This document shows, one piece after another, positions 1 to 64,000 of a DNA stretch of 64,000 bases. Source of the DNA: Planctomycetia bacterium (GTDB taxonomy: Bacteria; Planctomycetota; UBA8108; SXIK01); the NCBI GenBank assembly GCA_005772855.1, contig SXIK01000173.1:1-64000 (forward strand). Direction: 5' to 3'. The position numbers and the translations under genes were made by a program. Numbering within the stretch: the first letter of the stretch is position 1; each line of letters begins with the position of its first letter. The notes beneath the pieces are model-generated. The model searched no databases. It was not told where the DNA came from and saw only the letters and a program-made list of their open reading frames with translations.

Positions 1-1
1 C

Positions 2-994
2 CAGCTGCTCGTCGAGATGGACGGCTTTGACACAACTCAGGGCGTGATCTTTCTCGCGGCCACGAATCGTCCCGACGTGCTCGACCCGGCGCTCCTGCGC
101 CCCGGCCGATTCGATCGGCAAGTAGTCATCGACGCACCCGACGCCAACGGACGAAAGGCAATCCTGGAGGTCCATGCCAAGGACAAGCCGTTCGCCGCTG
201 GGATCGACTTCGGCGTCCTCGCTCATTCAACCCAGGGCTTCACCGGAGCGGACCTCGCCAACGTGATTAACGAGGCCGCGCTTCTTGCCGCAAGACGAGG
301 CCGCACGGAGATCAGCCAGGCAGAGCTCATCGAGGCTGTTGAGCGTGGGATCGCGGGACCGGAACGCCGCAGTCGGCGCCTGGGCGAGGAAGAACGCCGT
401 CGCGTGGCCTATCACGAGTCGGGGCACGCTCTCGTCGCCGCTCTCTCAAAGCACGCAGACCCCGTGCGCAAGATCTCGATCATTCCCCGCGGCCATGCCG
501 CCCTGGGCTACGTGCTGCAACAGCCAGATGACGATCGTTACCTACAGACCCGCAGCGCCCTGATGGATTATTTGAGGGGCCTACTCGCGGGTAGAGCAGC
601 CGAGGATCTCGTCTTCGGCGAGCTTTCGACAGGTGCCGCCAATGACTTGAGCCGAGCCACCGAGATAGCTCGCAGCATGGTTTGCCGCTTCGGAATGAGC
701 GAGCGCCTGGGCCCGGCATCTTTCGGCCGTGAGAGCCACCAGGTCTTTCTGGGCCGTGACTTCAGCCAGGAAGAGCGCAACTACAGCGAAAATACGGCCC
801 GGGAGATCGACACCGAGGTGCGATTGCTCATGGAAGAGGCGAGCGGTGATGCCAGGCGGATTCTCTCGGAGCACAGAGCTTGCCTGGACCACATCGCCGA
901 GACCCTCCTGGCCCGTGAGGTGATCCAGGGAAGCGAGCTAACCGAGATGCTCAAGAGGGAGCTTTGCGCGTTGAAAGCGGGCAGTCCCCCCTGA
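2..994 (+). CDS. ftsH: ATP-dependent zinc metalloprotease FtsH, C-terminal part (5' truncated by window)
   Basis: Membrane-anchored AAA+ protease that extracts and degrades membrane and misfolded cytoplasmic proteins. The window opens inside the AAA domain; the reading frame is already open at base 2, so the ATG at 17 is internal and the transmembrane N-terminus and Walker A lie upstream. Visible are QLLVEMDGFD after Walker B, the second region of homology with arginine fingers (ATNRPDVLDPALLRPGRFDR), the helical lid, and the M41 peptidase domain with zinc motif HESGH and the downstream ELSTGAANDL segment. The C-terminus has the usual length. The stop codon lies in the loop of a strong hairpin, and the next gene (amt) converges on it. 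Identity is certain; only the 5' end is missing. Confidence 0.97.
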   Translation, partial: QLLVEMDGFDTTQGVIFLAATNRPDVLDPALLRPGRFDRQVVIDAPDANGRKAILEVHAKDKPFAAGIDFGVLAHSTQGFTGADLANVINEAALLAARRGRTEISQAELIEAVERGIAGPERRSRRLGEEERRRVAYHESGHALVAALSKHADPVRKISIIPRGHAALGYVLQQPDDDRYLQTRSALMDYLRGLLAGRAAEDLVFGELSTGAANDLSRATEIARSMVCRFGMSERLGPASFGRESHQVFLGRDFSQEERNYSENTAREIDTEVRLLMEEASGDARRILSEHRACLDHIAETLLAREVIQGSELTEMLKRELCALKAGSPP

Positions 995-1012
995 GTTGTG
1001 GGGACTGCCCGC
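977..1012. terminator. Bidirectional terminator hairpin between ftsH and amt
   Basis: A perfect 13-bp stem (GCGGGCAGTCCCC / GGGGACTGCCCGC) with a 10-nt loop surrounds the ftsH stop codon. No clear U-tract follows, so it may act as a 3' stem stabiliser or a factor-assisted terminator. The convergent amt gene ends at 1044, so it could serve both strands. Confidence 0.7.
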
Positions 1013-1043
1013 CGCAAGATTTCCGTGGGGGACTCTCCCTCCG

Positions 1044-2426
1044 TCAGGGGTTGTAACCCGTCTCGCCGTGCTGGGAGAGGTCGAGGCCTGAAAGCTCGTC
1101 GTCCGCGCACAGGCGTATGCCGATCGTCTTGTCGACAAGAATTACGAGAATCACCGTGACGATGGCCGAGTAGACGATGGTGACCGCGACCGCGACCGCC
1201 TGCGCCTGAAGTTGCTTCAGGCCTGCGGAGGTTGCGAAGCCCGAGAGCTTGCAGATCTCCTCCGAGCAAAAGATTCCGGTCATTAGCGCACCCAAAGTTC
1301 CGCCAACGCCATGCACACCGAAGGCATCGAGCGAATCGTCGTAGCCAAGCTTGGTCTTGATCACGGCCACCATGAAGTAGCAGACCGGTGACACCGCCAG
1401 GCCCATGACAAGGGCGGGCATCGGCTTCACGAAGCCAGCGGCGGGCGTGATGCAAACAAGCCCGGCCACAAGCCCGGTGACGACGCCCAGAATGCTTGCT
1501 TTGCCTCGGTGGAACCACTCGACCAGAGCCCAGGAGAACGCAGCGGCGGCTGCCGCTATGTGCGTGGCGACAAAGGCCGAGACGGCGAGCGGGTCAGAAT
1601 TGAGGCTACTGCCCCCATTGAACCCAAACCAGCCGAACCAAAGGATTCCGGCCCCCACGACGGTCATCGCAAGGCTGTTGGGGAGCATGGCTTCCTTGGG
1701 ATAGCCACGCCGCTTGCCAATCATGAGGCAGAATACGAGCGCCGATACGCCGCTTGAGATGTGCACGACAGTGCCACCGGCAAAGTCGAGCGCGCCAACA
1801 CCCACGGTTCTTCTGAGCCAGGAGCCCTCGGCCATGCTCAATAGCCCACCGCCCCAGACCCAGTGGGCGAGCGGGTCATAAACGAGCGTGCTCCACAGAA
1901 GGGTGAAGACGACGAATGCGCCAAACCTTATGCGCTCCGCGAAGGCTCCAGAAATCAAGGCCGGCGTGATGATCGCAAACATCATCTGGTAGGCCATGTG
2001 AAGGAGGTGCGGGATCGGATAGCCAGGGAATGCCCTGTCGCAAGCCACATTGTTCAGGAAAAGGTATTTCATGCTGCCCAGCAGCCCGCCGAAGGTCGGG
2101 TCGCCAAACGAGATCGAGTAACCAATGATCACCCACTGCACGGTAATGATCGCCATGCAAAACATACTGTGCATCAGAGTCCCCAGCACATTCTTTGTCC
2201 GTACCATTCCCGCATAGAAGAGGGCGAGGCCGGGCGTCATGAAAAGCACAAGGGCGCTCGAGGCAAGGATCCAGGCCGTGGCACCCGAGTCGATCTTGAT
2301 CTCGGGCACCGGGGCTGAAGGCGCCACGGGTGGAAGCGCCTGCGCCCACACGGAGCCCGCAAGAAGGAGCCCGCCAAAGGTTGCACCAATCAGTAACGGC
2401 GAGCGGAAAATTTTCGACTGCCTCAT
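1044..2426 (-). CDS. amt: Ammonium transporter (Amt family)
   Basis: Inner-membrane ammonium channel of 460 aa. I start at the ATG at 2426 rather than the longer ORF start. It follows a good Shine-Dalgarno (AGAGGAAAAG), and translation then begins with a signal-peptide-like segment (MRQSKIFRSPLLIGATFGG... VWA-QA), as in Gram-negative Amt precursors. The body shows the family hydrophobic pattern and signatures: GLALFYAGMVRTKN, WFGFNGGSS, and FGVHGVGGTLGAL with one pore histidine. It is the last gene of glnD-glnB-amt; the PII protein encoded just upstream would plug the channel when nitrogen is plentiful. There are 204 bp between glnB and amt, so amt may also have its own promoter. Confidence 0.96.
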   Translation of the reverse strand: MRQSKIFRSPLLIGATFGGLLLAGSVWAQALPPVAPSAPVPEIKIDSGATAWILASSALVLFMTPGLALFYAGMVRTKNVLGTLMHSMFCMAIITVQWVIIGYSISFGDPTFGGLLGSMKYLFLNNVACDRAFPGYPIPHLLHMAYQMMFAIITPALISGAFAERIRFGAFVVFTLLWSTLVYDPLAHWVWGGGLLSMAEGSWLRRTVGVGALDFAGGTVVHISSGVSALVFCLMIGKRRGYPKEAMLPNSLAMTVVGAGILWFGWFGFNGGSSLNSDPLAVSAFVATHIAAAAAAFSWALVEWFHRGKASILGVVTGLVAGLVCITPAAGFVKPMPALVMGLAVSPVCYFMVAVIKTKLGYDDSLDAFGVHGVGGTLGALMTGIFCSEEICKLSGFATSAGLKQLQAQAVAVAVTIVYSAIVTVILVILVDKTIGIRLCADDELSGLDLSQHGETGYNP

Positions 2427-2630
2427 GAAATCTTTTCCTCTTGTCTGGCCAGGAGACCCGGCAACCGCATTGCGTAAAAACCCAATCCCCGGCGTTGAAA
2501 GCCACCTGCTCGGGTGCTCAACGCCCCACCATGATACCCCTTGGAGCCTGGCAGGCGTCACTATTGACCGAGGATCGCCTCCTTGGCTTGAGCCCCGCCA
2601 GGTGATCGTCAAAGTAGCACGACAGCCCGT

Positions 2631-2978
2631 TCAGATGGCTTCGCCTCCACGTTCACCAGTGCGGATGCGAATAACGTCCTCGAGCGGAAGGATGAAGATC
2701 TTTCCGTCTCCGATCTTGCCTTCTGGGCCACTGCGCGCGCCGCGAATAATGGCCTCGATCGTGGGATCCACGAAGTCATCGTTGACCGCGATCTCGAGCT
2801 TTACCTTCCGCACGAGGTTCACCTGGTACTCATGTCCTCGATAGATCTCAGTGTGGCCCTTCTGCCGACCAAGCCCCTGCACGTCGCCAACGGTCAACCG
2901 AAATACCTCCACCTTGCTAAGCGCCTCTTTCACCGCCTCAAGCCGTGATGGCTGAACAATGGCAATTATGTACTTCAT
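2631..2978 (-). CDS. glnB: Nitrogen regulatory protein P-II (GlnB/GlnK)
   Basis: Trimeric PII signal protein, 115 aa, sensing ATP/ADP and 2-oxoglutarate and controlling Amt and nitrogen metabolism. The start at 2978 (MKYIIAIVQPSRL) has the RBS GGAGCAGGATC; the longer ORF start is rejected because homology begins here. The T-loop (GRQKGHTEIYRGHEYQV) keeps Tyr51, the uridylylation site for GlnD, which is encoded directly upstream. The C-terminal RIRTGERG motif is conserved. Odd point: the B-loop reads GARSGPEGKIGDGKIF, about three residues longer than the usual ARTGKIGDGKIF. Linkage to amt suggests a GlnK role; the name glnB/glnK cannot be settled by sequence alone. Confidence 0.95.
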   Translation of the reverse strand: MKYIIAIVQPSRLEAVKEALSKVEVFRLTVGDVQGLGRQKGHTEIYRGHEYQVNLVRKVKLEIAVNDDFVDPTIEAIIRGARSGPEGKIGDGKIFILPLEDVIRIRTGERGGEAI

Positions 2979-3019
2979 GATCCTGCTCCAAAAAAATACT
3001 GAGATTCCTGACACTCGAT

Positions 3020-5620
3020 TCAAGAAGAACCAGAGACTACCTCAACAGTCGATCGCTGGGCTTGCACCAGGAGCGCTTGCGAGATCTCGTTTCGAAATTC
3101 CGGGTCCTCAACCTTCCCGCCTTTCCTGTCCGAGACGTAGAAAACGTCGTGTGCACGGTCCGTGAGAGTCGACACCTTGGCTGCGCGCACGTCAAGCCCC
3201 AGCCGATGGAGCGCTGTGGCAAGATCATACAGGAGCCCGGGCCGGTCCCCGGCGCTCACTTCGATCACACTGCACGACTCGGAAACCTGGTTGTCAAAGG
3301 TCACCTTGGGCCCAAAGAGAGGCTTCCGCCAGCGTTTCCCTCGATAGAATCTCGAACGTTGCAACATGAGGCTTTCGATCGTCTCCTGGCCCGCCTCCAC
3401 CCTGCGAACCTTCCGCCGGATGCGCATCACCCTTTCCTCAAATGGTAAGTTGACGAGGTCGGCAACTTCCACCTGAAAAATGTCGATCACGACCCCGTCG
3501 GAGCGTGAAAAGATCCTGGCCCCGAGCACGCTGAGCCCCTCGGAATAAAGGACGCCCGTCAAGTCCGCGAAAAGCCGCGGGCGGTCACCGCCGCAAAATG
3601 TAACCTCGTGATAACCTGGAAAATCCTCGCTTTCCACTTGGATGACATTGCCCGCTCGAAACTTCTCGACAAGCCCGACGTGAAGAAGCATACGCTCGGG
3701 CAACACCTCCCTCGCATATCCGGGCGTCCCCATGAGACGACAGTGCTCCTGGATGCGACGGCTCTCGTCCTCCTGTAGGCCAGCGGCCAAGAGCACGACA
3801 TCCAGATTCTCCCCGCGGGCGGCGCCCCTACGAAGGAAGATCGAGGTTCGTTCGTATACCTCCGCGAGCTGCGCCCCTTTCCACTGCGTCCACGTTCCGG
3901 GCCCCACGGAAACGATGTCGAGGTAAGTGAGCAGGTAGAGCATGTTCAAGCGTTCCTCACTCCCCACGAGACGCGCAAGCGCCTCGATCACCTTGTCGTC
4001 CTTGAAATCAAGGAACTCACTTACACGAAAGAGCTCAAGGTGATGGTAGATCAGAAAGTCCACGGTCTCGATGGTCTTCGTATCGAGACCCAGGCGTTCG
4101 CAAATCAAGGTGGCCGCCTCCGTGCCACTAACGGAATGCTCGCCCGGGATGGCCTTGCCGACATCGTGGAGAAGCAAGGCCAGGCGGAGCGGTAGGTGAT
4201 CCTTGATCTCGGAGAGAATCTGCTGAAACTGCTTTTCCGCGTAGTCGGGGGTCTCGATCTTGTCGAGCTCCTCCAGTGTCTTGAGCGTGTGCTCGTCAAC
4301 TGTGAACTGGTGGTGTCCGTCGAAATTGACAAGGCAGTCCAGCTTTCCAAACTCCGGCAGAACCCGGTCGAGGAATCCTGTGGCGTGCATCGTCTTCAGA
4401 ATCCTTCCCACGTGTTTTCCCCTGAGGAAAGACCGAAACCCCCACGAGACCTCAGGAAGGTGGGCGAAGTCAACATCCAGACTCACAAGCCGCCGACGGA
4501 CCCAGCTGCAGAGAGACTCGCTAATCCTGGCATCCCGCTCCTGCGCGATGGAGAAGATCTCGAGGATAGTCTCCGGGGTAAAGCTCTCTGGACGCTTCTT
4601 CGCCAGATAGAGCCGTCCCTTGTAAAGAGAAAGGTAAGGATTGACGCTCTTCGCTCGAAACCATCGCAGCACTCGTTCAATTCGGCTGTCGCCGCGTGTG
4701 TCAGTCTGGAGATAAAGTCGCAGAAACCGGTAGACGTTGCGCGCGTGACGGTAATAGTCTCCCATGAGCTTCTCAACCGCGGATTGGTCACTGGCGCCGT
4801 CTCCATAGCCCAGATTTCTCGCGATCGAGAGCACACTATCGCGCTCAAGAATATCCTGGCGCACATTGTTCACGAAGTGGAGTTCGCAACGCAGGCGAAG
4901 GTAGAAGGCGTAAGCTGCCCTCAAGCCCTCGACTTCTTTCCTCGAGAATCGGTTCAAGGAGAGGAGGCCATCGAACCCGCTGCCTTCAGCCCGCATGTCC
5001 TCAATCCAGAGGACTCGCTGGATGTCGCGCAGACCACACATGCCTTCCTTGACATTGGGCTCGAGGACGTAAATGGTCCGGTCCGGTGGATCGACCGATT
5101 GCCTCAGCAGGGCAAGCTTCGATCTGATGAAGCGGTCGCTTTGGCGACGCCGGTAGCGCTGAACGGCCCTGAAGCGGAACTGCAAGTACAGCTTCTCGCT
5201 TCCCGCAAGGTAACGCGACTCGAGCATTGTGTTGGCAGTGGTGAGGTCGTCCAGCATGAACTGAAGGCACTCCTCGGGAGTCCGGACGGCGTGGCCAAGC
5301 TGGGCGCCACTGTCCCAGAGGTTGAGCACCAGCTTGCTGATGGCGTCTGAAGCGCTGTTGCCCTTGCGCAAGAAGAGGATGTCAATATCGGACTGAGGGC
5401 AAAGCTCACGGCGACCGTAACCTCCGACAGCGACGAGCGCGACATTCTCCTCCTCTCCGCGAAGGTATTCCGCAGAGAGCCGCGCCAGGAGAGAGTCAAC
5501 TGCCGTTGACAGGGACGCCGTGACGGTGAAAGGGTCGTCGCCGGAGCGATGACGCTCGAGGGCTGCCTCCCGAATTTGGGAAAGCTCGGATCGGATGGAC
5601 TGCGCAGAAAGAGGAGGCAT
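3020..5620 (-). CDS. glnD: Bifunctional [protein-PII] uridylyltransferase/uridylyl-removing enzyme
   Basis: Glutamine sensor of 866 aa that uridylylates PII at low glutamine and removes UMP at high glutamine. Domains in order: nucleotidyltransferase with GGYGRREL (66-73) and SDIDIL (77-82); helical linker; HD phosphohydrolase domain starting near HHQFTVDEHTL (436-446) with metal-binding HD in LLLHDVGKA (about 482-490); and two C-terminal ACT domains (roughly 690-760 and 795-866) that bind glutamine. Length matches the family. It is the first gene of glnD-glnB-amt, 41 bp ahead of glnB. The start is at the ATG at 5620, divergent from the EboE-like gene. Confidence 0.96.
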   Translation of the reverse strand: MPPLSAQSIRSELSQIREAALERHRSGDDPFTVTASLSTAVDSLLARLSAEYLRGEEENVALVAVGGYGRRELCPQSDIDILFLRKGNSASDAISKLVLNLWDSGAQLGHAVRTPEECLQFMLDDLTTANTMLESRYLAGSEKLYLQFRFRAVQRYRRRQSDRFIRSKLALLRQSVDPPDRTIYVLEPNVKEGMCGLRDIQRVLWIEDMRAEGSGFDGLLSLNRFSRKEVEGLRAAYAFYLRLRCELHFVNNVRQDILERDSVLSIARNLGYGDGASDQSAVEKLMGDYYRHARNVYRFLRLYLQTDTRGDSRIERVLRWFRAKSVNPYLSLYKGRLYLAKKRPESFTPETILEIFSIAQERDARISESLCSWVRRRLVSLDVDFAHLPEVSWGFRSFLRGKHVGRILKTMHATGFLDRVLPEFGKLDCLVNFDGHHQFTVDEHTLKTLEELDKIETPDYAEKQFQQILSEIKDHLPLRLALLLHDVGKAIPGEHSVSGTEAATLICERLGLDTKTIETVDFLIYHHLELFRVSEFLDFKDDKVIEALARLVGSEERLNMLYLLTYLDIVSVGPGTWTQWKGAQLAEVYERTSIFLRRGAARGENLDVVLLAAGLQEDESRRIQEHCRLMGTPGYAREVLPERMLLHVGLVEKFRAGNVIQVESEDFPGYHEVTFCGGDRPRLFADLTGVLYSEGLSVLGARIFSRSDGVVIDIFQVEVADLVNLPFEERVMRIRRKVRRVEAGQETIESLMLQRSRFYRGKRWRKPLFGPKVTFDNQVSESCSVIEVSAGDRPGLLYDLATALHRLGLDVRAAKVSTLTDRAHDVFYVSDRKGGKVEDPEFRNEISQALLVQAQRSTVEVVSGSS

Positions 5621-5730
5621 GAGTGGATCATTATCTGGTCAGAAGGCTCAGAGTTGCAAGGGAGGCGCCCGAAGCAAGGCCCCATGTCGCAAGGACTCCA
5701 ATCACACAGTACAATCTGCGACCTTCCGCC

Positions 5731-6975
5731 ATGAGAATTCCTGCCCCAAAAACCACCAGCAGTCCGGCGCCAGCCCTGGGGTGGAAACCCCGTGTCGCCT
5801 ACTCGACGAACGTCCACAGGGGCGAGACTCTGAGTGACGTTTACGCCTTTCTGCGGGACTACACGATACCTATCAACAGGCTGGTCTTCGGAAACAAGCC
5901 CTCCGGCGTTGAGCTACGGCTCGGGATGGGTTCCGCAGGGGAGCTAGTGGATGCGAGGGAGCGCGAGAACTTTCGGGCATTTCTCGACGAGAACAAGCTC
6001 GTGGTGTTCTCGATCAACGCATTTCCACTGCTTGATTTTCATTCGAAGAGGGTCAAGGAGCAAGTGTACCTGCCTTCCTGGGCGGAGCCGGCGCGCGGCC
6101 GCTGGACAAAGGTAATCGCCGACATCTTCGCAGATGTCTTGCCGGAAGGGGTGCAGGGCTCGATTAGCACTTCCGCCGGCTGTTTCCGGCGCTTCGCCCA
6201 CGACCCAAAAACGTCTCAGATCATGGCGCAGCACTACCTGGAGACGGTGAATCACCTGGCCCGGATTGAAGAGAGAACCGGCAAGACCATCCTACTCGCG
6301 ATCGAGCCGGAACCAGACACAACCCTCGAGACGGCTCGCGAAGTGGTCGCCTTCTTTGAATGGCACCTCTTGCCAACGGCCCGATCGGAGGCGTCAAAGC
6401 AACAGCTCAGCCCTTCGCAGGCCGAGGCTCGCCTGCGAAGGCTCCTCACCGTGAACTTTGACACGTGCCATTTTTCGGTGCTCTTTCAGGACCCCGTTGA
6501 GAGCTTGCGTCAGCTATGGCGAGCCGGGATTGAGATTGGCAAGGTGCACGTTACAAACGCCCCAGTACTGAAGGACCCCCACCGGGATGCCGCCGGCTAC
6601 AAGCAACTTCGCGCAATGCAGGAACCCAGATACTTCCATCAGTTCTGCGGACAGGACGCTGGTGGCTCCGCGGTCTGGAGAGGCCTGGATCTCAACGAGC
6701 TGCCCCGGCAGCTCAGTTCAAAGACTCATCCAACGGTGACCGAGATACGCGCGCATTACCATGTGCCGGTACATCTCACGAGATTGCAATCGCTCACGAC
6801 CACACGGCCGGAGACGAAAAGGGCGGTGCAAGAGATCCTACGCACCGGCCGCTCGAGCCACCTGGTGATCGAGACCTACACGTGGCCACTCCTTGAGAAG
6901 AAAGGAAATCTGGTCAAGGGCATCGAGATGGAGTTCGCCTGGCTTCGGCGGGTGCTTGGAAAGCACTGGGTTTGA
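5731..6975 (+). CDS. EboE-like metabolite traffic protein (xylose-isomerase-type TIM barrel)
   Basis: A 414-aa cytoplasmic protein resembling EboE, a sugar-isomerase-like TIM-barrel family found in ebo clusters, where it is linked to export of an isoprenoid-like precursor. Recognisable segments: YSTNVHRGETLSDVY near the N-terminus, FSINAFPLLDFHSKRVKEQVY, QGSISTSAGCFR, LAIEPEPDTTLET, VNFDTCHFSVLF, HYHVPVHL and LVIETYTWPLL. The Glu/Asp/His spacing suits a metal-dependent barrel. Start uncertain: homology begins at about residue 18 after the ATG at 5731. An in-frame GTG at 5623 follows GAGGAGG, but that tract is also the start of glnD on the other strand. No other ebo genes are nearby. Substrate unknown. 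Confidence 0.8.
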   Translation: MRIPAPKTTSSPAPALGWKPRVAYSTNVHRGETLSDVYAFLRDYTIPINRLVFGNKPSGVELRLGMGSAGELVDARERENFRAFLDENKLVVFSINAFPLLDFHSKRVKEQVYLPSWAEPARGRWTKVIADIFADVLPEGVQGSISTSAGCFRRFAHDPKTSQIMAQHYLETVNHLARIEERTGKTILLAIEPEPDTTLETAREVVAFFEWHLLPTARSEASKQQLSPSQAEARLRRLLTVNFDTCHFSVLFQDPVESLRQLWRAGIEIGKVHVTNAPVLKDPHRDAAGYKQLRAMQEPRYFHQFCGQDAGGSAVWRGLDLNELPRQLSSKTHPTVTEIRAHYHVPVHLTRLQSLTTTRPETKRAVQEILRTGRSSHLVIETYTWPLLEKKGNLVKGIEMEFAWLRRVLGKHWV

Positions 6976-7087
6976 AGGCTTGCATGCCACGGAAGTCTCC
7001 AGGGTCACTTGTCGCGACAAGAAGTCTCCGGGCCCCCAGGCCACATTTCTTCTTTGTCGCCCACAGACCTGGCTGATACAAACGAGC

Positions 7088-8443
7088 ATGCTATCGGCTT
7101 GCCTTCCCACCCCCAAACATTCGGCTAGTCTGCGGCGAATTAGCAACGGAACGTTTCTCTTCGTGGGGCTGGCTTTGCTCTCATGGCATGGCACTCTGGC
7201 GCAGGACTCCCCCGAGCTACAAGTGATCCTCCCGCCCAAGCTCACCTCGGGCACCATCGTGGAGACCTCGGTTCGTCTCGCCACCCAAGTTGAGAACGTC
7301 CTCGGTTGGCAGCTATGCTTCACTCACGAGGGCCTCCAGGTCCTGGGAACCAGCACCACAGGCACAGACTTCGACAGGCTCTCGCGAGGCGGCTTCGTCG
7401 AAAGCGGCGTGCATCCCGACGGAACCTCCTACTTTTCTACCGGCGTCTTGAGTTTTGCGGAGACGGTCACCCTTCCCTCCGGCACGACGGAGGTCTTGAA
7501 GGTGAGTTGTCTCGTCACTCGCAAGGACCCCGGAGAGGTCAGGATCATTCCCGCCAATGGCCTCAAGCTGCCAAACGACGACCGCCAGTTTTCGAATCAG
7601 GCCGTACTTGTCGGCGGACAGGTAAAACCAATCATCACGGCAGAAAAATCGTTCCTTGTCGCTGGCTGCGCCGCGTTCCTACTCCGTCTCAACCGCGGCG
7701 ATGGACAAGATCCCACTGCCCCCGTCGAGGTACGCCGAGACACCGTGCTCGAGCTCGAAGTCTCCGTAAATGTGGAGTCCAATTTGCATCTGAGCCCGTC
7801 GGGATTCAGTTTTGGCGTTGCACAGGACGCCTCCCTTCTCGGCTTGAGCAGCGCGAAGATCCTGGAGGATTTCGCGCAGGCTTTCGTCAAGGCCGATGGG
7901 TTCGCCCGGATCGAGTCCTCGGACACTGGCTTCGCTGCCGTGGTTCTTTCGTCAACGAAGGATCCGTCCACGCTGGGCCCTGGCAGGACGGCTGTCGCGA
8001 AGGCCACTTACGGCTTCAAGGGGAATGGAGCGAGCGGCGAACGCCTTCCGGCCTCATTCGCACTCACCGATCAGATCCCAATCGGCACAGTGCCTGTTCC
8101 AGCTCTGTTTCAACCACGGGACGCTCTCCCCTGCGAATATACCAAACTCGACGTTGAACTCCAGATCGGTCTCGATGGATGGGTCCGGGGCGACTCCAAC
8201 AGCGACAAAGTGGCTGACCTGACCGACGCGATTGTGACGCTGCGACATCTGTTCCAGGGCGGCGTGGTTGAGTGCGCAAGAGCAATGGAAGTCAACCTCG
8301 ATGGGAAGGTGGACCTCACCGATCCCGTCAGCCTCCTCGTCCATCTCTTTCGGGGCGGCCCGGCGCCAGCTCCGCCCTTCCCGGGTTGCGGCACGGCCGA
8401 GGACACAATGGAATGCGACAAGTTTGCGTGCCCTGCCCTGTGA
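7088..8443 (+). CDS. Secreted cohesin-like protein with C-terminal dockerin/EF-hand tail
   Basis: Predicted exported protein, 451 aa from the ATG at 7088, with a hydrophobic signal segment (GTFLFVGLALLSWHGTLA). Residues about 40-190 and 200-340 are beta-rich and resemble cohesin-type modules. The C-terminus has two dockerin-like calcium loops, GDSNSDKVADLTDAIVTLRH and VNLDGKVDLTDPVSLLVH, then a Cys-containing tail. This paired tail is widespread in Planctomycetota secreted proteins, where it is thought to mediate surface attachment or sorting; partner unknown. The ORF extends upstream to 6893, but that part overlaps the preceding gene and lacks signal-peptide character. Confidence 0.8.
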   Translation: MLSACLPTPKHSASLRRISNGTFLFVGLALLSWHGTLAQDSPELQVILPPKLTSGTIVETSVRLATQVENVLGWQLCFTHEGLQVLGTSTTGTDFDRLSRGGFVESGVHPDGTSYFSTGVLSFAETVTLPSGTTEVLKVSCLVTRKDPGEVRIIPANGLKLPNDDRQFSNQAVLVGGQVKPIITAEKSFLVAGCAAFLLRLNRGDGQDPTAPVEVRRDTVLELEVSVNVESNLHLSPSGFSFGVAQDASLLGLSSAKILEDFAQAFVKADGFARIESSDTGFAAVVLSSTKDPSTLGPGRTAVAKATYGFKGNGASGERLPASFALTDQIPIGTVPVPALFQPRDALPCEYTKLDVELQIGLDGWVRGDSNSDKVADLTDAIVTLRHLFQGGVVECARAMEVNLDGKVDLTDPVSLLVHLFRGGPAPAPPFPGCGTAEDTMECDKFACPAL

Positions 8444-8476
8444 GGGCCGGGCAATAGACCCCATGGGCAACGGCTC

Positions 8477-9235
8477 TCACGTGGGGCCAAGAGACAAGCC
8501 CCCGTCGACAACAATCGACGTGCCAGTTACGAAGTCAGCAGCTTCCGAGGAGAGGAACACCGCCACCTTCCCGATTTCGTCGGGCCTTCCGAGGCGCCCC
8601 CATGGTTGCTTCACAGCAGCAGCCTCAATCGCAGCATCACCGACGAACTCTCGCTCGCCAGGTGTATCGATCCAACCTGGTTCGATCACGTTGACGTTGA
8701 TGCGATGTGGCAAGAGTTCGTTCGCAATGGTAAACGCCATGTGATTGAGACCGCTCTTGGCTGCGTTGTAAGCCACGCTGCGGGCATAAGGCCTACGGCT
8801 GTGAATGCTCGAGATAAATACGATCTTGCCACGACCACCCTGCTCAACTCGGTGGCGCGCGAAGAGTTGGCTCACGTGGAAACCAGAGACAAGCGTGGCG
8901 TGAATCACCTTTTCAAAGATCAGAGGGTCCAACTCAAGGAAGGGAGCTCGGCGGGAAAAGGCTGGATTGCTCACAAGAATGTCGAGGCTTCCAAAGACCA
9001 CGACCGCTCGCTCAAAGATACGCTCGCACGATCCGCGCTCAAAGATATCTCCCTCGACCAGCGCCACCTTGCGGCCAAGCGCCCGGATCTCGGCGACGGT
9101 CGCCTCGCTCTGGGGCGTGCGCTCACGATCGTTGAGCACAATGTCGGCACCCGCACGGGCCAGTTCGATGGCGCAGCCTCGACCAATTCCGCGCGCCGCA
9201 CCCGTGACAAAGGCTCGTTTGCCTCCCAGATCCAT
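8477..9235 (-). CDS. SDR family NAD(P)-dependent oxidoreductase
   Basis: Classical short-chain dehydrogenase/reductase, 252 aa, start ATG at 9235. Rossmann motif TGAARGIG lies near residue 11; catalytic residues are Ser in FISSIHS and the pair YNAAK; the C-terminal GTSIVVDGG motif typical of FabG-like members is intact. The NNAG motif is altered to SNPAF. Substrate cannot be told; such enzymes reduce or oxidise sugars, ketones or 3-oxoacyl groups. The ATG overlaps by one base the stop codon of an upstream DUF1501 remnant (TGATG), suggesting former translational coupling. It converges with the dockerin gene. Confidence 0.92.
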   Translation of the reverse strand: MDLGGKRAFVTGAARGIGRGCAIELARAGADIVLNDRERTPQSEATVAEIRALGRKVALVEGDIFERGSCERIFERAVVVFGSLDILVSNPAFSRRAPFLELDPLIFEKVIHATLVSGFHVSQLFARHRVEQGGRGKIVFISSIHSRRPYARSVAYNAAKSGLNHMAFTIANELLPHRINVNVIEPGWIDTPGEREFVGDAAIEAAAVKQPWGRLGRPDEIGKVAVFLSSEAADFVTGTSIVVDGGLSLGPT

Positions 9236-9411
9236 CACTGTGGGACCTCCCTTCTCACGTGGCCAATCGCTTCGGCAAGCCCCCCCTCAGTCCGGCCATG
9301 GCAGCCTCTCAGTTCATTGTGGTCCAGTCCGGGCCTGTGGAGCAAAATCGTGTGCAGGTCATGAACAATGTGCATGTTGGGTGCTTCCTTGTAGCCAAAG
9401 TAGCGAGGGAC
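9235..9411 (-). pseudogene. Remnant of a DUF1501-type protein (C-terminus only)
   Basis: Reverse-strand translation reads FGYKEAPNMH, VHDLHTILLH, GLDHNEL and GHVRREV. By family memory this matches the C-terminus of DUF1501/sulfatase-like proteins, which typically have DEFGYKAV, VHDLHATILHLLGLDH and a final RDFRLTDVHG. The rest of that gene (normally about 450 aa) is absent: the upstream frame closes or becomes unrelated, and the next recognisable sequence is an interspersed repeat. Only about 58 codons survive, ending in a TGA that overlaps the SDR start. DUF1501 proteins are characteristic of Planctomycetota. Confidence 0.55.
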
Positions 9412-9573
9412 CCTGAGGGCCGGGCGTGAGTCTATTGACAAGGCGACGGGCTCAACCATCGTTCATCACCTCCGCCAGTACGGAATTCTCGAGCGTGTCA
9501 AATATCGAGTGTCGCGCGTCAGCCGAGCCCACGGCCCAGTGCACCCAGTCTCCTATCCATGGCACGAGGGCAG

Positions 9574-9716
9574 CTATACTCCTTGCGGGGGAGGAAGACC
9601 TCCCCCGCAACGGGACGCCTGACGATGTGCCTCCCTCTCCTCGACGCTCGACGAGCACCTCGCGCGCCGAATATGGGTGAGGGTTGGCCAAGGTGTCCCG
9701 GCCATGGCGGGTTATC
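9574..9716 (+). repeat. Interspersed palindromic repeat, copy A
   Basis: Copy of a family found at least six times here. It starts with a perfect 12-bp hairpin (TTGCGGGGGAGG, loop AAGA, CCTCCCCCGCAA), continues through a variable G+C-rich middle, and ends with the family core (GGCCAAGGTGTCCCGGCCATGG) and a GGCGGGTTAT end. It lies in the 530-bp gap between the SDR/DUF1501 remnant and the large regulator. The 100-aa reverse ORF across it is an artefact of the repeat. Confidence 0.75.
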
Positions 9717-9769
9717 TTGGCACGGTTCCAGTCGAAATTCACCTGCGTTTGCACCTCAAAGCCCGAGCG

Positions 9770-12700
9770 TCAATTGTCCCCCGGTTCCGCCACGCTATCG
9801 ATCTCCTCCTCGTTTTGTTCCGAAACGTAGATTCCGCGTTTCAGATCGTGCTTCTTGAGCAGATTCGAGAGCTGAGGTCGGTGAACCCCGAGTTCACGCG
9901 CAGCGTGCGTAATATTCCCGCCTGTCTTACGAAGAGTCGTCTCAATCTTGTGACGTTCGAGGATGAGCTTGGCTTCGCGGAGAGTAATCTGCGGTTCAAG
10001 CAATGCTATCAACTCGTTCAAGACCTTGCGATCGTGCGCCTCTGGCAAGAGCCGCCTCCGCAGCTCAAAGTAAATCTCAGCACCCTGATGGAAACGGTTA
10101 CTGGCCGACAGAATCTCCATCGGAACAGTGACCCCGACACGGGCTGCCAGCTTGTCCCCCACCCTGGCGGCAATTTCGTTCTGCGCGCTCAAGTCAGACT
10201 CGGCAAGAAGCACACTCAGTACGGGAGCCCCCCAACAAATCGCCGCCTCGTGGGGCAGAAGAGTGACAAGGTCTCTTGCCAATTCCTGCGCAAGCTCGGC
10301 GCGACCCTCCCCAATCGCCTCATCGAGTTGGGGCAAGTAATAGCCCAGCAAGGTGAACGACTTGCCGTGCAAATTGAACCAGCGATACGCCTCCTTGAGC
10401 CGTTCAAGAAAGTAGCTCGCCGTGTAAAAACCGGTAACCGGCTCGCGAACCGCGATCTCAAGCTCTCGGCGATTGGAGAGGGCCACTGCCGCATGCTGTG
10501 CGAAGGTCTCCAGGAGCGATTGATTCCTCGGCAGGAATTGCCCCACAACAACTGGCTTGTCGAGGTAGACACCGCCGAAGATGCGCTCGTCCGTCATGAA
10601 CGGAACGACCAATATTGAGCAGTGGCTCAAGGCACCCAGAGTCAGGCCCCGCTCCTGCTTCTCAGGCTTTTGGCTCGCCTCGGGCTTCTCCGACGTGAGC
10701 TCCCCGCCGCCGGTGGCCAGGATTGAGCGACCACGTTTCACGGACTCCTGAGCAATACCGCTGGCCGCCTGATACTCGGGATGCTGAAGCGGGTCCTTTC
10801 CGAACCCGTGAAAAGCCACCGGGAAGTACTGGCGGTTTTGGACCCGCAAAATGAAGCCGCGGTCAGCCCCGGCCAGATCAACGGCCTCGCCAAGTACACG
10901 GTCGTAAAAATGGAGTTGGCTCAGCTCCGAATGAACTCTCAAGATGCGCGTCGCCAAGTCCTTGAAGTCGGAGAACCCAACCGGGCGGTCCTTCTGGCCA
11001 GAAGAAGCCTGCGGCTCACGGACCTCAGCAGGCGGACTCGTCGTTGCACGGCCCAGAGCATCCTTTCGGAAACGCGCCAAGTCCTCCGCGAACGTCTTGC
11101 GCCTGCGATCCTCGAAGTACCGGGCCGAGCGGTCTTCCGTGAGCCTTTCCCCTGTCTGTTTCAGAATCAGCTCTGCTTTTCCGTAGTAGTTGGCAGCCTC
11201 CGCGAACTCTCGCTGCGAATGGCACACCTTCGCGAGCGAATAGTAGAGCTGGAACAGCGTCGTCACGTCGCTAATCTTCTGACTCAGCTCAAGCGCCTTG
11301 TGAAGAAATTCTCGAGCCTTCTCGATATTTCCTCCCTTGAGGAAACGGTGGATATTCCCTTTGATCGTTAGCGCTCGGACCTGCAAGTCGAGCGCCTTGA
11401 CCTCTTCAGCAATGAGTTGGCCTCGAGAAGCGTACTTGAGCGACTCATCCAGAAGCTCACGGACAAGCTTCATCTCGGCAAGATCAAGGAGGGCCGAGAC
11501 TTCGCGGCGTCGGTGCCCCAGCTTGCCGTGCACCTCTGAAGCGAACTTCAAACTTTTCTCGGCGGCGTTCCAGTCGCGACCAAGAGCCTTGAGGTTCCCC
11601 TCGAGTAAGGCACCGTCGGCCTCCTGCGAGCGCAGCTTGAACTCTGTCGCCAGAATCGAGACCTGCTTCGAGTAGACCTCGGCCTCCTTGAGGTCGCCGA
11701 TCTCCAAGTGGACTCGACCCAACTGACAAATACCTTCGACGAGCCCCCGGGTCTCCCCCAGTTTTTGGCTATTGTCAATTTCCCGGCGAAAGTATTCGAG
11801 CGACTTCTCGTATCGACCCAGGCGGAAGTAAAGGTCGCCCAGGATCACGGACGTAGGATTCTGCCCAACGAAGTCCCCGATCCGCTCCTTCAAAGCCAGA
11901 CTGCGGTTCAGGATCTCGATCGTTTTCAGGTAGTCACCGCTCCGCAGATAGACTCGTCCAAGCTCGTCGTAAGATCGACACAGACCTGGCAAATCATGCT
12001 GGCGCCGCCGAATCTCAAGCGACTTGTACAGGTATCGGGCCGCGCGGAAGTGATGGCCTCGCTCGAGATAAACTCTCCCCAGCTCGTCCAGCGCTCCCAC
12101 TGAGGCTTCCTTCAGCCCCAACCGCTCAAAAGCATCCAACGCGCGCTCGTAGTTGTCAACAGCGTGAGCGTAGTCGCCCTTTCTGTAAAAGGCGCTCGCC
12201 ATGATACGGTAAATCTCGCCAAGCTCTGGCACGTCACCAATCTTTTGGCAAATGCTGGCACCGTTAAGACTGAAATTGATCGCACGCTTCAAATCTTGCC
12301 GCTCCAGCCGCATCCGGGCGGTGGCCAACTGTAGGCGAACACCCAGGCGGGTGTTCTCATCCTTCAGGTGCTTGGAAGCTTTCCCCAGAATCTTCAGCCC
12401 CTTCGCAGGATCGGTCAGCCGGGCAGCCTCGGCCTCGAGGAGCACCAATTCGACCTTGCGCTCCGAGCTCAACTCAGCACCCCCCTCTGTCTGCGTCCGT
12501 CTCAGAATTTCCTCCGCGGCTGGCCCAGCCTTGAGCGCAAGGCTGATTCGGGCCGTCTGCTCAAGGATCTCGAGCCGCTGAGCTTTGTCTTCTGGCGCCG
12601 AGAGCAGTTCGATCATGCGGTACTGGACTCGACGAGCCTTCTCAAGTGCAAAGGCACGCACAAAACGCTGAACCGCGATACGGCCGTGGGGTATCGAGCT

Positions 12701-14683
12701 CTGAGGCTCAAGCCCACGACGAAGGTGATAGTAAACTTCGAACGCGGCCTCATCGCTCTTGCCAGCAAGCTTCGCCCGGTACTCCTCGCCGACCCTCTGG
12801 TGGAGAACCCTTTTCTGTTCGACAGGAATGGCCTCTTCGACCACCAGAGCGTAGTCCCAGAGCCGAAAGAAGTACGAATCGCCAGGCGATTCGTGGCGCT
12901 CGACAATTCCTCGATCCTCGAGAGCGACTAACGCCGACGAAACAGAATCGACTGGGCTCGCGCCGTCGAGAGGGGGAGCATCGAAAAGTCCCTCGAGCAC
13001 ATGGCGGAGCAGCGTCGGCGTGACGGGACGACGTGCCGTCGCCATGGCCTGGAGCACACGCAACTCGTTCTTCGTGGCGCTGGACAGGCGAAGTCGCACA
13101 ATGGCGTGGCGTCGTCTCAGGGGTTGGCCATCGTCGGGAAAGTCAATGCGGCCAAGCGGCAACGCCGGGCCCGGGGAAACCATGGGGTCGGTACTGGAGA
13201 ACGAGGGTACGGTGAGGAACGACGCCAGCGCCTCAACAATCGACTGGCCGCTCCAGACGCTCAGGGGATCCTCCCCAGGACCGATCGACCTGTCAAAAAC
13301 TCCTTCCCCGAGGTAGAGCGCCCGAAGAAGCTCCTGCATGAAACTGGGAAACCCTTCGCTGGCCTCGAAGATCGCGTGGACCAGATCTGGTGAAACGCGA
13401 ACCCTCATGCCTCCGACCTCTACATCCTGAAGACACAGCGCAAGAAACTGCTCCGCCTCCGAGGCGTTGAGCGGTCGCAATTCGCCGTGGTACGCGAATG
13501 GCTGCTCACCGAGCGCCCTCAAGGCCTGCTCGAGGTAATGGGCCTCGTTGACAAAGCCCCGATAGTTCGCCAGGATCATCAACCGAGCACCTTCGGCTGG
13601 CTTGAGGTGGCTTGTTGTGGCTGCTGCCTCCAATGACTCCGACCCCTTCACAGTTCGGACATCCTTGTCGATGGCGGCCGAAGCAGCCAAGGGCATGAGT
13701 GCCGAGCCTGCCGGCTGGGGAGAGCGACCCCACCTTGCCTCGCCGCGAGCAACCCCAGGGGGAAACGCATAGTACGGAACCCCCAATAGCTCCTGAGCGC
13801 TTGCAGTGCTTCGGGTCAAGGCTCGCCATTCGTCGCCTTCGAAGTCATCAAGCTCGGGGCCAGCTCCAATGTCGGCCAGAAGAACGGAGCCCCCCAGACC
13901 TCCAGCAGCTCCCGGCGACTCAACGGGGACCTTTTCTTGAGTGTGAAGGTTGCGCCCGATGTAGTCCAGCAACTCGATCGTTGGCAAATCGCTCCAGTGC
14001 AAGTCGTGCACGAGTATGAGAAGCGGCTTGTAAGCGGTCACCTCCAAGAGTAGCTGTGTGATCGCTTCAAAGATACGAACCTTCCCTGCCTCATCGAATT
14101 CGATCGTGCCTCCAGCCTCCATGCTACCGGTACTCTTCGGCATCACCATCGCCTGAGCCTCGCCCGCGTCGGCTCCATAGAGCTCTGGCATTACACTCTC
14201 GAGCCCGTAGCGATATTTCTCCTGAAGAGCGGCTCCCTGGCTGTGATCCCGCAGGATCTCACGGATGGCGTGAAGAAAGGGCTTGAAAGGGATGCCTTCG
14301 ACGTCGTGGTGGTTCACCTCATAGACGGAGATCCGCTTCTGGCTCGCATTCTCACGGAACTGGCGAAAAACGCGGGTTTTCCCGATGCCGTCGGCTCCGC
14401 GGTAAAGGAGAATGTGCTTCGCGTCTTCCGCGTGATCCTGGACTTGCTGCGACTTTGGGCGGGAATCCACGGGAGGAATGGCAAACTTTCTGCCAGCACC
14501 CTGGGAGTCCCTGACCCCGGCAGAAGTCCGCTGAAACCTCGTTCGAAGCAGCGCTTGCCGCGCCTCGGAGGAAAACAGCTCGTCGAAGAACGTCCGCATG
14601 AACAGCGCTTCCAGGCCAACACGCTCATCCTCTCGGAACTGGAAGCTGGTCGGAAAAGGGAATCTGTCTAAAGCTTTATCCAT
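9770..14683 (-). CDS. Large signalling ATPase with TPR, GAF, degenerate GGDEF and Fis-type HTH domains
   Basis: A 1637-aa cytoplasmic regulator. Order: AAA/STAND ATPase with Walker A GADGIGKT (96-103) and Walker B LLILVHDLHWSD (221-232); a low-complexity Gly/Ala-rich insertion at about 251-365 splitting the ATPase; winged-helix-like region to about 620; TPR array about 820-1180 (repeats such as ELGRVYLERGHHFRAARYLY); GAF domain about 1245-1405; a GGDEF-like segment 1413-1545 that keeps EPVTGFYTASYFLERL but has WGAP in place of GGDEF; and a Fis-type helix-turn-helix about 1565-1612 (GGNITHAARELGVHRPQLSNLLKK). It likely integrates a small-molecule signal and binds DNA. Related proteins often carry an N-terminal kinase domain; none is visible here. 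It follows the yihY gene by 32 bp, probably in one transcript. Confidence 0.85.
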   Translation of the reverse strand: MDKALDRFPFPTSFQFREDERVGLEALFMRTFFDELFSSEARQALLRTRFQRTSAGVRDSQGAGRKFAIPPVDSRPKSQQVQDHAEDAKHILLYRGADGIGKTRVFRQFRENASQKRISVYEVNHHDVEGIPFKPFLHAIREILRDHSQGAALQEKYRYGLESVMPELYGADAGEAQAMVMPKSTGSMEAGGTIEFDEAGKVRIFEAITQLLLEVTAYKPLLILVHDLHWSDLPTIELLDYIGRNLHTQEKVPVESPGAAGGLGGSVLLADIGAGPELDDFEGDEWRALTRSTASAQELLGVPYYAFPPGVARGEARWGRSPQPAGSALMPLAASAAIDKDVRTVKGSESLEAAATTSHLKPAEGARLMILANYRGFVNEAHYLEQALRALGEQPFAYHGELRPLNASEAEQFLALCLQDVEVGGMRVRVSPDLVHAIFEASEGFPSFMQELLRALYLGEGVFDRSIGPGEDPLSVWSGQSIVEALASFLTVPSFSSTDPMVSPGPALPLGRIDFPDDGQPLRRRHAIVRLRLSSATKNELRVLQAMATARRPVTPTLLRHVLEGLFDAPPLDGASPVDSVSSALVALEDRGIVERHESPGDSYFFRLWDYALVVEEAIPVEQKRVLHQRVGEEYRAKLAGKSDEAAFEVYYHLRRGLEPQSSIPHGRIAVQRFVRAFALEKARRVQYRMIELLSAPEDKAQRLEILEQTARISLALKAGPAAEEILRRTQTEGGAELSSERKVELVLLEAEAARLTDPAKGLKILGKASKHLKDENTRLGVRLQLATARMRLERQDLKRAINFSLNGASICQKIGDVPELGEIYRIMASAFYRKGDYAHAVDNYERALDAFERLGLKEASVGALDELGRVYLERGHHFRAARYLYKSLEIRRRQHDLPGLCRSYDELGRVYLRSGDYLKTIEILNRSLALKERIGDFVGQNPTSVILGDLYFRLGRYEKSLEYFRREIDNSQKLGETRGLVEGICQLGRVHLEIGDLKEAEVYSKQVSILATEFKLRSQEADGALLEGNLKALGRDWNAAEKSLKFASEVHGKLGHRRREVSALLDLAEMKLVRELLDESLKYASRGQLIAEEVKALDLQVRALTIKGNIHRFLKGGNIEKAREFLHKALELSQKISDVTTLFQLYYSLAKVCHSQREFAEAANYYGKAELILKQTGERLTEDRSARYFEDRRRKTFAEDLARFRKDALGRATTSPPAEVREPQASSGQKDRPVGFSDFKDLATRILRVHSELSQLHFYDRVLGEAVDLAGADRGFILRVQNRQYFPVAFHGFGKDPLQHPEYQAASGIAQESVKRGRSILATGGGELTSEKPEASQKPEKQERGLTLGALSHCSILVVPFMTDERIFGGVYLDKPVVVGQFLPRNQSLLETFAQHAAVALSNRRELEIAVREPVTGFYTASYFLERLKEAYRWFNLHGKSFTLLGYYLPQLDEAIGEGRAELAQELARDLVTLLPHEAAICWGAPVLSVLLAESDLSAQNEIAARVGDKLAARVGVTVPMEILSASNRFHQGAEIYFELRRRLLPEAHDRKVLNELIALLEPQITLREAKLILERHKIETTLRKTGGNITHAARELGVHRPQLSNLLKKHDLKRGIYVSEQNEEEIDSVAEPGDN

Positions 14684-14715
14684 CGCACTTAGTCAAAAGG
14701 AAGTCGTCACGGGTG

Positions 14716-16089
14716 TCAATTGTGTAGCAGCGATTGGGGTGCACTTTGCGGCAGCGCCAGCAGATCGGCCAGCGTTTTTCCCAGGAATGCCCCAATGTAG
14801 CGAGAATGGGCTTCGTCAAGAAGCGACCTTGACGCGAGCTGGTGTGCCGGCACCCGCGTCATGCCCGAAGCACCCGGAGCATACCCAAGAACGTCAGATT
14901 GGAAGAGTTCGACAACGTTCTCCAGTCGAATCAAACTTGGATCTCGAGCCAGGGCGAACTCACCCGGCCCACCGGCATTCGCAACCAGCACTCCGGCATC
15001 CGCAAGCTTGCGAGCCACTTCTTCCACCTGGCTCGTCGGGATTGAAAGTTCCGCCGCTACAACGGAAGCCTGCGGCAGAGATTCGCCAGCCTTGAAGGCA
15101 CGGCCAATGCGCTCCAGGTAGTAGATAGCGACATGATGCTCGGCGACTATTCTTGCGTGAATAGAGCTCTTCACGAACTCCTCGCTGAGTCGACCAGAGT
15201 TTTGGTGCGCGTAGGCAAACTCACAACCCCAGAGCACAATCGTCCAATTCAGGTACACCCACACCAGAAAAAATGGGACGATCGACAGAGTGCCATAAAG
15301 CGAGGTCGCAGCGCTGGACCAATCGAAATAAACCTTGAATACGCCTTTCGAAGTCTCCCAAAGTGTCGCTGCAATGAAGGCTCCAAACGCCGCGCTCTTG
15401 CAATTCACATGGGCTTGCGGCAGATATCGGTAAAGCAGAGTCAAGCCCAGGAACCCCAGCGTCAAGGGCACAAGAAATCCGTAAAGCGCCTGAAGCAAGA
15501 GCGATGATTGAGTCCAATGGTCAATGATTCCGCCCCGGGGCACGAGCCAGTCTCCGACCCACAGCGTGGTAGCCATGAGAAAGGGACTCAACGTGAGGAT
15601 CGCCCAGAAGGTGAGCGCCTTTTGAATATAGCTGCGCCTGCCTTTGACCTTCCATAGCCGATTGAAAATCCTCTCGGCAGCATTCAGCCCGCCCATGGCC
15701 GCGCCGACCAGGCTCGCAAGGGCCAGTATCCCGACAATGCCTGCGGCCTTGTTCTGGAAGGCCTTCCTCGAAATGTTCTGCTCCAACCAGACTGAAAGCT
15801 GTTGCTGAAACGAGGGGGCGAGTCGCGGAAAAACATTCTCCTTCACGTACTCGATAAACTCGTCCCCCTTTCCGAACTGCACCGCAATCCCCAGAAGTAA
15901 CACGCTGAGCGGCATCAGCGAGATGACGGTGGCAAAGCTGAGCGTCGCGGCTCGCTCAAAGCAAAAATCCCTCCCAAACTCGCGAGCGGCGAGCCAACAC
16001 ACCTTGGCACTTCTCAGCAATGCACCCCGCAGCCCTTTGAGGCTGGAGAGGCGATTGGAGAAGAGCCAACCTCTGAGAAAGGAGCGCAA
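14716..16089 (-). CDS. YihY/virulence factor BrkB family membrane protein
   Basis: Inner-membrane protein of 457 aa. The N-terminal 290 residues contain about six hydrophobic helices and BrkB/YihY hallmarks: ERAATLSFATVISLMPLSVLLLG near the start, FNRLWKVKGRRS, and LFLVWVYLNWTIVLWGCEFAYA at the end of the membrane part. Once annotated as RNase BN, the family has no settled function. The C-terminal 150 residues look like a winged helix (SVVAAELSIPTSQVEEVARKL). Upstream is about 1.1 kb of non-coding DNA; downstream, after 32 bp, lies the large ATPase regulator. Confidence 0.88.
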   Translation of the reverse strand: MRSFLRGWLFSNRLSSLKGLRGALLRSAKVCWLAAREFGRDFCFERAATLSFATVISLMPLSVLLLGIAVQFGKGDEFIEYVKENVFPRLAPSFQQQLSVWLEQNISRKAFQNKAAGIVGILALASLVGAAMGGLNAAERIFNRLWKVKGRRSYIQKALTFWAILTLSPFLMATTLWVGDWLVPRGGIIDHWTQSSLLLQALYGFLVPLTLGFLGLTLLYRYLPQAHVNCKSAAFGAFIAATLWETSKGVFKVYFDWSSAATSLYGTLSIVPFFLVWVYLNWTIVLWGCEFAYAHQNSGRLSEEFVKSSIHARIVAEHHVAIYYLERIGRAFKAGESLPQASVVAAELSIPTSQVEEVARKLADAGVLVANAGGPGEFALARDPSLIRLENVVELFQSDVLGYAPGASGMTRVPAHQLASRSLLDEAHSRYIGAFLGKTLADLLALPQSAPQSLLHN

Positions 16090-17287
16090 GTTCTTTACTC
16101 GACCAAGCAGCGCGAAAAACGAAGTGCGCCATCACTTCCAATTTTCCACGTGGGTTCAGCCAGGGTCCACCAAGCCATTGGAGTCGTCAAAGGATACGTG
16201 CTCTCAACGGCGCTGTGCAGCAAAAATCTTACCCGGGGCAAGTCCAGGAGCGCCCCGACCCGCCACGCCCGATCCCACTGAGAGAGCACACCAGCTCCGA
16301 GAATAAAAAATCTCCTCATCGTCCCTACTCGATGAGGAGCTTGTTTGGGTCTGAAATAAACGAGGAAAAAGAGGGACCTACCGTGAGTTTGTAGGGAAGG
16401 GTAGGCTTAACCAATAATCATCAATAAATTTGGAAGGTGACTCGCAACGACCACTATTTATTCGGGACTTTCTTGTGGCCCCACAGGCCGCTGCCGGCCA
16501 TGGACCTTATCATGCCACGAAAAGAAGCTTTTGCTGTCCTCTTCCCAGAGCACACGAGAGCTTCGCTTGAAATCCGACCAAACCACACCGAAATCTTGCG
16601 CTACCAACCTCGAGAGACGAGTGCGGGATCACGTTGACCGAAAGACACTTTTTCCCATCGAAAAACACACCTCTCGGTCGAGAGAAAACCAAGAAAAATC
16701 CGATCCGGCGGAAACCATTACCATGGCGATAATCGCCAATATTCTCTATACGGCAAAGATTGGGGCGCCCTGGTCAACACTCCGCATTATCGGTGCCGCA
16801 GGCGCCCGCCGCCTGTCCAGAACCGAGTGGAGAGGGGACGCCACCAGGCGTCGGGTGCGGGAGAACTCTCCCCCCGCAAGGAGTATGTCTTTTCTCAATT
16901 GCCTTCTTCAACCTTCGATACCATGTTCTCTCTGCGACCAGTGACGGAGGTGTAGCATGCAGGAAGGCGAAAATCAAGCTAATTGTTCGCAAAACTATTT
17001 TCTTGGGTTATCGGTACCTGACAGCTCATTCCAAGATCCCCATTCCGCCGCGCCGGGGCCCTGCTACGGAATCTTGAGACGGGCCTCAAGTATCAGCATC
17101 AGCACTCCAACCCTTCAGTTGACAAAAGTCTCCCGGAGAGGCAAACAGCGCGTCTCGAATAGAAAACCACCGCGGCTCGTCCAATGATTATTCGCCTCGA
17201 TCTGAAGACTCTTTGCTTTCCGACACCGGAATGTCCTTGCGGCCGCCAATGGAAATCGTAACAAGAGGTTTCTTGAGCAAGCTATCC
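16090..17287. other. Long intergenic region with one repeat copy
   Basis: About 1.2 kb between the divergent yihY and ECF sigma genes. The only structure I can support is repeat copy F at 16741-16887. The rest is more A+T-rich than its surroundings. The listed short ORFs lack ribosome binding sites or motifs and look random. A TTGACA box at 17119-17124 has no convincing -10 partner. Confidence 0.6.
16741..16887 (-). repeat. Interspersed palindromic repeat, copy F
   Basis: Read on the minus strand, it begins ATACTCCTTGCGGGGGGAGA, has the GACGCCTGG and GGGCGCC middle blocks, and ends with a diverged core (GACCAGGGCGCCCCAATC). It is the most decayed of the six copies; the first half is close to copy A. 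Confidence 0.65.
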
Positions 17288-17911
17288 ATGCGCGACCCAT
17301 CTGACGCCGAGGACATTGAAAAAGTGGAGGAGTTCCTGGCCGGCGACCAGCGAGCCTTCGAGTTCTTGTTCGACAAGTATCGCGAGAAGGTCTACCGAAT
17401 CGCGTACCGGTTCGTTCGACACAAGGAAGATGCCCTCGAGGTGGCCCAGGATGTTTTTTTTCGTGTCGCCATGAGTCTCGACAAGTTCAAGACGGATTCA
17501 AAATTTTTTACCTGGCTATATCGGGTAACCGTCAATCGCTCCATTGACTTTACAAGGCAAAAAAAATCGAGGCCCAGGCAGAATTTGGACCCGGAAGTCC
17601 TCGAGACTCGTTCTGACGCGGGATATGGTCGAACTCAAGAGCGTTGTCCCTCTGAACTGGCAGAAGGGAAAGACACTGAACGTCTTCTCGCGAGTGCAGT
17701 CTCCAAGCTGACCGAGAAGCATCGTGCCACGTTTTTGCTCCATGCTGTTGAAAACCTGTCTTACAAGGAGATTGCCTCGGTGCTCGACTGCAGTATCGGG
17801 ACCGTGATGTCTCGACTCTTCTACGCCAGGAAGAAGCTGCAGGAGATCCTGGGGTACGGTGGGCTGGAATCACCAGGTCGCGGTCGGATTATTGGCAAGA
17901 CACACACATGA
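17288..17911 (+). CDS. RNA polymerase sigma factor, ECF (sigma-70 family)
   Basis: ECF-type sigma factor, about 207 aa from the ATG at 17288; the ORF extends to a TTG at 17213 with further ATGs at 17231 and 17249, so the start is uncertain. Region 2 is seen in GDQRAFEFLFDKYREKVYRI and DALEVAQDVFFRVAMSLDKF; region 4 in LTEKHRATFLLHAVENLSYK and IGTVMSRLFYARKKLQ. The last codons overlap the next gene by four bases (ATGA), which encodes its likely anti-sigma factor. It probably directs RNA polymerase to an envelope- or stress-related regulon; target genes unknown. Confidence 0.94.
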   Translation: MRDPSDAEDIEKVEEFLAGDQRAFEFLFDKYREKVYRIAYRFVRHKEDALEVAQDVFFRVAMSLDKFKTDSKFFTWLYRVTVNRSIDFTRQKKSRPRQNLDPEVLETRSDAGYGRTQERCPSELAEGKDTERLLASAVSKLTEKHRATFLLHAVENLSYKEIASVLDCSIGTVMSRLFYARKKLQEILGYGGLESPGRGRIIGKTHT

Positions 17912-18441
17912 GCTCAAGGAAGAGTCACATGAACGCAAACGTTGCTTGCAAAGACATCGTGTGGAAAATCGGGCCGTTCGTGGATGGTGAACTACCGACC
18001 GATGAGAGGGCGGCAGTTGAAGAGCACATGGTCAATTGCAATGACTGCGTGCAAATGGCAATTAATTTTCGGCAACTCGATGCACTCGCCGCGAAGGATT
18101 CAGTTCCGCCCGTAACAGGGGAAGAGTGGTCCCGCCTCTGGCAAGGCGTGATGGCCAGGCCACATGAACCCATAAAGTCCGAGGCAATCTCATGGCCTCG
18201 CCCATCAAGCTTCAAGTATTGGATCGTGCCCTCCCTCTCAGCGGCCGCAGCGGCACTCATTGGCTTTACGATCGGCTCCCTCTATTTCAGTGGCCCGGGG
18301 CAGCTCAATCCTTCGAATCGACACAAACCGATGACTGAGTCTGGCGGCAACGGCACCGCGGCTCTGCCTACTGGGTCAGAGCCCCCGGTGGAAATCGAAG
18401 ACGAAGTGTTCAGCATCAAGCCTTCCAAGCCGCCCAAGTAG
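17908..18441 (+). CDS. Zinc-binding anti-sigma factor (ZAS type), membrane anchored
   Basis: A 177-aa protein whose start overlaps the sigma factor stop (ATGA). The N-terminal 60 residues match the anti-sigma zinc domain, with the HxxxCxxC motif (HMVNCNDC) that binds the cognate ECF sigma. One transmembrane helix (WIVPSLSAAAAALIGFTIGSLYF) is followed by a short Pro/Ser-rich periplasmic tail. The model for the family is that release or proteolysis of this protein frees the sigma factor. Position and motif make the pairing convincing; the signal is unknown. Confidence 0.88.
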   Translation: MSSRKSHMNANVACKDIVWKIGPFVDGELPTDERAAVEEHMVNCNDCVQMAINFRQLDALAAKDSVPPVTGEEWSRLWQGVMARPHEPIKSEAISWPRPSSFKYWIVPSLSAAAAALIGFTIGSLYFSGPGQLNPSNRHKPMTESGGNGTAALPTGSEPPVEIEDEVFSIKPSKPPK

Positions 18442-18574
18442 TAGCCTGGCCTGCTCATGGCGGAACTTCACGTCGGCAAGTCCCCCATCACGCTCGTGTA
18501 GCACAGCGTCGGAGTCGCGAAAGACGACCCACAAGGGGTGACGATTTACGCTCCGTGGGCTTAGCATCCTGTCA

Positions 18575-18728
18575 AGCTCCTCGCAGGGGAGGAAGAACTC
18601 TCCCACACCGGCCGCCTGGCGGCGTCCTCACCCTGCTCGGCGCTCGATAAGCGCCGGGCGCCTTCGACACCGATGGTGAGGGATCGTTGGCCAGGATGAT
18701 GTCCCCATCATGGCCGCGAGCGGTATAC
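18575..18728 (+). repeat. Interspersed palindromic repeat, copy B
   Basis: Begins GCTCCTCGCAGGGGAGG with an imperfect hairpin, carries an inner GCGCTCGATAAGCGC hairpin and the block GATGGTGAGGGATCG, and ends with the core ATGTCCCCATCATGGCCGCG and GCGGTATACC. It lies 133 bp downstream of the anti-sigma gene. Confidence 0.75.
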
Positions 18729-18900
18729 CAGGGTGGCGGGCTGACGGAAAACACTTCAGGAAGAAGCCCCAGGTGCTGCTCGAGCGGTACCCGAGGCCAC
18801 TCCAGGAGTCATGACGGAAGCGCTCTTTCCCATCAGGAAAACATGGAGGGGCACGGGTCCACGGAATCGCCCTTGACGAGCAACCCGAACTGCTATTCGT

Positions 18901-19077
18901 TCAGGTCGAGCAGGCGTCGCACTGAGGCCTCGGTCCGGCATGCGCCGTACGTGGCCCCACAGACCAAGCGAGCCAAAAAACGGCTGCAAAAAGGGCCACC
19001 TGTACCCAGCGCCGAGCGAGGAAACGATCAATCGACTTCAGCTCTCGAGTTCTGTGAAATTGGGAGCCAAGGGTCAT
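18901..19077 (-). CDS. Possible small exported or membrane peptide (58 aa)
   Basis: An internal ATG of a longer ORF is preceded by a strong Shine-Dalgarno (GGAGGAGG, 8-nt spacer). The product starts with basic residues, then has a hydrophobic stretch (WVQVALFAAVFWLAWSV) and an AHA-like signal peptidase site, leaving an 11-residue tail with a CxxC (GPRPQCDACST). It could be a small secreted peptide or a single-span membrane protein; no homologue is recognised. The remainder of 18729-19593 shows no other supportable gene. Confidence 0.4.
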   Translation of the reverse strand: MTLGSQFHRTRELKSIDRFLARRWVQVALFAAVFWLAWSVGPRTAHAGPRPQCDACST

Positions 19078-19593
19078 TGGGTTTTCCTCCTCCACAGGGA
19101 GAATAGCATCTTGTTCCGGTAGCGTCACATCGTACCCGGTGGAAGCCTTCCGTTCGCGCCGCCGATTGGGCAGCTGCTCTCAACCGGATCGGCAAGATGC
19201 GCACGAACCAGGCGAAGAAAACGCTTGCCCCCACCTTGGAAATCCATACAATGCCGACTCTGTTACGTAAGTTGTTCCGCGGTAGGCTTTTGCCCGGCAA
19301 CTCCTGTTGAGTGATTCAAGGCAGAGCCAGGACGGAGGAGTCCTTGGGACTGAAACTTGAACCCGGTAACTTGGCTATTCGTGTGGCGATAACTCGATGT
19401 TTTGAGTTTCTCCCTGGCGAGTAGTCCCCAAGCTTGTCGGGAGGAGATCCTCGAAGGGATACCCTGAGAAAGAGACGGGAGTCGTCGAAACACAAGTCGT
19501 CGACTGTCAGGACGCCCACAGACAAGGCGCCGGTCGACCCAAAGAAAAGTGGAACAGCTCACAGCATGAAAAGAAAAGGAAAGGTGAAGGGAT
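19078..19593. other. Intergenic region upstream of the 19594 gene
   Basis: About 515 bp with no supportable gene. Short ORFs on both strands lack ribosome binding sites and known motifs. The end contains the purine-rich RBS AAGGTGAAGGG of the next gene. Confidence 0.5.
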
Positions 19594-20376
19594 ATGGCCT
19601 ACTTGCGCAGATATATTTTTTCGACCATGGCGCCTGCTTTACTGGCGTTGTCACAGATTTCCTGTTATTCGCCACCGGCCCGCTTCGACACGGTGGAGAT
19701 GGCGGAGCAGGAAGACATTCCAGTCCCGAAGCACTTTGAGCTGCGCCACAGCTACAGCCCGAAGGCCGCAGTCGACCTGAACTTTCGATCCTGGATTGGC
19801 GAGTACGCAGGTGAGGAGCCAGTCGGAATCCTCGTCCCCTGGTACATTACCGAAATGCAGAAAAACCACCTCTGGAAGCTCAGTAGCCTCGAAGTAACTG
19901 GGGCAGAATCCAAACGGCTACACTTCGAAAAAAACGATGAGACATCGACCGTCGAGATTTCCCGTGGGTTTGACAGTAAGCGTGGCGGATTGCTCACCTT
20001 CGTGCGGGTTCGCGTGAGTCCGCGCGGTCCGGAAGAGTTCACCGTGGACGAGCACCTGGAACGTCAGAAGTTGGGCTTCAAACAAGTCAGCGTAAAGGAA
20101 AAGGAATCGGACGGTGCTGAGCCGTATGGAATTACCATGGGAATTGAGCCGGGCGAGCTCGGATCCAACACGTCTGATGAGAGCCAACCCGAGGAATTAT
20201 CCACAGGCAAGGTCCAGGGAAGCAGTGACTTGAAGCCACCCGCGGTATCAGCCCAATCACGAGCCGCGAAAGCCCGAAAGCCTGGCCCCCCCCTGACGCC
20301 TTCGAAGGGTGCGGGGGCAGGAAAAGGGAGCTCCGCTGTCAGTGAAATCAAGAATTTTGAAGAAGCTTCCCGCTAG
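19594..20376 (+). CDS. Hypothetical exported protein
   Basis: A 260-aa protein of unrecognised family. Start at the ATG at 19594 with RBS AAGGTGAAGGG. The N-terminus is signal-like (FSTMAPALLALSQISC) and ends in a cysteine, so it may be a lipoprotein, although the lipobox (QISC) is imperfect. A globular region of about 130 residues (DLNFRSWIGEYAGEEPVGIL, WKLSSLEVTGAESKRL, FTVDEHLERQKLGF) is followed by a long Ser/Pro/Lys-rich disordered tail. The next gene begins 41 bp later on the same strand and is also envelope-located. Function unknown. Confidence 0.75.
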   Translation: MAYLRRYIFSTMAPALLALSQISCYSPPARFDTVEMAEQEDIPVPKHFELRHSYSPKAAVDLNFRSWIGEYAGEEPVGILVPWYITEMQKNHLWKLSSLEVTGAESKRLHFEKNDETSTVEISRGFDSKRGGLLTFVRVRVSPRGPEEFTVDEHLERQKLGFKQVSVKEKESDGAEPYGITMGIEPGELGSNTSDESQPEELSTGKVQGSSDLKPPAVSAQSRAAKARKPGPPLTPSKGAGAGKGSSAVSEIKNFEEASR

Positions 20377-20417
20377 GGTTCGGGCACTTCGCAGTCAATT
20401 TCAGACGAGACTCGATC

Positions 20418-21185
20418 GTGAAAAAGCAAAGCTCATCGAAACACAACGTCGAATCCAACCCGGCAGTAACTCACCTGGACACCACGCTCACTGAGATCAC
20501 CGCGACCACGACTCATACACTTCAGCGGTGGTGGAAGCCTCTTCTCGCAACCATCTCGGCACTAGTGCTTTGCCTATTACTGTATCAGGGCCTCCGTGCC
20601 ATCGGCGACATGAAGGACGCAAGTCTCAACGAACGCGCGTACGGGCTCTTTAGCAGTCCAGCTGCTGCCAAGGAGGACTACCAGCTTGATCCAACCGCTC
20701 TCCAGTCTCTGCTTTCGGACGTGCATGGGCGTTCGATGGAGCCCTTTGTCTATCGGTCCGCTGTGGAGCACTATCTCAACCTCGGGGCTAGGCTCTCTCG
20801 CAAGGCCAGGGAAAACGAGCAAAAACCAGTATCGACTGGCACCACTGTAAGCACTCCAAGCACTGCAACTCCGGAGGGCAATCTACAGCCAACCATCGAT
20901 GTAGCCTACAATCAGGCTCTGACGCTGGCTGAGCAAGCAAGGTCAAAGATGGCGAACGACGGTGATGTTGAGGTCTGGGCTCAAAAAGTGAAATCCAGGA
21001 TCGAAGGGGAACGTAAGAAAGATTGGCTGCCGGCAAAATGGAAGTTCTCCCTTCCGACACCAAAGCCACTCCCAGACTCCAATACGCCCAGTAATCCTGA
21101 CTTGCCGGCAGGCTCGGCCACACCTGCGGCTGCCGAGTCGAAGCCACCAGAAGCTTCAACGGACGGACAGCCCGCGAACAAATAG
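20418..21185 (+). CDS. Hypothetical single-span membrane protein
   Basis: A 255-aa protein with GTG start. After about 40 cytoplasmic residues there is one transmembrane helix (KPLLATISALVLCLLLYQGL), then an alpha-helical extracytoplasmic domain of about 150 residues and a Pro-rich C-terminal tail. No family recognised. It probably shares a transcript with the upstream exported protein and the downstream pseudouridine synthase (16-bp gap). Confidence 0.7.
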   Translation: MKKQSSSKHNVESNPAVTHLDTTLTEITATTTHTLQRWWKPLLATISALVLCLLLYQGLRAIGDMKDASLNERAYGLFSSPAAAKEDYQLDPTALQSLLSDVHGRSMEPFVYRSAVEHYLNLGARLSRKARENEQKPVSTGTTVSTPSTATPEGNLQPTIDVAYNQALTLAEQARSKMANDGDVEVWAQKVKSRIEGERKKDWLPAKWKFSLPTPKPLPDSNTPSNPDLPAGSATPAAAESKPPEASTDGQPANK

Positions 21186-21201
21186 GCAAGGTGGTGCGAT
21201 C

Positions 21202-22254
21202 TTGAGCCAGCTCTCGGACGGAGAGCAAGAGGTCTCCAATACAGAGCCTGACAACGCAGAAGTATTACAACCTTCTCCTACCACCGTCCACGAATTCACC
21301 AATACAGGTGAGCCTCTGAGGATCGACGTGTTCCTTGCGGAAAGACTTCCCGATCTCAGCCGGGCCTTCCTCCAGAAGCTCATCGACGAAGGCCAAGTTC
21401 ATATTCATCCTCATGTTCGAGCGGTCAAGAGGTCCATCAAAGTTCCCCTCGGTGGCATCGTAAGCGTTGTCATTCCGCCACCGCGCAAAGTCGATCTGAC
21501 GCCTCAAGACATTCCCATCGAAATTCTGTACGAGGATGTTCACCTCGCGGTCATCGACAAGCCTGCTGGTTTGACGGTTCACCCGGCCCCTGACCAGCTC
21601 TCGCACACGCTCGTCAATGCCCTGCTTTTCCACCTCAAGGGGCTCTCGAGTATCGGGGGAGAGGAACGTCCAGGAATCATCCACCGCCTCGACAAAGAGA
21701 CTTCGGGAGTACTCGTCGTCGCCAAGAGTGACTTCGCTCACCAAGCGATTTCCCTGCAATTCAAGGAGAGACTCGTCAGCAAGACCTACCTGGCCATTGT
21801 GCGAGGCGAGCCGGAACACTGGGAAGGACACCTCGACTTGCCTCTGGGTCGGAGCCCTGCCCACACAATGAAGCAAGTGGTGCGCCTTGACGGATCGGGA
21901 CGTGAGGCGACGACGGACTACCGGGTCCTGGAAAAATACCGTGGATACGCCCTTGTGGAGTGCTACCCGCGAACGGGCCGAACACACCAGATTCGAGTGC
22001 ACATGGCAAGCCTCAGGCTGCCGGTTGCGTGCGACAAACTCTACGGTCGCGAAAAAAGAATTTTCCTGACAGATCTCACCGAATCGGCACGCGAGGCTGG
22101 TGAGCGCCCCCTGATGGAACGTCACGCACTTCATGCAGTCAACTTGTCGTTCCAGCACCCCGTGACAAGGGAAAAACTAACTTTCACTTCGAACCTGCAT
22201 CAGGACATGCACGCTCTCCTCAAGGCGCTTGAGAGGCACAGGTCCTTCAGGTGA
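21202..22254 (+). CDS. RluA/RluD-family rRNA pseudouridine synthase
   Basis: Pseudouridine synthase of 350 aa, most similar in layout to RluD, which modifies helix 69 of 23S rRNA. N-terminal S4 RNA-binding domain (RIDVFLAERLPDLSRAFLQK), then the catalytic domain with HRLDKETSGVLVVAKSD containing the essential Asp, and the downstream RTGRTHQIRVHMASL motif. I take the TTG at 21202, 8 nt after AAGGTGG; no better upstream start exists. Target uridines cannot be fixed by sequence alone. Confidence 0.92.
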   Translation: MSQLSDGEQEVSNTEPDNAEVLQPSPTTVHEFTNTGEPLRIDVFLAERLPDLSRAFLQKLIDEGQVHIHPHVRAVKRSIKVPLGGIVSVVIPPPRKVDLTPQDIPIEILYEDVHLAVIDKPAGLTVHPAPDQLSHTLVNALLFHLKGLSSIGGEERPGIIHRLDKETSGVLVVAKSDFAHQAISLQFKERLVSKTYLAIVRGEPEHWEGHLDLPLGRSPAHTMKQVVRLDGSGREATTDYRVLEKYRGYALVECYPRTGRTHQIRVHMASLRLPVACDKLYGREKRIFLTDLTESAREAGERPLMERHALHAVNLSFQHPVTREKLTFTSNLHQDMHALLKALERHRSFR

Positions 22255-22267
22255 GCAGCTGCCCTCG

Positions 22268-22474
22268 TCAGCACTGAGCGCTGGGCTGTCGGGCTGGGCG
22301 CTGCCCCCAGTGAAACCACCGCCGAAAATCCTCCCAACAACGTTGACACAACTCGTGCTCTCGGAGGTCGAATTTTACAAACTGGTAAGTAGGAATGTGC
22401 TCTCTCGAATAGCAACGTTTACAGGTCTGCTGCACCTGATTCTCCGTCTTTTCCACGCGAGTCTCCCGATCCAC
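22268..22474 (-). CDS. Putative small zinc-ribbon protein (68 aa)
   Basis: GTG-started ORF with a good RBS (AAAGGGAG, 8-nt spacer). It contains two CxxC pairs, TCKRCY and LCQRCW, about 20 residues apart, with aromatic and charged residues between (QFVKFDLREHE) and WEDFRRWFHWGQ after. This looks like a single treble-clef or zinc-ribbon fold rather than a chance ORF. It converges with the pseudouridine synthase and diverges from the lipoprotein at 22666. Small zinc ribbons of this kind often bind RNA, protein or DNA; function unknown. Confidence 0.5.
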   Translation of the reverse strand: MDRETRVEKTENQVQQTCKRCYSREHIPTYQFVKFDLREHELCQRCWEDFRRWFHWGQRPARQPSAQC

Positions 22475-22665
22475 AGGTAAGGCTCCCTTTCATTCCTCGA
22501 TCCATCTGTTCTTTCGGCAGGCCTCACAGGATCCTCGAGCGATTGCCAAAATGACTTTCCAAAAATCTCGAGAAGTTGATAAAGTCTCACAGGGTACATG
22601 CCGATAATGGCACGTAGACACACTCTGCACGTCCCAGTAGAAGTGAAAGAAAGGGATCCGCACCC

Positions 22666-23829
22666 ATGAGTGCCGCCACGAGAACAATCAAACAGGTATC
22701 TCAACGACTGCTGCTGATGACCGGGGTGGTTTGCCTGGTTCCTGCCTGCGGCAGCTCGCCAGCAGCTCGCCACGCGGAACGCCACCAATCGCAGGAGCGA
22801 GTCCGCGACGACGAGAGGACCCTCTTGGCCCTACCCAGTCCTCCGATCGGGGACAACGTGTATTACAACTTGGCGCCAGCCGCCGTCTCTACCGATCAAA
22901 TCACGAATGAGCGGCCAACCCCCCGCGAGAGCTTGCACCCTCTCTCCAACAGTCACACGGCCGAGAAAGCAGTCTCGCCAGCGGCGGCGCCGATTGATGC
23001 CGCCAAGGAAATCGACCCCGCGGAAATCATCGCGAAGGCAACGGACGCCGCGCTCGTGGAGGAGCTTCAAAACCGATGGACGAAGGCGCTGGCCCTGAAC
23101 CAGGGCCGGTCCGAGCTTCCCGAACGGCTCGAAACCGCAAGGCGCGGACTTGCGTTGAGCTTCCTCCGTGAGAACCAAGGCACCGGTAGAGTAGAGCTTG
23201 TTCAAGCTGCGAAAACTGCTTGCGAGGAGGGCTCTACCTCCGATCTGAGGTTACTGGCTGCTGCCTATTATGCGCGCGTGGGCATGCAGGCTGAGGCCAA
23301 AGATTCCGTGGCGGGGCTCTTTGAGTCAACCTCCAACTCGGAAATTGACCAGGAGCTTTCGTATGAAGACCTACCTCAGGACGACGCCTTCGAGGTCTCC
23401 CGACTTTCTTTTTCAAGCTCCATTGATGGGCCAGGGAAGTTTGTTCCAATCGTCCCCAGTGACCTGAGCTCGGGGAAGAGCGTGCTAATCTATGGAGAGT
23501 TCCGCAACTTCAAGAATGAGGCCAGTACCACACCAGACTCCAGGACAATTTACCGCAGCTCCTTTTCCGCAAGTCTCAGGCTCATGAGTTCAAACGGAGA
23601 TCTGATCGATCGACTGGAGTTCCTCCCGGAAAGCCGCGGCCTCCAGCAGTCTCCCACACGCAGCGATGTGACAAACTTTTGGGCACGTTACAAGATCCCA
23701 GCCAACGTTAGGCCCGGAAGCTATAAGATTGTCGTGGAAGCCAGGGATCTGCTCGGCGGCGGAAGCGCCTCGGGGGAAATTGCCCTCACGCTCGGAGACG
23801 AGAAAAGCACTGCCCAGCCGCCGAAGTAG
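22666..23829 (+). CDS. Hypothetical lipoprotein
   Basis: A 387-aa predicted lipoprotein: signal peptide (LLLMTGVVCLVPAC) with lipobox VPAC, then a low-complexity linker, an alpha-helical region (VEELQNRWTKALALNQGRSE), and a beta-rich C-terminal domain (DLSSGKSVLIYGEFRNFKNE to RPGSYKIVVEARDLLGGGSA) that looks Ig-like. No family is recognised with certainty. The RBS is a purine run about 12 nt ahead of the ATG. It stands alone between the small zinc-ribbon ORF and the MITE-like element. Confidence 0.8.
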   Translation: MSAATRTIKQVSQRLLLMTGVVCLVPACGSSPAARHAERHQSQERVRDDERTLLALPSPPIGDNVYYNLAPAAVSTDQITNERPTPRESLHPLSNSHTAEKAVSPAAAPIDAAKEIDPAEIIAKATDAALVEELQNRWTKALALNQGRSELPERLETARRGLALSFLRENQGTGRVELVQAAKTACEEGSTSDLRLLAAAYYARVGMQAEAKDSVAGLFESTSNSEIDQELSYEDLPQDDAFEVSRLSFSSSIDGPGKFVPIVPSDLSSGKSVLIYGEFRNFKNEASTTPDSRTIYRSSFSASLRLMSSNGDLIDRLEFLPESRGLQQSPTRSDVTNFWARYKIPANVRPGSYKIVVEARDLLGGGSASGEIALTLGDEKSTAQPPK

Positions 23830-23845
23830 CGCCGGCAGGGCATGG

Positions 23846-24130
23846 CAGCCTGTGGAACAAGTCCCCGCTGGCAGCGTTGCCAGGCCGGCGGGTGGGATGC
23901 AAGACGCGAAGGACCACGGCGGCGTCTCGGAGTGACCGCCGAGTCCAAGCAACCCCGCAGACGGCCCGCCGCCCGAACCCGGAGAGCCAGGCCGAAATAC
24001 TGCGCGTCGCTGCGCCGCTCGACCTCAGCGTGGGCTCCGCGAATGCTTGCCCAAGCATGCCTCCGGTCTCCTTCCTTCGGGCGCTTGCATTTGGGCCTGG
24101 CGCTGCCGCGCGGACTTGTTCAACAGGCTG
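23846..24130. mobile_element. MITE-like element with long imperfect terminal inverted repeats
   Basis: The 285-bp segment begins CAGCCTGTGGAACAAGTCC and ends with the complement of CAGCCTGTTGAACAAGTCC; 21 of the first 23 positions match. With small gaps the inverted repeat runs inward about 65 bp (GGCAGCG, CCAGGCC, ATGCAAG, CGAAGGA blocks in both arms). It holds no supportable gene. CTGTTGAA-type ends occur in several insertion-sequence families, so it may be a non-autonomous derivative. No clear target duplication is visible. Confidence 0.6.
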
Positions 24131-24159
24131 ATAGGTACGGCAACGCGTGATGGGGTAGC

Positions 24160-24744
24160 ATGGCGCAAATGCGAATCATCGCAGGCGAAGCAAGAGGGAG
24201 GCGGCTGCATACCCCCAAGGACGATTCGATCCGTCCGCTCCTGGATCAGATCCGGGAGTCGATTTTCTCGTCGCTGGACAGTGTTCTTGTGGACCGGTAC
24301 GTGCTGGATCTTTTCAGCGGGATCGGCTCCTTTGGGCTCGAGGCTTTGAGCCGCGGAGCACGAAGAGCCGTCTTCGTCGACCTGAGCGCCTCCAGCCTTG
24401 CAATTCTGCGACGCAACATCGAAAGCCTTTCCTTTGGACCACGCAGTGAGATCATCCAGGGAGATGCTCTCCGAGTTCCACAGCTCTCCGGCAATGGGGA
24501 AGGCACGTTCGGAGTGGTATTCCTTGACCCTCCCTTCAAGATGTTCGACTCCCTGGAGGGTGCCGGCACCGTGTTCAATCGCGTACAACAGATCCTCCTG
24601 AGCCCCAGCGTGGCGACAGATGGCGTGGTTCTTTTACGGTACCCTTCGAAATTTCGAGGCGATTGCCCCTTGAAGGCGGACTCGAGAAAAGTCCATGGCC
24701 AGTCGGTCGTGCTGCTTTTTCGTCGGGGGGGTCCAAGTTCTTGA
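24160..24744 (+). CDS. rsmD: 16S rRNA (guanine(966)-N(2))-methyltransferase RsmD
   Basis: SAM-dependent methyltransferase, 194 aa, modifying G966 of 16S rRNA. The start MAQMRIIAGEARGRRL is typical; SAM-binding motif I is VLDLFSGIGSFGLEALSRGA and the catalytic motif is FLDPPFK (usual DPPY/F). Length is normal. It begins the housekeeping run rsmD-plsC-ispH-trmB-uvrC, just after the MITE-like element. Confidence 0.94.
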   Translation: MAQMRIIAGEARGRRLHTPKDDSIRPLLDQIRESIFSSLDSVLVDRYVLDLFSGIGSFGLEALSRGARRAVFVDLSASSLAILRRNIESLSFGPRSEIIQGDALRVPQLSGNGEGTFGVVFLDPPFKMFDSLEGAGTVFNRVQQILLSPSVATDGVVLLRYPSKFRGDCPLKADSRKVHGQSVVLLFRRGGPSS

Positions 24745-24768
24745 GGGTTTGTTACCGGGATTCGCACA

Positions 24769-25509
24769 ATGCTGCAGCCTCCTGATTCACACCATTTCTC
24801 CGTCCTGTTGCTCCTGGCAATCCTCGGCATCACCTATGGTGTCCTGTCGATTTGTTTGCGCGGTCCCGAGGACCAACTTCTTGCCTGCATCCTCCGACCT
24901 CTTTGCCTTGCCTACGTCCGAGTCTTTCACCAGTTAAAGGTTTTTCCTGCGGAGGACATCGTCCCGCGGAAAGGCCCTGCAATCATGGTGGCAAACCACC
25001 GCAGCGGCGTTGACCCGGTGCTCATCTCGATTCTCACGCAACGACGGGTTCGATTCCTGATGGCCCGTGAATACTACGAGACGCCAGGACTTCGATGGTT
25101 ATTCCGCTCACTTGGCTGCATTCCCGTCAACCGCGATGGAAACGATCTAAGCTCCACGAAGGCAGCGCTCAAGGCTTTACACCATGGAGAGGTCATTGGC
25201 ATTTTCCCACAGGGAGGAATTCGAGACACAACCGATTTCTTGCAGTGGAAAGCAGGCGTCGCCTTGCTCGCCCTCAGAACAGGAGCCCCAATTATTCCAT
25301 TTTATATTTTTGGATCGCGAAATCTCAACTCCGTGGCACTGTCGCTACTCACTCCTTCTCGGACCTGGATTCACTGTGGCGTTCCCCTCACTTTCACCTG
25401 CGCCAGGGGGAAACCTCGCCGAGAAGAGCTGGAAAACGTCACCGCGGAAATCCTCGAGTCCATTGCCCGCCTGAAGCCACTGCTCCCCGCGGCCGATGTT
25501 GCCATTTGA
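24769..25509 (+). CDS. plsC: 1-acyl-sn-glycerol-3-phosphate acyltransferase (PlsC family)
   Basis: Membrane-associated acyltransferase, 246 aa, that acylates lysophosphatidic acid in phospholipid synthesis. N-terminal hydrophobic segment (FSVLLLLAILGITYGVL), catalytic NHRSGVD (HX4D), substrate motif FRSLGCIPVNRDG, and FPQGGIRD in place of the usual FPEGTRS. It sits 24 bp after rsmD and 56 bp before ispH. The altered third block (QGGIRD) is seen in other members and need not mean loss of activity. Confidence 0.9.
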   Translation: MLQPPDSHHFSVLLLLAILGITYGVLSICLRGPEDQLLACILRPLCLAYVRVFHQLKVFPAEDIVPRKGPAIMVANHRSGVDPVLISILTQRRVRFLMAREYYETPGLRWLFRSLGCIPVNRDGNDLSSTKAALKALHHGEVIGIFPQGGIRDTTDFLQWKAGVALLALRTGAPIIPFYIFGSRNLNSVALSLLTPSRTWIHCGVPLTFTCARGKPRREELENVTAEILESIARLKPLLPAADVAI

Positions 25510-25565
25510 CGGAGATGGACACCCTCGCTACACTCAGCAACCTTGAGAACAAAGGAGCCCCATTC

Positions 25566-26459
25566 ATGAGAGTGACCGTTGCCAAGGCTCTGGGCACGTG
25601 CTTTGGCGTGCAAGACGCGATCGACTTGGCGCTGGATGAAGCGTATCGCGGTGAGCTGACCGTGATTGGGCAGCTTGTGCACAACCCGCAGACAGTGGAG
25701 CGGCTCCGTCAGAACGGCGTTCAAATTGTTGACCAAATAGATTCGCAGGATATCAGGACTCGAAACGTCATGATCACCGCCCACGGAGCACCTGAAAGCC
25801 TCCGGCACCGAGCCGAGGACAAGGGATTCCGGGTTATCGATGCGAGTTGCCCACTGGTACTCCGTGTCCACAAGGCCGTTGCTGAACTCGTTCGGGGTGG
25901 ATTCCACCCTGTCGTCATTGGCCAGGCAGAGCACGTTGAGGTAAAGGGAATTGTCGGAGATCTCAAGGATTACACTGTCATTCGCGACGAGAGCGAGATC
26001 CACAAGCTCAAGGGTCGCCCAAAAATCGGTATCGTCTGCCAGACAACCCAACAGATCGACTTCGTATCGCGGCTGGTAGATCTGATTCGGTCCACCTATC
26101 CTGCGTCTCAAGTTGAGTTCCGGGACACAGTCTGCAAGCCGACCAAGGATCGTCAGGTCGCCGTGCGCGAGCTAGCGCGCGAAGTCGACCTCATGGTCGT
26201 CATCGGCGGCTACAACTCCTCCAACACGAAAAAGCTCAAACTTGTCTGCGACGAGCTCGGGGTGAAAGCCTTTCACGTGGAACGAGCCAGCCAACTAACG
26301 CCAGAAATGTTTCACGGCCACGAGCACGTTGGGATCACAGCAGGCACATCGACACCCCACGAAGTGATCGAGGAGGTCTACTATGCGATCCTGAACATGC
26401 CGGGCGTCGACAAGGAGGCCTGCTCGGGCCTTCCAGAACGTGAAAAGAACCTGTACTAA
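25566..26459 (+). CDS. ispH: 4-hydroxy-3-methylbut-2-enyl diphosphate reductase
   Basis: Iron-sulfur enzyme of the last MEP-pathway step, making IPP and DMAPP. The ORF extends far upstream inside plsC, but the true start is the ATG at 25566 with RBS AAAGGAG, giving 297 aa. The three cluster cysteines are visible in GTCFGVQDAI, DASCPLV and DTVCKPTKDRQ; also present are VHNPQTVERL, GQAEHVEVKGI, VCQTTQQ and GGYNSSNTKKL. Length and motifs are complete. Confidence 0.95.
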   Translation: MRVTVAKALGTCFGVQDAIDLALDEAYRGELTVIGQLVHNPQTVERLRQNGVQIVDQIDSQDIRTRNVMITAHGAPESLRHRAEDKGFRVIDASCPLVLRVHKAVAELVRGGFHPVVIGQAEHVEVKGIVGDLKDYTVIRDESEIHKLKGRPKIGIVCQTTQQIDFVSRLVDLIRSTYPASQVEFRDTVCKPTKDRQVAVRELAREVDLMVVIGGYNSSNTKKLKLVCDELGVKAFHVERASQLTPEMFHGHEHVGITAGTSTPHEVIEEVYYAILNMPGVDKEACSGLPEREKNLY

Positions 26460-27176
26460 ATGCGCTGGCGTGATTCGTCCAGGCGCATAGGGCTCGACGT
26501 GGACAGTCCACCGACTCAGGTGCCTGAGCTACCGCCGTCCTTCGAGATCCTGCCCGAACACTTGCCCCGAGACGACAAGGGCTCGGTTCTCTGGACGGAG
26601 GTCTTCGAGGTCTCTCGGCCACTTCAAGTCGAGATCGGAGTTGGCACGTCGACATTTCTCATCGATATCGCTGAACGCAACCCGGGCATCAACTTCGTCG
26701 GCATAGAGTACTCGGCCAAACGCGTGGCCAAGTTCCTCAAGAAGGTCAACCACCGCGGCGTAAGCAACATTCGAATGCTTCGCGTCGAAGCTGTTCAGTG
26801 GATCCCAAAGCTCTTCTCATGTCAGAGCATCGCGCACTTTCACATCAACCATCCGGATCCCTGGCCCAAACGTAGACACCAAAAAAAACGGTTCGTGAAT
26901 CGAGAAAACAGCTTACTTCTCGCGGCGTTCTTGAGTTCCGGAGGAGGGATCTCCTTGAGGACTGACTTCGCCGAATATGCGCAGCAGATGCTCGAAGTTC
27001 TGGACCAGACGCCAGGGCTCACCAATCTCTCTGGCCCGGGAGTTTTCGCTTCAATACCCCGTGAGCCGACTCGCACACTGTACGAGACCAAGTTCCTGAA
27101 GGCCGGCGTACAGATCTTCTACCTTGAGTACGAGAAAACCGCCCGACATGGCCCCGGCACCAGCCACGCCCCCTGA
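26460..27176 (+). CDS. trmB: tRNA (guanine-N(7)-)-methyltransferase TrmB
   Basis: SAM-dependent enzyme methylating G46 of tRNA, 238 aa. The ATG follows the ispH stop with no gap. Motifs: VEIGVGTSTFLIDIAERNP (SAM binding), FVGIEYSAKR, and the family signature FHINHPDPWPKRRHQKKRFV. The 3' end overlaps uvrC by about 29 bp, so the genes are probably co-translated. Confidence 0.93.
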   Translation: MRWRDSSRRIGLDVDSPPTQVPELPPSFEILPEHLPRDDKGSVLWTEVFEVSRPLQVEIGVGTSTFLIDIAERNPGINFVGIEYSAKRVAKFLKKVNHRGVSNIRMLRVEAVQWIPKLFSCQSIAHFHINHPDPWPKRRHQKKRFVNRENSLLLAAFLSSGGGISLRTDFAEYAQQMLEVLDQTPGLTNLSGPGVFASIPREPTRTLYETKFLKAGVQIFYLEYEKTARHGPGTSHAP

Positions 27177-29055
27177 GATTCTCGAAAAAGTTGACCGGTT
27201 CCCGATCTCCCCTGGCGTCTACATCATGAAGGACTCCTCGAGTCGGATCATTTACATCGGCAAGGCGGTCAGCCTTCGATCTCGCGTGAAGTCCTACTTT
27301 GGCTCTTCGTCCGACTCGCGAATCTTCCACCGATTCTTGGTCCCACGAATTCATGACGTGGACTGCATCGTCACCGAGTCCGAGGCTGAGGCGTTGATCC
27401 TCGAGAATAACCTGATCAAGAAGCACCGCCCCGTCTACAACATCCGGCTCAAGGATGACAAGACTTACGTCAGCATCAAAGTCACGACGGCAGAGGAATG
27501 GCCCCGAGTTCTGGTGGTGCGGCGATATAAACGCGACGGGAACCTATATTTCGGCCCCTATGCTTCGGCAAGCTCGGTGCGTGAGATGCTTCGTGTGATC
27601 AAGACCGTCTTCCCGCTGCGCACGTGTTCGAACGCCTTTTTCAAGGGTCGCACACGAGCTTGCATCGAACATGAGATCGGCCGCTGCACGGCACCCTGTA
27701 TAGGCCTCGTAACGAGAGAACGGTACCAGGAAGATGTGAACGAGGTCGTGCTCTTCCTGAAGGGTAGAAACAAGGAGCTTCTCAAAATCCTCAATGAGAA
27801 GATGAATGGCGCTGCACAGCTGCGGCAGTACGAGCGTGCAACAAAGTTTCGGGATCAAATTCGCGCGATCCAAAGGGTCTTCGAATCCCAGAAGGCCGAG
27901 GATTGGGGCCTCGGAGATATCGACGTCTTCGCCAGCGCGCGAGAAGGAGACGTCGTGGTCATCCAGGAGGTCCTGGTCCGAGATGGACGAATCGTGGGCT
28001 CCGTTTCACATACCTTCAAGACTTCCCTCGAGGGGGAGGAGATCATCGCAAGCTTCATGGCCCAGTACTACCTCGTGGAAAGGTACATCCCCCAGGAGAT
28101 TCTCTGCGACATCGACTTTCCGGAGCGTACCCTGCTCGCCGAGTGGCTTCGTGAGAAGAGAGGAGTGCGGGTCAAGATCCATGTACCCGAGCGCGGCAAT
28201 AAGGCGCAGCTCCTGAATCTCGCAAGAAAAAACGCTCTCAGCTCCTTCAGCGTCGAACGAACTCGGGAGGAACAAATCGAGGGGCTTCTTGCTTCCTTGC
28301 AATCAAAATTGGAGATGGCCCGCCCACCGAGGAGAATCGAGTGCTTCGATATTTCGAACTTCCAGGGCTCCCTCGCTGTCGGCGCCCAGGTCAGCTTTGA
28401 AGACGGTCGCCCTGTCAAGGACCGTTACAGAAAGTACCGCATTCAGACGGTTGTTGGAGCCGACGATTTCCGCTGCTTGCGGGAAGTCCTGAGCCGTCGG
28501 CTGCGAAGGGGTATCGAAGCGAACGATCTGCCCGACCTCGTACTTGTCGATGGCGGCAAGGGACAACTCGGTATCGCGGTCGAGCTCCTGGAGGAGCTAG
28601 GGCTTTCGGAAAGATTGCCCGTCGCCGGAATCGCGAAGGAGAGGCGGAGCAAGGGCACCACTGAGCGCATCTTTGTTCCAGGGAGAAAGGATGCCCTGCC
28701 CTTGCCTCAAGAAGCGCCGGAATCGCTGTATCTTCAGCGAATTCGGGACGAGGCTCACCGTTTCGCGATTTCTTATCATAGAGACTTGCGCAAGAAAACG
28801 ACGCTTCGGACCGGACTTGAGGAAATTCCTGGAATTGGCAAGAAGCGACGCCTTGCACTCCTCGACAGGTTTGGAACCCTCAAGGCATTGCGTCAGGCTT
28901 CGTTGGCTGATGTCACCGCGGTCCTGGGTGAAGAACTAGCCCGCGTGGTCCTCCAGAAGCTGCGCCCCCCCACCAGTGCAAATTCGGCGGCGCCTGAAGC
29001 GTCACCGGCGGAATTGCAAACCCCACCAGGCCCCAAAAAAACTGGGCGGAATTGA
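27148..29055 (+). CDS. uvrC: Excinuclease ABC subunit C
   Basis: Nuclease subunit of nucleotide excision repair, about 635 aa. N-terminal GIY-YIG domain (GVYIMKDSSSRIIYIGKA) making the 3' incision, cysteine segment CIEHEIGRCTAPCIG, UVR domain binding UvrB (LNEKMNGAAQLRQYERATKF), RNase H-like domain for the 5' incision (ECFDISNFQGSLAVGAQVSF, LVLVDGGKGQL), and C-terminal helix-hairpin-helix motifs (IPGIGKKRRLALLDRFG). I prefer the ATG at 27148 to the TTG at 27124. Last gene of the cluster. Confidence 0.95.
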   Translation: MAPAPATPPEILEKVDRFPISPGVYIMKDSSSRIIYIGKAVSLRSRVKSYFGSSSDSRIFHRFLVPRIHDVDCIVTESEAEALILENNLIKKHRPVYNIRLKDDKTYVSIKVTTAEEWPRVLVVRRYKRDGNLYFGPYASASSVREMLRVIKTVFPLRTCSNAFFKGRTRACIEHEIGRCTAPCIGLVTRERYQEDVNEVVLFLKGRNKELLKILNEKMNGAAQLRQYERATKFRDQIRAIQRVFESQKAEDWGLGDIDVFASAREGDVVVIQEVLVRDGRIVGSVSHTFKTSLEGEEIIASFMAQYYLVERYIPQEILCDIDFPERTLLAEWLREKRGVRVKIHVPERGNKAQLLNLARKNALSSFSVERTREEQIEGLLASLQSKLEMARPPRRIECFDISNFQGSLAVGAQVSFEDGRPVKDRYRKYRIQTVVGADDFRCLREVLSRRLRRGIEANDLPDLVLVDGGKGQLGIAVELLEELGLSERLPVAGIAKERRSKGTTERIFVPGRKDALPLPQEAPESLYLQRIRDEAHRFAISYHRDLRKKTTLRTGLEEIPGIGKKRRLALLDRFGTLKALRQASLADVTAVLGEELARVVLQKLRPPTSANSAAPEASPAELQTPPGPKKTGRN

Positions 29056-29094
29056 GCTTCCCGTGCAATCAGCGTCCTCTTCCAGTTTCCCTTT

Positions 29095-29113
29095 GCCTGA
29101 TAAAAGCTCAGGC
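29095..29113. terminator. Short hairpin between convergent uvrC and STAS genes
   Basis: GCCTGA and TCAGGC form a 6-bp stem with an A-rich 7-nt loop, followed by a T-rich stretch on the plus strand. Weak; possible terminator for uvrC. Confidence 0.35.
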
Positions 29114-29503
29114 TTAGCAATTCTTCTTGTTGGGACCAACGGGCTGGAAGCTATCCGTCGCCTCCTTGACGCTGGCGTGAATTTCGAAGATCTGGGTTAG
29201 CTTCATCACATCGAACAGCTCCTGAATCGGCTCGCGTAAGCTGCACAGTTTGAGGGTGCTCCCCTTGCTCTTCGATTTCTTCAAGAGCCCCACGAGGTGG
29301 CCCAAGCCTGCACTCGAGAGGTATTCAACGTTGCCAAGGTCAAGGACAAGCTCGAGCCCAGTCTTGGACTCAATGTATCGACCAAGGCTTTCCAGAGTCT
29401 TGAGGATCTCGCGCTCATCCCGGATGCGTCCGCGGGCAAAACCGATAACTGCAATGCCATCGATCACCTGCGACAAGAGAATTCCGTCTTTGGTTGGTTC
29501 CAT
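29114..29503 (-). CDS. STAS-domain anti-sigma factor antagonist (RsbV/SpoIIAA-like)
   Basis: A 129-aa single STAS domain. The motif LVLDLGNVEYLSSAGLGHLV holds the conserved serine that the partner kinase would phosphorylate. It lies 42 bp downstream of a HATPase-type anti-sigma kinase gene on the same strand, the classic partner-switching pair. No PP2C phosphatase or cognate sigma factor is next to them, so the output target is unknown and may not be a sigma factor. Confidence 0.9.
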   Translation of the reverse strand: MEPTKDGILLSQVIDGIAVIGFARGRIRDEREILKTLESLGRYIESKTGLELVLDLGNVEYLSSAGLGHLVGLLKKSKSKGSTLKLCSLREPIQELFDVMKLTQIFEIHASVKEATDSFQPVGPNKKNC

Positions 29504-29545
29504 CCTTAAACTCCCGCGATCCTGTTAAAACCCTTCTTGAGATCT

Positions 29546-30025
29546 TCAGATTGTTCTTGCGAGAACCAGGGTACTCCCGCCGTTGTAGTGCTCGACCCGA
29601 TCCATGTAGTGCGACATCAGGTAAAGCCCACGTCCCGATTCGCGCCAAATCCCTTCGGACTTGAGAGGATTTCTCACTTGTTCCGGGTCAAATCCCTGCC
29701 CCTCATCCGAAACAACCACGCTCCACTCCGCGTCGCTCAGAAAGATCTGGAAACGAACCTTTTTCTTGAAATCCTTCTTGTTGCCGTGAAGCACCGCATT
29801 TTGAAGAGCTTCCTCAAGGCAGAGCGCGATCTTGGAGTCCTCTCCTGGCCGGATAACCCCTTCACTTCGCAGAAAATCCATTGCTCTCACAACGAGCGGC
29901 GCCACCAACGCAGAGTCACTCGGGATCTCTCGATCCAGGATGACCTGCCCCGGGCTTGTTGGCGGCCCCTTGTGCAAGGCAATGCGGGCCTTCATCTCGA
30001 CAACATCGTCTCCTTTGCTTGCCAT
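29546..30025 (-). CDS. Anti-sigma regulatory serine kinase (HATPase_c, RsbW-like)
   Basis: About 159 aa with a GHKL ATP-binding fold: N-box KIALCLEEALQNAVLHGNKK, G1 box VVSDEGQGFDP, and G2 GRGLYLMSHYMDRVEH. It would bind a sigma factor or other target and phosphorylate the adjacent STAS protein. I place the start at the ATG at 30025; the longer ORF start at 30079 falls inside the interspersed repeat copy E and is unlikely to be ancestral. Confidence 0.88.
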   Translation of the reverse strand: MASKGDDVVEMKARIALHKGPPTSPGQVILDREIPSDSALVAPLVVRAMDFLRSEGVIRPGEDSKIALCLEEALQNAVLHGNKKDFKKKVRFQIFLSDAEWSVVVSDEGQGFDPEQVRNPLKSEGIWRESGRGLYLMSHYMDRVEHYNGGSTLVLARTI

Positions 30026-30063
30026 CGTCAAAGAATAGGATGGGCTTGCGCTCGAGTCAAATG

Positions 30064-30470
30064 GACTCCGCGTGACCATGATTGGGACAGCTTGACCGAG
30101 GGCTCACCCACCCTCGGCGCCGGAGGCGCCCGGCACTGATCAAGGGCCGAGGAGGGGGGCAGGGCGACCAGGGTGGGAACCCTGACACCCGAGGCCGGCG
30201 GGGTGAGGACGACCGATGAGGGAGTCGGAACGGCCGGAGGCGGCGGGAACCGCTAAGCGGTCGCCGCCGAGGCCTGGCCCGGAGCACGTACGTAGCACGT
30301 GACGAAGGGCGCTAAGCGATCGCCGCCGAGGGTCTTGCGGCGAGCTTGCGCAGCCGCAAACGGCTCGGAGGGAGCCTGGCCTGGAGGCGCACGCGCAACG
30401 TGTGACCGGAGGGGGCGCCGCCAGGCGCCTCGGAGCGGGGGAAGACTTACGTCCCCCGCGAGGCAAATAC
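30064..30470 (-). repeat. Interspersed palindromic repeat, expanded copy E (about 400 bp)
   Basis: On the minus strand it starts with the family head (TTTGCCTCGCGGGGGACG and hairpin GCGGGGG/CCCCCGC) and ends with the family core (AGCTGTCCCAATCATGG, then ACGCGGAGTCC). Between them lies an expanded, very G+C-rich tract with degenerate repeats of about 60 bp, including CGCTAAGCG-TCGCCGCCGAGG at 30251-30272 and 30310-30331. All ORFs drawn across it look spurious. Confidence 0.7.
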
Positions 30471-30598
30471 AAGCAAAGACCACAGGTCCGCTAACCATGC
30501 GAGTTTGACGCATTCACGGCACAGTGCTACTTTCCTGTGTCAGTATTGCCTGCTCAAACCACGATCTCCGGATCCATGAGCGAGCGTAAGACTACTTA

Positions 30599-31255
30599 AT
30601 GAGCCCACAGAACCGAACCTCCCGCCGAAGAATCGGAGAAATCCTCGTTAACGACGGGATCGTCTCCCAGGAGCAGATTGAAGATGCCCTTGCGATCCAA
30701 AAGCGGTCCAGGGAGCCGCTCGGTTCCATCCTGCTGGACATGGGGGTGGTGAACGAAGCTGATATCGCCAAGACGATCTGCGTTCAGTATCAGCTGCCGT
30801 TTATCTGTCTGAATAACTACGAGATCGACGAAACGCTTGCGCAACTCCTCCCCCGAGAGTTGCTCCACCAGCAGAAGATTCTTCCCTTCGACAGGATTGG
30901 CGACATCCTGCTTGCAGCTGTTGCTGAAGTGCCGGAGGAGACCGTGCTTGCCCTCATCGCAAAGCGAACCCAGCTGAGTCTCGCTCTCTACGTTGGGTAT
31001 TTCTCCGAAATCACGAAAGAGCTGACCCGCCTGTGCCCTCAAGACGTCACGTCCAGGGCACAACCCACGGCGCAAGAAGAACCTGACATCGAGACGGAGA
31101 ATGATCTCGAGAATGAAGATCCCGAGGACAAGGACTCTCAGGAAGAGTCACCTACGTTGACTTTCGGCTCCGGAAAGGGCTCATTTCTGGCGGAGCTGGA
31201 CTCGACTTGGGACTCGATCTTTGACGCTCCCAAGGACGAGGCCGGCAAGAAGTAG
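30599..31255 (+). CDS. Stand-alone MshEN (GspE/PilB N-terminal) domain protein
   Basis: A 218-aa protein consisting of one type II/IV secretion ATPase N-terminal domain: RRIGEILVNDGIVSQEQIED, LGSILLDMGVVNEADIAKTI, and LPRELLHQQKILPFDRIGDI. The ATPase domain normally following it is absent; instead there is an acidic disordered tail (EEPDIETENDLENEDPEDKD). In other bacteria MshEN domains bind cyclic di-GMP, so a sensor or adaptor role is possible. It precedes mutS by 82 bp on the same strand. Confidence 0.82.
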   Translation: MSPQNRTSRRRIGEILVNDGIVSQEQIEDALAIQKRSREPLGSILLDMGVVNEADIAKTICVQYQLPFICLNNYEIDETLAQLLPRELLHQQKILPFDRIGDILLAAVAEVPEETVLALIAKRTQLSLALYVGYFSEITKELTRLCPQDVTSRAQPTAQEEPDIETENDLENEDPEDKDSQEESPTLTFGSGKGSFLAELDSTWDSIFDAPKDEAGKK

Positions 31256-31337
31256 CTTCACCGCGGCATGTCACAGCCGCCGCCGAAAAGCCCGCGACTT
31301 GCGTTCGTCCACACGTCTTCCTACAATCCGCAGAGGA

Positions 31338-34013
31338 ATGGCCTGTGAGAAGGAAGAGACTGCCCGCGACACGCCCATGATGCGCCAATACTTCGCCGTG
31401 AAGGAGAAGTACTCAAAGGAAATCGTCTTCTTCCGCATGGGCGACTTCTACGAGATGTTCTTCGACGATGCCCGAGTCGCCTCCGAAATCCTCGGCATAG
31501 CGCTCACTTCACGCTCCAAGGAGAAGGACGCGATCCCCATGGCGGGAGTTCCAGTGCGTGCCGTGGACTCTTACCTCCCGAGACTGCTCAAGGCCGGTAA
31601 GCGAGTGGCCATTTGCGAGCAGGTGGGCGATGCACGGGAGCCGAAGGGTCTCGTGGAGCGAGCGGTTGTCCGAATCATCTCTCCTGGAACCATCACGGAC
31701 GAGCGACTCGTCGGCGAGAAGACGAACAACTATATTTGCGCACTCTCCGTGGATCACGGTCTCTACGGATTTGCCTGGCTCGACGTTTCGACTGGACAAT
31801 TCCTCATCTGGGAGTCGAGCGATGCAAACGCCATCAGCGCACAGCTATCCAGGCTCGAGCCCGCAGAGTGCCTCCTGCCGGACGGCCTGTCCTTCTCACT
31901 CGACAAGCACACCGAGCTCGAGGATTGCCTGCGCCAGACGGTGAGGACTTTGTACCCCGCCCCCTATTTTGAGAAGGAAACGGCCTACCGAAACCTCATC
32001 GAGCACTTCCGAACACGCACGCTCGAGGGCTTTGGCTGCGAGCACCTTCATGCGGCGGCACAAGCCGGTGGCGCTTTGATTAGCTACGTGCGTGAGACGC
32101 AAATGAATGCGCTCTCCCACATCACAAAGGTAGGAGCCTACCAGGCAAGCAGACACATCCCGATTGATCGGGCAACCCGGCATGCGCTAGAGTTGATCAG
32201 AACACAGCGTGGCGAGGAAGGGCCCGGCACTCTTCTTGACTCCCTGGATACCACCTTGACCGCGCTCGGCGGGCGCCTCTTGAGAAGTTGGATCCTCTCC
32301 CCTCTATCTGCAGTCGATGCGGTCAACGAGCGTCTGGACGCGGTAGCGGAACTGCACACGAACCCGAATTTGCTTTCCTCCCTGGCCGACACGCTTCACC
32401 AAGTGCACGACATTGAACGGATTGCAACTCGCATAAGCTACAGGAGTGCAAACGCACGCGACCTCATTGCCCTTCGAACAACCCTGGATCTCATTCCGAA
32501 GATCCGAGGACTTCTTGAGGAGTGCAAATCGGAGCTGTTGCATCGGGCCGTGGAGCGGCTGGTCGTGCCAGCAGGAGTGAAGGAAGAGTTAGCAAAGGCC
32601 ATCGTGGATGCTCCCCCGCTGGCGGTATCGGAGGGAGGAATCCTGCGAGATGGCTACGATCCAGCGGTTGATGAGCTGAGAGAGATTGGATCGCAGGGCA
32701 CGCGCTGGATCGCCCGATTCCAGGAAGAGGAAATCCAACGGACCGGAATCTCATCGCTCAAGATCGGCTTTCACCAAGTTTTTGGTTACTACATCGAAAT
32801 CACCAACTCACACCGGGACAAGATTCCCGAAAACTATCATCGCAAGCAAACGTTAAAGAACTGCGAACGATACATCACTCCGGACTTGAAGGACTACGAA
32901 GCGAAAGTCTTGAGTGCCAGAGACCGCGTCATGGCTCTCGAGTTCGAACTTTTCTGCCGGCTAAGAGACATGGCTGCTGCTCACATCCCCCTCTACCAAT
33001 CGGCTGCGCAGGCCATCGCAGAAGTGGACGTACTGACCGCCTTCGCGGCCCTGGCAGTGCAGCGAGGCTACACCCGACCAAGAGTCGACGATTCGCATCG
33101 GCTCTTCATACAAGGCGGACGGCATCCCGTGGTCGAAAACGTTATTGGGAAGGAAGGTTTTGTATCCAACGATGTGGATCTCGATGATGACAGACACGTC
33201 ATGATCATCACGGGTCCCAACATGGCCGGAAAGTCCACCTATATACGGCAGGTGGCCATCCTGACACTGATGGCTCACATCGGCAGCTTTGTCCCTGCCA
33301 ATCGTGCCGAAATGGGCGTTGTGGACCGGCTTTTCACCCGTGTTGGGGCGGCAGACGACCTTACTCGCGGGCAGTCGACCTTCATGGTCGAGATGAACGA
33401 AACAGCAAACATTCTGAATAATGCAACCGAGAAGAGCTTGATCATCCTCGACGAGGTCGGTCGAGGCACGAGCACCTACGACGGGGTGAGCCTCGCCTGG
33501 TCGATCACAGAGCATATTGCTGACAGGATCGGGGCCAGAACTCTCTTCGCGACCCACTACCACGAGCTGACCTCCCTGGCACAGAATTACGCGACTGTCC
33601 GTAACTTCAACTTCGCCGTCAAGGAGTGGAACGACGAGATCATCTTCCTCAAGAAGATCGTGAACGGCGCCACAGACAAGAGCTACGGGATCCACGTTGC
33701 CCGGCTTGCGGGCATTCCCCGTGAGGTGCTCGACCGAGCCAAGGAGATCCTCTGCAACCTGGAGTCGCAGGCCATGGACATGCATGACAAGCCCGCAATG
33801 GCTGCTCGTCACCGGGCCGCACCGGTTCGAACCCGCACGACGCAGGATGGTCATCGACCGGAAAACCTGGAAGATGCCGGCCTTTGCCAGCTGGACCTGT
33901 TCCAGGACCTTAATGCCCGGCTACTCAAAGAGCTCAAGAAACTCGATTTGGACCGAATGACTCCCCTGGAGGCACTTCAGTACCTCGCCGAATTGCGTAA
34001 GCGGATTGTCTAA
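31338..34013 (+). CDS. mutS: DNA mismatch repair protein MutS
   Basis: Mismatch-recognition ATPase of 891 aa. The ORF begins at 31221, but homology and an RBS-like AGAGGA support the ATG at 31338. The mismatch-binding motif is FFRMGDFYEMFFDDA (Phe-x-Glu); Walker A is ITGPNMAGKSTYIRQVA; Walker B is SLIILDEVGRGTSTYDG; then HYHELTSL. The C-terminal dimerisation tail is present. No mutL in the window. Confidence 0.97.
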   Translation: MACEKEETARDTPMMRQYFAVKEKYSKEIVFFRMGDFYEMFFDDARVASEILGIALTSRSKEKDAIPMAGVPVRAVDSYLPRLLKAGKRVAICEQVGDAREPKGLVERAVVRIISPGTITDERLVGEKTNNYICALSVDHGLYGFAWLDVSTGQFLIWESSDANAISAQLSRLEPAECLLPDGLSFSLDKHTELEDCLRQTVRTLYPAPYFEKETAYRNLIEHFRTRTLEGFGCEHLHAAAQAGGALISYVRETQMNALSHITKVGAYQASRHIPIDRATRHALELIRTQRGEEGPGTLLDSLDTTLTALGGRLLRSWILSPLSAVDAVNERLDAVAELHTNPNLLSSLADTLHQVHDIERIATRISYRSANARDLIALRTTLDLIPKIRGLLEECKSELLHRAVERLVVPAGVKEELAKAIVDAPPLAVSEGGILRDGYDPAVDELREIGSQGTRWIARFQEEEIQRTGISSLKIGFHQVFGYYIEITNSHRDKIPENYHRKQTLKNCERYITPDLKDYEAKVLSARDRVMALEFELFCRLRDMAAAHIPLYQSAAQAIAEVDVLTAFAALAVQRGYTRPRVDDSHRLFIQGGRHPVVENVIGKEGFVSNDVDLDDDRHVMIITGPNMAGKSTYIRQVAILTLMAHIGSFVPANRAEMGVVDRLFTRVGAADDLTRGQSTFMVEMNETANILNNATEKSLIILDEVGRGTSTYDGVSLAWSITEHIADRIGARTLFATHYHELTSLAQNYATVRNFNFAVKEWNDEIIFLKKIVNGATDKSYGIHVARLAGIPREVLDRAKEILCNLESQAMDMHDKPAMAARHRAAPVRTRTTQDGHRPENLEDAGLCQLDLFQDLNARLLKELKKLDLDRMTPLEALQYLAELRKRIV

Positions 34014-34055
34014 TAACCTGTATCAAGATTCGCTCCGGGGCCAGGACGAGACGTT

Positions 34056-34118
34056 GATATGCTCCTCGCGGTCATGATTGGGACATCTTGATCGATGCTC
34101 TCCCCCGCGAGGAGGACA
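34056..34118 (-). repeat. Interspersed palindromic repeat, minimal copy D
   Basis: A 63-bp copy between the convergent ends of mutS and the kinase gene. It is bounded by a perfect 10-bp inverted repeat (CTCCTCGCGG at 34062-34071, CCGCGAGGAG at 34105-34114) enclosing the core AAGATGTCCCAATCATG. It could fold as one long hairpin and may also act as a bidirectional terminator. Confidence 0.75.
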
Positions 34119-34134
34119 CTACGATGGAGGGGAG

Positions 34135-36939
34135 TCAATTGCGGCCGCCGCGGCCATGGTCCAATTCGTACTGGAGCTTTACAAGCTCTCGAACGACGCG
34201 TTTTGCATCCCATCGTTTGCGCGGATCTTTTTCAACCATGCCAAGAAACAACGCTTCCATTCCAATCGGATACCGGTTCAGGACCTCCCGGGGAAGAGTG
34301 ATCTTGATCTCTCGGTTGGCCTGGATCGTGTCTCGCCCCCTCAACTCCGGAAATGGAGGAGCTCCGGTCGCCATTTCAAAGGCCATGATTCCCAGGCTGA
34401 AGACGTCGGACTTGAAACCTCCGTATTCATCTTTGCCACGTTCCGGTGCCATGTAGCGAGGCGTCCCCAGTACAGGCAACTTTTCGAGCTGATAGCCACG
34501 GGCATCATCCTTCATCCGAAACGAGATTCCAAAGTCCGCGATCTTTACCGAAGCCACCGGCACCTCACTCGACATTCCACCAAGAATTGCATACCAGTTG
34601 CCATCCTTCCGAAACCACTCCCTGAGAATCTCCCGGACCTCTTTTCGGACGTCCTCACGCCGCGCAAGTAGGCGATAGATCCTCACAATTTCTTGCATCA
34701 TCTCGCAAGCCAAGTCGGCCTGATACTCACAACGTGCGAGGTGGGCTCCTTCTAGCAGCGCCTCAACAGCCTTCGAGTACTCATGGCAGCCAGCGAGGTG
34801 GCGAGCTCGCAATTGCTGAAGCTCCGGCGACTCCAGAACGGGGACGGTCTGAAGCAATCGGGACAGTCTCCGATGCAAATGCGGACGCTCCTGTTCTGGA
34901 ATTCTGTCGGCTGCATAGTGCTGAAAGGCGACATTGGTGAACCCGTACCAGGTCCGACCCTCCTCGGTAATAAACCCCTCGGCAAGGAGACTCCGCACTA
35001 TAAAAAAAAGAGAGGTCTCATTGATGTCATGCAGTCGGAGGAGGGTGTCAAAGATGAAATGCGGTCCAACGAATGCCGCCATCTCCAATACGTGCCGCTC
35101 CATCTTTCCGCACGACCTGTACTTCTCGTGGAGACTCTTGCCTTCCGCGAGTTCAAACTCCTGCTGGCGCGGACGGTAGGTGATCCGGCCCGAAACTCGA
35201 TCAAGAGAAAGTACCCCACGCTCAAGAAAGCCCCGGATGATCTCAAGCAACTTCGCGAAGTTGCCTCGACTTAGCCGGTACAGGTGCGAAGCCAGGTCCA
35301 ATCCAGTCAGTGAGTCCCTGAAGATGAGCTGCAAGTATCGCTGGATCTGATACCCCGTGAGTGGTCGCAGGTAGAGCTCTTTCGTGGCCGGCGTGACCCG
35401 TTCGAGGAACTGTTTCAAGCTGCCGTTGGTGCGAATCTCGCCCAGCACCATGGTGCCGACAAGGAGCAGCCTTTTCGTCTGGAGTAAGGGAGCCAACTGA
35501 GTAAGCAGATCACAGGCGACTGGGATGGCGGCCCCTAGGCTCAAGAGGCGCAAGACGACAGGTCCGGTCGTCGAAGAAAACCATTGCTGAATTTGCTCAG
35601 CAATCTGGCGAAGGGACAGATTACTGGCTGGCTTTGCACCCATGATTTGCTCATGAAGATGCGGAAGCCCCTCGATTCGAGAGCAATCGAATTCCAGGAG
35701 ACGTGTGGGCTTGCCACTGGCACCAGACTCGCAATGGACTCCTTGAGCCTCTTTTGTCCGGAGGAACTCGCTCACGAGGCGATTCTTGCCTGTGCCAGCT
35801 TCGCCCTCCACAAGAAGAAAGTAACCACGCCCTTCGCTGATGCGGTCAAAGTAATGGGACAGAAAGTTCCACTCTGACTGTCTTGGAAAGTAGGGTGGAT
35901 CAAGCGCTGCCTCGCGGACTGGCTCTCCCGCGCGACGCCGAATCTCCTCGACAAGTCCGGCATCATACCGGGAGCTGTGGCTCGAATCAGCCGAGGACGC
36001 TACCGATGGAAAATCGAACTCCAGGATTCCTTGCGCGGGGTCGAAACCCAAATCGGTGGCGGCTTCGGGGCCAGCAGACTCCCGGGGCAGACACCTGCCC
36101 CCCACCAACAGCACATTGGCAGGCTTGATGTCACTGTGCACAACCCCCTGGCGGTGTGCAGCCACAAGCCCGCAGGCGACCTGCTTCAAGATCTCGAGCA
36201 CCTCCAGCGGCTGGAGCTTCCGCTCCTTCATGATGTGGAAAAGACTACGGCCTTCGACGTACTCCATGCTGATGAAGTGGCGGTCGCCGTCAACCCCGTG
36301 CTCGAAGACACGAATCACGTTGGGGTGATCGACCTCACGGGCAAGAACGGCTTCGCGATTGTGGAAAAAGTCCATGAAGGCCTCCTTGCGATCCGTAGTG
36401 GACCGGATGAACTTGACGGCCACTTCACGGTTCGAGTCCAGGTCGATCGCGCGGTAGACCGTGCCCATGCCGCCCTGTCCGAGGCGCCTCAGCAGGTAAA
36501 ACCTTCCGTGACGCCGTGGAATCTGCTCATGATGTTGGGAAGCGCCGTCAGCGCAGGGCTTGCCCACGCCCGGAGACAAACGCACGTGGCTTTCGAACGG
36601 TGCCGTCTCGAGAGATCCCAGGGTCAGATTGCCCGTGAGAGACGTTGTCGGGGGAACTGCCTCAAACTCAAGCACCTCGTCCCCCAGCTGGACGCGATCA
36701 CCCAGGTCGAGTCGAGTCTCTCGTTGAATGCGAACGCCGTTGACCCAGGTACCGTTCGTACTGCCGAGGTCGGCTATGAAGAACTCGTCTCCCCGCAACT
36801 CAATTCTTGCGTGCTTCCGCGACACACTCTTCACGTCGAGTATGCATTCGAGGTTTGGCTCGCGACCCAGCACCGCCATCTTGGCAATCGTGAAGGTTCT
36901 GTCGGAGCCGCCCTGAGTCTTCCAGACCAGCCTCACCAT
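34135..36939 (-). CDS. FHA / Ser-Thr protein kinase with an ATPase module nested inside the kinase domain
   Basis: A 934-aa signalling protein with unusual topology. FHA domain 1-95 (GR at 25, SRKHARI 40-46, STNGTWVNG 60-68). Kinase N-lobe from about 146: GQGGMG (154-159), VAVK with Lys176, EYVEG hinge, catalytic loop HSDIKPANVLL (268-278; Arg of HRD is Ser). The kinase then stops. Residues about 281-795 hold an AAA/STAND-like module with GEAGTGKN (379-386) and helical/winged regions to about 780. The kinase resumes at VKIADFG (798-804), GTPRYMAPE (825-833), SDVFSLGIMAFEMATG and the closing Arg909. D270 and DFG are 532 residues apart, against about 18 normally. The nested Walker A ends in Asn and no Walker B acidic pair is seen. 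One continuous frame, so not an obvious assembly fault. Confidence 0.88.
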   Translation of the reverse strand: MVRLVWKTQGGSDRTFTIAKMAVLGREPNLECILDVKSVSRKHARIELRGDEFFIADLGSTNGTWVNGVRIQRETRLDLGDRVQLGDEVLEFEAVPPTTSLTGNLTLGSLETAPFESHVRLSPGVGKPCADGASQHHEQIPRRHGRFYLLRRLGQGGMGTVYRAIDLDSNREVAVKFIRSTTDRKEAFMDFFHNREAVLAREVDHPNVIRVFEHGVDGDRHFISMEYVEGRSLFHIMKERKLQPLEVLEILKQVACGLVAAHRQGVVHSDIKPANVLLVGGRCLPRESAGPEAATDLGFDPAQGILEFDFPSVASSADSSHSSRYDAGLVEEIRRRAGEPVREAALDPPYFPRQSEWNFLSHYFDRISEGRGYFLLVEGEAGTGKNRLVSEFLRTKEAQGVHCESGASGKPTRLLEFDCSRIEGLPHLHEQIMGAKPASNLSLRQIAEQIQQWFSSTTGPVVLRLLSLGAAIPVACDLLTQLAPLLQTKRLLLVGTMVLGEIRTNGSLKQFLERVTPATKELYLRPLTGYQIQRYLQLIFRDSLTGLDLASHLYRLSRGNFAKLLEIIRGFLERGVLSLDRVSGRITYRPRQQEFELAEGKSLHEKYRSCGKMERHVLEMAAFVGPHFIFDTLLRLHDINETSLFFIVRSLLAEGFITEEGRTWYGFTNVAFQHYAADRIPEQERPHLHRRLSRLLQTVPVLESPELQQLRARHLAGCHEYSKAVEALLEGAHLARCEYQADLACEMMQEIVRIYRLLARREDVRKEVREILREWFRKDGNWYAILGGMSSEVPVASVKIADFGISFRMKDDARGYQLEKLPVLGTPRYMAPERGKDEYGGFKSDVFSLGIMAFEMATGAPPFPELRGRDTIQANREIKITLPREVLNRYPIGMEALFLGMVEKDPRKRWDAKRVVRELVKLQYELDHGRGGRN

Positions 36940-36987
36940 ACGTTTGAAATTGTAACACGCGGCAGCGATCCCCGGGCCCGCGCCCCA

Positions 36988-37188
36988 TTAGTCCGACTTC
37001 TCACGCGCGAGATGCTGATCAAGGTTTTCGCGTGTGACAAGCCCCACCTTGCGGGGCGACGGCACGAAGAGCTTCACGCTCGACGGTCGGGACTCAACCC
37101 AGTCGTCCAACTCGGCCATGACAGCACTCAGCCAGGACAGTTTCCGCAGCAAACGCTCAGACCTCTCGGAATAACAATCAGCTTTCAT
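36988..37188 (-). CDS. Hypothetical small protein (66 aa)
   Basis: Reverse ORF between the kinase and the thioredoxin-fold gene. The plausible start is the ATG at 37188 (MKADCYSERSERLLRKLSWL); the 98-aa version overlaps the upstream gene. The composition is protein-like, with an amphipathic helix (LLRKLSWLSAVMAELDDWVE), but no family is recognised and the Shine-Dalgarno is weak. It may be co-transcribed with the flanking minus-strand genes. Confidence 0.4.
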   Translation of the reverse strand: MKADCYSERSERLLRKLSWLSAVMAELDDWVESRPSSVKLFVPSPRKVGLVTRENLDQHLAREKSD

Positions 37189-37244
37189 GGCGAAGAGTAG
37201 CATCCTTTTCGGAAGATGGCGATAACGCAGCAGGAGCCGCGAAA

Positions 37245-39326
37245 TCAAGCGTTCTGGACAAGGATGGCACTCAACGGGTCGCACTCCGTCACCGGCGCTT
37301 GACAGGCGAAATCTCGGCAGACGTAGACGGTCGATTTGTCATCAACCGGCGTCTTCCCGCCAAGGAGGGGGACCATCTTCGAGGTCTCCCCCACGCGTTC
37401 AGGGGAGCACCCTGCGATCACCTTGCTCGGAAGGAACCGCCGATGTACCACACGGAGTAGATCCCGCGTCTCGGCCCTGCGCAAGTCGCCCACAACGCAG
37501 ATCTCCACGGGCGGATGAAGGAAAAAGTCGAGGGCGAGCACCGTGTAGTTCATTGCCATGGGCGCCCGCTCCAGGTAACCCCGTACACCCCGCAACAATT
37601 CCAGCACCCTTTCTCGGTAGACCGCGAGGCCCGTGAGGCGTTCGAGGCGCAAGAGGTTGAGAGCAGCGACGCCGTTTCCCGAGGGAGTGGCGTTGTCGAG
37701 GTTGTCCTTTCGACGCGTAATGAGCGACTCGTGATAAGGCGCCGTGTAGAAGAATCCGCCGCCGACACCGTCCCAGAAGTTCTGGAGCAGCGTATCGGTG
37801 AGTTCCTTCGCTCGAGCGAGATGGGTAAGCGCAAAGGTCGCCTCAAACAGGTCAAGGAAAGCCTCGGCCGCGTAGGCGTAGTCATCCAGGTAGCCAGGAA
37901 ACTGTGTGCGGCCATCCTTGTGCGTGCGATGAAGGCGCCCCGCGGGGCAAAGATTTGCCACAAGGAAGGCCGCCGAACTTTCAGCCGCATCCAGGTAGCG
38001 ACGGTCCTCAAGCACCTGAAAGCCCCGGGCAAAGGCCGAAATCATGAGGCCGTTCCACGCCGCCAGTATCTTCTCGTCGCGGAAGGGCTTGACTCGAAGC
38101 GCTCGAGCCGAGTAGAGCGCTTCTCTGCCACGACTCACCGCCCCGGCAAGCACCAGCGCATCTACCCGCAGAAGCCTGGCCACCGTTTCGAGCGAACGGG
38201 GCACGTTGGGAATGCTCATTCCATTCTCGAAGTTGCCCTCCCGCAAGATGTTGAAGTATTCGCAGACAAGCCTGGCGTCATCCTTGCCGAGCAAGGCCTC
38301 CACCTCCGCCGTAGTCCAGACAAAGAACTTTCCCTCCTCACCCTCGCTGTCAGCATCAGTAGCCGAATAGAAGCCCCCTTCAGGACTTGTCATCTCGCGA
38401 AGTACGTAATCAAGAATCTCTCGCGCAATCCGGGCGTAGAATTCCTTGCCCGTCACTTGAAAGGCTTCAAGGTAGGTGCGGGCCAGGAGTGCATTGTCGT
38501 AGAGCATCTTCTCGAAGTGCGGCACCAACCAACGCTCGTCGGTAGAGTAGCGATGGAAACCGCCGCCAATCTGGTCGTACATGCCGCCAAGGGCCATGCC
38601 TTCTAGCGTCCGCTCGCACATCTCCAGCACGTGAGAATCGCCCGAGCGCAGGTAATGCCGAAGAAGTGTCGAGATTTCGACCGAGCGCGGGAATTTCGGC
38701 GCCTGCCCAAAACCTCCGTACGTCCGATCGAAGGACCTCCTGGCATACTCGGCTCCTGCCTCGAAGACCTCGGCAGAGGGAAGCTCGCTTCCCGGGGGTA
38801 TTGACGGCGACTCAGCCAAGTGCTCCATGACTTGACGAGCCGTCTCCTCAACGCGTTCGCGCCCGGTGCGATAAACTTCGGCGAGTTGAGCAAGGATGTG
38901 ACCGAAACCGGGGCGCCCGTGCCGATTCTCCGGCGGAAAGTAGGTACCGCCCCAAAAAGGCTTGAGATCCGGCGTGAGGAACACGCTCAGCGGCCACCCT
39001 CCCGAGCCAGTGAGCATCTGAACCGCGCTCATGTAGATCGCGTCAATGTCGGGCCTTTCCTCACGATCCACCTTGATGCTCACGAAGTACTGGTTGAGGA
39101 GGCTCGCGATCGAATGGTTCTCAAATGATTCCCGTTCCATGACGTGACACCAGTGGCAGGCGGAGTAGCCCACCGACAAAAAAATTGGTCGGTCGAGGTC
39201 TCTCGCCTTCTTGAGCGCCTCATCTCCCCAGGAGTACCAGTCCACCGGGTTCAATGCGTGTTGCTGGAGGTAGGGGCTAGTCTCATCAGCAAGGCGATTG
39301 GGCTTGCACTTTCGATTGGCAGTCAT
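37245..39326 (-). CDS. Thioredoxin-fold protein of the YyaL/SPATA20 (DUF255) family
   Basis: A 693-aa protein with an N-terminal thioredoxin-like domain ([20 protein letters not shown], then [13 protein letters not shown] with CxxC at 57-60) fused to a large (alpha/alpha)6-barrel like that of N-acylglucosamine epimerases ([33 protein letters not shown]). This is the full family architecture and length. The biochemical role is not settled. It stands 31 bp from the E1 beta gene, same strand. Confidence 0.92.
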
Positions 39327-39357
39327 GGGATCTCGGAGGGAGGACCAGATGGAACAT

Positions 39358-40362
39358 TCACCAGCGACGCAGGTCCCGGATCACATCAGCGATCCGCTCG
39401 ACGCTCGGAATTGATGCTGCCTCCAACCCCCTGTGGTAAGGCACGGGATGGTCTGGGTAGGCAATTCGGCGGATGGGACCGTCGAGGAACTCAAAGGCTT
39501 TTTCGCCAATTCTCGCTGCAATCTCGCCGCCAAAACCGCCCGTGAAACAGGCCTCGTGCACGATCACCGCCCTGCCAGTCCGCCGAATGCTTTCGAGAAT
39601 GAGCCCTTCGTCCATGGGCGCCAGACTGCGCAGATCCACGACCTCCACGGAGATGCCATCTCGTGAAACAACCTCAGCAGCCTCGAGAGAAGTGTGCGTC
39701 ATCCAGCCGTACGCGATGACAGTGACATCCTCTCCACTGCGGACGATCCGGGCGGAACCAATCACTGCCTCCCTGCGAGCAGCCTCGAACGATTCCGCAG
39801 ATTGCTTCACCCGGCGGTAAAGGTGCTTGTGCTCGAAGAAAAGAACGGGGTTCGGGTCCCTGATGGCGGCACGAAGGAGCGCGTAGGCATCGGATGGCCA
39901 CGCTGGAGCGACAACCTTGAGGCCCGGCGTGTGAAGAAACCACGCCTCAACGCACTGTGAATGAAACGCGCCGGCTCCAGCGCCTCCGCCTGTTGGACAG
40001 CGGATCACCATCGGGACGGGACGACCCGTGCGCCAGAACATCTTTGCCGCCACGTTCACGACTTGGTTGAAACCACACGAAATGAAATCTGCGAACTGCA
40101 TCTCGACCACTGGACGGCGACCCAGCATTGCGGCGCCGACGGCCATCCCAATCGTTCCCGACTCCGAAATCGGCGTGTTGACCATACGATGTGGGCCAAA
40201 CTCCGCCAGGAAGCCCCTCGTCGCCTTGAAGGCGCCGCCGTACTCGGCGATGTCTTGCCCCATGACGAAGACAGAAGGATCGTCCTGAAGTTCATCTCGA
40301 AGAGCCCGCGTGATCGCATCCAGGTAAGAGATCTCCTTGGTCACCACGGTTTCACTCGGCAT
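39358..40362 (-). CDS. 2-oxoacid dehydrogenase E1 component, beta subunit (pyruvate dehydrogenase-like)
   Basis: A 334-aa beta subunit of the thiamine-diphosphate-dependent E1 enzyme. Motifs: [40 protein letters not shown] (active-site region), [18 protein letters not shown], and [16 protein letters not shown]. It overlaps the alpha gene by 11 bp, so the subunits are translationally coupled. Substrate (pyruvate, branched-chain 2-oxoacid or acetoin) cannot be fixed; no E2 or E3 gene is present in the window. Confidence 0.92.
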
Positions 40363-41464
40363 AAATGCCTCCGAGTGGGGTCTCTGGGACGGGGTCGGGA
40401 GCTTTCATCGCCGAGTCGACGGTTTCGACGATCAACTCCGCGCAGCATTTTGCGATGTCGTCGAGGTACTTTTGCGTTGCGGCGCCAACCTCGAGAAGGC
40501 TTCGTTCGAAGCGCGCCAGGGGATCTGACCGCTCGTGCCTCTGCCGCTCGGCGGCGTCCAAGAGTTGAATCGAATCATCCCCTTCCGAGTGCCCGCGCAT
40601 CCGCCCGACGACAGCCTCGATCAAAGTCGGCCCTTCGCCCCGGCGGGCACGACTCACCGCTCGAGCCACCTCCTCGTGGACCCGCACCACATCGCACCCA
40701 TCGACGCGGACGCCCGGGATGCCATACGCGGCACCGCGCTCAGCGAGCGTCTGGGATGCGTACTGCTCCCTGGCCGGCGTCGAGAACGCATATCCGTTGT
40801 TCTCGATGATCAAAATGAAAGGAACCCTGAGCACTGCGGCCATGTTCAGACCTTCGTGGAAGTCTCCCGTTGACGTCCCGCCTTCACCGACAAAGTTAAC
40901 GGCGACTCGATCACTGCCGCGCTGCTTGAAGGCGAGCGCAAGCCCCGCCGCGACGGGAATCATTGCCCCGAGGTGACTGATCATCCCAACGTGGATAATC
41001 CCCGCTCCCTCGTCAAAGTGGGAGTAGTGATAGGAACGCTCGCGTCCAGCAGAGAATCCGTTCGCCTTGCCGAGCATCTGGCAGGCAAGGCGATAAAGGA
41101 TGCCTCGGGGCTCGACTTGCGACGCTCGCCTCTGGCTCACGGCCGGAAAGAGGTCAGGAAAGAGTCTTCCTGCATCGAGGTAGTGGCGCAAGATGGCGCC
41201 AGAGTCACGGTGGAGCGAGATCAACGCGTCACCCGCCTCGATGGCAGTCGCAGCAGCCACCGTGACACCCTCATTCCCCACTGAGCTGTACCACTTGGAC
41301 ACGGCACCCAGGCGAACGAGGCGCTCGAAGCGCAGATCCCATTCGCGTGCCAACCTCAAGAAGAAGTGCATCTCCCGGAGCGCCTCGGGGGTTGGTGGCT
41401 CGACTCTCCTGGACGAGCACTCGGTCGCTGATGAAGAGGCTGCGGTTGCTGTGTTCTCGCGCAT
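40352..41464 (-). CDS. 2-oxoacid dehydrogenase E1 component, alpha subunit
   Basis: A 370-aa alpha subunit partnering the overlapping beta gene. It shows the thiamine-diphosphate motif FVGEGGTSTGDFHEGLNMAA followed by IIENNGYAFSTP (GDG-x-NN type), and the phospho-loop GHSEGDD. The entry region KWYSSVGNEGVTVAAATAIE matches the family's usual Q/GxE segment. The N-terminal 20 residues are low-complexity; the exact start is uncertain. About 195 bp separate it from the divergent lipoprotein gene, where promoters for both should lie. Confidence 0.92.
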   Translation of the reverse strand: MRENTATAASSSATECSSRRVEPPTPEALREMHFFLRLAREWDLRFERLVRLGAVSKWYSSVGNEGVTVAAATAIEAGDALISLHRDSGAILRHYLDAGRLFPDLFPAVSQRRASQVEPRGILYRLACQMLGKANGFSAGRERSYHYSHFDEGAGIIHVGMISHLGAMIPVAAGLALAFKQRGSDRVAVNFVGEGGTSTGDFHEGLNMAAVLRVPFILIIENNGYAFSTPAREQYASQTLAERGAAYGIPGVRVDGCDVVRVHEEVARAVSRARRGEGPTLIEAVVGRMRGHSEGDDSIQLLDAAERQRHERSDPLARFERSLLEVGAATQKYLDDIAKCCAELIVETVDSAMKAPDPVPETPLGGIYAE

Positions 41465-41658
41465 ATCGAATTTCGTCGCGCCTCTCGGAAGTGCAGAAAT
41501 CTACCTGCAGGCGATCTTTAAAGCCATTGGGCTCGGCCAGCCACCCAGTAAAATGACACTAACGAATTCTATCACTTGAAGCAAGTGGAGACTTCTCCGT
41601 CCAATCGAGCCATGAGACGAGATTTGTTCTTCCATTCTGAGGTTAACTCCGGAGCACG

Positions 41659-42918
41659 ATGGAGATGAATGTCCAGTCAAAGGTGCTTTGCTGTCTTGGT
41701 ATCCTTGCTGTGCTCGCGTCACTGGGTTGTCGCCACAGCCACCGCCGAAGGGTTATTGTTTCCAACCCCAGCAGCACATTCGCTGGCGATTTCCAGTCGA
41801 TTGCCGACTACCTCGAGGATCCAACAGTCAGGGTCCTTCTGAGAAACATGCCACGCAACACAGGCAACCTACCTCCGGACGTCGAGGGCCAGTTCGAGTC
41901 AGAAGGCGAGATTCGCGCAACTTCCATCCCGGGGTCACGACGAGGCGACCTCGTCACGGGCAGCTTTTGTTTCGGCACAGCCTCGGGAAGCCGACTCCAG
42001 GTTGCCATTGAGGATGCGAGCGTCGTCGATGCCGGCGCGGCTTCTTTTCTTGAAGGCAGCAACGATCGTTTCACCGTCTACACAGCCTTTAAATCAGTTC
42101 AGACGCAAACCTCAGGCTCCACGTGCGAGATCCATGAAGTCAACGTGTTTTCGGGCATGCGGAACTCCGACGGCAGCTTCTCTGACCTCTACATCGGTCA
42201 GGGAATCGTGGGACTTGTTGGCGACTGCGGCGCGCTCCTGATCGGCGACGTTCAGGCCTCGAAGGGAATCGCGGACCGCGTCGGCTCGTCGTGTACAGAT
42301 GACCCCGGCGCACAGCCTGGCGATCCTTCGAACGTGCTCGTGACGGTGGAGAACAGCCTCGTCACCGACTTGGCGGTTTTTCTGGGCAACGACACCACAC
42401 CAACACTCTTTGTGCGGCCGCTTTCAACGGGCAGCTTCGAGAGCCGCCCAGGTTTCTCGCTCTATTTCGAGAGTGTTCAGCCGTCGGCGGGCAAAGACCC
42501 ACAGGGAAACGACCTCCTCATGGGTGAGATTGTGAGCGGGCAGTTCGCGCCCGACGCCACTGGGACCGGCGGGACCGTGACCTACTCCATCGAGAATCAG
42601 GTGGGTACGGACGTCTTTTTCGCACCCATGCCAGTCAATCGGAGGAGCTTCGACCTTTACGCAGTGACCAATTCGGGCGTCCTGGTTCCGGGCTATCCCA
42701 ATCCTCCGGGATCAGGCCTCGATTGCCTGTGCAGCATGGCCCCGAGCATCGACCCCTATGTCGTCGGATACTATTCCTACAACATTCCCCAGGCGATCTC
42801 TCCGTCCCAGACCAACGTGCTCTTCTTCAACGCAGACACCAACGTGCAGGTGGACGCCTTCACCGGCCCTTTCAACCTCGACGCGGGCTCGGGGACTGTC
42901 ACACTGCTCGTCGACTGA
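41659..42918 (+). CDS. Hypothetical lipoprotein
   Basis: A 419-aa protein with a clear lipoprotein signal (VLCCLGILAVLASLGC, lipobox SLGC) and a beta-rich mature part with many Gly, Ser and Asp residues (GDLVTGSFCFGTASGSRLQV, LVGDCGALLIGDVQASKGIA, GSGTVTLLVD). No family recognised. Likely anchored at the outer or inner membrane facing the periplasm or surface. Two tandem hairpins follow the stop codon. Confidence 0.78.
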   Translation: MEMNVQSKVLCCLGILAVLASLGCRHSHRRRVIVSNPSSTFAGDFQSIADYLEDPTVRVLLRNMPRNTGNLPPDVEGQFESEGEIRATSIPGSRRGDLVTGSFCFGTASGSRLQVAIEDASVVDAGAASFLEGSNDRFTVYTAFKSVQTQTSGSTCEIHEVNVFSGMRNSDGSFSDLYIGQGIVGLVGDCGALLIGDVQASKGIADRVGSSCTDDPGAQPGDPSNVLVTVENSLVTDLAVFLGNDTTPTLFVRPLSTGSFESRPGFSLYFESVQPSAGKDPQGNDLLMGEIVSGQFAPDATGTGGTVTYSIENQVGTDVFFAPMPVNRRSFDLYAVTNSGVLVPGYPNPPGSGLDCLCSMAPSIDPYVVGYYSYNIPQAISPSQTNVLFFNADTNVQVDAFTGPFNLDAGSGTVTLLVD

Positions 42919-42940
42919 GAAGCCGCGTGTCGCGGCCGGC

Positions 42941-42965
42941 GTGGGGGAGGCCTTTCCTCCCCCAC
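42941..42965. terminator. Hairpin downstream of the lipoprotein gene
   Basis: Perfect 10-bp stem GTGGGGGAGG/CCTCCCCCAC with loop CCTTT, 22 bp after the stop codon; likely transcript end. No U-tract. Confidence 0.6.
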
Positions 42966-42975
42966 CAGCAAGGAG

Positions 42976-43012
42976 ACTCAGAGCCTGAGCAATTCTTGCT
43001 CAGGCTCTGAGT
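42976..43012. terminator. Perfect 17-bp inverted repeat before the 43033 gene
   Basis: ACTCAGAGCCTGAGCAA and its exact complement are separated by TTC, giving a very stable hairpin directly upstream of the next start codon (20 bp away). It may terminate the upstream transcript, or occlude translation of the next gene if included in its leader. Confidence 0.6.
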
Positions 43013-43032
43013 CCTGGAATCGCGGCAGCTCC

Positions 43033-45003
43033 ATGAACCTCAAGAAATTTCAACGCGGGATGCTTCCGGGAGGGGCATTGGTCCTCCTCTCGGGAGCCAT
43101 CCTGTGCTTCGCGCTCCTGCGCAACAGCACACCCGAAGCACCCCGGGCCTCGGCGTTTCCCGTCCCCGAACCACCGGAGTCCTTCCACGCAGTATCGGCT
43201 CAAACCTCGGCAAGAGACGTCGTCACAACAGGGCCACGAAGGACGTCGCCCGAAATAGCTGAAGCACCGGATGTGGCTGGTCTGCGTTGCCGCCTCATGG
43301 ACGCAGGGAGCGGCAGGCCCATCCCAAGGGCTCGCGGCGTTTTCATCATTCGAAGCGAAAAGATGCTCGCGTCGGAGTCAAAGGACTCGGACAGCTCGGG
43401 CTGGGTAACACTCAAGGGCCAAGAGCCTTCGCTCTACTCTTTGCAGGCACGGATCGAGGGCTATGTTCCACAGCAGAAGGCCGCCCTTCTCACACTGTCA
43501 GCGATCACGGAGGTGACGTTCAACCTCGAGAGGGGTGAGGAACTGCTCGGCGACGTCCTCGACGCCTCTGGAGCGGCCATCACTGTGTCGGAAGTACGGG
43601 CGTTTGTCGCACTTGCGAGCGCTCCAGAAAATGCGCGGGCAGTGACTCACGGCGACGGCAGCTTCCGCTTTCAGGGTCTCCGCCCCGGGACATGGACCGT
43701 CGTCGCTCAAGCCGAAGGCTACCGCACGGCCTCCCGGGTTGCGAAGGTGCCTGCAACGGACCGCCTCCGCATGGAGCTGAGCAAGGACCCTGGTTTTTCT
43801 GTGCTCATCACCGATGACACTGGAGCGCCACTCGAAGACGTACGCGTGGCTGTCCGGCATCCCACCCACGGGATTCGTGCCCTGGCGGCGTCGAGCTTCA
43901 CGGACAGGGATGGTAAAGCAAGGCTGCACGGGCTGCCCGAGAACACCGCAGATCTCATCGGCCTGGAGGCGAAAAAGAAAGGATTCCTTGACTGGGGACA
44001 GCCCGTGGCGCCCACGGAGCTTGAAGCCAAACCGTTTCACATTGTGCTGTCGCGAGGGTCCAACGTCTCGGGCCGTGTCGTCGATGAATCGAGTGAGGGT
44101 GTCGCGGGGGCTGAAGTGACCCTCCTGGACCCTGACGAGGCAAAGCCCCAAAGGATCAAGACGAACTCGAGGGGTGAGTTCCACATCCGCAATGTCACGC
44201 CGAAGGTCTACACGATCTTCGCTTGCACCGCCGAGAAGGGCTCGAGCGACTCGACCCTGATCGAGCCAGGCTCTGACAACACCACAGAGGATTTGACCCT
44301 GATTCTAAAGGCCGGGACCGGCGTGATCGCAGGGCGAGTTGTCGACCAGGATGGACGCGCCATCCCCCTTGTCCCGGTCACTCTGAGCACTGGGTCCCCA
44401 CCACGGCAAGGGCTGCTCAGAACCGTCACCAACGAGGACGGGCGGTTTCACTTCGCTGGGCTTGTCCCGGAAAACGTCGGCGTACGGAGAACTGTCATGG
44501 TAGGCGGTGGCAGGACTGCCCGCTCGGTGCGTGAGGTGTCACTCGGGGAGGAAAACGTCGAGCTCGTCACGGCCAAGCTCTCGACACTGACGGGCTTCGT
44601 CACAGGAGACTCGGCGCCAGTAGCATTTGAGGTTCATCTCCACATGGAGGCTGCCGAAAAAGGGGCCGACCGCGTCTTCCGGTTCGGCTCCAGCAGCCAC
44701 TGGTTCAAGATCGAGGGCGTTGAGCCTGGCCGCTACCGACTCAGCGTTGTTGCACAGGGCGAGGTGCTCGCGACGGTCGATGGTCTCCAGGTGCTACCTG
44801 GAGAAAATATTGGCCCAATTGCGCTGAGGGCCTATTCCAGTGGGCGCTTCGTCGACCCGAGGCCAGGCGAACGGCCGCGCGGCAAGGAGCGAGGACGAAG
44901 AAGTATTCGGAGTAAACGACGAATCGGAGCGACGCAGCATCGCGGACCCGCAGCCGGCCAAGGCCAGAATGGCCTACTGGGCCAGGGTCCAGCAGCCCGT
45001 TGA
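43033..45003 (+). CDS. Carboxypeptidase-regulatory-like repeat protein, exported; 3' end probably frameshifted
   Basis: A 656-aa protein with an N-terminal membrane/signal segment (GGALVLLSGAILCFALL) and a series of about five to six carboxypeptidase-regulatory-like (Ig-like beta) repeats, e.g. GELLGDVLDASGAAITVSEV, RFQGLRPGTWTVVAQAEGYR, GSNVSGRVVDESSEGVAGAE and GVIAGRVVDQDGRAIPLVPV. Such domains usually mediate surface adhesion or structure. From about 44830 the annotated frame becomes Arg/Gly-rich (RPRGKERGRRSIRSKRRI) with weak G/C wobble, while the +1 frame to 45061 has strong wobble bias and normal composition, so a one-base shift is likely. Confidence 0.8.
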   Translation: MNLKKFQRGMLPGGALVLLSGAILCFALLRNSTPEAPRASAFPVPEPPESFHAVSAQTSARDVVTTGPRRTSPEIAEAPDVAGLRCRLMDAGSGRPIPRARGVFIIRSEKMLASESKDSDSSGWVTLKGQEPSLYSLQARIEGYVPQQKAALLTLSAITEVTFNLERGEELLGDVLDASGAAITVSEVRAFVALASAPENARAVTHGDGSFRFQGLRPGTWTVVAQAEGYRTASRVAKVPATDRLRMELSKDPGFSVLITDDTGAPLEDVRVAVRHPTHGIRALAASSFTDRDGKARLHGLPENTADLIGLEAKKKGFLDWGQPVAPTELEAKPFHIVLSRGSNVSGRVVDESSEGVAGAEVTLLDPDEAKPQRIKTNSRGEFHIRNVTPKVYTIFACTAEKGSSDSTLIEPGSDNTTEDLTLILKAGTGVIAGRVVDQDGRAIPLVPVTLSTGSPPRQGLLRTVTNEDGRFHFAGLVPENVGVRRTVMVGGGRTARSVREVSLGEENVELVTAKLSTLTGFVTGDSAPVAFEVHLHMEAAEKGADRVFRFGSSSHWFKIEGVEPGRYRLSVVAQGEVLATVDGLQVLPGENIGPIALRAYSSGRFVDPRPGERPRGKERGRRSIRSKRRIGATQHRGPAAGQGQNGLLGQGPAAR

Positions 45004-45030
45004 CCGGATCCTGCTGATAAAGATCAACGC

Positions 45031-46530
45031 TCAGTTCAGGGGAAGGTTGATCCCAAGCTGAAACGACACGCCAGCGCGCTCGGGAACTTTATTCGAACTA
45101 CTGCCAGCAGAAACTTCCGTGAAATCAGGAATGAGGCTTGCAGCAAGATCGAAGCTGAGCACCCAGAGCCGAAATCCGAGGCCAGCGTGAAGCAGCAGGT
45201 CTTCCTCGGACTCGGAGAGATTCTTCGAAACGCCTGCGCGAAGGAAGAGGACGTCACCCAGACCCAGCTCGGCCCCACCTCCCACCAGCTGCGACTTGTA
45301 GCCTCGCAAGGCCTCCGAGTGATTGCGAAGCACGTCAATGTCGGCTGCCAACGTGAGGCCAAGGAATCCTCCCAGAGACTGAAAGGGCGAGACGCCAATG
45401 CCCGCCCGAACCTGTCGCTCGATCTCGTAGTCCCCTGGGCCCTTGAAATCAAAGTGGGGGTTGTTCAAATTGCGCCCGACAACTCCTAGCGAAACCCATG
45501 GGACCGGCTGCACAAGCACGCCAACATCCACCCCCCAGTTGAGAGACTCCTCACGATTGGTTTCGTCGAACAAGTCGTCGTGCAAGTCTCCTGGATTCTC
45601 AATATCTCTCAGCGTGAAGGGCTTGTAGTACGTCCAGCCGTTCAAGACTTTCACGTTAACACCCACCGAGAAAACCTCGAAGAAGGGGTGCGCATAGCTA
45701 AGAGCATACTCTTGCAGCAGGATTCCGCGAAGGTTGACCCCGGAGGAGTTGTTCGTGAAGTTGGCGCCTGGACTACCGCCGATATTGGCTGCCGTGGCCT
45801 CGAGAATTCTCCGGATGTTCGATTGCACCGTCGAGTTGCCGACATCCACACCGGTCTGCTCGGCCTGGAAAACGATCTCCTCGGCCTGTTCCTGGGTCGC
45901 CACGCCCCCCGCCGCCAAATCGTCGGCAAAGGCCTGCCCTCCGGGACTCAACTGACCCGAACGGTCATTGCCACCACCAATGGCGCCTGTCAGGCCGTTG
46001 TCACCGAGTGAGAGGTTGGTGAAATCAACGTTGGCGAGCCCTCCCGCGTGCGCGACTCCCAGAGCCGAGAAGCCGAACTGGCCGATCCGCGCCATGACTC
46101 CGCCGGAAGCCTGCGTCACGAGGCCAGTGCCGGGCCTTTGAAGGTCGGGTAACTCCTCAGCGAGCAATTTGATAGCCTTCTGGATCTGCCCTGAATCAAG
46201 AGGCGTGCCGGCGTCGAGCGCAGCGTCGATGTCGTCGAACCCCAGGTCCTTGACAAGATCTCCAATGTCGTCCACCTCGCCCAGAAAGTCATTTGCAGCG
46301 AAGGCGCTGCCCGAGACGGGGATCTCTACATCCCAGAAGGTGGCTGGAGGAACTCTGGGCGGCGCGAACGAGGCAGGATTCCAATAGGCGCTGAGGCCGC
46401 CTCGCGCAATTGCCACACCGGCTCCTCCCATCCCCATGGCTCGGGGCCCGACAATGCTCCACTCCTCGGCACCCAGTGAGCCAGCCGCGACGAACGCCAG
46501 TCCAATCCATGGTGAGATCTTTCGATGCAT
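45031..46530 (-). CDS. Outer-membrane beta-barrel protein of the TraF_2 type
   Basis: A 499-aa exported protein with a signal peptide (WIGLAFVAAGSLGA) and the family N-terminus RAMGMGGAGVAIARGGLSAYWNPASFA. The body is a predicted beta-barrel with alternating strands (LSYAHPFFEVFSVGVNVKVL, GVDVGVLVQPVPWVSLGVVG) and ends in an outer-membrane-like strand (VSFQLGINLPLN). Databases often name this family 'conjugal transfer protein TraF', but no conjugation genes are near; an FadL/PorV-like transport or scaffold role is as likely. It converges with the repeat protein. Confidence 0.8.
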   Translation of the reverse strand: MHRKISPWIGLAFVAAGSLGAEEWSIVGPRAMGMGGAGVAIARGGLSAYWNPASFAPPRVPPATFWDVEIPVSGSAFAANDFLGEVDDIGDLVKDLGFDDIDAALDAGTPLDSGQIQKAIKLLAEELPDLQRPGTGLVTQASGGVMARIGQFGFSALGVAHAGGLANVDFTNLSLGDNGLTGAIGGGNDRSGQLSPGGQAFADDLAAGGVATQEQAEEIVFQAEQTGVDVGNSTVQSNIRRILEATAANIGGSPGANFTNNSSGVNLRGILLQEYALSYAHPFFEVFSVGVNVKVLNGWTYYKPFTLRDIENPGDLHDDLFDETNREESLNWGVDVGVLVQPVPWVSLGVVGRNLNNPHFDFKGPGDYEIERQVRAGIGVSPFQSLGGFLGLTLAADIDVLRNHSEALRGYKSQLVGGGAELGLGDVLFLRAGVSKNLSESEEDLLLHAGLGFRLWVLSFDLAASLIPDFTEVSAGSSSNKVPERAGVSFQLGINLPLN

Positions 46531-46646
46531 ACTCAGTCCTCTTGTTGAAACATTTCCATGCTCTGGTTATTCCTATCGGCTCGACCGTGCGATGAGTGTT
46601 CGCGGAAGATGAATTTAAGGCGTTATCGGAAGGAAAGAAGGGAAGA

Positions 46647-48818
46647 GTGACCCCAACCGGCCTAGCGATATCAAGACCCGCCGTGCTCGTCGAGGACGTC
46701 GCAGCAGCCACCTCGCTGGCCGTAAACAAGGTGCGTGGTGCGATTCAGCTCCTTGAGGAAGGTGCCTCGATCCCGTTCATCGCCAGGTACCGCAAGGAAC
46801 GAACAGGCGCTCTTGATGAGACCCAGCTGCGGACTGTCGCAGACATGCTCGCCTACTTCACCGAGCTTGCGGAACGAAAAGGAACCGTGCTGAGGAGCAT
46901 CGAGGAGCAGGGCCAGCTCGACGATGCTCTTCGGCGTAAGATCCTCCTCACGAAAAGCCGACAGGAGCTCGAAGACATCTACCTGCCCTTCAAACCGCAG
47001 CGCCGCACAAGGGCGGCCATTGCACGCGAACGGGGTCTTGGGCCTCTGGCGGCCTACTTGAGCGAGGCGCAGGACAGCGGCACTTCTCGAGAGGCGCTCA
47101 TCCAGCCGTTCGTGAACGTCGACAAGGGAGTCTCCAATGCAAATGCGGCTCTGCAGGGAGCCTGCGACATCCTTGCCGAGGAGTGGGCTGAGCAACCTGC
47201 TGTACGCCAGTGGCTGCGCACGGAGCTAAAGGCCGGCGCTCTGAGCTCCCGGGTGCGCAAGGACTGGAAGGAGAAACCCAGCAAGTTTGAGATGTACTAC
47301 GATTTCAAGGAGCCGCTTGAGAAGATGCCCTCTCACCGCTACCTGGCCATGCGTCGTGGTGAGGCAGAAGGGGTACTCTCGATCGGAATCGAGGTCGACG
47401 AGGAGTCACTTCTCGAACGGTTCGCCAGCAAGGTCCTCAAGAATCCACGCTTCTCCTTTCAAAAGGACCTTCTTGAGACGGTCAAGGACTGCTACTCAAG
47501 GCTCCTTTTCCCCTCGATCGAGGCCGAGGCGCTGATGGAAGCGAAACAGGCCGCCGAGGAAGAGGCCATCAAGGTCTTCGCCAGGACTTTGCGGGATCTC
47601 CTCCTGGCTCCGCCGGCCGGTCCGAAAACCGTCATGGGAATCGACCCGGGTTTCCGCACGGGCTGCAAGGTGGCAGTCGTTGACTCAACGGGCAAGTTCC
47701 TCGAGAAGACCACCATTTACCCCACGCCTCCCGAAAGTCGCTCCGCCGAGGCTTCGAGAGCGCTCGCGAGCCTGATCAAGAAGCACGGGGTCGAGATCAT
47801 CGCGATTGGTAACGGCACCGCATCCCGGGAGACCGACGAGTTCGTTGGAAAGTTTCTAAAGGAGGCTGGCCTCAACACCTCGAAGGTCTCTGTCAACGAG
47901 TCGGGTGCTTCAATATACTCTGCAAGCGAGCTCGCCGTGGCGGAGTTCCCCGATCTGGACGTGACGGTGCGAGGCGCGATCTCCATCGCACGGCGGTTGC
48001 AAGACCCGCTGTCGGAGCTGGTCAAGATTGATGCCAAGTCGATCGGCGTGGGTCAGTACCAGCATGACGTCCATCAGACGCAACTTCGGTCGGCTCTCGA
48101 CCGGGAGGTGGAGTCCTGTGTGAACCGAGTGGGCGTGGACGTCAACACAGCAAGCACCCAGCTGCTCTCCTATGTCTGTGGTATTGGACCAAGGCTCGCG
48201 GACGCAATCGTACAGTTCCGCAACGAGCGCGGGCCCTTCAAGAGTCGGAGCGAGATTCAATCTGTCCCGCGTTTCGGCTCAAAGGCCTTCGAGCAGAGCG
48301 CTGGGTTCTTGAGAATCCGAGGCGGGGTCGAGCCACTGGACAACTCGGCGGTGCACCCCGAGAGCTACTATGTCGTCGAGAAAATGGCCCACGCCTTGGG
48401 CAAGCGGACTTCTGATCTGATCGGCCATATCGAACCTCTCAAGCGGCTCAAGGCCTCCGATTTCGTCGACGGCAAGGTTGGGCTGCCTACCGTGGAGGAC
48501 ATCGTCGAGGAGCTCGAGAAGCCCGGCCGCGACCCCCGCAAGGAGTTCAAGGTGGCTCGTTTCAGTGAGACCGTGCACGAGATCTGTGATTTGAAGCCGG
48601 GGATGGCGCTTGAAGGAGTCATCACCAACGTCACGAAGTTCGGTGCGTTCGTCGATATCGGTGTCCACACCGACGGGCTGATCCACGTCTCGGAGCTGGA
48701 CAAGAAATTCGTGCGCGATCCCGCCGAGGTGGTGGCCGTTGGCGACATCGTCCGGGTAAAGGTCCTTACGATCGATCCGGAGCGAAAGCGCATCGGCCTG
48801 AGCCGCAAGCAAGCCTGA
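46647..48818 (+). CDS. tex: RNA-binding transcription accessory protein Tex
   Basis: About 723 aa from the GTG at 46647, which follows a purine-rich RBS; the ORF opens at a GTG at 46596. Order: N-terminal helical Tex domain (LLEEGASIPFIARYRKERTG), YqgF/RNase H-like domain (VMGIDPGFRTGCKVAVVDST), tandem helix-hairpin-helix region (NTASTQLLSYVCGIGPRLAD), and a C-terminal S1 RNA-binding domain (MALEGVITNVTKFGAFVDIG). Conserved cytoplasmic nucleic-acid-binding factor affecting transcription. A terminator hairpin overlaps its stop. Confidence 0.95.
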   Translation: MTPTGLAISRPAVLVEDVAAATSLAVNKVRGAIQLLEEGASIPFIARYRKERTGALDETQLRTVADMLAYFTELAERKGTVLRSIEEQGQLDDALRRKILLTKSRQELEDIYLPFKPQRRTRAAIARERGLGPLAAYLSEAQDSGTSREALIQPFVNVDKGVSNANAALQGACDILAEEWAEQPAVRQWLRTELKAGALSSRVRKDWKEKPSKFEMYYDFKEPLEKMPSHRYLAMRRGEAEGVLSIGIEVDEESLLERFASKVLKNPRFSFQKDLLETVKDCYSRLLFPSIEAEALMEAKQAAEEEAIKVFARTLRDLLLAPPAGPKTVMGIDPGFRTGCKVAVVDSTGKFLEKTTIYPTPPESRSAEASRALASLIKKHGVEIIAIGNGTASRETDEFVGKFLKEAGLNTSKVSVNESGASIYSASELAVAEFPDLDVTVRGAISIARRLQDPLSELVKIDAKSIGVGQYQHDVHQTQLRSALDREVESCVNRVGVDVNTASTQLLSYVCGIGPRLADAIVQFRNERGPFKSRSEIQSVPRFGSKAFEQSAGFLRIRGGVEPLDNSAVHPESYYVVEKMAHALGKRTSDLIGHIEPLKRLKASDFVDGKVGLPTVEDIVEELEKPGRDPRKEFKVARFSETVHEICDLKPGMALEGVITNVTKFGAFVDIGVHTDGLIHVSELDKKFVRDPAEVVAVGDIVRVKVLTIDPERKRIGLSRKQA

Positions 48819-48844
48819 AAGGAGGGAACGTCCCCCTTTCAGGC
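48813..48844. terminator. Bidirectional terminator between tex and the LarA-like gene
   Basis: GCCTGAAAGG...CCTTTCAGGC-type stem (9 bp plus a GGGA/TCCC extension) with a short ACG loop sits exactly between the convergent stop codons. Confidence 0.65.
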
Positions 48845-50143
48845 TCATATTTCTTGCCGGTGAAACACTGATTCAAGATTACCGTTCGCGTCGAGCCTCA
48901 TGGGCTCGGGCGCCGAGACAACCTGGAGACCCGTCCTTGATTGGACGAGGGGCAGGCACGCCTCGGAGAGACAAACGTTCTCGAGCTCGAGGGTGTCGTG
49001 AATATGGACCAAGAGAGGCCCGCCGGGTCGTCGGGGGCAGGTCTTGATCGCGGTGAGCAAAGCCTCCAGGTCGTTTCTTGCAACCACTGGAGACCTGGCA
49101 TTGTGGGGCGTGCACGCGGTCACTGCATTGATCGTGGTGATCGGGTAGTTAACTTTCTTGATGAAGCGCTCCGGGACAAAATCGACCAGCCCCATGCCGA
49201 CCGCGTTGCCATCGCTTTCATCGCTGAGATCACAGACAATAATTCTGTAAATGGAGGGCATCCAATCCTTCCATGGGACACCCTGAAGGTACCCGCAAAC
49301 CCCGCGACCGATGATGTTCGTGTCGAGCCCAGCGCCCGAGATGTTCTTTCCCATACGGTCGCAAAGGAGGACATCGATCTCCTTGAGAGGCAAGCTTCCC
49401 ATGAGCTGCCTCGACTCCTCCAGAAGACGCGCCTCATGCTCGAAGAATCCGTCAACCGCCACGCCCTCAACCTTCGCTGTCTCGTGGTAGGCGTTCTCGA
49501 GGATCGCGAGCCCTCCCAGAATCTTTCCAGTCGAGACGATCTTGCGAGCAGCGCCCTCGATCGCGGCACCAAGACCCAGGTCAAAAATGCGGCTGTGGTA
49601 TTCCTGCGCCCCGACATACTTCCCGAGACCGATCGCGCAGATCTTCGAGAGGCCGCTCTCGATCCGGCCCTTGTAATCCGTGTGCGGCTTGACTCGGTTC
49701 ATGAGAATGATGCCGTCCGAATTCCACGCCGCCTCCGCAATGAAGACCTCGATCCCCTCGCTCGTGCGCCCGAGGCTCCGCGTCTGCATCTGATCCCGGA
49801 TCGGCGCGCCCATCGACTGTTCCGTGACGCCGTAGTGCGCAATCAAGTGCCGCTGCCCTTCCGCCACCGCACCGCCATGGCTTCCCATTGCAGGGATAAC
49901 AAAAGGCCGCGCATCACGACTCTTCAAGAACTCGACGGCCGCCTTCGTCATTTCGGCAATGCCGGCGATGCCTCGACTGCCGACCGTGACACCGATCTCG
50001 GCACCCGGCTGGATCGTGCCCCTCGGGAAGAGCTTCTCGAGCTCGGCTTTCACGGCCTGGCTCAGGTCGATGACGCGTGGACGGGGAAAGCGCTGACGCG
50101 CAAGGAACATTCGGGGGAGGCTGTCGGCGTTTGTTGGCATCAA
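48845..50143 (-). CDS. LarA-like (lactate racemase N-terminal domain) protein
   Basis: A 432-aa protein resembling the nickel-pincer lactate racemase family: TVGSRGIAGIAEMTKAAVEF near residue 53, VIPAMGSHGGA with a candidate nucleotide/nickel ligand histidine, RVKPHTDYKGRIESGLSK with a second histidine, and CDRMGKNISGAGLD later. Many family members racemise or epimerise other hydroxyacids, and the substrate here is unknown. Nickel-cofactor genes (larB/C/E) are not in the window. Start could be 50143, 50140 or 50110. Confidence 0.75.
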   Translation of the reverse strand: MMPTNADSLPRMFLARQRFPRPRVIDLSQAVKAELEKLFPRGTIQPGAEIGVTVGSRGIAGIAEMTKAAVEFLKSRDARPFVIPAMGSHGGAVAEGQRHLIAHYGVTEQSMGAPIRDQMQTRSLGRTSEGIEVFIAEAAWNSDGIILMNRVKPHTDYKGRIESGLSKICAIGLGKYVGAQEYHSRIFDLGLGAAIEGAARKIVSTGKILGGLAILENAYHETAKVEGVAVDGFFEHEARLLEESRQLMGSLPLKEIDVLLCDRMGKNISGAGLDTNIIGRGVCGYLQGVPWKDWMPSIYRIIVCDLSDESDGNAVGMGLVDFVPERFIKKVNYPITTINAVTACTPHNARSPVVARNDLEALLTAIKTCPRRPGGPLLVHIHDTLELENVCLSEACLPLVQSRTGLQVVSAPEPMRLDANGNLESVFHRQEI

Positions 50144-50440
50144 GTCACCATGCTACGGAGGCTCTTGCGTGCTTTCTATCTATGTATGTCGGCCCTTGCC
50201 GAGGTCTTCCTTGGCAATCTGCTCAAGAGTTGGAGGACGTTCTTTTTCTGACTGTTCGGCACGGTCTTCTCGTCTGAATCAAGCTCCTGAAGCGCCAGAA
50301 TGCTTCAATACTACGAAGCTTACCCGCGGGATACCACAGGGTACCCCAACAGCCCTTCCAACCAGCACGCGCAGCACAATTGCGAGTGATTCCCGCGAAT
50401 GCAGCAGCAGAGACCTTCCTGCTGCCATCGCCTCGGGCGA
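50144..50440. other. Intergenic region, nothing recognised
   Basis: About 297 bp between two minus-strand genes. No repeat copy, hairpin or supportable ORF is seen; it should contain the promoter of the LarA-like gene. Confidence 0.5.
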
Positions 50441-51097
50441 TTAGCCCGACACCAGCCAAACGACGGGGCGTCGCACCGTGACGCTCTCTATCTCCGCTGG
50501 CACCTGAACTTCGTAGTCAGCGAGGCGCTCGAGGCCCGCCTCGGGCAGGTACGCGCGACCGGGATCTCCCACCAGGACGATGGCGCCACGACGTGCGGCC
50601 TCGCGAACCCACGACGCAACTTGAGCCGACATCGCTCGTGCATAGAAGAGGTCTCCCGCCAGGACGACGTCGATTGGCGGCACCGGTGGCTCGCTCGTGA
50701 GACGGTCCCGCGTCTCAAGCTCGATCACGAGGCCATTGGCCTCGGCGTTGAGACCCGCCATTCGGATCGCCCAGGGGTCGATGTCGTTTGCAATCACTTG
50801 AAACGCACCCGCGCGAGCGGCCGCAAGCGCCGCAAGCCCGTTTCCACAGCCCAGGTCAAGCGTTCGCTTGCCCGCCACAAGCCCCGCATGATCCAGAAGA
50901 TAACGTGCGAGGGCCTGGCTTCCCGCCCAGGTGTAGGCCCAGTAAGGTGGCTCGACCGTGTGTCCCAGGAGCCTCTCGGCATCCTCCCATATCGGTACAA
51001 GTTGGCACGACTCGCGAATCAGGAGCTCGGGGCAAAGCGGCGGATGACACAGGCGGGTATACCTCCGCACCAACTCGCCAAAGGCGTCTTCACTCAT
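50441..51097 (-). CDS. Class I SAM-dependent methyltransferase (METTL20/ETFB-lysine methyltransferase-like)
   Basis: A 218-aa methyltransferase. Motif I TLDLGCGNGLAALAAARAGA, acidic residue in VIANDIDPWAI, post-motif VVLAGDLFYARAM, and C-terminal VLVGDPGRAYLP match the nicotinamide N-methyltransferase-like/METTL20 group, which methylates protein lysines such as in electron-transfer flavoprotein beta. Substrate here is inference. Length is typical for a single-domain enzyme. Confidence 0.82.
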   Translation of the reverse strand: MSEDAFGELVRRYTRLCHPPLCPELLIRESCQLVPIWEDAERLLGHTVEPPYWAYTWAGSQALARYLLDHAGLVAGKRTLDLGCGNGLAALAAARAGAFQVIANDIDPWAIRMAGLNAEANGLVIELETRDRLTSEPPVPPIDVVLAGDLFYARAMSAQVASWVREAARRGAIVLVGDPGRAYLPEAGLERLADYEVQVPAEIESVTVRRPVVWLVSG

Positions 51098-51199
51098 GGG
51101 ACCGATCGTACCTGCGAAATTCAGAAGGCTCCTGGCTCAAATCGGAATCGCCTCTTTAAGGACCACAGGGCCACGAACTGCGCAGGATCTTGGACCTTC

Positions 51200-52129
51200 C
51201 TATCGCCCCTCGTCGATTCCCTTGGGATTCTCTTCTGTGATCTCAAGGAGGTAGCCCGATGGATCCTTGGTGACAAAATACCTCCGTCCCTTCGAGGCAA
51301 GCTCGGCATCCACTATCGACGCGTTCATGGCCACGGCATTGTCGTAATGTCGGTCGAAGTCGGAGACATGGAACACAAAAATAGCGCCCCACCCGAGGCA
51401 TGACGGCGCCGGCCCGAGAAGGTAAGGATCACTCGCACGAGTCTTGTGGCGGCCATGGATCGCAAAGTGGATCCCATCAAACTCAAACTCTGCATAGCCA
51501 CCACTGACCTGGTTCACGCGGACAGGGTCGACTCCGAGCAGTCCACGATAAAAAGCCTCGGAAGCAGCCGGATCCCGGGAGGCCAGCATGATAAGCCCCA
51601 GGCGAGGCCTGGGCAACGGCACGTGAAGATTCGCTTTCGAGAGTCGGCTCAAGATCTCCGACTGCGTCCGCTCCAGCCGGGCCAGGTTAGTGAAAAGGTC
51701 CCTCTCTCTCAGCCGTTCGTCAAACTCTGCCTCACAGGCCGCCAGAAGGTTACGAGAGAGGTTGATGAATCCGCGCAACTCGGAGCGCACGCTGGCATCG
51801 TTCCATACCTCTCGAAGGAACACTCCCGCATCCGGCCTCGATTGCCACAGCCGGCCATAGCGGGCCACGTATTCACGGGCCGCGAGCGGCTCACCGTCAG
51901 CGCCTGCGTACCAGATCCGCTGCACATGAAACTCCTCGCCCAGGAGGAGTGGCGCAATGTAGAGGTTCGCGAAGAATCCGGCCCGCAGGAGTGCGACGGC
52001 CCGCGGAATCTGGGACTTCTCGATCGCCTCCAGCGCAGAGTTGAAAAGCTCGTAAGGATTCTGTGTTTCGGATTGCAATTGTGAGACGTACGCCGCCTTC
52101 CCGTGATTTGACCCCGAGCCCACGAGCAC
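51200..52129 (-). CDS. Protein with N-terminal helical domain fused to a VOC (glyoxalase-like) domain
   Basis: About 309 aa from a GTG at 52129 (ORF open to 52186, which would overlap mutY). The N-terminal 170 residues are helical and unrecognised (PYELFNSALEAIEKSQIPRA, FANLYIAPLLLGEEFHVQRI). The C-terminal 120 residues form a vicinal-oxygen-chelate domain: LGLIMLASRDPAASEAFYRG, GIHFAIHGRHK, WGAIFVFHVSDFDRHYDNAV, FVTKDPSGYLLEITE. The usual metal ligands (His/Glu) are partly recognisable, so dioxygenase, lyase or binding roles are all possible. Confidence 0.75.
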   Translation of the reverse strand: MLVGSGSNHGKAAYVSQLQSETQNPYELFNSALEAIEKSQIPRAVALLRAGFFANLYIAPLLLGEEFHVQRIWYAGADGEPLAAREYVARYGRLWQSRPDAGVFLREVWNDASVRSELRGFINLSRNLLAACEAEFDERLRERDLFTNLARLERTQSEILSRLSKANLHVPLPRPRLGLIMLASRDPAASEAFYRGLLGVDPVRVNQVSGGYAEFEFDGIHFAIHGRHKTRASDPYLLGPAPSCLGWGAIFVFHVSDFDRHYDNAVAMNASIVDAELASKGRRYFVTKDPSGYLLEITEENPKGIDEGR

Positions 52130-52145
52130 AGTATATCTAACATGC

Positions 52146-53261
52146 TTGAGAAGAAAGAAGGACAAGCCCGCCAAAAGAGAGACCATCGATGCCCGGGAAA
52201 CAGGCCAGATCGGGAAGCCGCTCCTGGCCTGGTATGCCAGGAATCGCCGTTGCCTGCCCTGGAGAGATTCTCCAACGCCCTACTCCGTCTGGGTATCGGA
52301 GGTCATGCTCCAGCAGACTCGGGTGGAGACGGCAATCCCCTTCTACTGCCGATTTCTTGAGCGGTTTCCGCGGATCGAGGATCTCGCCGGGGCAGACCTT
52401 GATGAAGTCCTCACGCTCTGGTCAGGCCTGGGGTACTACCGAAGGGCTCGCTCGCTTCATGAAGGCGCAAAGATCGTGCTCGAAAGACACGGTGGAAGGT
52501 TTCCGCTGGCCGTGGAGGAAGCGCTGGAAGTGCCCGGAGTCGGCCCTTACACCGCCGGCGCAATCCTCAGCATCGCGCACAACTTGCCAGAGCCCGTTGT
52601 GGACGGAAATGTCGAGCGGGTCCTGACCCGACTCTTTCAAATTAGTGGCAATCCAAAGACGGGGCCGATAGCGAAGATGCTCCGTGGCATCGCGAGGGAA
52701 TCCATCCCGAAAGGGCGAGCAGCCGACTTCAACCAGGCGCTCATGGAGCTGGGAGCCACAGTCTGTACAGCGCTTCAGCCTGGGTGCGGCAAGTGCCCGC
52801 TCGCAGCGATCTGCCTCGCCAGAGAGCATTCCGTGGTCGACCGCTATCCAACCCCGGCGCCCAGGCCAGTAACCGTGAACGTCTCCCTTCATGCTGCCGT
52901 CGTTCGAAACCAGGACGAATACCTGATCGAGAGAGTCACGCAGGGGCCCTGCCTGCGGGGGCTCTGGCTATTTCCTCTGGCAAGAGGCGAGGCGGAAGCC
53001 AACAAACCTTCAGTATCGCTCCTGGAGAGGCTGCGGCAGTGCCTTGGGGTCTCGCCGCGTTTCACTGGCCCTCTGGGAAGAGTTCGCCACTCGATCACGT
53101 TCCGCAGAATACAGATCGAGATTTTCTGCTTCGAGTTGAGGGGCTCGAAGGGCAAGTCCTCTTCCGAGCATCTCAAGTGGGCCCGCCTCGACCTGCTGGG
53201 CAAGTCGGTGCCGGTTTCGTCAGTCGCGCTGAAGATGGCCCGGCTGCTCGAGGTGCGTTGA
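52146..53261 (+). CDS. mutY: A/G-specific adenine glycosylase
   Basis: DNA repair glycosylase of 371 aa removing adenine opposite 8-oxoguanine. SEVMLQQTRVETAIPFY contains the catalytic Glu; the helix-hairpin-helix VPGVGPYTAGAI precedes the catalytic Asp in PVVDGNVERV; the 4Fe-4S cluster ligands are CTALQPGCGKCPLAAIC. The C-terminal Nudix-like 8-oxoG recognition domain is present (VVRNQDEYLIERV, RVRHSITFRRI). The start is a TTG at 52146 with no strong RBS, but no other in-frame start fits. Confidence 0.95.
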   Translation: MRRKKDKPAKRETIDARETGQIGKPLLAWYARNRRCLPWRDSPTPYSVWVSEVMLQQTRVETAIPFYCRFLERFPRIEDLAGADLDEVLTLWSGLGYYRRARSLHEGAKIVLERHGGRFPLAVEEALEVPGVGPYTAGAILSIAHNLPEPVVDGNVERVLTRLFQISGNPKTGPIAKMLRGIARESIPKGRAADFNQALMELGATVCTALQPGCGKCPLAAICLAREHSVVDRYPTPAPRPVTVNVSLHAAVVRNQDEYLIERVTQGPCLRGLWLFPLARGEAEANKPSVSLLERLRQCLGVSPRFTGPLGRVRHSITFRRIQIEIFCFELRGSKGKSSSEHLKWARLDLLGKSVPVSSVALKMARLLEVR

Positions 53262-53424
53262 ACAAGTCCTTGTTGCAGTCAACGCAGGCCCCTCCGTACG
53301 CCTGACACCCGGTCCGACGGTACTCGCGACCTTGCCGCGCTGACCTCGTTGAGCAGAAGAGAGCTGATGAGGTGCCGCAAATGGAGCTTGGAAGGCTGCC
53401 GTGGGAACGGAATACATCCGCCGA

Positions 53425-53553
53425 TCAGGAAGACTTGTAAAGGACCAACAGCAGGACCAAGAGGGCCAGGGCGAGCAAGTTCCAGACCAGCATGCGGTCG
53501 AGCTCATGGGGGCCCGGGGTATTGGAGCGAGAGAGTTTGGCCAGGGAGCGCAT
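53425..53553 (-). CDS. Possible small single-span membrane protein (42 aa)
   Basis: Reverse ORF ending in a strong hydrophobic helix (MLVWNLLALALLVLLLVLY, then KSS), preceded by a short basic N-terminus (MRSLAKLSRSNTPGP). No Shine-Dalgarno is visible, but a promoter-like A+T-rich tract lies just upstream. No homologue recognised. A chance ORF cannot be excluded. Confidence 0.35.
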   Translation of the reverse strand: MRSLAKLSRSNTPGPHELDRMLVWNLLALALLVLLLVLYKSS

Positions 53554-53584
53554 GAACGGCAAGAAAGCAAAACCGCATCCAATC

Positions 53585-53640
53585 TTTTGATTATGTGTTG
53601 TTATTATTTTAGTTGTTTTAATCGCATCTGTCCAGGCCCG
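53585..53640 (-). promoter_or_regulatory. A+T-rich promoter-like tract
   Basis: On the minus strand it reads as a run of TTAAAAC, AAAATAATAA and CATAATC boxes, unlike the surrounding G+C-rich DNA. It could drive the 42-aa ORF just downstream. Assignment of -35/-10 boxes is not secure. Confidence 0.3.
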
Positions 53641-53775
53641 CTGTGCGATTTTCGTACGTTTCTTGGCCTGAGAATCTGCCCCCACGCAACGACAAGGCAA
53701 TGATCAACTTGCGGCCGGAACAACGGCCCTGGAGGCGCCAGGATCGGGGGAAAGTCCAACGCCATGGCCCCGAGT

Positions 53776-56700
53776 CTATTTTTTCGCTCCGGGCGGCAGG
53801 TCCTTCTCCGCGTCAGGCCGGCGCATATCAGAGGGCAAGGGCGGCGCGTCGGCCCCCTTGCCCGCGTCGATGCCGATCTTGAGGATCCCGCCCGCCGTTG
53901 CGAAAGCCACCCTTGGCTTCGTCAAATCACCCGTGATCCGGACCTGAGCGAGGCCTTTTTTCACAAGAGACAAGACCTGCTCGAGGATCGGAATCTTCGT
54001 GTCGAAGATGCTCGGTTCAAGCGTCAAGTCGAGATTACCAACGAAGTCCATCTTGCCGCCGCCCTCAAGTTTCAAACCTGGGCTGCGGACGTCGATTCCG
54101 TCCTTGGGCGCGACAAACTGGCCGTCCTTGATGTTGTACTTGAGACGCACCTCGTTGAAGAAGTGTCGGCTCGAATTATCTCCAAAGATCAAGCTCAATA
54201 TTCCAAGAAAAATAGGTAGCTCAACAAGCTCTGCCTTCTCGATCAGCCCTTCGCCCGTTCCCTTGATTTCCATGAAGCTTCCCTGCTGGCCCGTGAAGGA
54301 CAACTTCCCCTTTGCGGTCCCTCTCGTACGGGGACTCTGGACGCCAAAGATATCCTCCGCTGCTCTGGCAAGCTCAAACCCGCTTCCCACGAAATCAGCG
54401 CCCATGTTGCGTTGACCCGAGGTTTCGACAAACATGAATCCATCCACGATTCCTCCGTAGAGGTCTCCCGAGTGGACGAGCATCTGGAACGTGTCCTCCA
54501 TCCTCTCCGGGGTCAACGTCCGGGCAATGCTGGCCGGGGGCATGTAATCGCGCCCAGGAATCCGCCCGCCTGTGCGCAAGACCGCCAGCACTGGGTGCTC
54601 GGCACCGAGAGCAAAATCGATCTCCCCTTTTGTCAAGTGCAGACGGTTAAACCAGGCCGATTCGACGTTCACTTCGCCAACAAGCTGGTGCGGCTGGTCA
54701 GCATCCTTGAAACCCACAAAGCTCCCCTTCGCGAGCATGTTATGGATATTGAGGCCAAAATCGACGGAGGCGTCTTCACTGCTCACGTCCTTGCCACTGT
54801 AAGTGATCCTGAACCACTCCGGGTGAGCGCTGTCGAAGGAGTAGGAGCCCGTCAGACGACCCTTGAAGGTGCCGCCTAGCCGCATGTTGGTCACAAAGTT
54901 CTGAAGGTGCAAGGGCAAGGCCTCGATCAGCCTCTCGTCGAACTTGAGCCTGGCGAGGTCGAAGTCGAACCCGAGAGTACGCTGCCCTCCCCCTTGAGTC
55001 AGCTTGCCGCTGAACACCACTCGCGGCGAGGATTCATCGGTCGTCGATAGATCTTCAAAGACCAGCGTGCTGTCGGCGAGAATCCGGAGCCGGCCCTTGA
55101 CGAGCGTGAGAGGGTAAGGAAAGAGCTTGTAGGCCACCGAGGCGTCAAGGACATCGAGCTCTGCAGTCACTTCCACCTCGGAGCGCTCTGTGGAATGGAT
55201 GCTTACCCCGGCTCGAACGTGGCCCTTGAAGTTGAAATCCTCTATGAGACCGCGGCTCTCCTCACTGATGGCATTCACGAGATCGTCGTCAACGGCAAGG
55301 TCGTTGCTTTCGAGCTCAACCTTGAAGATGGTGCCGCTCTGCCCATTTGCACGGGGTTTCTCAAGTTCGACCGCTCCCGCGCCCTGCAGAATTTGATCCT
55401 TGTGCTTGCCCGTAAGCGCCTCGAACGTCAGGAGACCCCGCAAGGTATCGAAGTGCACTTTGCCGGTGATGTTGTTGATCTCGTACGGGAAGTAGCGGTA
55501 ACTCATGCGAACGTTCGTTGGAACGGCGTCCACTGTGACTCGGGGCATGAGGGGCTCCGGGAGAGCTCCGTCCGGGCCGGGAGTGACTCCCACTCGAGCA
55601 TCGCGGGAGATCGTAATGACCCCGCGGGCGAATCCAACGAGCTGAAAGTCGTCCCAGATGGCGTGGACCTCCCTCGGCAACGCGGCCCGAAATTTTTCAT
55701 CCAGGGGGACGTTGTCGGCCTTGATCACAATCTCGATGTCGCCATGGGGCGAAAGTGCCGCGCCTCGACCCGCCACGGAGGCAACGATCGGACCATTCTT
55801 CCCGACGATCGGGTGCTCGATCGTCACACGCCCTTTTTCAATGAGGACCTCGCCCCGCACATCACTGACGACGTACGGGAATTTTTGGTAAATAAACTGC
55901 ACGCCTTCGAAGCGCACGGAAGCCAACACGTCTTCAGGCCGCGGCGGAAACACTCGGCAGTCCTTCACCGCCAAACTCAAGCTGACAGGCCCGTCGACCC
56001 TGTACTCCTCCAGAATTGCACGTACCCTGGGTGGGACAGCTTCGCGAGTGCGATGGTCAAGCTGGAATGAATCGATCTTGAGGCCGAGACTCCAGACAGC
56101 GAGCTTGAAGGATTCCTGGATCGAAAGCCAGGGGCCCATGAACTCGGCCTTGCCGGTCAGCGTGACGCGGCCACCGCCCAGAGAGCCTTCAAGCTCCTCG
56201 ATGACGATACCGCGCTCAGTGAGGGTCGCCTTCCCCTGCAATCCGCGCAGAGCGTAAGGTACGAAAGGAGGGCGCAGCTCGGCACGAAGCAGCTCAACCG
56301 TCACGAAGATTGGCACCAGCCCGCCCTTCGTGTCCCACCGGACTCTGCCGGCGACGTCCAAGTAGCCCTGCAAACCCAGTTTCTCGATTTCTCCCGCCAC
56401 CTGGGTCGGCAAGTGAGCGGAAAGCGGCGCCGAGAGATCAAGCTTCGATCCGGCGACATCCAGACGCAGCACGGGCCCGTCCTTCTCGAATTCGGCACTC
56501 CCCTGCACCTCAAGCTTGCGGGCAAATGAGGTTCGGAACTGCGCCTTGAGCTTGAGGACTCCGGGACCAGAGCGACGGACATGCGCATAGATTTCATCAA
56601 GACTCTGCTCGACAGGTGGTCCAGTCGCACGCTCGTCCGCGTAAAAAACCCTACCGTCCTCCACGACGATGCTGGGAAAGCCAGGGAAGTCCGTGCGTCC

Positions 56701-57162
56701 CGCGTCCTCCGGAGCTCTTCCGTCCCCGGCCGACAGGGCGCCTGTGGCCAGGAGACCCTCGAAGCTCCAACTGCCATCCCGCCCTCTCCTCACCCGCACG
56801 ACAGGCGACGTGATCTCAATCCGACTGACTTCAAAACGGCCTCGAACAAGGCTCGAGAAGCTGGGCACAAACCGCACAGATGGCACCTCGAGGATCTCAG
56901 TGCCTTCAAGACTCTCTGGTGCGCTTCCCTCCGCCGGCGGTGGATAGACGCGCAAGTTACGGATCTCGGCGCCACGGTCCCAGCTGAGGACAAGGGAAGA
57001 GAAGGCAAAGGGGCCTCGCAGCACCTTCGAGAGCCCCTCGCCAAGGTGGGCCTCGAGCGTCTCGGGTCGGAGGGCCAGGTAAAGATTCACCAGAAAACCA
57101 CCCACCGAGATCAACACGATCACAGCGACAGCCCGAAGCACGCGCAGCCTGCGGCGTCTCAT
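53776..57162 (-). CDS. Large AsmA-like / DUF-type intermembrane protein
   Basis: A 1128-aa protein with one N-terminal membrane anchor (VLRAVAVIVLISVGGFLVNLYL) and a long beta-rich periplasmic body of repeated short strands, as in the AsmA/TamB/YhdP group (VRFVPSFSSLVRGRFEVSRI near the N-terminus; ELVELPIFLGILSLIFGDNS and GKMDFVGNLDLTLEPSIFDT near the C-terminus). The group is thought to form lipid-transfer bridges between inner and outer membranes. The start overlaps the tsaB stop by four bases. It supports a diderm envelope. Confidence 0.82.
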   Translation of the reverse strand: MRRRRLRVLRAVAVIVLISVGGFLVNLYLALRPETLEAHLGEGLSKVLRGPFAFSSLVLSWDRGAEIRNLRVYPPPAEGSAPESLEGTEILEVPSVRFVPSFSSLVRGRFEVSRIEITSPVVRVRRGRDGSWSFEGLLATGALSAGDGRAPEDAGRTDFPGFPSIVVEDGRVFYADERATGPPVEQSLDEIYAHVRRSGPGVLKLKAQFRTSFARKLEVQGSAEFEKDGPVLRLDVAGSKLDLSAPLSAHLPTQVAGEIEKLGLQGYLDVAGRVRWDTKGGLVPIFVTVELLRAELRPPFVPYALRGLQGKATLTERGIVIEELEGSLGGGRVTLTGKAEFMGPWLSIQESFKLAVWSLGLKIDSFQLDHRTREAVPPRVRAILEEYRVDGPVSLSLAVKDCRVFPPRPEDVLASVRFEGVQFIYQKFPYVVSDVRGEVLIEKGRVTIEHPIVGKNGPIVASVAGRGAALSPHGDIEIVIKADNVPLDEKFRAALPREVHAIWDDFQLVGFARGVITISRDARVGVTPGPDGALPEPLMPRVTVDAVPTNVRMSYRYFPYEINNITGKVHFDTLRGLLTFEALTGKHKDQILQGAGAVELEKPRANGQSGTIFKVELESNDLAVDDDLVNAISEESRGLIEDFNFKGHVRAGVSIHSTERSEVEVTAELDVLDASVAYKLFPYPLTLVKGRLRILADSTLVFEDLSTTDESSPRVVFSGKLTQGGGQRTLGFDFDLARLKFDERLIEALPLHLQNFVTNMRLGGTFKGRLTGSYSFDSAHPEWFRITYSGKDVSSEDASVDFGLNIHNMLAKGSFVGFKDADQPHQLVGEVNVESAWFNRLHLTKGEIDFALGAEHPVLAVLRTGGRIPGRDYMPPASIARTLTPERMEDTFQMLVHSGDLYGGIVDGFMFVETSGQRNMGADFVGSGFELARAAEDIFGVQSPRTRGTAKGKLSFTGQQGSFMEIKGTGEGLIEKAELVELPIFLGILSLIFGDNSSRHFFNEVRLKYNIKDGQFVAPKDGIDVRSPGLKLEGGGKMDFVGNLDLTLEPSIFDTKIPILEQVLSLVKKGLAQVRITGDLTKPRVAFATAGGILKIGIDAGKGADAPPLPSDMRRPDAEKDLPPGAKK

Positions 57163-57911
57163 GGCTCGCCCCGATCCGCGAGCTTCCGCTCGGCCTCGGT
57201 GGCTCGCAGGTACCTGGGCTCGAGTCGGTGGACAGCCTCGGAATCAAAGCAAGCCGTTGCCGCACGCTCAAGCGCGATCTCGCCAAGGACGCGGGCTTGG
57301 GGGAGATCCCAGCCCGGGTCTCCTCGGTAGAAGGAGCAAGTCTCAATCTTCTCGAGAAACGCAACTGCGCCCTCGCCAATAACGCAGGCATCCGGGAGAG
57401 AGCCAGCGTGGTCCTCTCGAAGAATCCGGAGGATGGCCGAAGGCTCGTCCGCGGCGTCCTCGAATCTTCGTTGCAGAGTATTGAATGGGGATCGCCCCTG
57501 GGAGGGTGTCGAGGGCTCGATCAAGTCGAAGAGCCCCCAAAAAAAAGCCCCCTGCCTTGCATCGAGCACGACAAGGCAGGAATGTGCACGTCCCTTGCCT
57601 GCAACGTTCGCTGCACAGACCAGGAGTGAGGACTCAGTGACCACCGGAATCTCAAGTGCATAGGCCAGGCTCTTCGCGGCCGTGACTCCGACACGAATAC
57701 CGGTGAAGCTTCCCGGGCCAATGCTTACTGCGATGGCCGAGAGTTCCTTGACGCCTCGCCCGGTCTCCCGCAGGAGATGGTCAATGCGAGCGGTAATCTC
57801 CCTGCCATGGATCAAGCCATCGGGGAAAACTTCCTCCCGCAGGCATCCAGTCTCGTCGCAGAGGGCGACGCTGCCCCGACGGCTGGAAGTCTCAATGGAT
57901 AGAAGGAGCAT
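57159..57911 (-). CDS. tsaB: tRNA threonylcarbamoyladenosine biosynthesis protein TsaB
   Basis: A 250-aa ASKHA-fold partner of TsaD in t6A37 synthesis on tRNA. Motifs: LLLSIETSSRRGSVALC at the N-terminus, AVSIGPGSFTGIRVGVTAAK (signature), SLAYALEIPVV, and the C-terminal PRYLRATEAERK. The stop codon overlaps the AsmA-like start (ATGA), so the two are probably co-transcribed. TsaD/TsaE are not in the window. Confidence 0.93.
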   Translation of the reverse strand: MLLLSIETSSRRGSVALCDETGCLREEVFPDGLIHGREITARIDHLLRETGRGVKELSAIAVSIGPGSFTGIRVGVTAAKSLAYALEIPVVTESSLLVCAANVAGKGRAHSCLVVLDARQGAFFWGLFDLIEPSTPSQGRSPFNTLQRRFEDAADEPSAILRILREDHAGSLPDACVIGEGAVAFLEKIETCSFYRGDPGWDLPQARVLGEIALERAATACFDSEAVHRLEPRYLRATEAERKLADRGEP

Positions 57912-57920
57912 ACGTGTCGA

Positions 57921-58388
57921 CTAACGGCTTTGAGAGGGAGCCTTGCGGGCCTCCCGCAGCGACAGGAGACAGTCAGTAAAGAGACGAGCGTCCTCGGCGT
58001 TCAAGAACAAGATCTTGTCCACGCGCTGGTCCCGGGGTCCCCAGATGAAGACGTTGTTATTCTCGTAAATCTCTACCCTGGCCACGTTGGCAAAATAGAT
58101 ACGGTTTTCGTTGTGGGCAGTGATGACGTTGTAGAAAGGCCCAAGATAGGACTCGTTCCACGAGTACTGAAGGTAGCTCTCGGTGATGTCCACGATCGTG
58201 ATGGGCCGGTTCGATGCCCGGGTCAAGACCTCGGAGGTCAACCCGCGGACCTCTGCCAGGCCCCGGGCGTCCACCAGTGAGACGTTGGGCTCGTGGGGAA
58301 CCACGGCGATACAGCCTCCAGGAAAGAAGGCCGTTAGCGCCAGGAAAAGTCGGACGACACATCGGGCGCAAACAGGTCTCTTCGGCAT
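57921..58388 (-). CDS. Hypothetical lipoprotein
   Basis: A 155-aa product from the ATG at 58388 (RBS GGAG; a TTG at 58406 is also possible). Signal peptide LFLALTAFFPGGC with lipobox PGGC. The mature part has a conserved-looking core (ITIVDITESYLQYSWNESYL, FANVARVEIYENNNVFIWGP) suggesting a small alpha/beta fold. Family not recognised. It is followed by tsaB after 9 bp, so it may head the lipoprotein-tsaB-asmA transcript. Confidence 0.72.
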   Translation of the reverse strand: MPKRPVCARCVVRLFLALTAFFPGGCIAVVPHEPNVSLVDARGLAEVRGLTSEVLTRASNRPITIVDITESYLQYSWNESYLGPFYNVITAHNENRIYFANVARVEIYENNNVFIWGPRDQRVDKILFLNAEDARLFTDCLLSLREARKAPSQSR

Positions 58389-58425
58389 CCTTTCAGCTCC
58401 TTTCAAGAAAGTCGCTCACAGTCCA

Positions 58426-58532
58426 GACTCCTCGCCGGGGAGGTCGACCTCCCCGGCACCGGGGCGCCTCCCGCGCCGATGGTTGGGGAGCCTTGGTCAA
58501 GATGTCCCAATCATGGCCGCGCGGAGTATAAC
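58426..58532 (+). repeat. Interspersed palindromic repeat, copy C
   Basis: The cleanest mid-size copy: ACTCCTCGC start, a perfect 24-nt palindrome (GCCGGGGAGGTC/GACCTCCCCGGC), GCGCC blocks, the core AAGATGTCCCAATCATGG, and a GCGCGGAGTATAAC end. The first and last nine bases are near-perfect inverted repeats (ACTCCTCGC / GCGCGGAGT). It lies between the lipoprotein start and the mechanosensitive channel end. Confidence 0.8.
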
Positions 58533-58586
58533 CGAGACCGGCTGTGACTCCAATCGGACCATTGACCCGACGCAAGAGGTCCCGGC

Positions 58587-60041
58587 TCAAATTCGAAAAA
58601 AGCTTCGGATCCTTCCAAGAAGGCTCTGGGCAGCGCTCTTCACCTCGACGCCCTGTGAGGCTTCAAGGGCCGACTCCGCTTGCGCCCGACCGAGCCCTTG
58701 CTTTCGCAGAGTGATGATTTCCGCTATTTTCTCGGCAAACTCCGGGCGGGCGCTGAGGATCGGGAGAAGCGCCCCCTTCGAGACCGCCACCAGAATGACT
58801 GCGTCCTCGGCCGTCACGCTCGCCGTCCGGGGATCCCCCGTGAGGAGGCTCATCTCTCCGAACACATCTCCGGCTGACAGGCTGGCGACGACCTTGTCAC
58901 TACCGTCCTCGGCATGGATCGAGACACGAACGGAGCCCGCAACGATCGTGAACATTGTGTCGCCAGGGTCACCCTGACGGATCACCAGCTCGCCTCGGCC
59001 ATACTCCAGCACCCTGGACGCCTGCGCGAGAGAGGAAACATGCTCCTTACCCAGCGTGGCGAAGATGGGCACGGTCCAGAGGATTTTCTCCAGGTCGACC
59101 GATTTGTGCTTCTCCAGAGGGGCCGTGCAGGGAACATGGTACTCGTACACGGTTTGAATCGGGAAGGGTATGCTGATGTTCTCGCGGCGAAACGCGTACC
59201 AGATGCGATGCATGACGTCATCTTCGATCATCGGTCGCCGCTCGTAATCCTCGATGTAGCACTTGACCTCATAGTTGATCGAAAAATCCGCGTACGCCCT
59301 CAAATGGACGACGGGCTCCGGCTTCTTCAGCACCTTCGAGACGTTGCCAACGACCTCCAGAATGACACGCTTGACCTTGTCAGGGGCATCATCGTAACTG
59401 GTCCCGATGCTCAGGCGGATCGCGTGGACAAGGCTCGGCTGTCGAAAGTTGACAATGATCTCCTTCGCAACGACGCTGTTCGGAAAGATCTGGTAGTCGC
59501 TGTCTCTTGTCCGGATCTTCGTGGCTCGCCACGTCACCTGCTCCACCTCACCCTCGGCTCTGTCACCAATCTTGATCCAGTCCCCGTGCGCGAAGGGCTG
59601 ATCAAGAAGCAAGGCAACACCCGCAAAAAAGTTGCTCAGTGTCTCCTGGAGAGCGAAGCCAAGGGCGATACCTCCGATACCCAGAGCGCCAAAAAGCGGC
59701 GTGACGCTCTCACCCCAGACGAAGTGAAGAATCATCGCCACGCAAAAGGCAAGAACACCGTAGCGGATGAGCCCGCGCAGGAGCTCCGGAATCGCTCTTC
59801 GTGAGCGCTTCGCGGCATACTCGGGAGAAAGCAAGTACCCAACGAAGGCCATGAGGAATAAACCAGCGGCGAGGAGGAGGCCCGTCCAACCGAGGTTCTT
59901 CGGAATTTTCTCGTTGGCCACTTCCGGCATGGAAGGCCACAGAGACTTTGCAAAGTCTGGCCACATGGGCGCGAAATAAAGAATCGCGACGGATGGGACA
60001 AGACAGAAGAGAACGGTCTTGAAGATCAGGCGAGGTTTCAT
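58587..60041 (-). CDS. MscS-family mechanosensitive channel with C-terminal cyclic-nucleotide-binding domain
   Basis: A 484-aa membrane protein. Three or so N-terminal helices, then the MscS pore and beta domain (GALGIGGIALGFALQETLSN, FAGVALLLDQPFAHGDWIKI, TKIRTRDSDYQIFPNSVVAK). From about 330 a CNB domain follows (VPIFATLGKEHVSSLAQ, ELVIRQGDPGDTMFTIVAGS, phosphate-binding cassette FGEMSLLTGDPRTASV). Such fusions suggest gating by cAMP or cGMP in addition to tension. It stands alone, upstream of copy C and downstream of serS. Confidence 0.93.
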   Translation of the reverse strand: MKPRLIFKTVLFCLVPSVAILYFAPMWPDFAKSLWPSMPEVANEKIPKNLGWTGLLLAAGLFLMAFVGYLLSPEYAAKRSRRAIPELLRGLIRYGVLAFCVAMILHFVWGESVTPLFGALGIGGIALGFALQETLSNFFAGVALLLDQPFAHGDWIKIGDRAEGEVEQVTWRATKIRTRDSDYQIFPNSVVAKEIIVNFRQPSLVHAIRLSIGTSYDDAPDKVKRVILEVVGNVSKVLKKPEPVVHLRAYADFSINYEVKCYIEDYERRPMIEDDVMHRIWYAFRRENISIPFPIQTVYEYHVPCTAPLEKHKSVDLEKILWTVPIFATLGKEHVSSLAQASRVLEYGRGELVIRQGDPGDTMFTIVAGSVRVSIHAEDGSDKVVASLSAGDVFGEMSLLTGDPRTASVTAEDAVILVAVSKGALLPILSARPEFAEKIAEIITLRKQGLGRAQAESALEASQGVEVKSAAQSLLGRIRSFFRI

Positions 60042-60135
60042 ACGCGATGTTTCTTACCCACTCCGTGTTTCCTGGCGACCAGGGCCGTCTTCCGCAAACA
60101 GGTGCTCCGAGAACCCATTGCGAAGCCGGCAGTGA

Positions 60136-61416
60136 CTATTTTTTCCTTCGGATTTCCGACCGACCGCCCAGGTACGGACGCAGCACTTCCGGGATCGTGA
60201 CGCTACCATCTGCCTGCTGGTAGTTCTCGAGAATCGCGATGAGAATCCGGGGGCTGGCGATGGCTGTATTGTTGAGCGTGTGGCAAAAGCGCACCTTGCC
60301 GTTTGAGTCACGATAGCGGAGATTCAGCCGACGGGCCTGATAGTCGTAAAACCGCGATGCGCTGTGAGTCTCGCCGTAGCCCCCACGCGAAGGCATCCAG
60401 GTCTCGATATCGAATTTTTGGATCTGTGGAGCCCCAAGATCGCCACCGCAGACGTTGACGACACGGTACGGGAGCTGCAAGCCCTGAAGAATGGCCTCGG
60501 CGTTCGAGAGGATGAACTGGTGCATTCTCCTCGACTCGGCTTCATCCCCCCTGCAAATGACGACTTGCTCCACCTTGTTGAACTGGTGAATTCGATAGAG
60601 CCCCTTCGTATCCTTGCCCGCGGCGCCGGCCTCGCGCCGGTAGCAGGTAGAGTAACCGGCGTAGAGCTTCGGGAGCTCCGCCTCGTCAAGAATCTCGTCG
60701 GAGTGGAAGGCGGTGACGGGAACCTCGGAGGTGCCGACAAGAAAGAGTTCGTCTTTCTCGCAGGTGTAGGCTTGCTCCTCGCCGCCCGGGAAGTAGGCGG
60801 TGCCAACGAGCGGCTCGCGACGCACGAGAGTTGGAACAATCATCGGCGTGAAGCCCTTCTTCACAACGGCGTCGAGCGTATAGTGCAGCACCGCCAACTC
60901 GAGTAGAGCCCCTTCATTCTTGAGGATGTAAGTGCGAGAACCGGCAAGCTTGGCGGCGCGGGGGAAGTCGACAAGATCCAACGACTCACCAAGTTGGATG
61001 TGATCCTTTGGCTGAAAATCGAATTTCCGCGGCTCCCCGACGCGCAGGATCTCGACGTTGTCCCTGTCCGTCTCACCCTCCGGCACTTCAGGGTCAGGTA
61101 CGTTCGGGATCCGCAGCAGGAGCACCTGGATTTCAGTTTCGATGGCGGAGAGCTCGTTTTCCAGGCTCTTCGCGCGAGCGGAGACCTCTGCCATCGCCTT
61201 GCGCAATTTTTCCCGCTCCTCACCCTGGAGGCGAGCCATGTCCTTGCCGGCGCGGTTCTGCTTCGCCTTCTGTTCGTCGCGCTCGAAGCCCAGCGCACGG
61301 CGTTTCTCGTCAAGCTCGAGGAACCGGTCCACGAGCGTCTCGACAGGGATTCTTTTCTTCCGTGCGCCGGCTTTCACGCCATCAGCATCTTCGCGAATTC
61401 TCTTCGGATCGAGCAT
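60136..61416 (-). CDS. serS: Seryl-tRNA synthetase
   Basis: Class II aminoacyl-tRNA synthetase, 426 aa. The start MLDPKRIREDADGVK at 61416 with RBS GAAAGG is chosen over the 449-aa ORF. N-terminal coiled-coil arm (ELDEKRRALGFERDEQKAKQ) binds tRNA; catalytic motifs are motif 1 near VPTLVRREPLVGT, motif 2 CYRREAGAAGKDTKGLYRIH, and motif 3 (NNTAIASPRILIAILENYQQ). Length is normal. Confidence 0.96.
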   Translation of the reverse strand: MLDPKRIREDADGVKAGARKKRIPVETLVDRFLELDEKRRALGFERDEQKAKQNRAGKDMARLQGEEREKLRKAMAEVSARAKSLENELSAIETEIQVLLLRIPNVPDPEVPEGETDRDNVEILRVGEPRKFDFQPKDHIQLGESLDLVDFPRAAKLAGSRTYILKNEGALLELAVLHYTLDAVVKKGFTPMIVPTLVRREPLVGTAYFPGGEEQAYTCEKDELFLVGTSEVPVTAFHSDEILDEAELPKLYAGYSTCYRREAGAAGKDTKGLYRIHQFNKVEQVVICRGDEAESRRMHQFILSNAEAILQGLQLPYRVVNVCGGDLGAPQIQKFDIETWMPSRGGYGETHSASRFYDYQARRLNLRYRDSNGKVRFCHTLNNTAIASPRILIAILENYQQADGSVTIPEVLRPYLGGRSEIRRKK

Positions 61417-61727
61417 CAAGGCCTTTCGTTCACGGCTGGGCCAACTGGAGCCCACCCCTTGATTCCGTCCTGGCGTCGGGCCCACGGAACGTATCCCGGG
61501 ATGGCTTCTTGACTGAAGCCGCGCATTCTAAGGCGATCTTCCAGAGTCGGCAACGCAGGCACGGCCAGGGAGCTGGAATGCGCCCCGCGAATGAAGCCGG
61601 CGTGACACCAGGAGACCCTTGAGCAAATCTTTTTGGAGATGCCCGCGAGGCCACCTACAATCACGCGAAAATCTCGGGTCTCAACACCACCGTGGCTTTC
61701 AATATCCAAAGGGCGAACTCTGTGACC
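61417..61727. other. Intergenic region between serS and the 61728 gene
   Basis: About 310 bp between divergent genes. No repeat copy, hairpin or supportable small gene. It probably holds both promoters. Confidence 0.45.
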
Positions 61728-62690
61728 ATGCAGGATGAACGGACAGCGGCCGATGTGCTCCAGTGCTTCCTCACCGGAGACGCGAGGGCTGCCGACCTGG
61801 ATGCGGTCGCCAGAAGGCTCGGCGTGACGAGCCTCAGCGAGCTCTGCGAAAACCTCGCCGCAGCATTTGGAGGCTTGCTGCGGGTCGACCTCCTTCTCAG
61901 CGACGTGGCGCGCAAACTCAGCCTGTTCCTGAACGGCAAGATAGCGCGAGATGAGATGTCACTCTGGGTGAACTGCGCCCATTCGATAGTGACTTCGGAC
62001 AGGGTGCACCAGTTCTCGCCCCAGTGGGACAACGATACCCGGGCTTCGGCGGGTTCAGGCCTCGGACCGACCTTGCGGCTGCTCTCATTCCTGTTCGACC
62101 CGCAACACACAGCCCCACAATTCAAGATTCGTAGCACGCTCTTTCGCATCCTGAGGCACCTCAATGCGTCTCAAGCTGTCCCCCTTCGCGGCTTTCTGCC
62201 ATCGCTCTTTCGCGACATGGGCATGTTGAGGTTCTTCGTGGTCGCAAACCCACCGCACTTCTCGCTCGAAGCTCCAAACCAGTGGGTCGACGTTGGACTG
62301 GCAGGCACCACCGGCGACGACATTCGCCTCATCCCCCTTTCGATCTTTACTCGGCGCTTTTTCCACGACGAGCTACCGGGGATAGTCTCGGACGCATCGG
62401 CTCGATTGGGCACGGAGCGATGTGCCTGCGACCGCTTCGCCTACCATCCCGAAAACAATCAGGCAATCTCGCTCCTTGAGCGCTATCCAGACTTGAACAG
62501 AATTCCAGTTACTTTTCAGTACTTCATTGATGAAAACGGCCTCGCGGAAATCATCATCCAAGCGCAGGAGATCCGCCGGGAGCATGTTCGGTTCGCAGTG
62601 AAGCTTTTTTGTCTCCAGAACGAGGTAGGGCGGGCCATGCTCGACGACCACCATGTCTCTTGTGCACAAGGAGCTCCATGGGCCCTCTGA
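61728..62690 (+). CDS. Hypothetical protein
   Basis: A protein of about 320 aa from the ATG at 61728; the ORF extends to a GTG at 61692. No family recognised. It looks globular, with helical segments (ADLDAVARRLGVTSLSELCE, LRRVDLLLS-like region) and a beta-rich middle (FFVVANPPHFSLEAPNQWVD, DDIRLIPLSIFTRRFFHDEL). No signal peptide or membrane helix. Its end overlaps the transglutaminase-like gene by 13 bp, suggesting co-translation and a linked role. Confidence 0.7.
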   Translation: MQDERTAADVLQCFLTGDARAADLDAVARRLGVTSLSELCENLAAAFGGLLRVDLLLSDVARKLSLFLNGKIARDEMSLWVNCAHSIVTSDRVHQFSPQWDNDTRASAGSGLGPTLRLLSFLFDPQHTAPQFKIRSTLFRILRHLNASQAVPLRGFLPSLFRDMGMLRFFVVANPPHFSLEAPNQWVDVGLAGTTGDDIRLIPLSIFTRRFFHDELPGIVSDASARLGTERCACDRFAYHPENNQAISLLERYPDLNRIPVTFQYFIDENGLAEIIIQAQEIRREHVRFAVKLFCLQNEVGRAMLDDHHVSCAQGAPWAL

Positions 62691-64000
62691 CTCTGTCGGG
62701 GCGGAAGCCTCAGCTCATCCTGACTTTTGTCTCCTTGATCGCCGCTCCGGGTAGTTGGACCCTGGCCGAGGAGGCCGCGAGCAGCGATAGAGACGAATGG
62801 CACAAGCTCTTTCTCGCCGGAGCGCTCGCAGGCCACATGCGAATCGTGGAGCGGCAGCTTGCAGACGGAGGCTTCGTCACGACGATGATGCAGAAGCTGG
62901 TCTTGAAGCGCGACACAACGGTGTTGGAAACTGAGGCAACCTCGTCCGTGGAGGAGGACCGGGAAGGTCGCATCCGAGGTTTTAGTGTTCGCCAGAGACT
63001 TTCAAGTCAGGCATCCGAGGTAGTGGGAAGACTTGTGGGCGCCGACCTCGAGATTACCGAGGACGATGGCGGTCCAGGCCCTGGATCGAAGAAGACACCG
63101 CGTCGCTCAAGGCTACCATCAGATCCGACGGCTGTTGGACCCCACCGCATGGAGAGGATTCTTGACGAGAAGCTCCGTACCGCCGGTGACTCGGTCCAGC
63201 TCAGGGTCTTCATCCCCGAGCTCCGTAAATTTGGGCTTCAAAAAAGTAGCCTGGAAGCGGAAGAAACTGTCGAGCTCGATGGGACCAGGCAAAAGCTGCG
63301 CAGGATTCGCTCCACGCTCGACCTGTTGGCAGAGATTCCAACCCTTCAGTGGATCGATCCCGCAGGCAACCTCCAAAAGTCCACGATGCCGCTCCTCGGC
63401 ACGGAGCTCAAGACCCTTCGCTCGACGATGGCAGAAATCCTCAAGTCCGACTTGACCTCACCCCCTGAGATTTTTCTCGCGACAAGCGTTCCAGTTGAAG
63501 GCCGGGTCGACCCCAGCCGAAACCACATTACTTATAAAATTACCGCGAAGAAGAAGGCGATGCCCTTTGAGGGCAACCGCAAACTCTTCCCCGCGGCAGG
63601 CCAGGAGGAGCTTCGGCCAGGCACCCGTCAGGAGCGGTGGCTCCGCGTGAAGCGAGTGCCTCATGGGAACCCCTTGCAGCTCCCCATTTCGCCAGCACCG
63701 GAGCTAGAAGAATACCTGAGGCCCAACGCATGGATCCAATCGGACGACGAGCTGATCCGAGCCGCAGCCAGAAAAGCGCAGGGCGGCGAAACCGATGCTG
63801 TGCAGGTTTCGATCAAGCTCGAGAGCTGGGTCCATGACACCATCGCGCGAAAGAACCTTGGCACGGCGTTCGCGTCGGCCAGGGAGGTGCTCCACGAAAA
63901 GGAAGGCGACTGCACCGAACACGCAGTGCTTCTGGCTGCGCTTCTGCGTGCCATCGGGGTGCCGTCCAGGGTGGTCGCCGGGCTCGTCTATTACAATGGC
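62678..64000 (+). CDS. Transglutaminase-like protein, exported (3' truncated by window)
   Basis: Missing from the ORF track because it runs off the window. Start ATG at 62678 with an excellent RBS (AAGGAG, 5-nt spacer), overlapping the previous gene. 441 codons are visible. A short signal-like N-terminus (LILTFVSLIAAPGSWTLA) precedes a long domain, then the transglutaminase core begins: SAREVLHEKEGDCTEHAVLL with the catalytic Cys, and LLRAIGVPSRVVAGLVYYNG. The His and Asp of the triad should follow outside. Many such proteins are papain-like proteases or crosslinkers. Confidence 0.85.
   Translation, partial: MGPLTLSGRKPQLILTFVSLIAAPGSWTLAEEAASSDRDEWHKLFLAGALAGHMRIVERQLADGGFVTTMMQKLVLKRDTTVLETEATSSVEEDREGRIRGFSVRQRLSSQASEVVGRLVGADLEITEDDGGPGPGSKKTPRRSRLPSDPTAVGPHRMERILDEKLRTAGDSVQLRVFIPELRKFGLQKSSLEAEETVELDGTRQKLRRIRSTLDLLAEIPTLQWIDPAGNLQKSTMPLLGTELKTLRSTMAEILKSDLTSPPEIFLATSVPVEGRVDPSRNHITYKITAKKKAMPFEGNRKLFPAAGQEELRPGTRQERWLRVKRVPHGNPLQLPISPAPELEEYLRPNAWIQSDDELIRAAARKAQGGETDAVQVSIKLESWVHDTIARKNLGTAFASAREVLHEKEGDCTEHAVLLAALLRAIGVPSRVVAGLVYYNG

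Follow-up and report, generated by a model that had tools for sequence, protein, structure and literature searches.

The window analysed here, a 64,000-nucleotide stretch of contig SXIK01000173.1 from a Planctomycetia bacterium (GTDB lineage Planctomycetota; UBA8108; SXIK01), encodes a one-protein signal-transduction transcription factor with the domain chain AAA_16-TPR-GAF-dead GGDEF-Fis HTH (helix-turn-helix). Its GGDEF domain has lost the enzyme's signature residues, yet it remains intact, is subject to purifying selection and occurs in every genome of the class (29 examined). It holds the place taken by a sigma-54 AAA+ ATPase in paralogs from the same genomes. This pseudo-GGDEF domain is probably not an enzyme but a signal-coupled dimerisation or relay domain in a transcription factor devoid of the sigma-54 motor.

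Domain Chain of the Regulator

Read from 14683 to 9770 on the minus strand, the gene encodes 1637 aa. The open reading frame outlined by the initial annotation, which left the strand unstated, is real, and a single ortholog is present in each of the 29 class genomes. The chain begins with an AAA_16 (STAND-like) ATPase domain at residues 84–246 (13946–14434, minus strand, as for all domains; Pfam 2e-11), which is followed by a TPR array at residues ~788–1190 (11114–12322; Pfam TPR_12 3e-33, plus other TPR models). In the Pfam searches this succession is the one that characterises AAA_16-TPR (STAND-like/MalT-like) regulators. A GAF domain at residues 1260–1402 (10478–10906; Pfam GAF_2 2e-8) then leads to the pseudo-GGDEF domain at residues 1405–1550 (10034–10471) and to a Fis/NtrC-type HTH_8 at residues 1575–1611 (9851–9961; Pfam 1e-9), whose profile also matches ZraR, NtrC-family and Fis structures. 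The HTH is nearest to NtrC-type HTHs in both Pfam and structure profile matches. Thus, the C-terminal Fis-type HTH of sigma-54 enhancer-binding proteins (NtrC family) is present, while Pfam finds no Sigma54_activat AAA+ domain in the regulator, though its paralogs have one.

A GGDEF Domain Hidden from Single-Sequence Searches

Searched alone, residues 1405–1550 match zero Pfam families, and the sole single-sequence hint is an NCBIfam match to DgcA, which is weak (E = 0.056). The Pfam GGDEF model reaches only 2/29 orthologs in single-sequence searches, weakly, and fails for the window protein. The initial annotation, which had read a GGDEF pattern in these residues, therefore caught something that annotation misses. 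Being invisible to Pfam alone, such cases are probably under-counted.

Family-level comparison gives a different picture. A profile built from 10 order-level orthologs matches the GGDEF proteins 7e6g (1.1e-7) and 6zxb (1.3e-6) in the PDB. With hhalign, the order-level domain profile aligns to 15 true GGDEF sequences at 98.7% (E = 3e-16), and orthologs from other families, which are more diverged, do so independently at 94.1% (E = 1.3e-7); control profiles of GAF and TPR score 0.1–14%. An AlphaFold model of the GAF-X-Fis region, of moderate confidence (pLDDT 83.5, pTM 0.54), finds diguanylate cyclases and PelD in Foldseek, with GGDEF structures such as 4urs aligned at TM 0.69 over 145 columns (rmsd 3.2). 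When the domain of a distant ortholog was modelled separately, 22/22 matches below 1e-3 were GGDEF proteins. Traces of the ancestral motifs also survive among relatives: one (L050) retains EPLTGLYN at the domain start, and most of the distant families retain GGDH at the motif position. The GGDEF identity of this segment exceeds chance, and both the profile and the fold are those of the GGDEF superfamily. The profile search and structure comparison that the initial annotation had called for thus bear out its degenerate GGDEF domain, with a GAF sensor on one side and a Fis-type HTH on the other; the lack of structural similarity to GGDEF folds that would have spoken against it did not appear.

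Loss of Enzyme and Ligand-Site Residues

In the hhalign alignment, the first metal-binding Asp position is occupied by Tyr1449 and the second by Pro1451, the GG(D/E)EF motif is replaced by G1485-A-P-V-L1489, and the RxxD I-site stretch coincides with a 5-residue deletion. The hairpin there has a conserved W-G-x-P pattern (W1484/P1487). Pro1451 is invariant in 29/29 orthologs, and the metal Asp and substrate residues are gone in all of them. Hence, the regulator domain has neither the GG(D/E)EF motif and metal-binding Asp of an active diguanylate cyclase nor the RxxD I-site of a PelD-type receptor, and the loss of catalytic signature proposed from the sequence is confirmed at Tyr1449, Pro1451 and GAPVL. 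With both the A-site and the I-site gone, any ligand must bind in a new way. In distant families, the GGDH motif persists with an invariant Asp, so residual nucleotide binding is possible there.

Paralogs and Origin

The same genomes encode paralogs with the order kinase-AAA_16-TPR-GAF-sigma54 AAA+ (L185), a terminal Fis HTH being confirmed in a second protein of this type (L186). The domain order is alike, but the regulator lacks the kinase, and the dead GGDEF domain replaces the sigma-54 AAA+ ATPase. Proteins of GAF-GGDEF-sigma54 AAA+ type also occur in other Planctomycetota families (L166, L168, L169, L170 and L177); four of them are giants that carry CBM9 and HAMP modules. Most of the GGDEF motifs inspected in this group have degenerated, but that of L177, a protein with a terminal Fis HTH, is nearly intact (SGDEF). 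As in the regulator, GAF and then GGDEF precede a transcription output module in L166, L168, L170 and L177; unlike it, these proteins retain the sigma-54 AAA+ domain, and most carry HAMP/CBM9 inputs. The simplest candidate histories are a module swap or descent from a GAF-GGDEF(-sigma54)-Fis ancestor.

Comparison with Known Systems

MabR, of the PucR family, forms dimers and tetramers; immediately ahead of its HTH it has a GGDEF fold that lacks the catalytic and inhibitory motifs (PMC11617747). No specific function had been reported for the GGDEF-like domain of this family (PMC7652997). PucR/CdaR regulators such as MabR (GGDEF_2, PF17853, plus HTH_30) resemble the regulator in that a sensor and a Fis-like HTH flank a dead GGDEF fold. 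The regulator differs in a domain that derives from canonical GGDEF by profile, in an NtrC/Fis HTH (HTH_8) and in an AAA_16-TPR-GAF sensor. Judged from these sequence comparisons, its dead GGDEF domain apparently arose separately from the PucR/CdaR family. PelD, in turn, has a GAF domain followed by an inactive GGDEF domain and is a structural match in Foldseek, but it keeps an intact I-site, through which its degenerate GGDEF binds c-di-GMP (PMC7112168), and is not DNA-binding, whereas the regulator lacks an I-site and carries a C-terminal HTH. The regulator shares a principle with PucR and PelD but lacks the defining features of either family, and a literature search for the same architecture returned nothing nearer than the PucR family. 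The initial annotation had mentioned neither the MabR precedent nor the sigma-54 AAA+ ATPase at the same position in the paralogs.

Retention, Selection and Competing Explanations

A class-wide search found exactly one strong GAF-X-Fis ortholog per genome in 29/29 genomes, and a low-sensitivity scan for wider occurrence returned three loci, all from Planctomycetota MAGs. Were the pseudo-GGDEF domain a mere relic or spacer from a GAF-GGDEF ancestor, without a specific role, its divergence would be expected: when the order is compared with the remainder of the class, no other domain is so dissimilar (16% identity vs 21–52% for the others), and its signature residues vary between lineages. Against this, omega in close pairs is mostly 0.01–0.2, comparable to the other domains of the regulator and about equal to or below that of GAF, length and fold are kept, the domain occurs in every class genome, and within the order the domain is 58% conserved vs 50% for GAF. 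Moreover, at the order level 10/12 former active-site positions are invariant vs 20/123 positions elsewhere (p = 4e-6); the same test in other families is not significant (p = 0.10). Given the low omega and these invariant positions, the domain, at least within the order, is not a remnant undergoing decay, and a relic is an improbable account of it. A PelD-like receptor, which would bind c-di-GMP or another nucleotide and relay its occupancy to the HTH, is a little less improbable. Canonical GGDEF domains occur in 29/29 class genomes, so c-di-GMP is probably made; the GAF plus degenerate GGDEF layout is that of PelD, whose structures are among the Foldseek matches; and the order has conserved the surface of the former active site. 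However, the RxxD I-site on which PelD depends (PMC7112168) is deleted or lost here, together with the metal-binding and GGDEF residues. The initial annotation had offered a nucleotide receiver and a structural relay as alternatives; with the A-site and I-site gone, the former is less supported, and the relay fits both the purifying selection and the universal retention.

That the domain might still be an active or unusual cyclase, as its fold and the partial GGD in one family group could suggest, has a negligible probability, since not one of the 29 orthologs retains the metal Asp and substrate residues. Membership of the regulator in the PucR/CdaR family is very unlikely as well: the local order of sensor, dead GGDEF fold and Fis-like HTH is similar (PMC11617747), but the Pfam search gives zero PF17853 matches, and HTH_8 fits the HTH at E 1e-9 to 1e-10 vs only 0.05 for HTH_30, which is not the best HTH model. 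Likewise, hhalign gives 0.3% against a small CdaR alignment, a weak set that itself reaches canonical GGDEF at just 4.3%, vs 98.7% against canonical GGDEF.

Proposed Mechanism

In the relay role that we favour for the pseudo-GGDEF domain, the ATPase/TPR and GAF parts would sense a signal. In GAF-GGDEF cyclases, the GAF exit helix runs into the GGDEF domain, and the AlphaFold model likewise predicts that the GAF exit helix of the regulator (helix 146–173 of the model) continues straight into the pseudo-GGDEF domain. With this connection, the pseudo-GGDEF domain most likely transmits a change of the sensor dimer to the paired HTHs, and it may thereby set how the two HTHs are spaced or oriented. 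NtrC-type activators rely on their AAA+ motor for the usual opening of sigma-54 promoters. Lacking this motor, the regulator cannot use that mechanism and should instead act at housekeeping or ECF-type promoters or, at enhancer sites, as an antagonist or repressor. We infer this role; the conserved former active-site pocket fits a ligand-binding role as well, which counts against a relay.

Gene Neighbourhood and a Linked Structured RNA

The gene 32 bp upstream of the regulator (14716–16089, minus strand) is its probable operon partner and encodes a membrane protein that we take, from sequence recognition, to belong to the YihY/BrkB family. This yihY-like neighbour is kept in 12 loci (window included) across three family groups, as well as at the contig end of one further genome (G007). 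On the other side lies a divergent ECF sigma factor/anti-sigma pair (17213–18441, plus strand). The yihY-regulator-ECF arrangement is preserved within the order; the YihY link also reaches other families of the class. An 866-aa open reading frame near the regulator (3020–5620, minus strand) appears to resemble a GlnD-type uridylyltransferase.

A conserved structured RNA of ~100 nt, recognised by a covariance model, lies at 16305–16406 on the minus strand of the window, and also at the loci L042, L044, L046–L048, L050–L054, L056–L069 and L215. It is composed of hairpin P1 (ACCTACC...GGTAGGT), a pyrimidine-rich stretch ending in TTTCAGACCCAAAC, and hairpin P2, which in the order is followed by a terminator-like T-run. 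The two loops are complementary, the P1 loop CCCTAC pairing with the P2 loop GTAGGG. In an alignment of 25 sequences, 98.1% of cells are standard pairs vs at most 48% in slid controls, and 7 pairs carry two-sided changes, including one in the loop-loop helix, where TAC/GTA becomes TGC/GCA. The covariance model finds the RNA in 29/29 class genomes, usually as one strong copy, with zero matches in 273 other genomes sampled from the phylum, and no Rfam family matches it. Second, weak matches (E 2e-4 to 2e-3) occur in four genomes of one genus (G013, G014, G019 and G021; for example L218 and G014:C30:62289-62385), as possible diverged copies or chance.

The RNA lies upstream of the regulator or of the yihY-regulator pair in 27/28 judgeable genomes. 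In the exception (G003), the RNA stands alone beside an ECF sigma gene, apart from both the regulator and yihY, and the gene that comes after it is convergent. This arrangement points to a separate small RNA gene, and the RNA is apparently a separate transcript; a riboswitch or leader is disfavoured on the same grounds. Upstream of the regulator gene lies a shared dyad, CYCRYCG-N8-CGRYGRG. It was considered as an autoregulatory Fis operator and rejected, because its centre AGTAGGGA is constant and asymmetric, its arms change in compensating pairs, and the dyad is in fact the last hairpin of the RNA.

Significance

Taken as a whole, the data allow a tentative scenario, which we hold to be possible although rather doubtful, in which a GGDEF cyclase module was recruited separately from the PucR family, replaced the sigma-54 ATPase and now serves as a relay or a sensor of a new ligand, while the regulator and the class-restricted RNA form one regulatory unit kept class-wide. 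To the question of what dead GGDEF domains do when placed before DNA-binding domains, the regulator adds an apparently independent case, present in 29/29 class genomes and set apart from its paralogs by a module swap, and offers a comparison in which a relay role for such domains may be tested.
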